Shown here piece after piece: positions 1 to 38,870 of a stretch of DNA of 38,870 nt. The DNA comes from Nitrospira sp. (GTDB lineage Bacteria > Nitrospirota > Nitrospiria > Nitrospirales > Nitrospiraceae): contig SWDS01000006.1 in NCBI GenBank assembly GCA_005116745.1, positions 407,389-446,258 of the forward strand, in the 5' to 3' direction. The notes beneath the pieces are model-generated. The model did no database searches. It had not been told where the DNA came from and was given only the letters and a program-made list of their open reading frames with translations. Every line of letters begins with the position of its first letter. The stretch's first letter is position 1. A program made the position numbers and the translations under genes.

Positions 1-310
1 TTATCCATATTGATGTTGCCGCCGGCACGCCGCAATTTAACCGGACACTAGTGATGCCAAATGACGACTCAGTCGACACCTGTCTGTACGGAAGGGTGAG
101 ATATAACGCCCTGAACAATGACTGGCGGCAGGTGATAGCGACTCTCGCGAACTGCTTCTGGCGTACTTGCCAATCGGAGCACCGGTTGAGACGAATTTTG
201 GAAACGATAGTTCTTCTGGGAGTGCTCAGGCTTGCGGCTGGATCAGTCGCTCGTTTGACTCACGAAGAATCCGTTTATATACTTAAGACTCTCAACCGGA
301 GACGATCGAG
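1..310. other. Left-edge region without a confident gene
   Basis: No recognised gene lies here. An 87-codon frame (51-314, plus strand) ends in an ATGA overlap with the AsmA-like gene, which would suit translational coupling. However, its product matches no family I know, it has no clear Shine-Dalgarno sequence, and it has many Arg and Cys residues as out-of-frame translations often do. I treat it as doubtful. No convincing promoter was seen. Confidence 0.35.
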
Positions 311-1960
311 ATGAAAATAGCCATAGGCTTGCTTGCCCTAGTGGTCCTCCTTGTAGGAGTTGCCCTCTCCCTTCCGTTCTTGATCAACCTCAATAAATAT
401 CAAGATCAATACAAACCGCTCATCGAGGACGCGCTCAATCGTAAGGTCCAGCTGCAAGACATTCGCTTGACGATCTGGCCGAGAATCGGTGCGCGCGTGG
501 TGGGGTTCTCGGTACTGGACGATCCGGCCTTTGGCTCAGGTCCATTTGCGTCGCTTTCGTCGTTGGAAGTCGGTGTGAAGTTGATGCCACTGCTGAGCAG
601 CAAAGTCGAAGTGGAGGAAATCACGCTTCGCCAGCCGGTCATTACGGTCATCAAGAACCAGAAGGGCGTGCTGAACATTTCAACTATCGGCCGCAAAGGT
701 GTGCCGGTGCCGGAGAAGCCTTCGCGCGCCCCGATCCCTTCAACGGAAGGGCCGCTCAAGATTCTGGCGCTGCTGGCCGTGGACCGAGTGGCGATCGACG
801 GCGGGAAATTAACCTACCGTGACCTCTCTGCCGCCGAACCGACGGAATATGTATTGCAAGATTTGGAGGTGCTGCTGCAGTCAGTGCGGCTTGGGCAGAC
901 GCCGAGTGTGCATTTTGGGTCGCTGGTGCAGCCGTTCAATCTGCCGGTAAAGCTCGACGGCACCTTTGGTCCATTGCGAGAGACGATGGACATTGATGCG
1001 ATCAACTTCCAGCTAGGCCTGGGAAAGACGGACTTTGCCATTACAGGAAAGGCCGCCGGGAATGATGCCATCATCAATATCAGCTCGCCGGTGATCAATA
1101 CCGCGAACGTACCGGTTGCGCTTCCCCTGAAGACACCGGTTGAGATTAAGGATCTCCAGATGACGACGGAAGTCATGGGGCAAGAGGCCAAGCTGAAATC
1201 CCTGACGTTCCGTCTATTTGACGGCGAGGTGAAGGGGCAAGGCAAACTGATCGCCGGATCAGACATGCCTCCATTCAAAGGGGCTGTGACGATTCAAGGA
1301 TTACAACTCGGCCCGGCGCTCAATGCCGTCGCTGAGACACCGATCTCTATCAGTGGGACGGCCGGTATGGACCTGTCGGTGCAAGGGCGTGGGTTCTCGA
1401 TGCCGGATCTGACCAAGGCCTTAGAGGGAACCGGCCACATGGCTGTGAAAGATGGAAAGATCGAAGGGGTGAATCTTCTCCAGGAAGTAGTCTCAGCCCT
1501 CAACGTGGCCGGTATTTCCCTCGGCGATGCGAAGGCCACGGCCTTTTCGACGATCGAGACGGACCTCGCCGTCAAGCAAGGGGTGCTCAATGTGCAGCGG
1601 CTCTTGATGGATAGCCATGATTTTCAGGCCACCGGCGGCGGCACGATCGGGTTTGATCAGCGACTGAATCTTGCCGTGAATCTCAACCTCTCCCAAGAGG
1701 TGAGCCAAAAGATTGCGGCCGCATCGCCCGTCGTCAAAATTGCCTTAAAAGATGGCCGATTGAGTCTCCCTCTCACGATTACCGGAACGGCTCAAGCCCC
1801 CTCGTACGGAGTTGATGTCAAGGGCCTCACCGGGAAAGTGCAGGAGCAGGTGAAAAAGAAGCTCGAAGAAGCTGTCGGTGGGCTGCTCAAAGGGACGACA
1901 AAGCCCGAGGACCTCCAGAAAGAGGGGAAAGAGCTGCTCAAAGGATTGTTCGGTCAATAA
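311..1960 (+). CDS. AsmA family envelope protein
   Basis: The 549-residue product begins with a hydrophobic signal anchor (about residues 3-25, rich in Leu, Val and Ala) followed by NLNKYQDQYKPLIEDAL, the typical start of AsmA-family proteins. Glycine- and beta-rich repeats fill the middle. The C-terminal third (about 340-500) has the AsmA-like stretch with GTGHMAVKDGKIEGVNL, and the tail is Lys- and Glu-rich. AsmA-like proteins are inner-membrane-anchored periplasmic proteins linked to outer-membrane assembly and phospholipid transport between membranes. The length is within the family range. The start at 311 sits just before the membrane anchor. The MscS-type gene follows after 12 nt, so the two are probably co-transcribed. 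Family assignment is firm; the substrate is unknown. Confidence 0.88.
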   Translation: MKIAIGLLALVVLLVGVALSLPFLINLNKYQDQYKPLIEDALNRKVQLQDIRLTIWPRIGARVVGFSVLDDPAFGSGPFASLSSLEVGVKLMPLLSSKVEVEEITLRQPVITVIKNQKGVLNISTIGRKGVPVPEKPSRAPIPSTEGPLKILALLAVDRVAIDGGKLTYRDLSAAEPTEYVLQDLEVLLQSVRLGQTPSVHFGSLVQPFNLPVKLDGTFGPLRETMDIDAINFQLGLGKTDFAITGKAAGNDAIINISSPVINTANVPVALPLKTPVEIKDLQMTTEVMGQEAKLKSLTFRLFDGEVKGQGKLIAGSDMPPFKGAVTIQGLQLGPALNAVAETPISISGTAGMDLSVQGRGFSMPDLTKALEGTGHMAVKDGKIEGVNLLQEVVSALNVAGISLGDAKATAFSTIETDLAVKQGVLNVQRLLMDSHDFQATGGGTIGFDQRLNLAVNLNLSQEVSQKIAAASPVVKIALKDGRLSLPLTITGTAQAPSYGVDVKGLTGKVQEQVKKKLEEAVGGLLKGTTKPEDLQKEGKELLKGLFGQ

Positions 1961-1972
1961 GGAAATCTCACC

Positions 1973-2770
1973 ATGAATATTCTGGATACGCTCACTCAAT
2001 ATGCCGTGCAGTACGGGTTGCAGGCGGCGGTCGCGCTCGGCATCCTCATCGGCGGAATGATGGCGTCTCGTGGGGCCGCCAATTTTGCCCAACAGGCGCT
2101 CGAAAAACAGACCCTTGAGCCACCAGTGCGCCTGCTCCTGGTGCGTATCGTGAAAATCATCGTCATACTGTTTACGGCGATGATCGCGCTCCAAACACTT
2201 GGCGTGCCCATCGCTCCGCTGCTCGCCGGTGTCGGAGTCGCCGGTGTCGGTATTGGGTTGGCCTTGCAGGGTGTCTTGAGCAATGTGATGGCCGGGTTGT
2301 CCATTATCTTCAGCAAACCCTACAAGGTCGGCGAACATATCTCGCTGCTTGGAGTTCACGGTGACGTATTGGTCATTGATATTTTCACCACGACGCTGAT
2401 GCACGCTGACCATTCACGCGTCCTCATTCCCAATCGAAAAATTGTCGGGGAAATCCTGCATAATTTTGGTGTTATCCGTCAGCTGCATCTGACGGTCCCC
2501 CTCTCACACCGCGTCAAAATCGATGACGCGCTGGCGCACGTGAAGGATATCCTTCAACAGCACCCGTTGGTCTTGAAAGACCCTGCTCCTTCCGTAGGAG
2601 TGTCGTCTCTGGGGGAGGCGTCAATCGCTCTTGCCGTGGAGCCCTGGGCGGCTGTGACCAACTACAACGTGGTTCAGGGGGAGTTGAACAAGTTGATTCT
2701 CGAACGATTCCGGACACATGGTATCGAGCTGCCCTCTTCTCGTCACGACGTTCACCTAGTGAACGGATAA
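1973..2770 (+). CDS. MscS-type small-conductance mechanosensitive channel
   Basis: The 265-residue protein has three hydrophobic segments (about 14-33, 54-76 and 82-112). The third is Gly/Ala-rich (AGVGVAGVGIGLALQGVLSN), as in the pore-lining TM3 helix of MscS. The cytoplasmic beta domain follows, with KPYKVGEHI and VLIPNRKIVGEILHNF matching the family signature (usually PN..I....I.N). MscS channels release solutes upon hypo-osmotic shock. The length is close to E. coli MscS (286 aa). The gene lies 12 nt after the AsmA-like gene, with aaggaaat upstream of the ATG. An MscL gene occurs about 8 kb away, so the window carries both classic channel types. Confidence 0.93.
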   Translation: MNILDTLTQYAVQYGLQAAVALGILIGGMMASRGAANFAQQALEKQTLEPPVRLLLVRIVKIIVILFTAMIALQTLGVPIAPLLAGVGVAGVGIGLALQGVLSNVMAGLSIIFSKPYKVGEHISLLGVHGDVLVIDIFTTTLMHADHSRVLIPNRKIVGEILHNFGVIRQLHLTVPLSHRVKIDDALAHVKDILQQHPLVLKDPAPSVGVSSLGEASIALAVEPWAAVTNYNVVQGELNKLILERFRTHGIELPSSRHDVHLVNG

Positions 2771-3029
2771 GACCGTCGAGCCTGGCAACTTTGAACTCTC
2801 CTTAACAGTGCTCTTGAGAAAGCGGCCTGAGAGATTCGGTCTTGTTGCGCAGGTTTCTCCGGTGCTAAGATCAGGCCTCAATACAGTTGATTAGCTCATA
2901 ATAGAAGGAAAGCGAAGTAGTGAAGATGGTCAGGGGGAATGGCTGAAGGTTCTACCCGAAGAGACCGAACAACGAGGCGCGTATCATCGCCTTGCTCGTT
3001 ACTTTGCGATTCCGAGATGAGGTGAAACG
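2771..3029. other. Intergenic region with a possible broken micro-ORF
   Basis: No confident gene is present. Around 2938-3017 one frame reads EWLKVLPEETEQRGAYHRLA and then RYFAIPR before the TGA at 3018, which looks protein-like but has no ATG, GTG or TTG in frame. A GTG at 2920 and ATG at 2926, preceded by AAGGAA, are in another frame that stops at once after a run of five G (2933-2937). One extra G would join start and body. GAGGTG near 3016-3024 is a fair ribosome-binding site for the gene at 3030. Confidence 0.3.
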
Positions 3030-3653
3030 ATGGGCACAGTACGCTCCACAGACCAGCCCCTGATCGCTCGCGACGACCCAGCGACAGACTCGGACCGAGT
3101 CGGTGGACCAGCACACCTTGACGATCGATCCGCAAGCGGGAATCTCGACAAGATTCGCGACATTCTCTTTGGCGCGCAAGCCCGAGAACATGACCGTCGG
3201 TTTGCACAACTCGAACAACATTTAATTCGTGAAGCCTCGGACCTCCGCAACGATCTCAAGCGACGTTTTGAGAGCCTTGAGCTCTACATCAAGAAAGAAG
3301 TTGATGTGCTCATGAGCCGGTTGACTAAGGAGCAGGAAGTTCGAGGGGAATCTGTCACGAACCTGACACAGGACCTCACTCAACTGGCTACAACCCTTGA
3401 GGATAAAGCACGTCTGCTCGATATGCAGGTGACCCAAGCGCAAGCACATGTTCTCCAGCAGCTGACAGAACAGACGAGCGAGCTGGCGACCGACGTTCGT
3501 GCTCGACATGCCGAGGCGGCGTCGGCACTCAATCAGGCCGTCCATGACCTCCGTGCAGAAAAGACGGATCGTGCGACGCTCGCAGCCATTTTATTGGAGG
3601 CATCTCAACGGCTATCCAGTGATGAGGCGGTCTCCGGTCGCGGCTCAGCCTAA
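3030..3653 (+). CDS. Coiled-coil protein of the GTPase gene set
   Basis: This 207-residue protein is soluble and predicted to be almost wholly helical. After an acidic disordered N-terminus (1-37) comes NLDKIRDILFGAQAREHDRR, a motif I recall from bacterial coiled-coil proteins of unknown function that are often mis-annotated as SbcC-like ATPases. Heptad-type Leu/Ala spacing with many Arg, Glu and Gln runs from about 50 to 195. There is no signal peptide, membrane helix or nucleotide-binding motif. It opens the set that continues with a membrane OmpA-like protein (63 nt downstream) and a Ras-like GTPase, suggesting a structural or adaptor role there. That role is an inference from context. Confidence 0.75.
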   Translation: MGTVRSTDQPLIARDDPATDSDRVGGPAHLDDRSASGNLDKIRDILFGAQAREHDRRFAQLEQHLIREASDLRNDLKRRFESLELYIKKEVDVLMSRLTKEQEVRGESVTNLTQDLTQLATTLEDKARLLDMQVTQAQAHVLQQLTEQTSELATDVRARHAEAASALNQAVHDLRAEKTDRATLAAILLEASQRLSSDEAVSGRGSA

Positions 3654-3716
3654 CAACAGCGAGCCGTGCGGCAGTCTCTTTGTGATCTATCGAGTCCATG
3701 ACGATTGTGTTACCCC

Positions 3717-5489
3717 ATGTCTACCGATCCACACAGGCCTCATCGCGATTCTCCATCTTCTGAAGGACGCACGTCCGTAGACGAAGATTGGACCCAGCTG
3801 CGCACTCTTTTACTCTCTCCGGAGCAGACGCAACTGGACGAAATCCGTGAACGGCTCGACAATCGGGCGGTTCAGCCTCGTGATGTCAGCCGGGTACTGC
3901 CTGAGGCATTCGCCGTTCGTGGGGAGAGAGATCCACAGTTATCGACGGTTCTGACTCCCTACGTCGAGAACGGATTTGTCGCGACCATACGGAAGTCGCC
4001 ACGGGCGATCGTCGATGCGATCGCCCCAATCATGGGGCCAGCCATTCGGCAGGCCATCGCGCGTGCCTTGCAAGGTATGACCCAGTCCTTTAACCACTCG
4101 TTAGATGAAAGCCTGTCCGTCCGAGGCCTTCGCTGGCGATTGGAAGCCTGGCGGACAGGGCGACCGTTTGCGGAGGTCGTACTGCTCCATACGCTCCGCT
4201 ATCGCGTGGAACAAGTGTTTCTTATCCATCGGGAGACAGGCCTTCTCCTGCATCACGTGGCAGCCGAGGGGGCGGTGGTTCAGGATCAGCAGGTCTTGTC
4301 CGGCATGCTGACGGCGATTCAGAGCTATGTGCGGGATTCGTTTGGCGCGTCACCGGACCAGACGCTCGACCATTTTCGAGTTGGTGAATGGACCGTGTGG
4401 ATTGAACAGGGGTCCCACGCCTACTTGGCCGGTGTCGTTCGGGGTACTCCCCCTGAAACCCTCAGAGAGGATTTTCAAGCCGCACTGGATGATATTCATG
4501 CGCAGCAACCTGATGCCTTGATCCATTTTGATGGAGACGCGGCGCCGTTTAAGACAACACGGACCTGTCTGGAAAACTGTTTGCACGCCCACTATGAACC
4601 ACCACCGCGACCCAGCGCCTTGAAGCTATGGATTCTGGGCGGGGCGATGATCCTCCTGCTCTCGTGGTGGGGCGTCATGGCCTACCAAGCCCACGCGCGG
4701 TGGTCCAATCTGCTGGTTGAACTTGAGGCAGAGCCGGGGATCGTTGTGACCATGGCAAAATCGACGTTGACAGGCTATCACCTCAAGGGATTGCGAGACC
4801 CCTTGGCCAAAGACCCTTCGGTGATGGTGATCGAGGCTGGCCTTGAGCCATCGAGCATCAGGGCTGTCTGGTCTCCCTATTACTCGCTGGACCCTCAACT
4901 CGTCGAGACCAAAGCGCATTCGATGTTGCACGCCCCCACAACCGTTAAACTGTCAGTGGAGGGAGACACGCTTGTCGCAACTGGCGCGGCTTCCATTGAG
5001 TGGGCGCGAGAGACGAGACGGTTGGCTACCCTGGTGCCTGGAATTTCCCTCTACCGTGACGAAGGGCTCGTCACGACCTCCATTCCTGATCTCCTCGAAC
5101 GGGTCAATCAAACTGTCGTTCGCTTTCGCTCGGGGTCCTCGATCGTGGAACCATCGGAACGTGCCCCACTTGGTGCTGTGTCTATGGCATTACGAGAGCT
5201 AGACCAAGCCGCATCCCAATCAGGCCAGCGAATGAGGCTCGAAGTAATGGGGGCGACCGACGACACGGGTCCTCTCGCACGTAATATTCAGCTGAGCAAA
5301 GAACGAGCCCGCGCCGTGCTCGCGGCCATTGGAGGGGAGCAACTTGGTGACGCCACGATCGTCATTGCGGGCCTTGTCTCATCTCCCGACCAGCGGCGGT
5401 CAACAGGAGAAGCCCGCGACCGGCGGATCGTCACGTTACGGGCCACCCTCACGGTCGCGAATCGAAAGAATGAGACGGCTCGTCCATGA
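3717..5489 (+). CDS. Membrane protein with C-terminal OmpA-like domain, GTPase partner candidate
   Basis: About 590 residues. I prefer the ATG at 3717 (MSTDPH) over one 12 nt upstream, though the choice is weak. Residues 1-300 are soluble; around 155-230 the pattern VEQVFLIHRETGLLLHHVA, followed by a beta/alpha alternation, resembles roadblock/longin-type folds, which are classic partners of small GTPases. A single membrane helix lies at about 302-323 (WILGGAMILLLSWWGVMAY). The C-terminal part has an OmpA-like domain (about 455-570; FRSGSSIV, LSKERARAVL, ARDRRIV). With the membrane helix in the middle, the N-terminus would face the cytoplasm and the OmpA-like domain the periplasm, possibly touching peptidoglycan. 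The stop overlaps the GTPase start (ATGA). Domain naming beyond OmpA-like is tentative. Confidence 0.8.
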   Translation: MSTDPHRPHRDSPSSEGRTSVDEDWTQLRTLLLSPEQTQLDEIRERLDNRAVQPRDVSRVLPEAFAVRGERDPQLSTVLTPYVENGFVATIRKSPRAIVDAIAPIMGPAIRQAIARALQGMTQSFNHSLDESLSVRGLRWRLEAWRTGRPFAEVVLLHTLRYRVEQVFLIHRETGLLLHHVAAEGAVVQDQQVLSGMLTAIQSYVRDSFGASPDQTLDHFRVGEWTVWIEQGSHAYLAGVVRGTPPETLREDFQAALDDIHAQQPDALIHFDGDAAPFKTTRTCLENCLHAHYEPPPRPSALKLWILGGAMILLLSWWGVMAYQAHARWSNLLVELEAEPGIVVTMAKSTLTGYHLKGLRDPLAKDPSVMVIEAGLEPSSIRAVWSPYYSLDPQLVETKAHSMLHAPTTVKLSVEGDTLVATGAASIEWARETRRLATLVPGISLYRDEGLVTTSIPDLLERVNQTVVRFRSGSSIVEPSERAPLGAVSMALRELDQAASQSGQRMRLEVMGATDDTGPLARNIQLSKERARAVLAAIGGEQLGDATIVIAGLVSSPDQRRSTGEARDRRIVTLRATLTVANRKNETARP

Positions 5490-6007
5490 TGCAGAAAAAA
5501 GTCTGCATGTTGGGTGGATTTGCGGTCGGAAAGACCAGCCTCGTGCGCCGATTTGTGAGTAACGTGTTTTCTGATCACTATCACACGACGATCGGCGTGA
5601 CCGTGGAGAAGAAGAGTGTCACGGTCGACGACCGGGACGTGATGCTGGTGCTGTGGGATCTCTATGGAGAAGACGAATTTCAACGAGTGCGCGACTCGTA
5701 TCTTCGTGGTTCATCCGGCTACATCTTGGTCATGGATGGCACCAGAAAAGCGACCCTGGACACGGCACTCGCGCTTCAGCAGACCGCCTTACGAGCAGTC
5801 GGAACGGTTCCGTTCATCTCGATCATCAATAAAGCGGATGTTCGATCTGAGTGGGAAATCGATGAGCGCACGATCGAACAGCTGCGCGAACGAGGTTGGA
5901 CGGTCCTGTTCGGCAGTGCCAAGCTTGGGCAGGGAGTCGAAGAGTTATTTGTGACGCTGGCAACCCAGATCGTACAGGCAGCTCCGATCCCCAGAGATTG
6001 CTTATGA
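5486..6007 (+). CDS. Ras-like small GTPase
   Basis: The 173-residue protein carries all five G motifs: G1 GGFAVGKTS (P-loop, Gly10-Thr17), a G2 Thr in TTIG (34-37), G3 WDLYG (57-61), G4 NKAD (115-118) and G5 SAK (144-146). The length and motif order are those of Ras/Rab/Roc-type GTPases in bacteria. The residue after the G3 Gly, Gln in Ras, is Glu62 here, which suggests slow intrinsic hydrolysis and a need for a partner GAP. There is no signal or membrane segment. Its start overlaps the stop of the upstream membrane protein by 4 nt and its stop overlaps the activator start likewise, so translation is probably coupled. Cellular target unknown. Confidence 0.92.
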   Translation: MMQKKVCMLGGFAVGKTSLVRRFVSNVFSDHYHTTIGVTVEKKSVTVDDRDVMLVLWDLYGEDEFQRVRDSYLRGSSGYILVMDGTRKATLDTALALQQTALRAVGTVPFISIINKADVRSEWEIDERTIEQLRERGWTVLFGSAKLGQGVEELFVTLATQIVQAAPIPRDCL

Positions 6008-7806
6008 CAAGCTGGCCAGGCAACCTCGCACCGCACAACGAGTCTCTGTTCAATGCGGTTCTCTCCACTCTCGACATGGTGGTGTTTGAGTGCGAGGAGG
6101 ACTCGTCTGAGTTTCGGCTTCAAGGTCTCCCGCCTGAATGGTGGCGTGCGTGGGTCGGTCCGGCAGACTGTACGGTCTTAGATCTTGGCCGATGCTCGCC
6201 CTTCTTGCAGGAGTATCTTACTGGTGCTCACCTAGTCTGGGCGGGCACCCCTGGCGCAACTGAGAAGTCGGGCCCATGGACGGAACCTGATCGACAGGGC
6301 GGCACCATGACACGGGAGGCCACCGCGCTGGTGATTGGATCCAAGAAGTTAGTACTCATTGAGCGTCTGGGTTCCGGCTTCAAGGAGATGGGAACCATCG
6401 TTCAGCGGGCTCGGGAACGCATGCTGGCCGAAGAGCGTACCGCGAAGGCCTACCGGAAGACTGAGACGCACCTGATCAGCAAGCTTGAAGTCAGCGAGCG
6501 CACAAAGGACGATGCGCTGGCTCTGCTTCAGCACCTCGGGCTTGCTGCGCTTGTTCTCGATGAGCGCGGGCACATCACGTTTGCCAGTGATCGCGGTCTT
6601 GAGATCCTGGGAATGACGGCAGAAGCTGTGATCGGTCGGGAATGGGAGCAAGCACTTCCTCTTCCCAAGCACGATCGGATGGCGATTCGGGAGCTGATCA
6701 ATACCGCCTCAGACCGACGGAAGGCCTGCGTCGTGGGCATCGAAGGACCCCGCCCCTCTTGGGTTGAGATAGAAGTTCACGGAGATCCTCGCCACCCCGG
6801 TCGGCATATCGTCATCGTGCATGACCGCACCGAGCTCCACACGCTCCGCCGGGTGCTCAACGAGCAAGCGTCGTTTCACGACCTGGTGGGGAAGAGTCCC
6901 GCGATGCTTCGCACGTACCAACTTGTGCGAGACGTGGCGCAGGTTGATAGCACTGTGTTGATCGAAGGGGAAACGGGAACTGGAAAAGAGTTGATCGCGC
7001 GTGCCATTCACTCTTGCAGCAGCCGAAAACATAAGCCATTCATTGCCGCCAATTGCGCCGGATTGACCGACTCGATTCTGACGAGCCAACTCTTTGGCCA
7101 CAAGCGTGGAGCCTTTACCGGGGCGGTGAATGATCAGCAAGGATTATTCGAAGCTGCAGAGGGTGGCACGTTGTTCCTCGACGAAATCGGGGATATTCCG
7201 TCGCAAGTCCAAACGGCTCTCTTGCGAGTGTTGCAGGAAAAGGAGATCACCCGTCTGGGAGAGGCCAAGCCTCGCAAAGTCGATGTGCGTGTCGTGGCGG
7301 CCACCCACCATAACTTGAGTGAAGACGTCGTTCGTGGGTCCTTCCGAGCGGATCTGCTCTACCGAATTCGTATCGCCAGAGTCCAGCTTCCCCCGTTACG
7401 TGAACGACGCGAGGATATCCCGCTTCTTGCCCAATCCTTTCTTGGGCAGATCTGCACCGCCACTGGAAAGACGATCGAGCGCCTGAATCCCGATACCCTT
7501 CGGCTTCTCATGAGCCACGCATGGCCTGGTAATGTGCGTGAACTGAAGAGTGCCATCGAATTTGCAGTGATCAGCTGCAAGGCGAAAGAGGTTCTTCCCA
7601 TTGATCTCCCACCGGAGATCATCCGTGCCCCTGCTGTGCCAAGTTCTTCCGTGTGGATTCCGTTGCCGAACCGGGACGAGAAATCTCGATTTCTCGCGGC
7701 GCTTTCCGATGCCAAAGGCAATCGGACGGAGGCCGCCAGACGGCTGGGAGTGAGCAGGGCGACGTTCTATCGCCGCCTCGTCGAGCTAGATATCGATCCT
7801 CGCTAG
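6004..7806 (+). CDS. PAS/AAA+/Fis sigma-54-dependent activator
   Basis: I place the start at the ATG at 6004, which overlaps the GTPase stop, giving 600 residues; a longer in-frame version from 5896 would lie inside the GTPase gene. Residues 1-170 are an unassigned sensor region, followed by a linker helix and a PAS-like domain (about 175-275). The AAA+ domain shows Walker A GETGTGKE (322-329), the sigma-54 contact loop GAFTGA (369-374) and Walker B ending in Asp393-Glu394, plus an arginine-finger region. A Fis-type helix-turn-helix closes the protein (NRTEAARRLGVSRATFYRRL). There is no receiver domain, so it probably senses a ligand or protein partner, perhaps the co-encoded GTPase. Three repeated sites and a sigma-54-type promoter lie directly downstream. 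Confidence 0.93.
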   Translation: MTSWPGNLAPHNESLFNAVLSTLDMVVFECEEDSSEFRLQGLPPEWWRAWVGPADCTVLDLGRCSPFLQEYLTGAHLVWAGTPGATEKSGPWTEPDRQGGTMTREATALVIGSKKLVLIERLGSGFKEMGTIVQRARERMLAEERTAKAYRKTETHLISKLEVSERTKDDALALLQHLGLAALVLDERGHITFASDRGLEILGMTAEAVIGREWEQALPLPKHDRMAIRELINTASDRRKACVVGIEGPRPSWVEIEVHGDPRHPGRHIVIVHDRTELHTLRRVLNEQASFHDLVGKSPAMLRTYQLVRDVAQVDSTVLIEGETGTGKELIARAIHSCSSRKHKPFIAANCAGLTDSILTSQLFGHKRGAFTGAVNDQQGLFEAAEGGTLFLDEIGDIPSQVQTALLRVLQEKEITRLGEAKPRKVDVRVVAATHHNLSEDVVRGSFRADLLYRIRIARVQLPPLRERREDIPLLAQSFLGQICTATGKTIERLNPDTLRLLMSHAWPGNVRELKSAIEFAVISCKAKEVLPIDLPPEIIRAPAVPSSSVWIPLPNRDEKSRFLAALSDAKGNRTEAARRLGVSRATFYRRLVELDIDPR

Positions 7807-7856
7807 GCAGAGCGCAATGACAGCCTGTTGTCTTCCCAGCAGTGCACCGAGAGATC

Positions 7857-7872
7857 CGGCCGATGACGGCCG
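7857..7872 (+). terminator. Weak hairpin after the activator gene
   Basis: CGGCCG and CGGCCG pair around a 4-nt loop (ATGA), 50 nt after the stop codon. No T-tract follows, so this is at best a weak or Rho-assisted terminator. Confidence 0.25.
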
Positions 7873-7928
7873 TCCTCACCCATTTCCCGCCACCCCCGTC
7901 GCGTAAGCGCCTCTCACTATCCTGTGAC

Positions 7929-7982
7929 TGTCTCACGAGCAGGGCATCTGTCTCATGAGACACTCCGTTGTCTCATGCCGAC
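7929..7982. promoter_or_regulatory. Three enhancer-like sites at 20-bp spacing
   Basis: Three copies begin with TGTCTCA at 7929, 7949 and 7969, exactly 20 bp apart. The middle copy is a perfect 14-bp palindrome, TGTCTCATGAGACA (7949-7962). The outer copies keep the left half and diverge on the right (TGTCTCACGAGCAG and TGTCTCATGCCGAC). A further imperfect palindrome GAGACGGTCTC lies at 7989-7999. They sit about 110-150 bp upstream of the sigma-54-like promoter and directly after the activator gene, so I infer they are its upstream activating sites. Confidence 0.7.
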
Positions 7983-8061
7983 ACAGCGGAGACGGTCTCG
8001 CCAATCCATCCATTCAATGCAACCGATTGATTATGTGGAGGCCCTCACTCGTGTAGTGATG

Positions 8062-8077
8062 TGGCACGCGGTTTGTA
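8062..8077 (+). promoter_or_regulatory. Sigma-54-type promoter for the small-gene group
   Basis: TGGCACGCGGTTTGTA gives an ideal -24 element (TGGCACG) and a -12 element TTTGT, with GG and GT separated by 10 nt. The only important deviation from consensus is T instead of C in the -12 GC. The predicted transcription start is near 8088, about 70 nt before the ATG at 8159. Position relative to the enhancer-like sites supports the call. Confidence 0.6.
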
Positions 8078-8158
8078 ATCATGCCATCAAGAGGAAGTCG
8101 GCAGTATCCGTTGCAAGAGCGAGTATAAATAGAAATGCGATTAGAGAGGTACAAAAGC

Positions 8159-8470
8159 ATGACCACACCAGGGCTACTCGTCGAAGACTACAACGGACAG
8201 GACTACCTGCTGACCACGGAATCTCGCGCGGGAGTGAACACCCATCGATTGGTCGTGCTGCAACGCGTGAATAGGCAGTGGAAGCATCTGAATGGAGTCC
8301 AGGAATCAGCTTGTCGCGAAGTGCTGATCGGTGCATTCGTCGATTTCTTTGTGGACATATGCAGGGTGTTGAATGCGTCTGGCTCTGATCGGACCGTTAG
8401 GATCGCCGCAAGGTTAGGTCGATCTCGCGCACGACGAGCATCCCTACGCAAGCCCCTGAAGGCTGTGTAA
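8159..8470 (+). CDS. Small protein of unknown function, first target of the sigma-54 promoter
   Basis: The ATG at 8159, with GAGAGG about 10 nt upstream, gives 103 residues; an in-frame ATG at 8135 would add 8. The N-terminal half (MTTPGLLVEDYNGQDYLLTT) alternates like beta strands. The middle is helical and hydrophobic (VLIGAFVDFFVDICRVL, about 64-80) and the tail is strongly basic, with eleven Arg or Lys residues in the last 35. No known family is recognised. The basic tail could bind nucleic acid or acidic lipid, but that is a guess. It is the first gene after the sigma-54-type promoter, with a zinc-ribbon-like gene 40 nt downstream. Confidence 0.55.
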   Translation: MTTPGLLVEDYNGQDYLLTTESRAGVNTHRLVVLQRVNRQWKHLNGVQESACREVLIGAFVDFFVDICRVLNASGSDRTVRIAARLGRSRARRASLRKPLKAV

Positions 8471-8510
8471 CGAGGGTGTCACCAACGGCCTAACTCGTAG
8501 GAGATCTGAC

Positions 8511-8747
8511 ATGCGGTGTAAACGATGTGGTGGATTGATGATTGTGGAGCTGGGTGCGGATGAAGACCTTGCAGAGCAAGCGGCAGGGCGGGGCGCGTTG
8601 CGCTGTGTGAATTGTGGAGCGAGGGTGAATATCAGGATGTTGAGGAATCTTGCGGCTCAATATACCGAAAGACTCGCACCTGTCAGGCAGTCCGTTCCAA
8701 GGCGTCGTCACATCGAACGCCACCTTACTATGGGAGAGGATGTATGA
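8511..8747 (+). CDS. Small zinc-ribbon-like protein
   Basis: The 78-residue product has two CxxC pairs, CKRC (residues 3-6) and CVNC (32-35), the arrangement of a treble-clef or zinc-ribbon knuckle, followed by a basic C-terminus. TAGGAGAT precedes the ATG as a Shine-Dalgarno sequence. Such mini zinc ribbons often bind nucleic acid or act as adaptors; the function here is unknown. It follows the 103-aa unknown gene by 40 nt and would share its transcript. Confidence 0.65.
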   Translation: MRCKRCGGLMIVELGADEDLAEQAAGRGALRCVNCGARVNIRMLRNLAAQYTERLAPVRQSVPRRRHIERHLTMGEDV

Positions 8748-8896
8748 GAAAAGCGAGAAGGGTGAGGGGTGGATTGTGCTCAATGAAATCCCAATGGCGC
8801 AATGGTATGGGCGGATATCATCCGTGTGTGTATATGCAACGGTCCATCTTTCAGTATCGATGGGCGACTTGTTTCCTCTGGGTTGAGCACAGCTGA
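8744..8896 (+). CDS. Possible 50-aa ORF coupled to the zinc-ribbon gene
   Basis: An ATG at 8744 overlaps the stop of the zinc-ribbon gene (ATGA) and opens a frame of about 50 codons starting MRKARRVRGGLCSMK and ending WVEHS. The overlap is the only argument for translation; the product matches nothing I know and its Trp/Cys/Arg content is typical of random frames. If it is not a gene, the 182 nt between 8747 and 8930 are untranslated leader. Confidence 0.2.
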   Translation: MRKARRVRGGLCSMKSQWRNGMGGYHPCVYMQRSIFQYRWATCFLWVEHS

Positions 8897-8929
8897 GTTC
8901 CGGCACTTTCAGGAAACAGGGATGACCCG

Positions 8930-9628
8930 ATGGACAAACTCACTGGAAGACGAAAACCGATTCGTGTGTTGCTGATCGATGATTCCATGCTGACTCTGCA
9001 TGGGCTCAAGACTTTCCTTTCCACAAACCCTCACATCGAAATCATGGGCATTGCTCGTACTCCCTCGGAAGCCTTAGACGCGATACGGGTACACCAGCCG
9101 GATGTCGTGATGTTGGAGACTCGCCTGGGGCAAATAAGTGGAATCGACTTATGTAGAACCATCCGTGAGTCATATCCACACATCGGCGTGCTCTTTTTTA
9201 CGGCGCATGACGATAAGGAGCTCCTGCGAGCAGCCATCATGGCCGATGCGCACGGTTACCTGCTGAAGGGCGCAGCGGCTGAGGCGGTTGCGAGGAGTAT
9301 CGAGATTGTTGCGAGTGGGAGGGCGATCATGGATCAGCAGTTGACTCAGCAAGTCATCACATGGGCTCGGGATGGAGCGTTGGCTGGACAAGAGCGGATC
9401 CCCTATAGCTGTTCGAAAGATGACCGGCAGCTACTCTCTCTGGTGGCTCTCGGGAAGACAAACAAGGAGATTGCACAAGAATTGAATCTTGTGCCTCGCG
9501 TGGTGGCCACTCGCTTACAACGAATCTACAAGCGTTTGAAGATATCCAGACGATCCGAGGCGGCACGCTACTATGTGCAGTTGGAAAAGGATCCGCATGG
9601 ACTTGAAGGCGTTGCTCACCAGAACTAG
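8930..9628 (+). CDS. NarL/FixJ-type response regulator with Glu at the phospho-acceptor position
   Basis: The 232-residue protein has an N-terminal receiver domain (about 11-125) and a C-terminal LuxR-type helix-turn-helix (about 165-220; LVALGKTNKEIAQELNLV). The acidic pocket (IDDS, Asp17-Asp18), the Thr switch (FFTAHDD) and the conserved Lys (YLLKG) are present. In PDVVMLETRL the residue aligned with the phosphorylated Asp is Glu63 (GAG at 9116-9118). Asp-to-Glu at this site can mimic phosphorylation, so the protein may be constitutively active or controlled otherwise. No histidine kinase is adjacent. GGGATGACCCG precedes the ATG as a weak ribosome-binding site. Confidence 0.9.
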   Translation: MDKLTGRRKPIRVLLIDDSMLTLHGLKTFLSTNPHIEIMGIARTPSEALDAIRVHQPDVVMLETRLGQISGIDLCRTIRESYPHIGVLFFTAHDDKELLRAAIMADAHGYLLKGAAAEAVARSIEIVASGRAIMDQQLTQQVITWARDGALAGQERIPYSCSKDDRQLLSLVALGKTNKEIAQELNLVPRVVATRLQRIYKRLKISRRSEAARYYVQLEKDPHGLEGVAHQN

Positions 9629-9898
9629 CCACGTATCAGGCCTGTATGGAGACGATCTGGTGATCGTGAAGCCGGACTGTCTCAACCACGAATCGCTACT
9701 CCATGGCCGTCATCGCTCAGAGTCGCGAGACCAGTATGGAGCGACGCCATGGCGTTCTCCTCTGTCTGGACATTGAAGAGCTCTATGCTGGGTCTCGCAC
9801 AGGCCGACAACAGCCTCTTGCAGTGTCACGGCAATCTAGGTATATACCCAAGGGCAACTTACCCTAACTGAACAACTTAGCCACACGAAGGAGGATAA
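9629..9898. other. 270-bp intergenic region
   Basis: No gene is recognised. The 10-bp palindrome GGTATATACC lies at 9839-9848, about 50 nt before the DUF481 gene, and could be an operator. AAGGAGG at 9888-9894 is a near-perfect Shine-Dalgarno sequence for the ATG at 9899. No sigma-54 or clear sigma-70 promoter was found. Confidence 0.5.
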
Positions 9899-11002
9899 AT
9901 GAAGCCACTCATGTTACTGGTCGCAGTCTTAGCTCTGGGCGCGATGGCGACGCCGAGTCTTGCTGATGATGGGGCGCTCGCGACTACGCCGGTACCGATC
10001 CTTGATGTCGTGACCTTGAAAGACGGCAGCGTCATCTATGGTGAAGTGATCGAGATGTCGGGCGGGTTACTACAGATCAAGAACTCTCTGGCAGGCGATA
10101 TCATCAAGCTCAAATGGGCTGAAGTGAGCAAGCTGGCGGTCTCGCACCCGGTACCCTTTCATTTAAAGGAGGGGACCGTGCTTGTTGGCACGGCCGAAGA
10201 GGGAGAACCGGGGACGATGAAGGTGAAGGCTGGGCCAAACGGAAACATGATGACGGTTCCGATCAATGCCGTGACACAGGTGAACCCGGTTATTCAGTCG
10301 CCGGTCATCTACTCCGGGAGCCTCAATGCGGGCTACTCGGCTGCCGTGGGAAACAGCCATCTCCGGAACGTGAGTGTTCTAGGAGATCTTGTGGCACGCA
10401 GTGAGCAGCTCCGGCTGACCCTCCTGGGTCGCTACGTCAATGCAGACAACAACGGTAGTTTACAGGTCAGGAATGCCCGCGGCACGATCAAGCTGGACTT
10501 CTTTATCACGAAACGGTTTTTCTGGTATGCGTCGGCCTATGTGGAAAACGATTTTCTCCAAAACCTCAAGCTGAGAACGGCGATCTCCAGTGGCCCGGGG
10601 TATCAATTTCTTGAGCGTGGAGATCTGAAGGGTATCTTTAAGGATATGACCTTCTACGCCGAAGCCGGTCCAACGTATTTTAACGAGGACTACCGGGATA
10701 ATAGCATCACTGCTGATCGGGGGAGCTTTCGCGCACGCGTGGCCATGAAATTGGATTGGCCGCTGTTCGATGGCCGTGTCACGCTGTACCATTACAATGA
10801 AATATTCCCCTCGGTCCAGAACGCGTCGGATTTCTTCTTCACGATGGATAACGGGGTTCGCATGAAGATTTTGGCCGGTCTGGCGAGCGGATTCCAGGTG
10901 ACCACCCGCTACAACAATCGGCCGCCTGCCGGCACGGGCGATACCGATAACTTATACTTGCTTACGTTAGGGTATGCGTTCGACACCACTCGCACACGAT
11001 AG
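9899..11002 (+). CDS. DUF481 family outer-membrane protein
   Basis: The 367-residue protein has a clear Sec signal peptide (about 1-22, MKPLMLLVAVLALGAMATPS then LADDG). Residues 35-130 form a beta-rich domain with repeats of the VTLKDGSVIYGEVIEM type. From about 135 the sequence has alternating amphipathic strands ending in an aromatic-rich terminus (LYLLTLGYAFDTTRTR), typical of DUF481 beta-barrel proteins such as YdiY. It is predicted to sit in the outer membrane; the substrate is unknown. A strong Shine-Dalgarno sequence precedes the ATG. The mscL gene follows after 48 nt. Confidence 0.85.
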   Translation: MKPLMLLVAVLALGAMATPSLADDGALATTPVPILDVVTLKDGSVIYGEVIEMSGGLLQIKNSLAGDIIKLKWAEVSKLAVSHPVPFHLKEGTVLVGTAEEGEPGTMKVKAGPNGNMMTVPINAVTQVNPVIQSPVIYSGSLNAGYSAAVGNSHLRNVSVLGDLVARSEQLRLTLLGRYVNADNNGSLQVRNARGTIKLDFFITKRFFWYASAYVENDFLQNLKLRTAISSGPGYQFLERGDLKGIFKDMTFYAEAGPTYFNEDYRDNSITADRGSFRARVAMKLDWPLFDGRVTLYHYNEIFPSVQNASDFFFTMDNGVRMKILAGLASGFQVTTRYNNRPPAGTGDTDNLYLLTLGYAFDTTRTR

Positions 11003-11015
11003 GCTGCGTGCAGCC
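11002..11015 (+). terminator. Short hairpin between the DUF481 gene and mscL
   Basis: GGCTGC and GCAGCC flank a 2-nt centre, overlapping the last base of the stop codon. There is no T-tract and the loop is tight, so it may only be a weak attenuator or chance. Confidence 0.15.
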
Positions 11016-11050
11016 TCGTACGGAGCTGCGTTCTTATAAGGAGAAACACT

Positions 11051-11473
11051 ATGCTGAAAGAGTTCAAAGAGTTTGCCATGAAGGGGAATGTCCTCGACAT
11101 GGCGATCGGCGTCATCATCGGTGGCGCATTCGGGAAAATTGTGTCGTCCATGGTCAGCGACGTGCTGATGCCGCCCATTGGGTTACTGATGGGCAAGGTA
11201 GATTTTTCAAGCCTCTTCATTGATTTGTCCAGAACATCCCCCGTGTCTCTCGCCGCAGCCAAAGCTGCTGGAGCCCCGACGATTAATTACGGTGTTTTTC
11301 TACAGAGCATGTTCGACTTCATTATTGTTGCCTTCGTCATCTTCATGTTGGTCAAGCAGGTGAATCGATTTAAGAAGGAAGAGCCTGCAGCCCCACCGCC
11401 GCCTCCCCCGGCGCCGAGCAATGAGGAGAAACTGTTGACGGAAATCCGCGATCTCCTTAAGCACCGTCAATGA
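11051..11473 (+). CDS. mscL: Large-conductance mechanosensitive channel MscL
   Basis: The 140-residue protein matches MscL throughout: N-terminal amphipathic helix [22 protein letters not shown]1 with [21 protein letters not shown], a periplasmic loop, TM2 ([20 protein letters not shown]) and a charged C-terminal helix ([15 protein letters not shown]). The family's usual length is about 130-150 aa. A Pro-rich linker (about 113-123, PPPPPPAP) precedes the C-terminal helix. MscL opens a very large pore under extreme membrane tension. AAGGAGAAA lies just before the ATG. Confidence 0.97.
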
Positions 11474-11555
11474 AGATCGGCGGTCTAACCAGCAATACGG
11501 CGTGGGAGAGTGATCGGCCCATTCCTATTGCGATATCGATACGAAGGAGGTCCTC

Positions 11556-12416
11556 ATGCGGTTAGGTAAAGGCGTCCTATTGATGACAGGACTTGTTACC
11601 TTGGTGGGGTGTTCTTCTCTGAATCATTCTGATGGCTACATTAAGCAACCCACTGTTTGTGTTGACAAAAAGTGGTATGGCTATTACCAGGGCACTGGGT
11701 GCCCCTCCACGGCGAAAGTCGCAGCCGCCACTCCCGCTGCATCCGATGAGCTCGATATGGCAAGGCGCGACATCGGCGCCTTACAGAAGCGGATTGCGGA
11801 TCTCGATGGCCAATTGGTTGCTGCAAATCAGCGCGTAGCTGATCTCGATGGACGGCGAGGTCCAACAGATGATGACCTCAGCAATCTACAAAAGCGGGTT
11901 GTGTATCTTCAGAACCAATTGGATGAACGTGAGGCTCGTCTAGCGGCCATGGGTAGGCAGTCGGCTGATAGCAGCCTGGCGAAGGCAGAAAAGGATCTGT
12001 TGAAGGCGCTGCAGCCAGAAATTGCCAAGGGAACGGTCGCGGTCCATCAAACAGGTAACGCGCTCACGATTAACCTGGCATCCGGCCTATTGTTTGAGTC
12101 GGGACAGGATCAGCTGAAAGCCGGCGGTGCTGATGCGTTGAACCGTGTGGGGGGCGTGCTGAAAGACTTCCCGGAAAAACAGGTGCATGTCGCAGGGTAC
12201 GCGGATAACGTCCCAATCAAGGGCGCGTTGCAAAAAAAGTATCCATCGAATAAAGAGCTTTCTGACGCACGTGCGAACAGCGCAGCCCAGGCTCTGCGGG
12301 TTGGTGGTGTGGCCAGCCTCACGGCTGCTGGTCATGGCGAGAGTGATCCGGTCGCCAGCAATAGCACCGCGACGGGACGCGCGAAAAATCGACGGGTTGA
12401 GGTGGTCGTCAAGTAA
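11556..12416 (+). CDS. OmpA-like lipoprotein (first of a tandem pair)
   Basis: The 286-residue precursor has a lipoprotein signal with lipobox LVGC (Cys19). An N-terminal motif, IKQPTVCVDKKWYGYYQG followed by GCPST, is shared with the next gene. A coiled coil follows (about 60-135), then a C-terminal OmpA-like peptidoglycan-binding domain (about 165-286; GLLFESGQDQLK, ELSDARANSAAQAL, NRRVEVVVK). It probably tethers the outer membrane to peptidoglycan. AAGGAGGTCCTC before the ATG is a strong ribosome-binding site. A long hairpin separates it from its paralogue. Confidence 0.9.
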   Translation: MRLGKGVLLMTGLVTLVGCSSLNHSDGYIKQPTVCVDKKWYGYYQGTGCPSTAKVAAATPAASDELDMARRDIGALQKRIADLDGQLVAANQRVADLDGRRGPTDDDLSNLQKRVVYLQNQLDEREARLAAMGRQSADSSLAKAEKDLLKALQPEIAKGTVAVHQTGNALTINLASGLLFESGQDQLKAGGADALNRVGGVLKDFPEKQVHVAGYADNVPIKGALQKKYPSNKELSDARANSAAQALRVGGVASLTAAGHGESDPVASNSTATGRAKNRRVEVVVK

Positions 12417-12449
12417 TAGGTCGCGTTTCTTTCTGTGCCTGAACAAGCG

Positions 12450-12479
12450 AAGGGACTCTTCCCGAGGGAAGAGTCCCTT
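12450..12479 (+). terminator. Perfect 14-bp-stem hairpin between the lipoprotein genes
   Basis: Arms at 12450-12463 and 12466-12479 are perfectly complementary (one arm reads AAGGGACTCTTCCC); in practice the stem would open slightly to a 4-nt loop. Only TTA follows, not a T-tract, so it may be a partial terminator, an attenuator or an mRNA-stabilising element between the paralogues. Confidence 0.55.
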
Positions 12480-12515
12480 ATCAGGGTCATCGTGATTCAG
12501 ATCAAGGAGATCATC

Positions 12516-13547
12516 ATGCAAATGCTCAAGACCACCGTGATTATGACAGGCTTGCTTGCTCTGGTCGGTTGTTCTTCCATGAAGCATTCTGACAGCTTTA
12601 TCAAACAGCCGACTGTTTGTGTTGATAAAAAATGGTACGGGTATCATCAAGGCGCTGGGTGCCCCTCCACTACAAAAGTTGTGGTGCCCGATGCCTCGCA
12701 AGAAATGGCTGCCCGTCTTGCAGCGCTGGAACGAGATCGGTCACGATTAGCCGAGGAACTGGAAGTTGCGCGACGACAAAACGGAACCCTCAGTAGCCGT
12801 GTCAGTGAATTAGAAGGACAACTCGCCGACCGTGATCGGGAAATTGCCGCGCTTCGTTCTGGAGCCGGTGACAATGCGGCCTTCGCAGGTCAGCTTTCGG
12901 CTGCACAGAGTGAGAAAGATCGGCTTGCAGCGGAACTGGCTGCGGCGAGACAGCACAACGAGGATCATGACCGGCTGGCGGCGGAGTCGGAGTCACAATT
13001 AGCAGCGTTGAAGCAACGCAACTCCGACCTTGAGTCCCAACTAGCCGATCGAGACAAGGAGCTCTCCGGTCTTCGTGGCGACCTCTCCTCAGAGATGGCG
13101 AAATTGAAGCAGGCGGAGCGCGGATTGATCAGGGCACTCAAGCCGCAAATCGATGAAAGAAATATCACCGTTGATCTCAATAACGAGCGATTGCTCATCA
13201 ACCTGGCTTCCGGCTACCTCTTCGGGTCGGGCGAAGACCAGCTCAAGCCGGCTGGAGCCGATGCGCTCAAACAGGTCGGGTCTATCCTCAAAGATTTTCC
13301 AGAGTATAAAGTTCATGTTGAAGGCCATACCGACAATCGGCCGATTCTCGGCGCGTTGAAAAAGAAGTTCCCGTCCAACAAGGAATTGTCCGAAGCACGA
13401 GCGACGAACGCCGCGCAAGCATTGGCGGACGGGGGGCTCTCCGGCGCCCATGCCATGGGAGTCGCTGATACAAAGCCGGTGATGCCGAATGTCACCACCG
13501 AGGGGCGGGCCAAAAACCGCCGCGTTGAAATCAGCGTGACCAAGTAG
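12516..13547 (+). CDS. OmpA-like lipoprotein (second of a tandem pair, longer coiled coil)
   Basis: I choose the ATG at 12516 (MQMLKTTV), giving 343 residues, because it follows AAGGAGA and begins a lipoprotein signal with LVGC (Cys19); the longer frame from 12435 runs through the hairpin. The N-terminal region IKQPTVCVDKKWYGY is nearly identical to the upstream paralogue. The coiled coil is about 60 residues longer (about 65-210). The OmpA-like domain fills the last 120 residues (GYLFGSGEDQLK, ELSEARATNAAQAL, NRRVEISVTK). The pair probably arose by tandem duplication, and the longer coiled coil would let this copy span a wider periplasmic gap. Confidence 0.9.
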   Translation: MQMLKTTVIMTGLLALVGCSSMKHSDSFIKQPTVCVDKKWYGYHQGAGCPSTTKVVVPDASQEMAARLAALERDRSRLAEELEVARRQNGTLSSRVSELEGQLADRDREIAALRSGAGDNAAFAGQLSAAQSEKDRLAAELAAARQHNEDHDRLAAESESQLAALKQRNSDLESQLADRDKELSGLRGDLSSEMAKLKQAERGLIRALKPQIDERNITVDLNNERLLINLASGYLFGSGEDQLKPAGADALKQVGSILKDFPEYKVHVEGHTDNRPILGALKKKFPSNKELSEARATNAAQALADGGLSGAHAMGVADTKPVMPNVTTEGRAKNRRVEISVTK

Positions 13548-13562
13548 TAGGCCCATGTCTCA

Positions 13563-13591
13563 GAGGAGCGGCGAGGATATCGCCGCTCCTC
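13563..13591 (+). terminator. 12-bp-stem hairpin after the second lipoprotein gene
   Basis: GAGGAGCGGCGA (13563-13574) pairs perfectly with TCGCCGCTCCTC (13580-13591) around a 5-nt loop, 16 nt after the stop codon. There is no clear T-tract, so termination strength is uncertain. Confidence 0.5.
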
Positions 13592-13627
13592 CCATATCAC
13601 CTGCGAATCGGCTGAAAGGAGATTGCA

Positions 13628-13885
13628 ATGAAATTGAAAATGGCTCAAGTGAGCGCAGTGGTGACGGTGTTTTTCGTCGGTCTTAGCACATCGGCATGGG
13701 CTGTCGATATGGGTGCTATGAAGCAGAAAGTTGAGACCGTGAAAGGTCAAGCGGAGAACGTGAAAAAAGAGGGTGGTGAGACCGCACAAAGTGCCAAGGA
13801 TCTGAAGGCGCAAGATGCGATGAAAAACGCTGGAGAAGCGAAGGACGAGGGGAAGAAACTCAAGGACGCCGTCACAGGCAAGTAG
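13628..13885 (+). CDS. Small exported helical protein
   Basis: The 85-residue precursor has a signal peptide ending in AWA (about 1-25). The mature part is about 60 residues, very rich in Lys, Glu, Ala and Gln, with helix-type repeats (MKQKVETVKGQAENVKKEGG) and no Cys. It resembles small periplasmic stress or apolipoprotein-like proteins in composition only. GAAAGGAGATT precedes the ATG. It follows the OmpA-like lipoproteins, so an envelope role is likely. No family can be named. Confidence 0.7.
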   Translation: MKLKMAQVSAVVTVFFVGLSTSAWAVDMGAMKQKVETVKGQAENVKKEGGETAQSAKDLKAQDAMKNAGEAKDEGKKLKDAVTGK

Positions 13886-13912
13886 CGTGTGAAAAATGTT
13901 CCTTCACGGTTA

Positions 13913-13939
13913 GGCTGGCGCGCCATGGACGCGCCAGCC
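13913..13939 (+). terminator. GC-rich 10-bp-stem hairpin after the small exported gene
   Basis: GGCTGGCGCG (13913-13922) pairs with CGCGCCAGCC (13930-13939) around a 7-nt loop, 27 nt after the stop codon. No T-tract follows. Confidence 0.45.
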
Positions 13940-14356
13940 ATTCCAGCCTGGCAGCCCCCATACTCTCCTGTGAAAGAGGTCTTCGCGTAATCAAAAAATG
14001 CTTCCACGATTTCCGTTCGTTGCATGGAGCCAGGATGGTGCTTTCAAGATCCGCACTGGGGATTTCTCGACCTTCTTAAGACAAAACCCGGTCGCAGACA
14101 CCAACTAATTGACGAGAGTAGTTTCCACAAGCAGCTATCTGAATCGCTACTGTATCATTGCGGAAAGAGCAGATGGCTTGAGCCACTCTCCTCACGTAGA
14201 AAGTGAACGATGCCCGGGGTGACGAACACGGCATGCGCGCATGTCTCGCTCGTCATGACTACGCAATTTTTCACACCTGCACCTTGAGTGTTTAGCAAAG
14301 TGTGATGTTGACACATTTGCTTGAGCGGCATAAGGTTCGTCCACCTGACGGAACCC
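13940..14356. other. Intergenic region before the 16-kb cluster, candidate promoter
   Basis: No gene is recognised. CATGCGCGCATG at 14232-14243 is a 12-bp palindrome. An interrupted inverted repeat at 14295-14320 (GCAAAGTGT against ACACATTTGC) overlaps a TTGACA at 14308-14313. With a weak -10 TAAGGT at 14331-14336 (17-nt spacer) this is a possible promoter with a repressor site for the phospholipase D-like gene. Confidence 0.35.
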
Positions 14357-16615
14357 ATGGCCAATATCAGCATCCACGGACGCGTCATCGATGAGCGGGG
14401 GTTTGGCATCGCCGGCTTGACCGTTCGCGCGCTCGACTTCGATCCATTTTTTAGCGAAGACGATGTGCTGGGAATCGGCAAGACAGAAGGCGACGGCACC
14501 TTTCTCATTTCCTACTCGCCGGATGCCTACCGCACCTGGAAAGTCGATCGGAATCCCGACCTCGTCGCCCAAATATTCGGCCCCATCCAGGTAGACCCGT
14601 CACGCTTCGGCACGCGCCTCCTGCACGAAACCCCGGAAGCCAAAGATGTCACCGACTCGAACCACGAGGTCGGCACCATCAGCATCCATCGCAACAACAT
14701 CGAGGGCTGGCTCGTCACTCATACAACGTTAAACCCCGCAGTCGGAGAGCCCGTTGCGCTTTTTCACCACAACCGCATCACGCACCTGATCGACGGAGCC
14801 AAGATGTTCCCCGCAGTGACCGATGCCGCTGAGAGCGCCACCGAATCCATCAACCTGATGACGCTGTTTTTTGACGTCGATAACGGCTTCCTCACCAAGT
14901 TCAAGAGTAGCTTCGACCCGTTGAATCCTCCCTCCACCGGTTGCAAACAGGGAGCGGAAACTTCGCTGGAAGAGGTGCTCAAGAACAAGGGTGGAAAACC
15001 GGTTAATGTGTTGGTGACGAACCTGCCGCTCTCCGCAGAAGACACTGTGACCGAGGTGGCGGAGTTTTTTGCCCAGACGGCGGGCGTGCACACTAATGCG
15101 TTCAACAAGGGCTTCGCCCTGCTGCATGCCAAGGCCATTGTGGTGGATGGGGACCACGCCATCCTCATGGGATCGCCGCTGAAACAGTACTACTTCAACG
15201 ATACCAACCATGCCATCCGCGACGCGCGCCACAAGGGCTCGCTCATGCACGACGTCAACACTGATCTCAAGGGCCCGGCGGTGTCTCACATCGAAAAGAC
15301 GTTCGCGAGCATCTGGAATGCGACCGGCAAACCGATGCTCATCCCTCCGCAGAAGACCTTTCCCGAACTGGCAGTCACGCCTGACGGCGACGTGGCCTCG
15401 GTGCAGGTCCTGCGCACGCTACCAGGAGGCTCGATCAAGCGTGTCAACCCGAGCGATGAAGACCTGCCTTACGGCGAAACCGGCATCCTCGAAGCCTATG
15501 AGCGCGCCATCGCCAACGCCCAGCGCTACATCTACATTGAGAACCAATACTTCACCTCGCCCGAAATCGTCGATGCGCTCATCGCCAGGATGAAGGACAG
15601 CACCAAGCCGCGCCTGCAGATCATCCTGGTCCTCAACCTGCGCCCCGACCTGCCGGGCTACCCGGATCGCCAGATCGACAACGTCAACCAGCTCCGCAGC
15701 GCCGCCAAAACAGGCGGGCATCACCTGGGCGTCTATACCCTCTGGAGCCGATCAGAGAAAGCAGGTAGCGGCGGTGCGGGGAATCCGCGGCGCTACGACG
15801 TGATGCCGGTGTACGTCCACAGTAAGGTCGCCATCATCGACGACGTGTGGGCCACGGCCGGTAGCGCGAACCTCGACGGCACCTCGATGAACTACCACGA
15901 GATCGGCCTGATCATCACCGGCTCCATCCTCGACCGCGCGATCGAAAAGGCGAAGCTCACCAACGATCCAGGCAAATTTCTCTGGGAACTATTCTGGTAT
16001 CTCTTTTTCTTCGTCTTCAAGCAGATCCTGTTCGACCTCAAGACGCTGCTCGTCCTGCTCTTCGTCGCCTACAAACTGATCTTCGACTTCAAGGAGACGC
16101 TGGAGACCATCCGCGAAACGTTGGGCGACGTAGCCGACATTCCCCAACTCATTGCCGACGTCTTCACACGCACCGCCCGACACGCCCTCCCCAGCCGTTC
16201 GCGTCAGCCGTCGCGCAGCGTGGAATTGAACCTGGTGATGTACAGCGGGATTGCCGGCCTGCCGGAGAACGGCGTGGTCAAAGCCTTGCGCCACGAGCTG
16301 TGGCAGGAACACCTGGGGCTGGCCTCGCTGCCGGATCAGCTCAAAACCCTGCCGGCCGATCCGGCATCCTTGACGTGGGTCGCCGAATGGGAACACGCCG
16401 CTACACACCATGTGGATGCCATCAAGAATGACCTGGCGCCGCCGGCCGACCATGCGCCGCACCTGTTGCCTTGGAAGCCGGAGACCGACCCCAAGGAATA
16501 TCTGGCCGCGCTCAAGATCCGCACGTCCACCCTGCGCAACAAGGCGCAGAAGTTCGATTTCAAAACCTGTAAGGTCGACGACAAGAAGGATCTGCTCCCG
16601 TGGCCGATCATCTAG
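14357..16615 (+). CDS. Phospholipase D-like protein with two HKD motifs
   Basis: From the ATG at 14357 (MANISIHG) the product is 752 residues; a TTG at 14321 would add 12 but lies inside the putative promoter. The N-terminus (1-75) looks like a transthyretin/Cna-B-type beta domain (GRVIDERGFGIAGLTVRA). Two HKD motifs define the PLD catalytic pair: HAKAIVVDGDHAILMGS (His257) and HSKVAIIDDVWATAGSANLD (His488). Both keep His, Lys, Asp and the downstream Gly-Ser or Gly-Ser-Ala-Asn, so the enzyme should be active as a phosphodiesterase or transphosphatidylase. A strongly hydrophobic stretch (about 540-585, WYLFFFVFKQILFDLKTLLV) suggests membrane insertion. The next gene starts 16 nt before this stop. 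First gene of the 16-kb cluster. Confidence 0.87.
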   Translation: MANISIHGRVIDERGFGIAGLTVRALDFDPFFSEDDVLGIGKTEGDGTFLISYSPDAYRTWKVDRNPDLVAQIFGPIQVDPSRFGTRLLHETPEAKDVTDSNHEVGTISIHRNNIEGWLVTHTTLNPAVGEPVALFHHNRITHLIDGAKMFPAVTDAAESATESINLMTLFFDVDNGFLTKFKSSFDPLNPPSTGCKQGAETSLEEVLKNKGGKPVNVLVTNLPLSAEDTVTEVAEFFAQTAGVHTNAFNKGFALLHAKAIVVDGDHAILMGSPLKQYYFNDTNHAIRDARHKGSLMHDVNTDLKGPAVSHIEKTFASIWNATGKPMLIPPQKTFPELAVTPDGDVASVQVLRTLPGGSIKRVNPSDEDLPYGETGILEAYERAIANAQRYIYIENQYFTSPEIVDALIARMKDSTKPRLQIILVLNLRPDLPGYPDRQIDNVNQLRSAAKTGGHHLGVYTLWSRSEKAGSGGAGNPRRYDVMPVYVHSKVAIIDDVWATAGSANLDGTSMNYHEIGLIITGSILDRAIEKAKLTNDPGKFLWELFWYLFFFVFKQILFDLKTLLVLLFVAYKLIFDFKETLETIRETLGDVADIPQLIADVFTRTARHALPSRSRQPSRSVELNLVMYSGIAGLPENGVVKALRHELWQEHLGLASLPDQLKTLPADPASLTWVAEWEHAATHHVDAIKNDLAPPADHAPHLLPWKPETDPKEYLAALKIRTSTLRNKAQKFDFKTCKVDDKKDLLPWPII

Positions 16616-19600
16616 TCCAGAACGCCACCGCCGGGATCGGGCGGCTGCTGTCGCACCTCGACATCGTCCAGGGCGATGTCGAGGCGGCGCGCGCGTTTCT
16701 GAAACTGCTGGGCTGGGACCTGCCGCCAGGCCTCGACGACATCGGCTTAGCCGCACTCAACCTCAGCGATTTTCTGACGAAGCTCGACGCAGTCATCGGC
16801 GCGTCCGACGCCGAATGGAACGACGACTTGGCCATGGCGGGCCGCATCGCCGACCTCGCCCTCGCGATCGAAGCACTCACGCGGCAGATTCACGACTTGG
16901 CGCAGACCCTGCCCACCAGACAGGCGTCTTTCGACGACTACGTAGATCGCACGCAGATCCACAAGGAACTCCCGAGACGGCTGTTCGATTTTCTCGCCGC
17001 GAACTTCCTGGCGCAGGCCTCGCCGCTCACCTACGCCGCCCTGCACCTGCTGAACATCATCGATTATCCCTACTACGCCGCTGATCCAACGAAATTTCAG
17101 GTCGAACACGTCCGCGCCACGATCAACTATCACCTCTTCAAGGTGGCGGTGACGAGCCTTGATCAGCTCTTTACCGAGGCCTACGGCTGGCACACGCCCG
17201 ACTTCCAATCGATGACCTTCCTCACCAGGCTGAGCCAGCTGCTGCAAACGCTGGGGCTACGGAGTCGTATCCAACCCCTGAGTCCGCAAGCGCAGGAGGC
17301 CTGGCTGGGACGAGCCGAAACAAGTTCCAACCAACCGCCGCAACTCATCACCTTCCTGCACGAGGAACGCGGCTCCGCATTCGGGGTGCGGTTGGGCCTC
17401 TCGCTCTTCGGCGCCGCTCCCACGTCGGCTGGCGCGAGTGATGCCGGACTCGGCCTCGCCCTCATTATTCAAGGCCGCGCGGAGGGAACGGTCCCCTTCC
17501 CCCGCTTGGAAGACACCCGCATCGAATGGTCTGGCAACGTGGAGGTGTTGAAGCGATTAGCCGTCATCCTCCGTCCTGAACAGGATCTCACCCTGCGCAA
17601 GGGAGCTGGGCTCGCCGATGCTCTCAACGGCCGCTTCGCGCTGGGCCTGCGGCATGGCCAACCGACCGGCGAACTCAAGCCGTTGGTCCGCCTACCCGGA
17701 GGCTCGGCCCTGCGTTATCAGCAGTTTTCCGTCGCAGGCGGCCTCGATGCCTCCTCGGCCACCCGCATGGAGACGTTTGTAGAGATTGCGCTGCTGGGGC
17801 TCCGATTCGACCTGTCGCTCGCAAATGCAGACAACTTCATTCAAGGCACGGTCGGGCGCGAGTCTGTCCAGGCCCCGTTCGATCTCACGTTGCGGTGGAG
17901 CAGCAGAGAGGGACTGTCGTTTTCCGGCAGCGGGGGGCTGCACGTGTCGCTGTCGTTGCAGCAGGCCGTCGGCCCCGTGAAGTTGGATGCGGCACACATC
18001 GGCATCGACGTGGGCGAAAAGGGCATCGACACGGAAACCAGTGTCAACGCCCGCTTGGTGCTCGGCCCAGTCACGGCGACCGTCGAACGGATCGGTGTTA
18101 CCGTCGATCTGTCTTTCCAGGAAGGCAACCTTGGCCTCTTCGGTCTGTCGCCGCGCTTCAAGCCGCCGACGGGCCTGGGCTTGGCGCTTGCGACAGCGGG
18201 GGTGACCGGGGGCGGCTTCCTGGGTTTCGATCCCCAGCGCGCCGAATACAGCGGCATGTTGCAGCTGGAACTGGCCGAGACGATCGCCATTAAGGCCCTG
18301 GGCCTGCTCACTACTCGTCTCCCCGACGGCAGCCGCGGCTATTCCTTGATCGTGATCCTGACCGCCGAAGGCTTCGCGCCGATTCCCGTCGGCTTAGGTT
18401 TCACCCTCACCGGCATCGGTGGATTGGTGGCACTGCATCGGACTGTCCGCACCGACGTGTTGCGCGAGGGCCTCAAGACCGGCACCCTGAACTCGGTGTT
18501 GTTTCCCTCTGATCCGCTCCGGAATGCCCCGCAGATCTTCAGCGACCTCCGCCGCGTATTCCCGCCGACCGCAGGCCGCCATGTGGTCGGGCCGATGGTG
18601 CAATTGCGTTGGGGGAGTCCTACGTTACTCACCCTCGATCTGGCGCTGCTCGTTGAACTGCCCTCGCCGGTTCGGGTCGTGGTCTTAGGCCGTCTGCAAG
18701 TCCTGTTACCGAACCAGACCCATCCGCTCATTCAGATTCGCATGGATGCCTTAGGCGTGCTGGATGTTTCGGCCGAGACCGTGGCGTTGGATGCGACGCT
18801 GTATGACTCCCGGATTCTTCAATTTACGCTGACCGGCGATATGGCGCTTCGCGCGGGCTGGGGGCGTCAGCCACAATTTATCTTGGCGATCGGTGGGTTC
18901 CATCCTCGGTTTGCCCCGCCACCGGGGCTTCCAGTGTTACAACGGCTGGCGCTGCAGCTCGCCGATGGTGACTCGCTCCAGTTACGCTGCCAGGCCTATC
19001 TGGCGGTGACGTCGAATACGGTGCAGTTCGGCGCCCGAGTGGATCTCCATGCAGCCGGCGGCGGGTTCAGCTTTGACGGGATGCTCAGCTTCGATGCGAT
19101 TATTCAGCTGGCACCATTAGCCTTTGAAGTTGACGTCGGTGCGGCCTTGGCGTTGCGGTATCGTGGACGGCTGCTAGTGGGCGTCTCGTTCAAGGGGCGT
19201 CTGGCCGGGCCCACGCCCTGGCAGGTGGAGGGCAAGGCCTCGATCAAGTTGTTGTTCTTCTCGGTGTCGGTGTCCTTCTCACGGACATTCGGGAGCAAGG
19301 CCGCGCCACCGCTGCCGGCGGCGGTGGATGTCGTGGGCGTGATCGCCGCCGCCCTGGCCGACCGGCGCAATTGGAGTGGGGCCGTCCCCCGCAGTAGCGC
19401 CCCGGTGGTGACGATCAGAGAGACCGCCCCACCCACCAACGGACTGCGCGTCCATCCTTGGGCGGAACTGACGCTGCGCCAGCGGATCGCGCCGCTGAAC
19501 AGACACATCACGAAGCTGGGCACGGCACCAATTATCGGCGGGCCCACGACGGTGACGGTCTCGCTCACCGATCGCGCCGGCGCCCAACCCTGGCGGACGA

Positions 19601-19914
19601 CGCCGGTCTCGGAGCCCTTCGCCCTGGCGCAGTATGAAGACCTGCGCGAAGACGAGCAGTTGGCGCAACCGGCGTTTGTGCCCTTACAGGGCGGCCTCAC
19701 CGTGGCGGCCGACGATCTGGCGGTGGACGACGAGCTGGGCCTCGCCGCGCCGATTGCCTACGAGACCGTGCTGATTGATCCGACGCGACCGCCAGAGCGG
19801 CCGAAGCCGGGCTATGTGCTCTCGGCGGCAGTGTTGGCCCGGGTCGCTCCCTTCGGCGCCGCCGGCCAGGCCCCGGCGCGAAAACGACGACGTGCCACCG
19901 CACTCATGGCGTAA
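16600..19914 (+). CDS. Large beta-rich protein, DUF6603-like
   Basis: The 1104-residue protein starts with GTG at 16600, supported by AAGAAGGA ending 9 nt upstream, and overlaps the PLD gene by 16 nt. Residues 1-250 are mainly helical. From about 260 to 930 come long runs of amphipathic, Gly-rich beta strands (GLGLALATAGVTGGGFLGFD, GFTLTGIGGLVALHR, FEVDVGAALALRYRGRLLVG) that I recognise as DUF6603-like. The C-terminal 170 residues are Pro- and Asp-rich and end in a basic tail (KRRRATALM). There is no signal peptide. No biochemical role is known to me; the long hydrophobic-face beta structure could form a solenoid or lipid-binding groove, which is speculation. Confidence 0.8.
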   Translation: MADHLVQNATAGIGRLLSHLDIVQGDVEAARAFLKLLGWDLPPGLDDIGLAALNLSDFLTKLDAVIGASDAEWNDDLAMAGRIADLALAIEALTRQIHDLAQTLPTRQASFDDYVDRTQIHKELPRRLFDFLAANFLAQASPLTYAALHLLNIIDYPYYAADPTKFQVEHVRATINYHLFKVAVTSLDQLFTEAYGWHTPDFQSMTFLTRLSQLLQTLGLRSRIQPLSPQAQEAWLGRAETSSNQPPQLITFLHEERGSAFGVRLGLSLFGAAPTSAGASDAGLGLALIIQGRAEGTVPFPRLEDTRIEWSGNVEVLKRLAVILRPEQDLTLRKGAGLADALNGRFALGLRHGQPTGELKPLVRLPGGSALRYQQFSVAGGLDASSATRMETFVEIALLGLRFDLSLANADNFIQGTVGRESVQAPFDLTLRWSSREGLSFSGSGGLHVSLSLQQAVGPVKLDAAHIGIDVGEKGIDTETSVNARLVLGPVTATVERIGVTVDLSFQEGNLGLFGLSPRFKPPTGLGLALATAGVTGGGFLGFDPQRAEYSGMLQLELAETIAIKALGLLTTRLPDGSRGYSLIVILTAEGFAPIPVGLGFTLTGIGGLVALHRTVRTDVLREGLKTGTLNSVLFPSDPLRNAPQIFSDLRRVFPPTAGRHVVGPMVQLRWGSPTLLTLDLALLVELPSPVRVVVLGRLQVLLPNQTHPLIQIRMDALGVLDVSAETVALDATLYDSRILQFTLTGDMALRAGWGRQPQFILAIGGFHPRFAPPPGLPVLQRLALQLADGDSLQLRCQAYLAVTSNTVQFGARVDLHAAGGGFSFDGMLSFDAIIQLAPLAFEVDVGAALALRYRGRLLVGVSFKGRLAGPTPWQVEGKASIKLLFFSVSVSFSRTFGSKAAPPLPAAVDVVGVIAAALADRRNWSGAVPRSSAPVVTIRETAPPTNGLRVHPWAELTLRQRIAPLNRHITKLGTAPIIGGPTTVTVSLTDRAGAQPWRTTPVSEPFALAQYEDLREDEQLAQPAFVPLQGGLTVAADDLAVDDELGLAAPIAYETVLIDPTRPPERPKPGYVLSAAVLARVAPFGAAGQAPARKRRRATALMA

Positions 19915-19934
19915 TTCAATTGGGATGACACACC

Positions 19935-22547
19935 ATGCCTGAACAGACCGCAGCCACCTATCGCTTCTACTCCTGGCTTCGCCAAGGACTCCTCGCGGGC
20001 CTCTCCGGTCCCGGCGTTTCCAGTCCGGCCACGGCGGGCCGCCTCGCATTGCCGGTCCGTCTCAGGGTGAACGAGCGTGCACCCATCGATGTCAATGTGC
20101 AACTCCATGGCCCCGGTGACATCACCGGCCTGGACGCACGCGAGATCATTCGCACAGAGCCCCATGCCCACATGACCGACTTCGAGCCGAATTACTTTCC
20201 GGCCATCGAATTCGACCGGCCCGATTTCCCCTGGCTCTTCACCCCGGCGTCGTCCGACAGCGCACGGCGCCTGCGACCGTGGATCTGCTTGATCGTCGTC
20301 CCCAGGGAACGGGCCACGCTCAAGACCAATCCGCAGCGGCCCTTGCCGGCGATCACCTGCGCCCTGGAAGACCTGCCCGACCTCGATCAGTCCTGGGCAT
20401 GGGCCCACGCACAAATCGTGGCAAGCCAGAGCGCGACGCCCGATCCCTCACCGCACGCGACGTTGCAGAAGCTTCTTCACGACCATCCTGAACGTACACT
20501 CTCGCGGCTGTTGGCTCCGCGCCGCCTCGATCCCAATACCGCCTACTACGCCTGCCTCGTGCCAACCTACGATGTGGGGAGGAAAGCGGGGCTGGGCGAG
20601 CCGATCACTCTGGAGGACGAACAGACATTAAAACAGGCTTGGGTGAAGAACGCCGCGCCCGGACCAGTCACATTGCCGGTCTTTTTCCAGTGGGAGTTTC
20701 GGACCGGCCTCGCGGGAGACTTCGAATCGCTCGCACGCCGGTTGAAGGCCCAGCCCCTGCCCTCTACGGTTGGCTTGCGGCCGGTGGACATCCGAACTCC
20801 CGGCTGGGGCATGCCGACGTTGTCGCCTGGCGCGCCGGGCAGCCTGTTGGATCTGGGTGGAGCCCTTCTCACTCCGGAGACTCAGCCGCGTGCCTGGCCC
20901 GACCAACCGCGCAAGACGTTCCAACTGGCCCTCGGCGCCATCCTCAACGCACCGGCAGCGATGGCCGGTACCAGCGGAGCCCCGGCGCTCCTCGGCCCGC
21001 CCCTCTATGGGCAATGGTACGTAGACCTGGACAGCCTACCTCCCGCAGACCAACCGCCACACTGGTTCCGCGTTCTGAATCTGGATCCGCGCCACCGCAT
21101 CGCCGCCGGTATCGGTACGATGGTGATCCAACAGGAGCAGGAGCCGTTGATGGCCTCGGCCTGGGATCAATTGGAGCAGGAACGGCGGGATCGACAGCGA
21201 CTCAAGTGTGCGCAGCTGGCGGAGGCCGTCGGCGACAGCCTCTCGAAGAAACATTTCGCCGCGCTCGACCCGGCGAGACTGCTGCAACTCACTGGACCGG
21301 CGCTGCGAGCGTTGACGGGCATCGCCACATCCCCCACGCCGCCGCCGACTGCCGCCAATACCCTGTTGTCCGGCCATCCGGCCGTGACCGGCGCCTTTCG
21401 CCGCCTGACGCGCGTCCATGGCCCAATCGCCTCCCATGCCGCCACACTCGACGCGATTCGACTCCCTGCCACGTCGCCCGCCTCAACGTCCGGCCAGGCG
21501 TTTCGCCCGTTCATGCAGTTTTCCGTCGCAACCAAGCAGCGGCAGGCGCCGGCATTGCGTGAATGGTCTGAGCTGAAGGTGGAGATGCTGCGGCGCCTGG
21601 CCCCGAAGGAGGCGGTGTTGGCTGCGGTGAAAAAGACGATGCCTACCGTCGAGAATACGGAGCTGACGACCTTCGCGCCGAGCTTTCCGCAGCCGATGTA
21701 TGAACCTCTACGCGACTACGCACCGGACCTGTTGTTGCCCGGCATGGACCAGGTGCCCTCAAGCACCATCGCGCTCCTCAAGACCAATCCGGAGTTGATC
21801 GAGGCCTACATGGTCGGACTCAACCACGAGATGAGCCGCGAACTGCTCTGGCGTGGGTTTCCGACCGATCAGCGCGGCACCTACTTCCGGCAATTCTGGG
21901 ATGCTGGTGGCGATGAACTGCCCAGCACCGATGCAGAGCGTGAGGCTCGTTTTGACATCACACGAATCACCTCCTGGGCGGCGGACAGCCGCCTCGGCTC
22001 CCACAGTGCGCGTGGCTCGGCGGTCGGCCAGATGGTGCTGCTCATCCGCGGCGACCTCCTGCGGCGTTACCCACGCGCCATGGTCTATGCGTTGGAAAGC
22101 GTCTGGTCTGCAGATGGCACCAGGCGTGAGCTGGGCACGGTGGAACGGTATCCCATTTTCCGCGCGACCCAGGCACCAGACATCACTATGCTGGGGTTTC
22201 CGCTGACCGAAGCGGACGTTCGCGGAGCCGACAACAAAGCCGGAGGACACCCAGGCTGGTTCTTCGTGCTGCAGGAGCAGCCGACGGAACCGCGATTCGG
22301 CATGGACATCCCCACGACCTATGGCGGTACCCCCGCTCACTGGCGCGACCTGACATGGGGACATCTGGCGGAGGACGAAGCCGCGCTGAAACAGATTGTG
22401 TATGTGCCGATCGACGGTCTATTGAAAGATGCCGTGGTCGATCAGATTCCGTGGGGAAAAAATTCGGCGCATATGGCCACCATCACCAGACAACCTCCGT
22501 TCCGCGTAGCGGTCCATGCCAGAACCTGGCTGCCGGGCCGGCAGTAG
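19935..22547 (+). CDS. 870-aa protein of unknown function
   Basis: The ATG at 19935 follows the DUF6603-like gene by 20 nt. There is no signal peptide or membrane helix. The motif DFEPNYFPAIEFDRPDFPW followed by LFTPA and LRPWICLIVV (about 78-120) is one I recall from uncharacterised large proteins, but no function is attached. The C-terminal part has motifs such as MVGLNHEMSRELLWRGFPTD (about 630-650) and GWFFVLQEQPTEPRFGMD (about 770-790), which suggest a conserved fold, not random sequence. Low Cys and abundant Pro, Arg and Leu are typical of cytoplasmic structural proteins. It is probably part of one complex with its neighbours. Confidence 0.75.
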   Translation: MPEQTAATYRFYSWLRQGLLAGLSGPGVSSPATAGRLALPVRLRVNERAPIDVNVQLHGPGDITGLDAREIIRTEPHAHMTDFEPNYFPAIEFDRPDFPWLFTPASSDSARRLRPWICLIVVPRERATLKTNPQRPLPAITCALEDLPDLDQSWAWAHAQIVASQSATPDPSPHATLQKLLHDHPERTLSRLLAPRRLDPNTAYYACLVPTYDVGRKAGLGEPITLEDEQTLKQAWVKNAAPGPVTLPVFFQWEFRTGLAGDFESLARRLKAQPLPSTVGLRPVDIRTPGWGMPTLSPGAPGSLLDLGGALLTPETQPRAWPDQPRKTFQLALGAILNAPAAMAGTSGAPALLGPPLYGQWYVDLDSLPPADQPPHWFRVLNLDPRHRIAAGIGTMVIQQEQEPLMASAWDQLEQERRDRQRLKCAQLAEAVGDSLSKKHFAALDPARLLQLTGPALRALTGIATSPTPPPTAANTLLSGHPAVTGAFRRLTRVHGPIASHAATLDAIRLPATSPASTSGQAFRPFMQFSVATKQRQAPALREWSELKVEMLRRLAPKEAVLAAVKKTMPTVENTELTTFAPSFPQPMYEPLRDYAPDLLLPGMDQVPSSTIALLKTNPELIEAYMVGLNHEMSRELLWRGFPTDQRGTYFRQFWDAGGDELPSTDAEREARFDITRITSWAADSRLGSHSARGSAVGQMVLLIRGDLLRRYPRAMVYALESVWSADGTRRELGTVERYPIFRATQAPDITMLGFPLTEADVRGADNKAGGHPGWFFVLQEQPTEPRFGMDIPTTYGGTPAHWRDLTWGHLAEDEAALKQIVYVPIDGLLKDAVVDQIPWGKNSAHMATITRQPPFRVAVHARTWLPGRQ

Positions 22548-22567
22548 CGTCGGAAAGAGAGGAGATC

Positions 22568-23377
22568 ATGCCCTATTTGGAACAAGAAACTGCGCGACTC
22601 CAGACGGCCCTGCAGGCCTTGGCCGCGCAACAGACGACGTTGACGACCCAACTCACCACCCAGCAGCAGGCGGTAACGGCGGCACAGGCCCAGCGCAGCC
22701 ACGCGCAGAACGGCTTGGCCCAGGCCCAAGCCCGCATTCCGCCGCTGCAGGCAGCCGCTGCTGCAGCGGACGCTCAGGTCGCGGAGGCGCAACAGGATCT
22801 GCTCGATACATCTGAACCGCCGCAAGGCATCCCTCCCGCCACCTGGAGAGCGCGTCTGGCCGCGCTGAGAAAAAAACTCGCCGAGGCCAAGACCGCCGCA
22901 ACCGCAGCGCATGCAAGGGTGACTGAAGCACAGCAGGGCGTGGCGCAAGCGCAGGCGCAAGTACGGGCTGCGGATGTTCAAGTTTCGGCGGCGACCGCCG
23001 CGGTGCAGGCTACCCAGGCCGCGATCGCCGCCCTTCAACCCCGCCGCCAGGAGCTCCAAGCGATGCTCGCCGAGATCGAGCGCATGAATGCAGAGATCAC
23101 GCGCGACCCGCTGGCGAGGGAGGTCCTGCAACAGGTGGCGGCAGACCTGTCGGCCCGCACGACGACGTTGGAAGATACTCTTCTCACGACGCGGTTCGAG
23201 CTGGAGGATGCCGAGACGTTCCTCGCAAGCGTGATCACCAGGCGCAACGAATTGACGACGCTGCTTGCCGACCTCGCCAGACAAATCCCTGAGGCGGAGG
23301 CGCAACAGGCAGCGGCCCAGCAGGCGCTGGCGGCTGCCGAAGCGGAGGTTGGCACGCATTTGCAGGATGGGCCGTAG
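22568..23377 (+). CDS. Ala/Gln-rich coiled-coil protein
   Basis: The ATG at 22568, 5 nt after GAGGAG, gives 269 residues; the longer frame from 22355 overlaps the previous gene. The whole protein is a predicted coiled coil, dominated by Ala, Gln, Glu and Leu, with repeats such as QAQRSHAQNGLAQAQARI and AAAAADAQVAEAQQ. A break around 85-100 (TSEPPQGIPPATW) may be a hairpin turn between two antiparallel arms. It has no signal or membrane segment. The giant downstream protein contains similar coiled-coil tracts, so the two may pair. Function unknown. Confidence 0.75.
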   Translation: MPYLEQETARLQTALQALAAQQTTLTTQLTTQQQAVTAAQAQRSHAQNGLAQAQARIPPLQAAAAAADAQVAEAQQDLLDTSEPPQGIPPATWRARLAALRKKLAEAKTAATAAHARVTEAQQGVAQAQAQVRAADVQVSAATAAVQATQAAIAALQPRRQELQAMLAEIERMNAEITRDPLAREVLQQVAADLSARTTTLEDTLLTTRFELEDAETFLASVITRRNELTTLLADLARQIPEAEAQQAAAQQALAAAEAEVGTHLQDGP

Positions 23378-23404
23378 GTTTCTGTTAAGGAAAGGATCAG
23401 CAGC

Positions 23405-26400
23405 GTGAGACCGATCTCTGAAGGATCAGATATTCCCGAACGGGTGCCCCCGGCATTGCTCCGGGCATGGGCAACTAAGCTCCGCCAATTGCAGGCAGCG
23501 CACGACCGGGCCGTCGCGCGGGCCCAGGCGGCGCAACGACGGGCTGCCCTGCTCATCAGGCAACGGGCGCTCTATCAGGCCGAGTTGGCTCGGGTGAACG
23601 CCAAGATCACAGCCACGCAGGAGGCCGTGACTCGAAAGAAAGGCGACGTGGCGGCACTGTCGGCGCAAGTCGACGAACATCGAACCGCCCGCGATGCCGC
23701 GACGGCCCGGCTGCTTGGCACGGATCGCCTCAGCGGCACAGTCGCGACGACGCATCCTCTGCTGCTGTTCCCCGTCCGCGTAGAAACCAGGTTTACCTCG
23801 AGGCGGACGGGACCGGGCACCGACCTTCTGCTCCGCGTGTATCCCGACGACATTCATCTCGACAGCCACGAACCGGCCCTCACGGAGGAAGAAGAACGCC
23901 GCAGCAAGGAGTTCTGGGCCCATGTCACCGCCGCGTCCGTAGGCACGGATCGGCAGGAGCACCTCAGGCAAGGCTGGCAACGACTCACCGAACAATTCGG
24001 CACGACTCGCGCCGCTTGGATCGCCCACGTGCTTGATCTCGCCCAAGCCGGAACGGTCGCGCGTCGGGACGACAGCTGGACGCGCGCTCCCCACACGCAG
24101 GTCCTGCCGGATCGCTGGGTCGCTATTGGCTATCGCAGCGATGCAGCGCGTGTCACTGCCTGGGGCAAGACAATCCCGGAGACCGTGGCGGTCGGGCCGG
24201 ACCCACGCGGCACGGGCCCGGTCGGTAGCAATGGACTGCCGCCTGTCGATGAGGGCATGAAGTGGATCACCGATTTCGATACGGCTGAATCCATCGGGAT
24301 GGGTCTACGTATTCCCGTTACAGAGGAAGACGCCCGGGCAGGTTTCGATCGGATCGTCGTGCTGGGCCTCAAGGCCTCATGGGATGCCCCGACCACGGCC
24401 GACCGATTGGTTCGACTGCTCGATGCCCACCATTACACCGGCAGCCTTGCTCTCGTGGAGCAACAGATGCCCACGAACAACACGGCGGAAGCCTCCGCCG
24501 GGTATCGTTCGACGGGGCGCGATGTCGCCGACAGCATGGGCGTCGAACTGGGTGCTTCGCTCCTCCGTCCTGGGTCCGACGGCGAGTTGCTGGCGCAGGC
24601 CCTGGGCCTGCCGACTTCCGTCTTTGCCCATGTTCGCGGTGCCGACGGATCGGAACAACGCCGGTCCTCGCTGATGCAATCGGCTCTGCTCGCGCTTTGC
24701 GACAGTCCGCTCTTACGGCAACTGCTCGGCGCAGCCGGAGCGGACGTGCTGCGCGACCATTTCACAAAGTACGTCCGTGCTCGCGGGCCACTGCCGGTCT
24801 TGCGTGTCGACAGCCAACCTTACGGCCTGCTGCCGGTGGCGGCACTCGACCGCTGGATCTCGGCGACCGGTCAGGACCAGGAACGGGCGTTGGCTACCTG
24901 GTGGCGTGCGCAACGATTGACACGCCGCCGCCAGGCGTCACAAGCCCTCCAGACCACGGTTGAATCCAACCCCGTCGTACTTTTGGCGCAGGAAGCGAAC
25001 GCCTCCCGCTACACCTTGCGCGAATTTCCCGAAGTCTCCACTCAACAGCCGCCCCTGCCGAAGCGGTTGCTGACCGAGGCCTTCCGGACGTTGCTGCTGA
25101 CTCGCGCACTCTCCACTCCGCACGAGCCGGCCTGGGACGAAGTGACGGCCCTGCCTGAACCGGTTCGGCAACAACTGCTCGCGGAAGTGATGGATCTGCT
25201 CACCTACCGCCTCGATGCCTGGGGCACATCCCTCGCCACCAGGCGGTTGGCCGTCATGCGGCAGGCGGCGCCCTCCGGCATCAGGCTCGGCGCCTACGGC
25301 TGGGTAGAACAGGTTCGACGTGCGGCCTCGCTGCAACCGGTTCCGGCACTTCCGGCCGGTGTCCCTGCACCACTCTCACGCTCTGAACAGAACAAGGGCT
25401 TCGTCCACGCTCCTTCGCTCGGGCATGCGGCGGCCGCCGCCGTGCTGCGAAGTGGCTACCTGTCGCAAGAATCAAATCGCGCACCCGGCGCGTCGCCCTT
25501 TGCCGTCGACCTTTCATCAGAGCGGGTCCATCGCGCCAAGTGGCTGCTCGACGGAGTGCGCCAAGGTCAGTCCCTGACCGCCCTGCTCGGATATCGATTC
25601 GAACGCCATCTCCACGAACGTGGGCTGGACCGCTATATTCAGCGATTTCGCGCCCTCACGAGCTTCACCGGTACCGACCGCTTCGCCGATATTCGCGATA
25701 CCCTCACACGGGCTGAGCGGCTGGTGCACGAGGTGACCGTGCTGACGGCGCAACGTGATCAGGCCCTGCGCCGGGCTGAAGACGCCCGCGGCTTGAAGGC
25801 CGAGCGAGAGCGCCGCGCGGACACCTATCGCGCCGAACTGGGGACGGTCGCCACGCTCGCGCAACAGGCGCAGGCCGCGCAGGCACAGGTGGCGCAGGCG
25901 GCTCAGGTGCTAGCGCAACAACAGGCGGCAAAACCGCAGGGCAAGGTGATTCAACCCACTGTGCGGCGTTATGCCGTCCAGTTGTTGGAAGCGCGGGATT
26001 TGGATGAGTGGGACAATCGCGTGGAACAGCTGACCCAGGCCCATACCACCGCCCTGGCCCAAGCCGCCGCCGCACAGCAGGTCGTCAGCGACCGGGATGG
26101 CTCACGCCTGCTCGCGGAACGGGCCCAGGCCAAGATGCTCAATGCTGCTGATCCGGATTCCATTCCCGCCGCGCAGCAGATGGCGGTCGGGCAAGAAACC
26201 CTCGCCGCAGAACTCGACCGCCAGGTCCTCGCCAAGGAAGGCGGGCAGCGCGGTAAGGCTATGAGCGATCTCCTCGCCGCCAGGACCGCACTCACCACGC
26301 GCCTCGCCGCGCAATGGAATGAGGCACTAAAATCGTTGTCGGCTGCCGCCGTCGTCGACGGACTGGCCCTTCACCGGCGATGGAGCGCAAGCCAACAACG

Positions 26401-28723
26401 CCAGGCACCACAATCTCCCTGGGATGTCACCACCATTCCGTTCGGCAACGCGACCTTGGGATTTCCACCGCCCGGCAGCCCGGACTTCACGGCGCTGGTG
26501 GAGGCGCTTAAGGCACTCGACGATCTGGTCGACTCCGTGGGGGACAGTGTCGTGGCCGAGAGTGTGTATCAGCTCGTGCAAGGCAATCCGCTGCGCTCAG
26601 GCGCCACGCTGGATGCCATTGCCGCGGGTGAGGTTCCGCCGCCGGAATTGGACGTGATCCGCACGCCGAGAAGCGGCATCGGACTGACGCATCGCCTCTG
26701 CACGCTGTTCTCGGCGACCGACGGGACGGCACCGGCAGGCTGGCCGACGACCGCCCCATCGGCACGCGCCCAGGCGGAACCGATCCTTAACGCCTGGGTA
26801 GCGACGCTGCTACCGAACCCGGCCCAGGTCCGGTGTAAGGCGGATTACGTCAATCAGCAGGACGGCCAGGTCTATCACACGGTAGAGAACGCATTGACCT
26901 CGCTCGGACTGGCGCCGCTGGATGCCGTTTATCTCGCCGAAGGCAGTACTCGTGCACAGCAAGCCGAACTGGAGCAGCGTTGGCGATTCGTGTTGCAGCA
27001 GACTCGTCCCACGACGGTCCCGCCGGATGCGATCATTCGATTGCAGTTCGGCCGCGGCAACGGCTGGAGCGCAGAGATCGTCAGCGTGAGCGAATGGTGC
27101 GAGGTCGCGACCACGGTGAGGCGTCTGCTGAGCAATGCCCGCTCACTGGACGGCCGTGACCTGTCATTGCCCGAATCACCCGCCGACTCCGGGCTGAACC
27201 ATGACGAGTTTACCGGCCGCACCACCCGCGCAGTGCAATCCCTGGCTGATGCGCGCGCTAGGCTCAACGGCCTTCTGCCTCCGCCTTCGTCGGATGACCT
27301 GACTGCCAACCTCGACGAGGTGCGCCGTGCCCTGTTCGGTTTGGCGAACTACGGCATACCGAGCGCCGTCCCAATGGACATCGGCGGCACGGGACCGGAA
27401 GCGCGGTCGTTGCTGCTGACCCAGGCGCGGTCGGTCGTCCTCGAAGCGCAACGTCGGATGAACCGCGTGGCCGAATCCGAACAAAACTTTGTGCGTGCGA
27501 ACGCCACGCCGGAAGAACGGCGCGATCACGACCTGGCTCGTCTCCGCATCATCTTCGGCCAGGACTTCCTGGCGCTGCCCCGCGTGACCGCAGCCAACGC
27601 GGCACAATTAAACGAGACATTCGCCGCCGGACTCTCGCTCCAAGGCCAAGATCCGATGGCAGCCGTGACCTGGTTTCAGCGCGCTGCCTACGTCCGCCCT
27701 GGCGCGACGCGGCTGAACGAAGCGATGCTCTATGCCGAAACTGTGGGGAGCGCCGCACTCCGGTTCCATGTCGGACAACTCCCCTTTCAGGCGCAGGATC
27801 GCTGGGTGGCCCTGCCGCAGGTGCCGGACAAGCCGTTCCCGCGCGGACGCCTCTCACTGGTGGCGCAGATGGCGTCGGCACAACCGCTCCGTTTCGATCA
27901 AGCTTTCTGCGGGCTCCTGATCGACGAGTGGGTGGAGACGGTGCCGAGCCCCAAGGAAACGACTGGCCTGGCCTTTCATTATGATCGACCCAACAACGCG
28001 CCTCCTCAGGCGCTCTTGCTCGCCGTGCCTGCAGACCAGCGGACGACCTGGGACCTCAACAGCCTGGAGGCTATCCTGCACGAGACGATGGACTTGGCCA
28101 GGCTCCGCGCCGTGCCACCAGACAGTGGCGAGGAATTGATTTGGGTGGAGGATCAGCTGCCGGAAGGCGCCACGCCGCTCGGCGACGGTGAAGGCTGGAT
28201 CTGGGTTCGCACGAAACCGGAACCGCTCTCCGGTACACGTGCTCATCAATCGGTGTTCGCCACCGGCATGCACCAACACTTTTTCCAGGGCGCCAAGCTC
28301 GCCATGTTCGTCAGTGTAGGAGACCGGTTGTTCGCGCATGTCTATCTCGATCCCGCGCGTATGCCTCGACAAGTCATGTTGCAGTGGCACGCAGGCAATT
28401 GGGATCACCGCGTCTACTGGGGTGAGAACCTCATTCCCTGGGGTACCGACAATACCGTCAGCCGTCAGTACATGGGGCCTCTGCCGCCGCCAGGCCGGTG
28501 GGTGCGGCTCGAAGTGCCTGCCGAAGCGGTAGGATTGGAAGGACGGATCGTGGAGGGCATGGCCTTCACCCTGTTCGACGGTATGGCCACGTGGGATCGT
28601 TCCGGCAAACGTGCGCTGCAGCCGGTCGGTTCCGGAGAGCAGGACCCGTCGGCCCCGGCGCTGTTCTTCACCGGCGGCACCCTCGACTTCACCAGCGTCA
28701 TTGATCCAGCAATAGGAGCTTAG
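23405..28723 (+). CDS. 1772-aa giant protein with coiled coils and a C-terminal beta domain
   Basis: The likely start is GTG at 23405, preceded by AAGGAAAGG. Residues 1-105 are a coiled coil. A conserved-looking block follows with HPLLLFPVRVETRF (about 117-130) and LLLRVYPDDIHLDSHEPALT (about 140-160). Another long coiled coil lies at about 780-1010 (QQAQAAQAQVAQAAQVLAQQ). The last 150 residues contain HRVYWGENLIPWGTDNT and PPPGRWVRLEVPAEAVGLEG, close to a motif I recall from beta-sandwich domains in planctomycete surface or cytochrome-associated proteins. There is no signal peptide, and no catalytic motif is evident. Size and architecture suggest a structural scaffold. No function can be assigned. 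Confidence 0.8.
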   Translation: MRPISEGSDIPERVPPALLRAWATKLRQLQAAHDRAVARAQAAQRRAALLIRQRALYQAELARVNAKITATQEAVTRKKGDVAALSAQVDEHRTARDAATARLLGTDRLSGTVATTHPLLLFPVRVETRFTSRRTGPGTDLLLRVYPDDIHLDSHEPALTEEEERRSKEFWAHVTAASVGTDRQEHLRQGWQRLTEQFGTTRAAWIAHVLDLAQAGTVARRDDSWTRAPHTQVLPDRWVAIGYRSDAARVTAWGKTIPETVAVGPDPRGTGPVGSNGLPPVDEGMKWITDFDTAESIGMGLRIPVTEEDARAGFDRIVVLGLKASWDAPTTADRLVRLLDAHHYTGSLALVEQQMPTNNTAEASAGYRSTGRDVADSMGVELGASLLRPGSDGELLAQALGLPTSVFAHVRGADGSEQRRSSLMQSALLALCDSPLLRQLLGAAGADVLRDHFTKYVRARGPLPVLRVDSQPYGLLPVAALDRWISATGQDQERALATWWRAQRLTRRRQASQALQTTVESNPVVLLAQEANASRYTLREFPEVSTQQPPLPKRLLTEAFRTLLLTRALSTPHEPAWDEVTALPEPVRQQLLAEVMDLLTYRLDAWGTSLATRRLAVMRQAAPSGIRLGAYGWVEQVRRAASLQPVPALPAGVPAPLSRSEQNKGFVHAPSLGHAAAAAVLRSGYLSQESNRAPGASPFAVDLSSERVHRAKWLLDGVRQGQSLTALLGYRFERHLHERGLDRYIQRFRALTSFTGTDRFADIRDTLTRAERLVHEVTVLTAQRDQALRRAEDARGLKAERERRADTYRAELGTVATLAQQAQAAQAQVAQAAQVLAQQQAAKPQGKVIQPTVRRYAVQLLEARDLDEWDNRVEQLTQAHTTALAQAAAAQQVVSDRDGSRLLAERAQAKMLNAADPDSIPAAQQMAVGQETLAAELDRQVLAKEGGQRGKAMSDLLAARTALTTRLAAQWNEALKSLSAAAVVDGLALHRRWSASQQRQAPQSPWDVTTIPFGNATLGFPPPGSPDFTALVEALKALDDLVDSVGDSVVAESVYQLVQGNPLRSGATLDAIAAGEVPPPELDVIRTPRSGIGLTHRLCTLFSATDGTAPAGWPTTAPSARAQAEPILNAWVATLLPNPAQVRCKADYVNQQDGQVYHTVENALTSLGLAPLDAVYLAEGSTRAQQAELEQRWRFVLQQTRPTTVPPDAIIRLQFGRGNGWSAEIVSVSEWCEVATTVRRLLSNARSLDGRDLSLPESPADSGLNHDEFTGRTTRAVQSLADARARLNGLLPPPSSDDLTANLDEVRRALFGLANYGIPSAVPMDIGGTGPEARSLLLTQARSVVLEAQRRMNRVAESEQNFVRANATPEERRDHDLARLRIIFGQDFLALPRVTAANAAQLNETFAAGLSLQGQDPMAAVTWFQRAAYVRPGATRLNEAMLYAETVGSAALRFHVGQLPFQAQDRWVALPQVPDKPFPRGRLSLVAQMASAQPLRFDQAFCGLLIDEWVETVPSPKETTGLAFHYDRPNNAPPQALLLAVPADQRTTWDLNSLEAILHETMDLARLRAVPPDSGEELIWVEDQLPEGATPLGDGEGWIWVRTKPEPLSGTRAHQSVFATGMHQHFFQGAKLAMFVSVGDRLFAHVYLDPARMPRQVMLQWHAGNWDHRVYWGENLIPWGTDNTVSRQYMGPLPPPGRWVRLEVPAEAVGLEGRIVEGMAFTLFDGMATWDRSGKRALQPVGSGEQDPSAPALFFTGGTLDFTSVIDPAIGA

Positions 28724-28725
28724 GC

Positions 28726-30435
28726 ATGCCCTCTCGAATCAGACTCGACCTCAGCACCCACAACCCGGACTTGCAAGACGGGCTGCAAGCGCGCATCCAC
28801 GATCCGCTTTGGATGCTTGGCCGTCAATGGCAGTTCGGCGAGTTCAACGGGGCCGATGCGGGTTCACCTGCCGCCGCGCAGGTGATCGTGGACATCGCCG
28901 CCGTCACTCGCTATCAACCCGGCCCACGCTCTGGCCCGCATCCAGCCAGGCCCTACGCAGCTGCTGGCCTGGCGTTGGAAACGCTGGTAGAAGCGGAACC
29001 GGTGACGGACGACTCACACCCCAACTGGCGGCTCGCGGCCGAATCGGGACGGCATCTATTTCGCCTGCTGGAAACGGCCAGGCTCGGGCCCACACGCGCA
29101 CAGTGGTTGGCTAGTACGTACGTCCTGGCCGCCCCCACAGCGGAGCAGGCCAAGCAGATCGATGCCTCGAGCCTGTCCTTCATCCATGTGCTGAGCGGCC
29201 GTACCATCGACGGCTTGCGGTTTGCCGCGCGCCTGAGAGTGTTGCAAGCCGGCGACAGGTTGGCGGAATTGTTTCGAGAAGCGCCGTTCGATCAGGTGAG
29301 CGAGGTAGATCGGCCCAAGCTCCTCGCCATCATGACCACCTGGCTGACCTGGCTCGACGGCCTCTTCCAGCAAGGCAGCGCTCCCTCCGCGTGGATTCCC
29401 GAACGGATGGAGTACGCCCTGAGTGTCTCTGCCAAGACGACGTCGAGCGAAGTGGTGCTGACCGCACCGGAATATCTGGATGGGCGATTGGACTGGTTTT
29501 CGTTCACGACGAGTTCGGGGACTGGTCTGGGCGCCACCGAAAGCAGCACCTCAGCCACGGAGGCTTTTCTCCCGGCGCCGGTCTCGTTTCGCGGCATGCC
29601 CTCCGCGCGCTTGTGGGAATTCGAAGACGGCGCCGTGAATTTTGCGAGCGTCCAGGCCGCGCCGCAGGACCTGGCCCGCCTGCTACTCGTGAAGTTTGCG
29701 CTGGAATACAGCAACGATTGGTTCCTCCTGCCGCTCGAACTCCCCGTCGGGACCCTCTCACAGATCCGCGCACTCGTTGTGACCAACACGTTCGGCGAAC
29801 GGTTCCTCATTTCCCACACGACCGACGTGGATGGGTCCACCACACCCTGGCGTATGTTCAGCCTCACAAACGACAAACAGCACCTGTTCTTCCTGCCGCC
29901 CGTCTTGGGACCGATATTGGAAAGCCGGCCTGTTGAGGACCTGTCGTTACTGAGAGATGAAATGGCCAACGTGGCCTGGGCCGTTGAGCGGGTCGTCGAA
30001 AGCGCCGCCGGTCGTCCATTGGATCGTCATGAAGCGTATCAGGAGTCGCTGGCGGACCAGCCGTCATCACCGGCCGCTGGCGGTGCACCCTTGATGTACC
30101 GGCTCGGCACCACCGTGCCGGACTATTGGATTCCGTTGCTTCCAGTCAAAGTTGGTACAACTCTGCGGCTCACACGTGGCGTCCTGCCGGCGTTCGGTGA
30201 GGGAGGCATTCAGGGCGTGCAACTTCCGAAGGGACAATTGCTCGAACCAGCTCGCGAGTTGCTGCTCTATGAGGAAGAAGTGCCACGGGAAGGTGCGCGC
30301 GTCACCAGGACCTATCAATATGCGCGCTGGATCGATGGATCAACTTATCTCTGGATGGGTCGACGGAAACAACCGGGGCGAGGCGAAGGATCAAGCGGTT
30401 TGCAATTCGATTCCGTCCAATCGTCTGGCGGCTGA
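28726..30435 (+). CDS. 569-aa protein of unknown function, last gene of the cluster
   Basis: The ATG at 28726 comes 2 nt after the giant gene's stop, with TAGGAGC upstream, so the two are almost certainly co-translated. The N-terminus holds the striking motif IHDPLWMLGRQWQFGEFNGA followed by DAGSPAAA (about 26-52), which I recall from uncharacterised bacterial proteins without an assigned role. The rest is mixed alpha/beta with no signal peptide, membrane segment or catalytic motif. The C-terminus is Arg/Gly-rich (MGRRKQPGRGEGSSG). It probably forms a complex with the proteins of the two preceding large genes. Confidence 0.78.
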   Translation: MPSRIRLDLSTHNPDLQDGLQARIHDPLWMLGRQWQFGEFNGADAGSPAAAQVIVDIAAVTRYQPGPRSGPHPARPYAAAGLALETLVEAEPVTDDSHPNWRLAAESGRHLFRLLETARLGPTRAQWLASTYVLAAPTAEQAKQIDASSLSFIHVLSGRTIDGLRFAARLRVLQAGDRLAELFREAPFDQVSEVDRPKLLAIMTTWLTWLDGLFQQGSAPSAWIPERMEYALSVSAKTTSSEVVLTAPEYLDGRLDWFSFTTSSGTGLGATESSTSATEAFLPAPVSFRGMPSARLWEFEDGAVNFASVQAAPQDLARLLLVKFALEYSNDWFLLPLELPVGTLSQIRALVVTNTFGERFLISHTTDVDGSTTPWRMFSLTNDKQHLFFLPPVLGPILESRPVEDLSLLRDEMANVAWAVERVVESAAGRPLDRHEAYQESLADQPSSPAAGGAPLMYRLGTTVPDYWIPLLPVKVGTTLRLTRGVLPAFGEGGIQGVQLPKGQLLEPARELLLYEEEVPREGARVTRTYQYARWIDGSTYLWMGRRKQPGRGEGSSGLQFDSVQSSGG

Positions 30436-30539
30436 TCTGTAGATAAGAAAACTCTTCGAGGACAAACGAGACATTATGGTCGTATCGGCCATAGGCGATC
30501 CTCTCGGTGAACCACTTCAGGATCACCGGTTAATCAAAG

Positions 30540-31019
30540 TTAAAGGCCAAGGTCTGAGAGGCAAGGGTGACCATCAGGACGCCTGCCCAGTGGCCAGTGA
30601 TACTTCCGCTCAGGCTCTGTGATGGGAAGATCATTGATGCTCGCGAGACGCCGCCGCATCAGACCATTGTCGTCAAACTCCCAGTTTTCATTGCCATAGG
30701 ATCGGAACCAATTTCCTGAATCGTCGTGCCACTCGTACGCGAACCGCACAGCGATTCGGTTATCGTGGTATGTCCACAGTTCTTTGATCAAGCGGTAGTC
30801 CAGCTCGTGGCTCCACTTGCGAGCTAAGAACTGAACGATAGCGTCTCGTCCCGTTAGGAACTCTGAACGATTTCGCCACTGACTATCGGCACTGTAGGCC
30901 AACGACACCGTTTCGGGGTTGCGCGTATTCCACGCATCCTCTGCCATGCGAACTTTCTGGGCTGCGGATGCACGATCGAAGGGGGGAAATGGAGGCCTGG
31001 ATTGGTCGAGAGGGCTCAT
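30540..31019 (-). CDS. DUF1348 (NTF2-like fold) protein
   Basis: I choose the ATG at 31019 ([15 protein letters not shown]) because AGAAGG lies 8 nt upstream, giving 159 residues; an upstream start at 31073 would add 18. The sequence matches DUF1348 closely: [18 protein letters not shown]-type N-terminus, [67 protein letters not shown] and the C-terminal [13 protein letters not shown]. These are small cone-shaped NTF2-fold proteins of unknown substrate. It is the last gene of the minus-strand set behind the sigma-54 promoter. Confidence 0.9.
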
Positions 31020-31099
31020 GATGATGACCTTCTTGCATTGAGATGCGATGTCGGAGTGAATGGCATTGACCATCGGCTCCCACGCGGTATCACGCTAGA

Positions 31100-31459
31100 T
31101 TAGCCGTGGTAATAGCGCTCTTTGACGATCTTGCCGTCGTGCCAGTCAGTTTTGACGGCTTGTTCGAGCCTAATGGTTTCTCCGTTCTTCAATTTCAAGG
31201 TCAGCACTGCATCATAGAAACTGGTGTTTCAGACGATGGCTACAGCACCGATGGCGTAGCTGACAAACGCCGCCACTCCAATGGTTTCTCTGAACTTGTC
31301 TAGTCTTTCAATGGAGGCTTGTTTGCCTATGATGGGTGGCTGATTGCCTTCCTGTGTGACGACCGAATCCGCAAAGTAGATCTTCTGCCCCTCGGTCATT
31401 CGCCCCTCCGTCAGGATGCCCAACATTTCTTGCACTGTGTCCTGTATCTGCTTGCTCAT
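31100..31459 (-). pseudogene. NTF2/SnoaL-like gene interrupted by an in-frame TGA
   Basis: Translation from 31459 gives MSKQIQDTVQEMLGILTEGR and continues through FADSVV and IIGKQASIERLDKFRE to IGAVAIV, where a TGA (31229-31231) occurs at codon 77. The same frame then continues NTSFYDAVLTLKLKNGETIR, LEQAVKTDWHDGKIVKERYY and HG to a TAA at 31100-31102. The downstream part is clearly the second half of an NTF2/SnoaL-like domain, so the unbroken gene would encode about 119 residues. GGA to TGA (Gly) is the simplest explanation. It could also be a sequencing error or readthrough; no selenocysteine signal was looked for beyond inspection. GAGAAATCG precedes the ATG. Confidence 0.8.
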
Positions 31460-31520
31460 ATCGATTTCTCCCTCATGCCTTACGGCGTTAAATGGTGCTG
31501 TTACTGAATCGCGGAAGCTC

Positions 31521-32120
31521 TTATGGGTTCATCCGAGACAGTTGAGTCTCGAGCTTGGCAATCCGGCTCTTGAGCGGACCCACATACGCTTCGACCTCTT
31601 CCGCCGAATATCGTGGCGTGATGTACTTGGGACAGTTCCAGTCGAAGGAGACGACATCGATAAAGACGAGCCGCTCAACACTCGACTGCATTGTTTGATC
31701 AGCGAGTTGTGCGACGAGTTCTGGATGGGCGCGAGCATCTTCCACACGGGCATGACCAAGAATCTTCAAGCGCGCTCGGTTCTGGTAATCCATGAGAAAC
31801 AGTGCCACACGATCGTTCACTGAAACGTTGCCGGTCGTGAGCAGCTGTCGATTGCCTTTGTAGTCGGCAAAGGCCAGCGTCGTCTCGTTGACCATCCGCA
31901 AGAATCCCTTGGGCCCGCCACGATGCTGAATATAGGGCCACCCGGTTTCGCTGATCGAACCCAGATAGAAGCTGTCCCGCTCTGCAAGAAACTCAGCTTC
32001 GGCTTGTCCCAGCGGGTCTCGTTCGGGAGCCCCTGCAATCTTCATGGCCCTTCCGTAGTAGTGGTTCTGTGCTCGGCGTACGGCTTCCGTCATCGCCAGC
32101 TCCAAGTATTTCAACGCCAT
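31521..32120 (-). CDS. Pyridoxamine 5'-phosphate oxidase-like flavin protein
   Basis: From the ATG at 32120 (MALKYLEL), with AGGGAG upstream, the product is 199 residues. The split-barrel fold is indicated by ERDSFYLGSISETGWPYIQH, GFLRMVNETTLAFADYKGNR and VALFLMDYQNRARLKILGHA, which match the PNPOx-like superfamily that binds FMN or F420. Residues 20-45 (YYGRAMKIAGAPERDPLG) resemble the leader of the PNPOx-like subgroup often paired with stress genes. A C-terminal helix (LKSRIAKLETQLSRM) may mediate dimerisation. It lies 66 nt after the DsrE-like gene, in the same transcription unit. The substrate is unknown. Confidence 0.87.
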   Translation of the reverse strand: MALKYLELAMTEAVRRAQNHYYGRAMKIAGAPERDPLGQAEAEFLAERDSFYLGSISETGWPYIQHRGGPKGFLRMVNETTLAFADYKGNRQLLTTGNVSVNDRVALFLMDYQNRARLKILGHARVEDARAHPELVAQLADQTMQSSVERLVFIDVVSFDWNCPKYITPRYSAEEVEAYVGPLKSRIAKLETQLSRMNP

Positions 32121-32186
32121 GGTTGTGTACTCCCTGTCGAGAGGACATGACGACGGGTTACGCCGCATGCCCTCTCATGCTCAATC

Positions 32187-32561
32187 TCAGAACACGATCG
32201 TATTCCACCCCTCGGCTACGTACCGGCGCAGGCTCAACAGCCCCGCTGTCCCAGCGAGGGTATGGTCTTTCACAATCGGCACACCGCAAGCCTTGACGCT
32301 TTCTGTTGCCCCAAAGACCTCGGCGCAACCGCACGAGGCCCCTTGCACGACATCACGCACCGAATTGTAGAGGCCATTGGCTGGGTGAGAGAGTTTGGTG
32401 AGCTCAGCCGGCCAACGAGTTCCGGTACCATTGAAGACGACAGCGACTTCATCGCCTTTCTGTTTACATTCAGAGGCGAGGGCCAGCGCGTTAAAGACTC
32501 GCCCAAGCGCTTCCTCTGAACCGCTCTTCGGATCGGACAGAATGATGATCGCTGTTTTCAT
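32187..32561 (-). CDS. DsrE-family protein, first gene behind the sigma-54 promoter
   Basis: The ATG at 32561 (MKTAIIILSDPKSGSEEALG), with AAGGAG 6 nt upstream, gives 124 residues. The fold pattern, with an N-terminal strand, Ala/Leu-rich helix (RVFNALALASECKQKGDEVA) and VVFNGTGTRWPAEL, matches the DsrE/DsrF-like family. Cys77 and Cys79 (GASCGCAEVFGA) and a later Cys in SVKACGVP are candidate thiols for sulfur relay or redox chemistry. The fold is known from sulfur-transfer proteins, but many members have no proven role. It heads the minus-strand set. Confidence 0.88.
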   Translation of the reverse strand: MKTAIIILSDPKSGSEEALGRVFNALALASECKQKGDEVAVVFNGTGTRWPAELTKLSHPANGLYNSVRDVVQGASCGCAEVFGATESVKACGVPIVKDHTLAGTAGLLSLRRYVAEGWNTIVF

Positions 32562-32655
32562 GGGTTCTCCTTGGATGGAATGACACTCACGAGATTGTGG
32601 ATGTCTGTTTGCCTTGTTGTGTCCTACAGATCGATCGCGATATTTATCCGTCATG

Positions 32656-32671
32656 GCAAGGCCGGTGCCAC
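32656..32671 (-). promoter_or_regulatory. Sigma-54 promoter of the DsrE operon
   Basis: On the minus strand TGGCACCGGCCTTGCC has the -24 (TGGCAC) and -12 (TTGC) elements with GG and GC separated by exactly 10 nt. The predicted transcription start is near 32645, leaving a leader of about 84 nt before the DsrE-like gene. Confidence 0.8.
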
Positions 32672-32769
32672 GCGTCACGACGATCAGTGAAGCAAGATAA
32701 AGCGCTTGAGAAACAGGCAGTTGCCGCACTATTAGCGGCAAGATGAAGCAGAACGAAAGAGAGACGCTT

Positions 32770-32803
32770 CCACGAAATGTCGTGGAGCTACGATATCTCG
32801 TGG
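32770..32803. promoter_or_regulatory. Two palindromic enhancer-like sites
   Basis: CCACGA-N4-TCGTGG (32770-32785, perfect) and CTACGA-N4-TCGTGG (32788-32803, one mismatch) are spaced 18 bp centre to centre. They lie between the stop codon of the GAF activator gene and the sigma-54 promoter, about 130-150 bp upstream of the predicted start site, the usual distance for enhancer-binding proteins. Binding by the adjacent activator is inferred. Confidence 0.7.
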
Positions 32804-32825
32804 GAGGGGAACGTGAGATTCATTG

Positions 32826-34403
32826 CTAGGCGGTGGGGAGAGGTTTCTTGATGCCGAGCTTTTGCATCCGGGATCGAAGGGTGTTGGGATGGAGACCAAG
32901 TCGAGTCGCGGCGCCCTGTTTCCCTTCGATGACCCAGTTCATGTCTTGAAGGATGCGGAGGATGTGGCCTCGTTCCACCTCTTCCAGTGAATCGGCGACT
33001 GGCAACAGCGGGGTGGATTTCCCCTGAAGCATCACCTCGTCGATCTGAAGCATCGGTCCGTTCGCGAGAATCATGGCCCGTTCTATGACATTTTCCAACT
33101 CCCGGATGTTACCAGGCCAGGAGTATTTCATGAGGCGATCCATAGTCGATTGCGACACCCCGTCAATCTTCTTGCCCATCTTGTGTGAGAACTTGGCGAC
33201 AAATCGGTTGACCAAGAGTGGGATATCAGAGGCACGGGCGGACAGAGGTGGCACCTCGATCGGGAACACGTTCAGTCGATACAAAAGATCGGCCCGGAAG
33301 GAACCGGCCTTCACCGCTGCATGAAGGTCTCGATTCGTCGCAGCAATGACTCGGACATCGACTTTGGTTGAATGGCCGCTGCCGACCCGTTCAACCTCCC
33401 TTTCTTGTAGCACCCGTAGAAGCTTGACCTGTGCGTCCAGCGGTAACTCTCCGACTTCGTCCAGGAAGATGGTCCCACCGTCCGCCAACTCAAATCGGCC
33501 GATGCGGCGTTGTAATGCTCCCGTGAACGATCCCTTCTCATGGCCAAAGAGCTCACTTTCGACCAGGTTTGCGGGGATCGCTCCGCAGTTGACCTTCACT
33601 AGCGAACGAGCTTTTCGCGGGCTCAGGTTGTGAATGGCCCTGGCCAGCAGTTCTTTCCCGGTTCCTGTATCTCCACGAATCAGGACCGTCGAATCCATCG
33701 GTGCGACCTGTTCGATCTGTCGGAGCACAGCCTTGATGCTCGGGCTCTCACCGACGATCTCCTCAAAATTATGGTCAAGTTTGATCTCCTCACGAAGATA
33801 GAGATTCTCCGCCTCAAGTCGAGTTTTGAGCTGTGCAACTTCTGTAAAGAGTTGCGCGTTCTTGATCGCAATGGCGGCTTGGTTGGCAAAGATCGCCAAG
33901 CGCTCGAACTCTTGTTCGCTCAATGGCCGTCGCCCGAACATCGCAATCACGCCGAGCAGTTCCCAGCGGAACTTCAGCGGGTAGCCGGCAAAGGAGCGGA
34001 GGCCGTTATCCGTCATCCACTGTTTGTTTGGCAGGCGGTCGTCGCCGAGCACATCGTTCGTCTGCATCGGTCCAAAGCCTTGCGCAATCTTTCCGATCTT
34101 GAGCGCCCCCAGCGGAATACGGCGATATTCTCCGTTGAGGTCGGTGTAGAGCCCCGTGCTTGCTTCAAGGTGCAGGCAACGAGCCCGATTCGTGCAGTTT
34201 GCCGCTTTGTAACACTCGGCACAGAGATCGCCGGGACCTAACAGCCAGATACGGGCGAAGGCGCCATCGAGTTCATCTACGAGTCCTTGCGTGATGGTAG
34301 TCAGGACTTGCTGCAAATCCAGACTCGATGCCATCTGGAGGGTAATCTGCTCCAATGCGTCGTGAGATGGGTGGGAAGGAACCGAAGAATGGGGATTGTC
34401 CAT
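32826..34403 (-). CDS. GAF/AAA+/Fis sigma-54-dependent activator
   Basis: The 525-residue protein has an N-terminal GAF domain (about 18-185), a linker, an AAA+ sigma-54 interaction domain and a C-terminal Fis-type helix-turn-helix (KQGAATRLGLHPNTLRSRMQ). Walker A is GDTGTGKE (244-251); the sigma-54 loop is GSFTGA (291-296), a tolerated Ala-to-Ser variant of GAFTGA; Walker B ends Asp315-Glu316. The GAF domain contains Cys61, Cys64, Cys70 and Cys76 (CxxCx5Cx5C), which could bind a metal or Fe-S cluster or sense redox. The architecture resembles FhlA and NorR. Enhancer-like sites and a sigma-54 promoter downstream point to the DsrE operon as target. Confidence 0.94.
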   Translation of the reverse strand: MDNPHSSVPSHPSHDALEQITLQMASSLDLQQVLTTITQGLVDELDGAFARIWLLGPGDLCAECYKAANCTNRARCLHLEASTGLYTDLNGEYRRIPLGALKIGKIAQGFGPMQTNDVLGDDRLPNKQWMTDNGLRSFAGYPLKFRWELLGVIAMFGRRPLSEQEFERLAIFANQAAIAIKNAQLFTEVAQLKTRLEAENLYLREEIKLDHNFEEIVGESPSIKAVLRQIEQVAPMDSTVLIRGDTGTGKELLARAIHNLSPRKARSLVKVNCGAIPANLVESELFGHEKGSFTGALQRRIGRFELADGGTIFLDEVGELPLDAQVKLLRVLQEREVERVGSGHSTKVDVRVIAATNRDLHAAVKAGSFRADLLYRLNVFPIEVPPLSARASDIPLLVNRFVAKFSHKMGKKIDGVSQSTMDRLMKYSWPGNIRELENVIERAMILANGPMLQIDEVMLQGKSTPLLPVADSLEEVERGHILRILQDMNWVIEGKQGAATRLGLHPNTLRSRMQKLGIKKPLPTA

Positions 34404-34521
34404 TGTGGGATCTCCGAGCCGGACATTGCCCAGCCTGGAGGACGATAAGTGCCTGATAGAGGATTGTCAATCAGCAGGAGAGAGGCTGGGTGCGAGACTG
34501 AAATGCGTTGCTGGCCGGGTG

Positions 34522-34537
34522 AGCAATAGCTTTGCCA
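34522..34537 (-). promoter_or_regulatory. Possible sigma-54 promoter of the activator gene itself
   Basis: On the minus strand TGGCAAAGCTATTGCT has TGGCA and TTGCT with GG and GC 10 nt apart. It lies 119 nt upstream of the activator start codon, with a predicted start site near 34511. If used, the activator gene may be autoregulated. No clear CCACGA-type enhancer site was found upstream, in the hicA-like gene. Confidence 0.45.
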
Positions 34538-34547
34538 GCCTCGGTCT

Positions 34548-34760
34548 TCACAGGTCTTCTGGTGTAAGACCTGTCACCTTGGAGAGGCGGGCCAACATAC
34601 GCGGACCGATCTCGTCGCGATCATGAAAAGCGAAAACGACATCGGGCCATCCAGTCCGTTGTAGAATTTTATGAGAACCGGTCGTTCGTTTGATCTGCCA
34701 ACCGATGCGGAGGAGTCCGGAGAGAACGCGAGAAGCTTGAGTCGACGGCCAACGGCTCAT
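34548..34760 (-). CDS. hicA: HicA-like toxin (YcfA family)
   Basis: The 70-residue protein has the HicA pattern: an N-terminal helix, RIGWQIKRTTGSHKILQR with the conserved catalytic His (His30), and a C-terminal strand and helix (RMLARLSKVTGLTPEDL). HicA proteins are mRNA interferases with a double-stranded-RNA-binding-like fold. Its ATG overlaps the stop of the upstream antitoxin gene. It is slightly shorter than, but within range of, the family. Confidence 0.82.
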   Translation of the reverse strand: MSRWPSTQASRVLSGLLRIGWQIKRTTGSHKILQRTGWPDVVFAFHDRDEIGPRMLARLSKVTGLTPEDL

Positions 34761-34984
34761 GCCGCAATAAACGAGACGTTCAGCAGCTCCTCAGGTACCG
34801 CCTCGTCATGTTCGAGGCGATCGGCCATTGCACGAAGAGCCAAGGCTTGGACAGCCGCAAGCGCAGCACCTTTCGTTTGCCCATAGGCCATCACGCCAGG
34901 GAGTGACGGGACCTCGCCAATCCAGCGGCCATCTTCCTCTTGTTCTAACTCGATTTTGAATTGAGTAACCTTCGCCATAAGCAT
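34757..34984 (-). CDS. hicB: HicB-like antitoxin
   Basis: The 75-residue product (possibly 73 if it starts at the second Met, 34978) has the HicB-type fold: FKIELEQEEDGRWIGEVPSL, PGVMAYGQTKGAALAAVQAL and ALRAM. It lacks the C-terminal DNA-binding domain of longer HicB proteins, as is common for partners of YcfA-type toxins. The 4-nt ATGA overlap with the toxin gene supports a functional pair. An inverted repeat lies just upstream. Confidence 0.82.
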   Translation of the reverse strand: MLMAKVTQFKIELEQEEDGRWIGEVPSLPGVMAYGQTKGAALAAVQALALRAMADRLEHDEAVPEELLNVSFIAA

Positions 34985-35000
34985 CCGCTAAGTCGTCCGA

Positions 35001-35025
35001 CTAGTGCTAGGCTAAGCCCCACTAG
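35001..35025. promoter_or_regulatory. Inverted repeat upstream of hicB
   Basis: CTAGTG (35001-35006) and CACTAG (35020-35025) form an inverted repeat 17 nt upstream of the hicB start, a position suited to an operator bound by the toxin-antitoxin complex. The short antitoxin lacks an obvious DNA-binding domain, so the role is uncertain. Confidence 0.35.
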
Positions 35026-35221
35026 GCGGAAAATCAAGTAGCTATCTGAGCGGGAAAGGGAGCGGCCTGGCCCCTTCTTACTCACAGAACACGCATGATA
35101 GGAGCAGCTGCCTTGGACAAGAGCGTGTCTCTGTACGCTGGGGGTTGGACGGGTGCAAATGTTGCGCGCAGATCGTGCGAACGCTCATCTAGCCGAATAG
35201 TTCCTGTTACCTGTATCTGCT
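35026..35221. other. Intergenic region between hicB and the DUF1810 gene
   Basis: No gene, RNA or strong promoter is recognised in this stretch. The nearby inverted repeat at 35001-35025 is listed separately. Confidence 0.4.
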
Positions 35222-35656
35222 CTAAATCGATTGCTGTGCCAGGATATTCAGCGTCATTTGGTCGGGCTTGCCGTCGAAGTACTTGAGCAGGGCATCTTTG
35301 AAGAGGGTGTTGTCGGTGGCAGCCGTCAGAAACAAGGTCATGCAGGACCGGAATTTAAGATGGTCGGGGTAGGAGAAGATCTCTTCAGCGCTGCGACCAT
35401 TTACGTCAAGGACAAGCTGCGTACAGGCTCTGAGCCTGGGGCCGAGGGTAGAGTGTTGCAGATAAGCTTTGGCCTCATCGAGTGAGCCAATGGCAAACTG
35501 CTGCGCCATTTCACTGCGACCAAGCCCGGCGATCTGAGGAAAGATGAACCAGATCCAATGGCTGGACTTTCTCCCGGCCCGCAGCTCAGCAAGGACTGTG
35601 TCATAGGTGGGCGCTTGGGCGGTGAGGAAACGGTGGAGATTGTAAGCGTCGTTCAT
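35222..35656 (-). CDS. DUF1810 family protein
   Basis: The 144-residue protein matches DUF1810 throughout: YNLHRFLTAQAPTYDTVLAE, LRAGRKSSHWIWFIFPQIAG, RSEMAQQFAIGSLDEAKAYL, HSTLGPRL and the C-terminal FRSCMTLFLTAATDNTLFKD followed by ALLKYFDGKPDQMTL. The length fits the family. DUF1810 proteins are small calpastatin-like proteins of unknown role. A truncated second copy lies about 1.8 kb away (37255-37428). Confidence 0.9.
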   Translation of the reverse strand: MNDAYNLHRFLTAQAPTYDTVLAELRAGRKSSHWIWFIFPQIAGLGRSEMAQQFAIGSLDEAKAYLQHSTLGPRLRACTQLVLDVNGRSAEEIFSYPDHLKFRSCMTLFLTAATDNTLFKDALLKYFDGKPDQMTLNILAQQSI

Positions 35657-35803
35657 AAGCTATCCGCGGCCAAGTATGCATTGCAAGACCTGACGGTTTT
35701 TCCTTTACGGGTACAGCCCGTGACCTCAAGATGACGTATCAAGCCTCCCATGCCAGGCTGGGGGTGTCCGACCACTTCTAGCAGCCAATTCCACTGAACC
35801 CCG
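35657..35803. other. Short intergenic region with a small hairpin
   Basis: ACGGG (35707-35711) and CCCGT (35717-35721) form a 5-bp stem. It lacks a T-tract in the right orientation for the minus-strand gene that ends at 35804, so it is not a convincing terminator. Confidence 0.3.
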
Positions 35804-37072
35804 TTATGAAGAGAACAGCTTCCACCACGGTGATCGCGTTCTCACGTCCTCAGGGAGTCGATGCCAAGTTGCCGTGCTGTCGTTCACAGCTGTGGTGAGT
35901 TCTTCACGCGAACGGGAAATAGAACCAACTATGCAGACACGAAATACAGTGCCATCATGATCCACAAACCAATTCGCCACCGCGTGATTTCTGTGGCCAT
36001 TCACATGGAAACTGACATAGGTACTCACCCCTGGCAGACCGGCACGTATCGAATACTCTGCCCATTCGAACTCAACCGCTGAGTCTCCGTCGCGTCCCCA
36101 TTCATGCATATGCTTCTCAGCTACACGACGCAATTTCTGTATCACGTGCCGCCCCTTGATGGACGGAGAAGGCACACGCCATACATCAAAACTATAGGAC
36201 CCCCTCTGTGGCACGGTTGCACGGATAAATGGGGTGAGTGACGAATCCATCCTTGTTGCCATCGCTGGACAGACACGAAACCGAGGTGGAGGAATGATGG
36301 AACATCCAGACCGTGAGAGAGCCATCGGTGTTTCTGGTTCGGGGGAAAGTGGAGTCCGAATACTCAGGTTGAGTGGTGTGGTCAGAGCCCAATGCAGGGC
36401 TCGCCGGATCGCACTCAAGGGATGATCTGGGAACTTTTCATCAAGCGTGGGATCATCGATCCTGGCCTGAGAAACCTCAGAAAGTCCAAGGTCACCATCC
36501 TCTTCCGGCTGTTGACGAGTGATTACGAGAACGCTCTCCCGCACCCCGGTCATATTGGCTCGCCGAAGTGCGCTCAGATAGACCGTCCCCTGTTCAAGCG
36601 AGAGCACGATCCGCCCGACGATCAACTCATCTCCGGCACTGTAGGTCAGTCGATGGATCACCACCAGTACTGGAACGTCACTGATCGTCGCTCGTTCAAT
36701 GGAAACGACTGGAGACCAGTTTGGATCTCGCTTGGTCCGTGGTAACGAGAGGAGGTTGCGCACAGTCTCTCGCGTGACAGCATCGATATCTGTGCCCTGC
36801 TCTACAGGAGGAATGGGAGATTTGGTTTTCGCCATCTCAAAGTAAGACTCGAAGACTGTAATCGTGTCGCGACGAAGATCTTCTCGTAACACCTCATCGT
36901 GCCTGTTTGAGAGATCAACGATCAGTGGTGAAAACTCCAGATACCAATCGACCCGATGTGTGGGATCGCAAAAAGAAGCAAACTCACCCTCGTCAGCGTC
37001 GAGCTGCCATGAAGATGGAGGCGTGAACTGCAGACCATGAATACCGGCATGGAGATCAGCAAGAAGACTCAT
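35804..37072 (-). CDS. 422-aa soluble protein of unknown function
   Basis: The ATG at 37072 gives 422 residues without signal peptide or membrane helix. The N-terminal half (1-215) has LQFTPPSSWQLDADEGEFAS and a run of beta strands (VPVLVVIHRLTYSAGDELIV, GRIVLSLEQGTVYLSALR). After a Pro/Ser-rich linker (about 225-275) the C-terminal half again has SYSFDVWRVPSP, VEFEWAEYSIRAG and VSTYVSFHVNGHRNHAVANW. The two halves look like related beta domains, perhaps PsbP/DcrB-like, which I could not confirm. A nested inverted repeat lies just upstream. It is flanked by toxin-antitoxin and duplicated genes, suggesting an accessory region. Confidence 0.75.
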   Translation of the reverse strand: MSLLADLHAGIHGLQFTPPSSWQLDADEGEFASFCDPTHRVDWYLEFSPLIVDLSNRHDEVLREDLRRDTITVFESYFEMAKTKSPIPPVEQGTDIDAVTRETVRNLLSLPRTKRDPNWSPVVSIERATISDVPVLVVIHRLTYSAGDELIVGRIVLSLEQGTVYLSALRRANMTGVRESVLVITRQQPEEDGDLGLSEVSQARIDDPTLDEKFPDHPLSAIRRALHWALTTPLNLSIRTPLSPEPETPMALSRSGCSIIPPPRFRVCPAMATRMDSSLTPFIRATVPQRGSYSFDVWRVPSPSIKGRHVIQKLRRVAEKHMHEWGRDGDSAVEFEWAEYSIRAGLPGVSTYVSFHVNGHRNHAVANWFVDHDGTVFRVCIVGSISRSREELTTAVNDSTATWHRLPEDVRTRSPWWKLFSS

Positions 37073-37098
37073 GGGGCAACACTCCTCCCCTTAGATAC

Positions 37099-37155
37099 TG
37101 GCAAGTGAAACAAGCATGAACACAGTCAGTGTTTCCTCCCACCCAGTACTTGCCA
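37099..37155. promoter_or_regulatory. Nested inverted repeats upstream of the 422-aa gene
   Basis: TGGCAAGT (37099-37106) pairs with ACTTGCCA (37148-37155), and inside it GAAAC (37107-37111) pairs with GTTTC (37131-37135). The structure lies 27 nt upstream of the minus-strand gene and could be an operator or leader hairpin. Confidence 0.35.
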
Positions 37156-37242
37156 CCATCAGAAACGAATTAGCCCTGCCGATTAGCATACAATACAGAT
37201 TCGTGGTTTGATGACCAAATTAGCAAAAGGTCTCTTGAGTAT

Positions 37243-37274
37243 GTCTCAAAAGATTCACGGTAAATGTTTGAGAC
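37243..37274. repeat. 8-bp inverted repeat at the truncation edge
   Basis: GTCTCAAA (37243-37250) and TTTGAGAC (37267-37274) are perfectly complementary around 16 nt. The repeat overlaps the end of the broken DUF1810 copy and may be part of a recombination scar. Confidence 0.4.
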
Positions 37275-37428
37275 TCACCTTAGTTGCCAATTCAAGACCG
37301 GCGATCTGCGGAAAGATGAACCAGATCCAGTGGCTGGACTTTCTCCCGGCCCGCAGCTCATCAAGGACTGTGTCGTAGACGGGCTCTCGGGCGGAGAGGA
37401 AGCGGTAGAGGTTGTAGCCGTCGGTCAT
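37255..37428 (-). pseudogene. Truncated second copy of the DUF1810 gene
   Basis: Reading from the ATG at 37428 gives MTDGYNLYRFLSAREPVYDT, VLDELRAGRKSSHWIWFIFP and QIAGL, almost identical to the first 45 residues of the intact DUF1810 protein nearby. After QIAGL the similarity stops abruptly and a 12-residue unrelated tail leads to TGA (37255-37257). At the DNA level the shared part (about 37295-37428) looks roughly 85-90% identical to the intact copy. The last two thirds of the domain are lost, so it is probably non-functional. Confidence 0.82.
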
Positions 37429-37604
37429 GGGCAGTGCCCGCGAAGCATTTTCTTTTTCCCTGAAACCACCGTGCGCCGCAAAGTGATTTTAGTACCTGCG
37501 CATTCGAGAATAAGTCAATTTTCAGACCTGACTTCACAGCCACATATTTCCGGTGAGCTGGAAATGGTCTCCGTCGAAGAATTTCAGGACTAGCCCCCTG
37601 CTCT
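37429..37604. other. Region between the DUF1810 remnant and the toxin-antitoxin locus
   Basis: No gene is recognised. A plus-strand frame (ending at 37593 with VSVEEFQD) crosses the remnant antisense and is unlikely to be real. No promoter or RNA was identified. Confidence 0.35.
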
Positions 37605-37634
37605 AACCAAGAGGCTGGTTGCCGTACGGCAACC
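37605..37634. repeat. Direct-repeat copy 1 with an 18-bp palindrome
   Basis: AACCAAGAGGCTGGTTGC begins at 37605, and 17 of these 18 bases recur at 38389. The segment ends in a perfect 18-bp palindrome, GGTTGCCGTACGGCAACC (37617-37634). Together the copies bracket the toxin-antitoxin pair. Confidence 0.65.
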
Positions 37635-37708
37635 ATGCCGCACCCGGCCAGCAATGGCGGCTTTCGTCATGCCATGGGAATGACCAGACCAAAGCGATTA
37701 GTATGTGC

Positions 37709-37736
37709 TTGACAGGCGTACCAAAGATGGTACGAT
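37709..37736 (+). promoter_or_regulatory. Promoter with embedded operator for the toxin-antitoxin pair
   Basis: TTGACA (37709-37714) and TACGAT (37731-37736) with a 16-nt spacer form a good sigma-70-type promoter. GTACCA-N4-TGGTAC (37718-37733) is a perfect palindrome filling the spacer and overlapping the -10, an ideal place for autorepression by the XRE-type antitoxin. Confidence 0.7.
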
Positions 37737-37757
37737 ATGGAAAACGTAGGGAGCGCG

Positions 37758-38102
37758 ATGCAAGTGAAGCGTGTTACCGCCCGGTTTTATGTCACAGGAG
37801 CAGGCGCAAATCCGGTGCGTGACTGGCTGATGCGGCTTCCCGTCCCTGATCGTCAACAGATCGGGCACGACATCCGCGCCGTGGAATTTGGCTGGCCGGT
37901 GGGCATGCTCTTGTGCCGATCCTTGGGTGCGGGGTTATGGGAAGTCCGCTCGACCTTGCCCAGCCGCCGCATTGCGCGGGTGCTGTTCTGTGTCGGTGGC
38001 GGCGAATTGATATTGCTGCACGGTTTTATCAAGAAGACGCAGAAGACCCCGGCAGGGGATTTACAGATAGCCGCGAAACGGATGAAAGAGGTGCAATCAT
38101 GA
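37758..38102 (+). CDS. HigB/Gp49-like toxin
   Basis: I choose the ATG at 37758 (MQVKRVTARFYVT), preceded by AGGGAG, giving 114 residues. The pattern NPVRDWLMRLPVPDRQQIGH, LWEVRSTLPSRRIARVLFCV and LILLHGFIKKTQKTPAGDLQ matches phage Gp49-like/HigB toxins (RelE superfamily), with the Arg and Lys residues expected of ribosome-dependent mRNA cleavage. The stop overlaps the downstream antitoxin start by 4 nt. The toxin-first order is typical of higBA-type loci. Confidence 0.88.
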   Translation: MQVKRVTARFYVTGAGANPVRDWLMRLPVPDRQQIGHDIRAVEFGWPVGMLLCRSLGAGLWEVRSTLPSRRIARVLFCVGGGELILLHGFIKKTQKTPAGDLQIAAKRMKEVQS

Positions 38103-38389
38103 AGAAGCGCAAGAATCCCCATATCGGCGGCAAGTTTGAGGACTGGATGAAAGAGCAAGGCATGTATGAGGAGGCGACCAGCGCCGCTATCAAGAAAGTT
38201 GTCGCGTGGCAAATTCAGCAGGCGATGGAAGAACAGAACTTGACCCGGACGGAAATGGCACGGCGGATGGAAACAAGCCGGGTGCAGCTCAACCGCTTGC
38301 TCGATCCCACAAACGACGGCGTAACGCTGGCCACCTTGAGCCGTGCGGCGGCCATTGTTGGCCGTCGGCTGCGTCTGGAATTGGTGTAA
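38099..38389 (+). CDS. XRE-family antitoxin paired with the HigB/Gp49-like toxin
   Basis: The ATG at 38099 overlaps the toxin stop and gives 96 residues; a longer frame from 37913 is unlikely. The N-terminus (MKKRKNPHIGGKFEDWMKEQ) should wrap the toxin, and the helix-turn-helix is NLTRTEMARRMETSRVQLNR, ending at LLDPTNDGVTLATLSRAAAI. The pair forms a complete type II locus, with the palindromic operator in its promoter. A short direct repeat starts at the last base of the stop codon. Confidence 0.87.
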   Translation: MKKRKNPHIGGKFEDWMKEQGMYEEATSAAIKKVVAWQIQQAMEEQNLTRTEMARRMETSRVQLNRLLDPTNDGVTLATLSRAAAIVGRRLRLELV

Positions 38390-38417
38390 ACCAAGAGGCC
38401 GGTTGCGCCGCACGGCA
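38389..38417. repeat. Direct-repeat copy 2
   Basis: AACCAAGAGGCCGGTTGC, then a 2-nt insertion relative to copy 1, then CGCACGGCA. Copy 1 lies at 37605. The repeat starts at the last base of the antitoxin stop codon. The two copies are about 780 bp apart and enclose exactly the toxin-antitoxin unit and its promoter. Confidence 0.6.
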
Positions 38418-38458
38418 GACCACTTCCCGCCCCACGAACGAGAACAGAGGGGGTACAG

Positions 38459-38761
38459 ATGAAACGCTATCGACAGAACCCGCCGCACCCCGGCGATTTT
38501 ATCCGAACGGAAATTATTCAACCGGCTGGCCTGTCCGTGACCGCCGCCGCCGTGCTGGACGTGTCGCGCCCTGCCCTCTCGAATTTGTTGAACGGCAAGG
38601 CCAATCTGACCGGCGATATGGCCTTGCGGATCGAAAAGGCGTTCGGCGTTAAAATGGATACGTTGATGAAGATGCAATCCAACTATGACATTGCAGAGAC
38701 GCGCCGCCGTGAGAAAGAGATTAAAGGCGTGCGGCGCTTCCATGCGACGCTGCACCCGTGA
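38459..38761 (+). CDS. higA: HigA-family antitoxin-like regulator without an adjacent toxin
   Basis: The 100-residue protein is a clear HigA-type XRE protein: NPPHPGDFIRTEIIQPAGLS, then AAAVLDVSRPALSNLLNGKA and NLTGDMALRIEKAFGVKMDT. The preceding gene is an antitoxin, not a HigB toxin, and no toxin lies between it and the window edge, so this looks like an orphan or the relic of another locus. GAGGGGGTAC lies upstream of the ATG. It might cross-regulate the neighbouring pair. Confidence 0.88.
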   Translation: MKRYRQNPPHPGDFIRTEIIQPAGLSVTAAAVLDVSRPALSNLLNGKANLTGDMALRIEKAFGVKMDTLMKMQSNYDIAETRRREKEIKGVRRFHATLHP

Positions 38762-38800
38762 CGACTTCATTGTCTATAGGAGCTCAACTGTTTTGTCCCT

Positions 38801-38853
38801 AGGAGCCTGTCCGATATTAACCCTCACGCACTTGTATGCAGCCTCAGGCTCCT
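38801..38853. repeat. 9-bp inverted repeat near the right edge
   Basis: AGGAGCCTG (38801-38809) and CAGGCTCCT (38845-38853) are perfectly complementary with 35 nt between. It may be a terminator-like hairpin or the end of an element continuing beyond the window. Confidence 0.35.
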
Positions 38854-38870
38854 GTAGAAGCATTGCTACG

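Follow-up and report, generated by a model that had tools for sequence, protein, structure and literature searches.

We report that the window (the whole 38,870-nucleotide Nitrospira sp. stretch analysed, whose numbering is used throughout) carries what we consider, at a probability of roughly 0.87, to be a self-contained one-component sigma-54 circuit consisting of an activator, a tandem operator, a promoter and a local operon. All of its features lie on the minus strand, in the order activator gene, two tandem palindromes, GG-N10-GC promoter and operon:

32826 to 34403, minus strand: GAF-AAA+-HTH_8 one-component sigma-54 activator, 525 aa (Pfam)
33864 to 34319, minus strand: GAF sensor domain of the activator, residues 29-180 (Pfam and AF2 model)
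34176 to 34223, minus strand: four-cysteine motif C61-X2-C64-X5-C70-X5-C76 followed by LHL, inside the GAF domain (alignment of relatives)
33255 to 33758, minus strand: AAA+ sigma-54 interaction domain of the activator, residues 216-383, with a GSFTGA loop (Pfam; loop from translation)
32856 to 32990, minus strand: Fis-type HTH of the activator, residues 472-516, recognition region HPNTLRSRMQKLGI (Pfam and alignment)
32788 to 32803, minus strand: predicted operator site 1, promoter-distal, CCACGAGATATCGTAG (motif search, conservation)
32770 to 32785, minus strand: predicted operator site 2, promoter-proximal, CCACGACATTTCGTGG (motif search, conservation)
32655 to 32670, minus strand: predicted sigma-54 -24/-12 promoter TGGCACCGGCCTTGCC, with GG at 32668-32669 and GC at 32656-32657 (consensus match, conservation)
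32187 to 32561, minus strand: DsrE/DsrF-fold protein, 124 aa (weak Pfam match, motif, AF2, VIA)
31521 to 32120, minus strand: PNPOx-type split-barrel protein, 199 aa (PF01243, 43.5 bits, cut-off 28.1)
31100 to 31459, minus strand: NTF2/SnoaL-like gene with an in-frame TGA at 31229-31231 (translation; intact relatives)
30540 to 31019, minus strand: DUF1348 protein, 159 aa (PF07080, 223.7 bits, cut-off 22.1)

Transcription would start near 32644. Directly 5' of the activator gene, at 34548-34984, lie a HicA toxin (PF07927) and a UPF0150-like partner, possibly HicB, that scored below cut-off. Elsewhere in the window, a large DUF6603 protein (16600-19914, 438.5 bits) adjoins a PLD-like protein (14321-16615).

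Scored against CCACGA-N4-TCGTGG, CCACGAAATGTCGTGG at 32770-32785 had no mismatch and CTACGATATCTCGTGG at 32788-32803 had one, and the two tandem palindromes start 18 bp apart. The minus-strand GG-N10-GC match at 32655-32670 differed from the full consensus used at two positions, and its -24 element lies 99 bp from the nearer palindrome. These coordinates and spacings bear out the sequence-only reading, which had placed two palindromes 18 bp apart between the GAF activator gene and a GG-N10-GC promoter. However, neither element is rare alone: the window held 6 single palindromes with up to two mismatches (2.99 expected) and 10 promoter matches (7.41 expected), while genome-wide there were 16 single palindromes with up to one mismatch vs. 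13 for a reversed control. We therefore rejected a single-palindrome regulon in the window's genome as mostly chance. The only other exact site in that genome (C6:586854, L123) had no match to the activator or the operon proteins within ~4 kb, and seven exact single sites (L085, L088, L096, L099, L105, L106 and L109), none of them within 250 bp of an activator, were likewise set aside as chance. When a regulon beyond the local operon was sought through the tandem pattern, the window's genome contained one such site, which is this locus.

Across related genomes the tandem arrangement was far from chance. Searching relatives for the palindrome, a check proposed together with the original claim, recovered the tandem pattern, with up to three mismatches, in 44 of 175 family genomes, whereas the reversed control gave 0 of 175. 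For single exact sites with AT at the centre, the corresponding counts were 49 and 2 of 175. All 12 orthologous loci retrieved through the activator (72-94% identity) carried the pair and the promoter with a gap of 98-99 bp, as did 29 of 32 activators within loci fetched by DsrE, where the gap was 97-100 bp. For both counts, the pair had to be spaced 18 bp with up to three mismatches and the promoter had to score at least 12 of 14.5 within a window of 95-103 bp only; the two sets overlap in genomes. From the 79 DsrE-fetched loci, we counted only activator matches of at least 59% that reached the end of the HTH (32 matches in 31 loci), and the remaining loci had either no such activator neighbour in the retrieved stretch or a divergent relative. 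The three misses were L179 (activator 69%), which had no pair, L176, which had a single site, and L144, with four mismatches. We note that several family genomes, e.g., G030, G114, G016 and G012, encode the DsrE protein with no tandem operator.

In a wider set of 42 regions, where the promoter search covered 40-169 bp, 39 had a gap of 97-100 bp; in L120 the top-scoring promoter was at 132 bp instead. Forty of these regions had up to three mismatches over the pair, compared with seven in the best of 840 shuffles of real intergenic regions. Because this set was partly selected by motif (L084-L122 were fetched that way), linkage is shown by the protein-fetched counts and not by these regions. Column identity over 27 regions of equal spacing was 0.84 and 0.89 for the two sites and 0.88 for the promoter, vs. 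0.61 for the spacer; the promoter had the GG-N10-GC core within a TGGCA...TTGC surround, and its GG and TTGC were invariant in all 27. Two loci were unusual in other ways. In L115 (G158), two activator-operator-promoter-DsrE units sit adjacent to one another, 3.3 kb apart. A Nitrospira-type unit (activator 75%, DsrE 88%) also occurs in L149, whose contig is labelled Verrucomicrobiaceae and may be mis-binned.

The activator matched GAF (PF01590, 44.7 bits, cut-off 22.4), Sigma54_activat (PF00158, 245 bits, cut-off 20.2) and, at its C-terminus, HTH_8 (PF02954, 27.1 bits, cut-off 22), and its list of Pfam domains contained no receiver domain. Judged by these domains and its loop, it is a one-component sigma-54 enhancer-binding protein of the GAF type. 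The portion of a published Desulfovibrio analysis available to us lists GSFTGA among the GAFTGA variants expected to retain function (PMC4641369). An AF2 model of the GAF region (residues 1-215) had a mean pLDDT of 82.9, with lower values in the four-cysteine loop (block means of 65 and 81). The C-X2-C-X5-C-X5-C-LHL motif was kept in all 39 sequences of at least 70% identity (the window protein and 38 others), counting only distinct, stop-free, near-full-length relatives as alignment rows. More distantly, the four cysteines were complete in 4 of 11 relatives of 44-47% identity (L185, L043, L194 and L044); six of the other seven had the first two only, and L188 had none. We infer that the four-cysteine GAF domain could act as a metal- or thiol-based switch.

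In other Nitrospira, including N. moscoviensis, such a distant relative (44-47% identical to the activator in the 11 aligned rows) belongs to a sister circuit, in which it is transcribed divergently from the operon. All eight Nitrospira-type divergent loci (L146, L162, L164, L167, L169, L170, L174 and L175) have an operator of two ACGA-N4-TCGT sites spaced 17 bp, with a GG-N10-GC promoter 66-67 bp away. Operator and HTH change together between the two circuits. In the N. moscoviensis locus L174, the order is CMD/AhpD-like, isochorismatase-like, DsrE, PNPOx, periplasmic binding protein and DUF1348. L174 is one of two N. moscoviensis copies, and its divergent activator (L174:1725-3310) is split over two frames, with pieces of 48 and 45% identity. 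In the Planctomycetota loci, as in L043 and L044, the sister geometry was relaxed or missing. L188 had a site spacing of 17 bp and a promoter gap of 70 bp with one mismatch; L185 had two sites 23 bp apart and no scored promoter; L194 had two weak sites and L199 none. L043 had one exact and one weaker site, and L044 had several, one pair being 17 bp apart, with no scored promoter in either.

The window's genome encodes RpoN (TIGR02395, 434.3 bits, cut-off 277.35). It also contains an amoA-family gene (PF02461) and one nxrA homolog and is therefore very probably that of a comammox Nitrospira. Comammox Nitrospira are difficult to culture, and there have been few experiments on their gene regulation. 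Nitrospira MAGs were the closest named relatives, and two copies of the DsrE protein occur in N. moscoviensis.

The anatomy, conservation, rigid spacing, linkage and presence of rpoN were all observed directly, and the original claim of a complete local sigma-54 circuit gains strong comparative support from the conserved tandem operator, its rigid spacing, its linkage to the activator clade, the sister circuit and rpoN. In the mechanism we propose by analogy, the activator would bind the two palindromes just behind its own gene as dimers that assemble into an active AAA+ ring. Through DNA looping, the bound activator would then contact sigma-54 RNA polymerase waiting at TGGCACCGGCCTTGCC, ~99 bp downstream, and its ATP hydrolysis would open the promoter of the DsrE-PNPOx-(NTF2)-DUF1348 operon.

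The operon itself was less constant than the elements predicted to control it. Immediately behind the promoter, 30 of the 42 regions have DsrE, four a YHS-like gene, three a MOSC-like gene, one an alpha/beta hydrolase gene and two some other gene; of the remaining two, one was too short for a first-gene call and the other, L179, had no site. The YHS label comes from one Pfam scan below cut-off (L084) and the MOSC label from one above cut-off (L098), with the rest assigned by visible similarity. Because the first gene varies, it is the unit of activator, operator and promoter that is stable. The description of the operon as DsrE-led held in that the predicted model has a DsrE fold and that DsrE leads in 30 of 42 regions, but DsrE does not always come first.

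The match of the DsrE-like protein to PF02635 spans the full length at an E-value of 0.0017 and 18.9 bits, under the cut-off of 22.7. It differs from the DsrE/DsrF/YchN/TusBCD fold family in this low sequence score and in an SCGCA-x-VFG motif, including C77 and C79, that was invariant in 28 aligned sequences. A PDB sequence search with the DsrE profile returned nothing usable (best E 0.21). Its AF2 model (pLDDT 94.1) gave a VIA Z of 13.1 to 3mc3 (109 residues, rmsd 2.1), 12.3 to YchN (1jx7) and 12.0 to a further chain, and the best Foldseek E-value was 1.5e-3. The first ten chains, mostly of the DsrE/DsrF/YchN/TusBCD fold family, scored 10.7-13.1, and the next, the first unrelated chain, scored 6.2; the predicted model thus confirms the DsrE fold.

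Of the four genes said to be controlled, DsrE-like, PNPOx and DUF1348 stood, but the NTF2-like gene is interrupted by its in-frame TGA in the window's genome. Matches of an intact relative of the latter to SnoaL families were weak and under cut-off. In the near relative L031 this reading frame likewise appears disrupted, and other relatives have intact copies. Other irregular operons included L037:5216-6950, where an in-frame stop interrupts the DsrE gene and an intervening alpha/beta hydrolase gene separates it from the sigma-54 promoter, and L033:1267-1641, where an apparent deletion creates an open frame from the DsrE start into PNPOx. For DUF1348, the part of a fungal study available to us reports that expressing such a protein in Neurospora raised cercosporin resistance in 11 of 27 transformants tested, and that disrupting the gene in Cercospora had no effect (PMC4608573).

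The partner genes (AhpD-like, isochorismatase-like, haloalkane-dehalogenase-like hydrolase and DUF1348) would indicate oxidant or electrophile detoxification at least as much as sulfur, and such detoxification seems likelier than a sulfur-specific stress response as the candidate role. Our tentative reading, which we place somewhat below even odds, is that the trigger acts on the GAF domain, most likely via the four cysteines as a metal or thiol site, and that the likeliest task of the operon is to remove a reactive oxidant or electrophile.

Other explanations of the palindromes must be weighed against a DNA operator for the adjoining activator. They could work as RNA, terminating or attenuating transcription downstream of the activator gene, in line with their position right after its stop codon and with the folding of a 71-nt stretch at -17.9 kcal/mol (shuffle mean -10.43, z -3.33). 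As in any palindrome, most regions also had Watson-Crick pairing at the inner arm pairs 3-6, at site 1 in 29-37 of 40 and at site 2 in 36-40 of 40. However, no terminator-like site was called there, and pair 2-15 of site 1 was Watson-Crick in only 16 of 40 regions, or 20 of 40 including 4 G-U pairs. Moreover, all 40 regions retain both the A and the T at the centre of what would be the loop of site 2, the promoter lies 97-100 bp away in 39 of 42 regions, a constancy that a terminator does not need, and the sister-circuit sites lie upstream of a divergent activator, all of which makes a role as RNA very improbable. Hardly more plausible is binding by another, unlinked regulator while the activator works elsewhere. 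There are 20 matches to the activator in the window's genome, and binding of the activator to the palindromes is a prediction, but the operator travels with this activator clade and differs along with the HTH in the sister circuit, and the seven exact single sites lacking an activator within 250 bp had no good sigma-54 promoter (best 11 of 14.5).

Two further alternatives accept the circuit and differ in its output, and we regard each as unlikely, though clearly less so than those just described. In line with the redox or reactive-sulfur stress that the sequence-only reading suggested, the output could be a sulfur-trafficking response to sulfide, polysulfide or persulfide, which would suit the DsrE fold, its invariant C77 and C79 and its first place in most regions. 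Yet other regions begin with YHS-like, MOSC-like, hydrolase or other genes, the L174 sister operon begins with AhpD-like and isochorismatase-like hydrolase genes, and no sulfur-oxidation enzyme was named among the operon proteins scanned. A catabolic operon for the use of organic nitrogen or halogenated compounds is suggested by three nearest matches: UrtA for the periplasmic binding protein of L174 (TIGR03407, 94.4 bits, cut-off 492.75), biuret amidohydrolase for its hydrolase (43.8 bits, cut-off 370) and haloalkane dehalogenase for the alpha/beta hydrolase of L098 (116.8 bits, cut-off 241). Still, all three scores fall far under the curated cut-offs, and the window operon has no transporter or hydrolase gene.

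The same motif search also revealed the palindrome class in front of a different target. In other Nitrospiraceae (genera g24 and g20), two sites 34 bp apart lie between a paralogous sigma-54 activator and nxrA:

L059, L061 and L215-L222: nxrA-linked sites spaced 34 bp (motif search)
L094, 4329-4344 and 4363-4378: nxrA-linked sites spaced 34 bp (motif search)

This pattern occurred in 10 of 175 genomes, four of them with three mismatches, and the paralogous activator adjoined it in all 10. The fetched stretch reached nxrA in nine; L059 ends too early, and L089, of the same place, shows the nxrA start. A GG-N10-GC promoter (TGGCA-N7-TGCA) followed 123-126 bp after the first site in all six nxrA-linked loci inspected. 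The nxrA-side activators are 50-51% identical to the window activator over AAA+/HTH and likewise precede sites of this palindrome class and a GG-N10-GC promoter, but they lack the four-cysteine motif in the two that were aligned, their sites are spaced 34 bp rather than 18 and their target is nxrA. Sigma-54-dependent regulators adjoining nxrAB in Nitrospira appear in the portions of two papers available to us (PMC6606698, PMC7522533), which give no operator. The presence of the same site class before nxrA in another genus makes it a candidate binding site for such regulators. By contrast, N. moscoviensis has five copies of the nxrA protein (87-88% identity), which equals the number of nxrAB copies given in the accessible part of PMC6606698, and no palindrome with up to two mismatches lay within 1500 bp upstream of any of the five. 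It was also absent upstream of nxrA in the window genome's own copy and in the second copy of G096. Genome G095 carries both the 18-bp and the 34-bp site pairs. A speculative possibility, which we think improbable, is that CNACGA-N4-TCGTNG forms a shared enhancer code of a radiating FhlA-like activator family in Nitrospiraceae, in which one branch senses reactive nitrogen or oxygen species via a cluster of four GAF cysteines and controls interchangeable detoxification genes while another drives nxrA, with cross-talk possible where both occur. If true, cross-talk in a G095-type genome would tie stress defence to nitrite oxidation.

The predicted geometry of operator, promoter and activator is near base-pair-exact and thus offers a ready reporter for a heterologous host, and the predicted circuit makes the role of the four-cysteine GAF sensor testable. 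The literature we searched, in the portions available, contains no description of this operator, and our claim is limited to that literature. In the part of PMC4641369 available to us, local sigma-54 regulons of Desulfovibrio likewise have an activator gene near its own sigma-54 promoter and a motif derived by comparing orthologous loci; they differ in belonging to other organisms, and that text does not mention DsrE. The window activator shares the domain order GAF-AAA+-HTH with the one-component sigma-54 activators of the FhlA/NifA/NorR type. Its nearest NCBIfam models were the formate hydrogenlyase activator PRK15429 (432 bits), NifA (397.8) and NorR (369.5), but each score is under the curated equivalog cut-off (830, 528.85 and 476, respectively). 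The linked genes differ between those systems and ours, and the comparison is one of domain order and profile scores. It is well supported that the circuit is a further GAF-type sigma-54 system of an already known sort.
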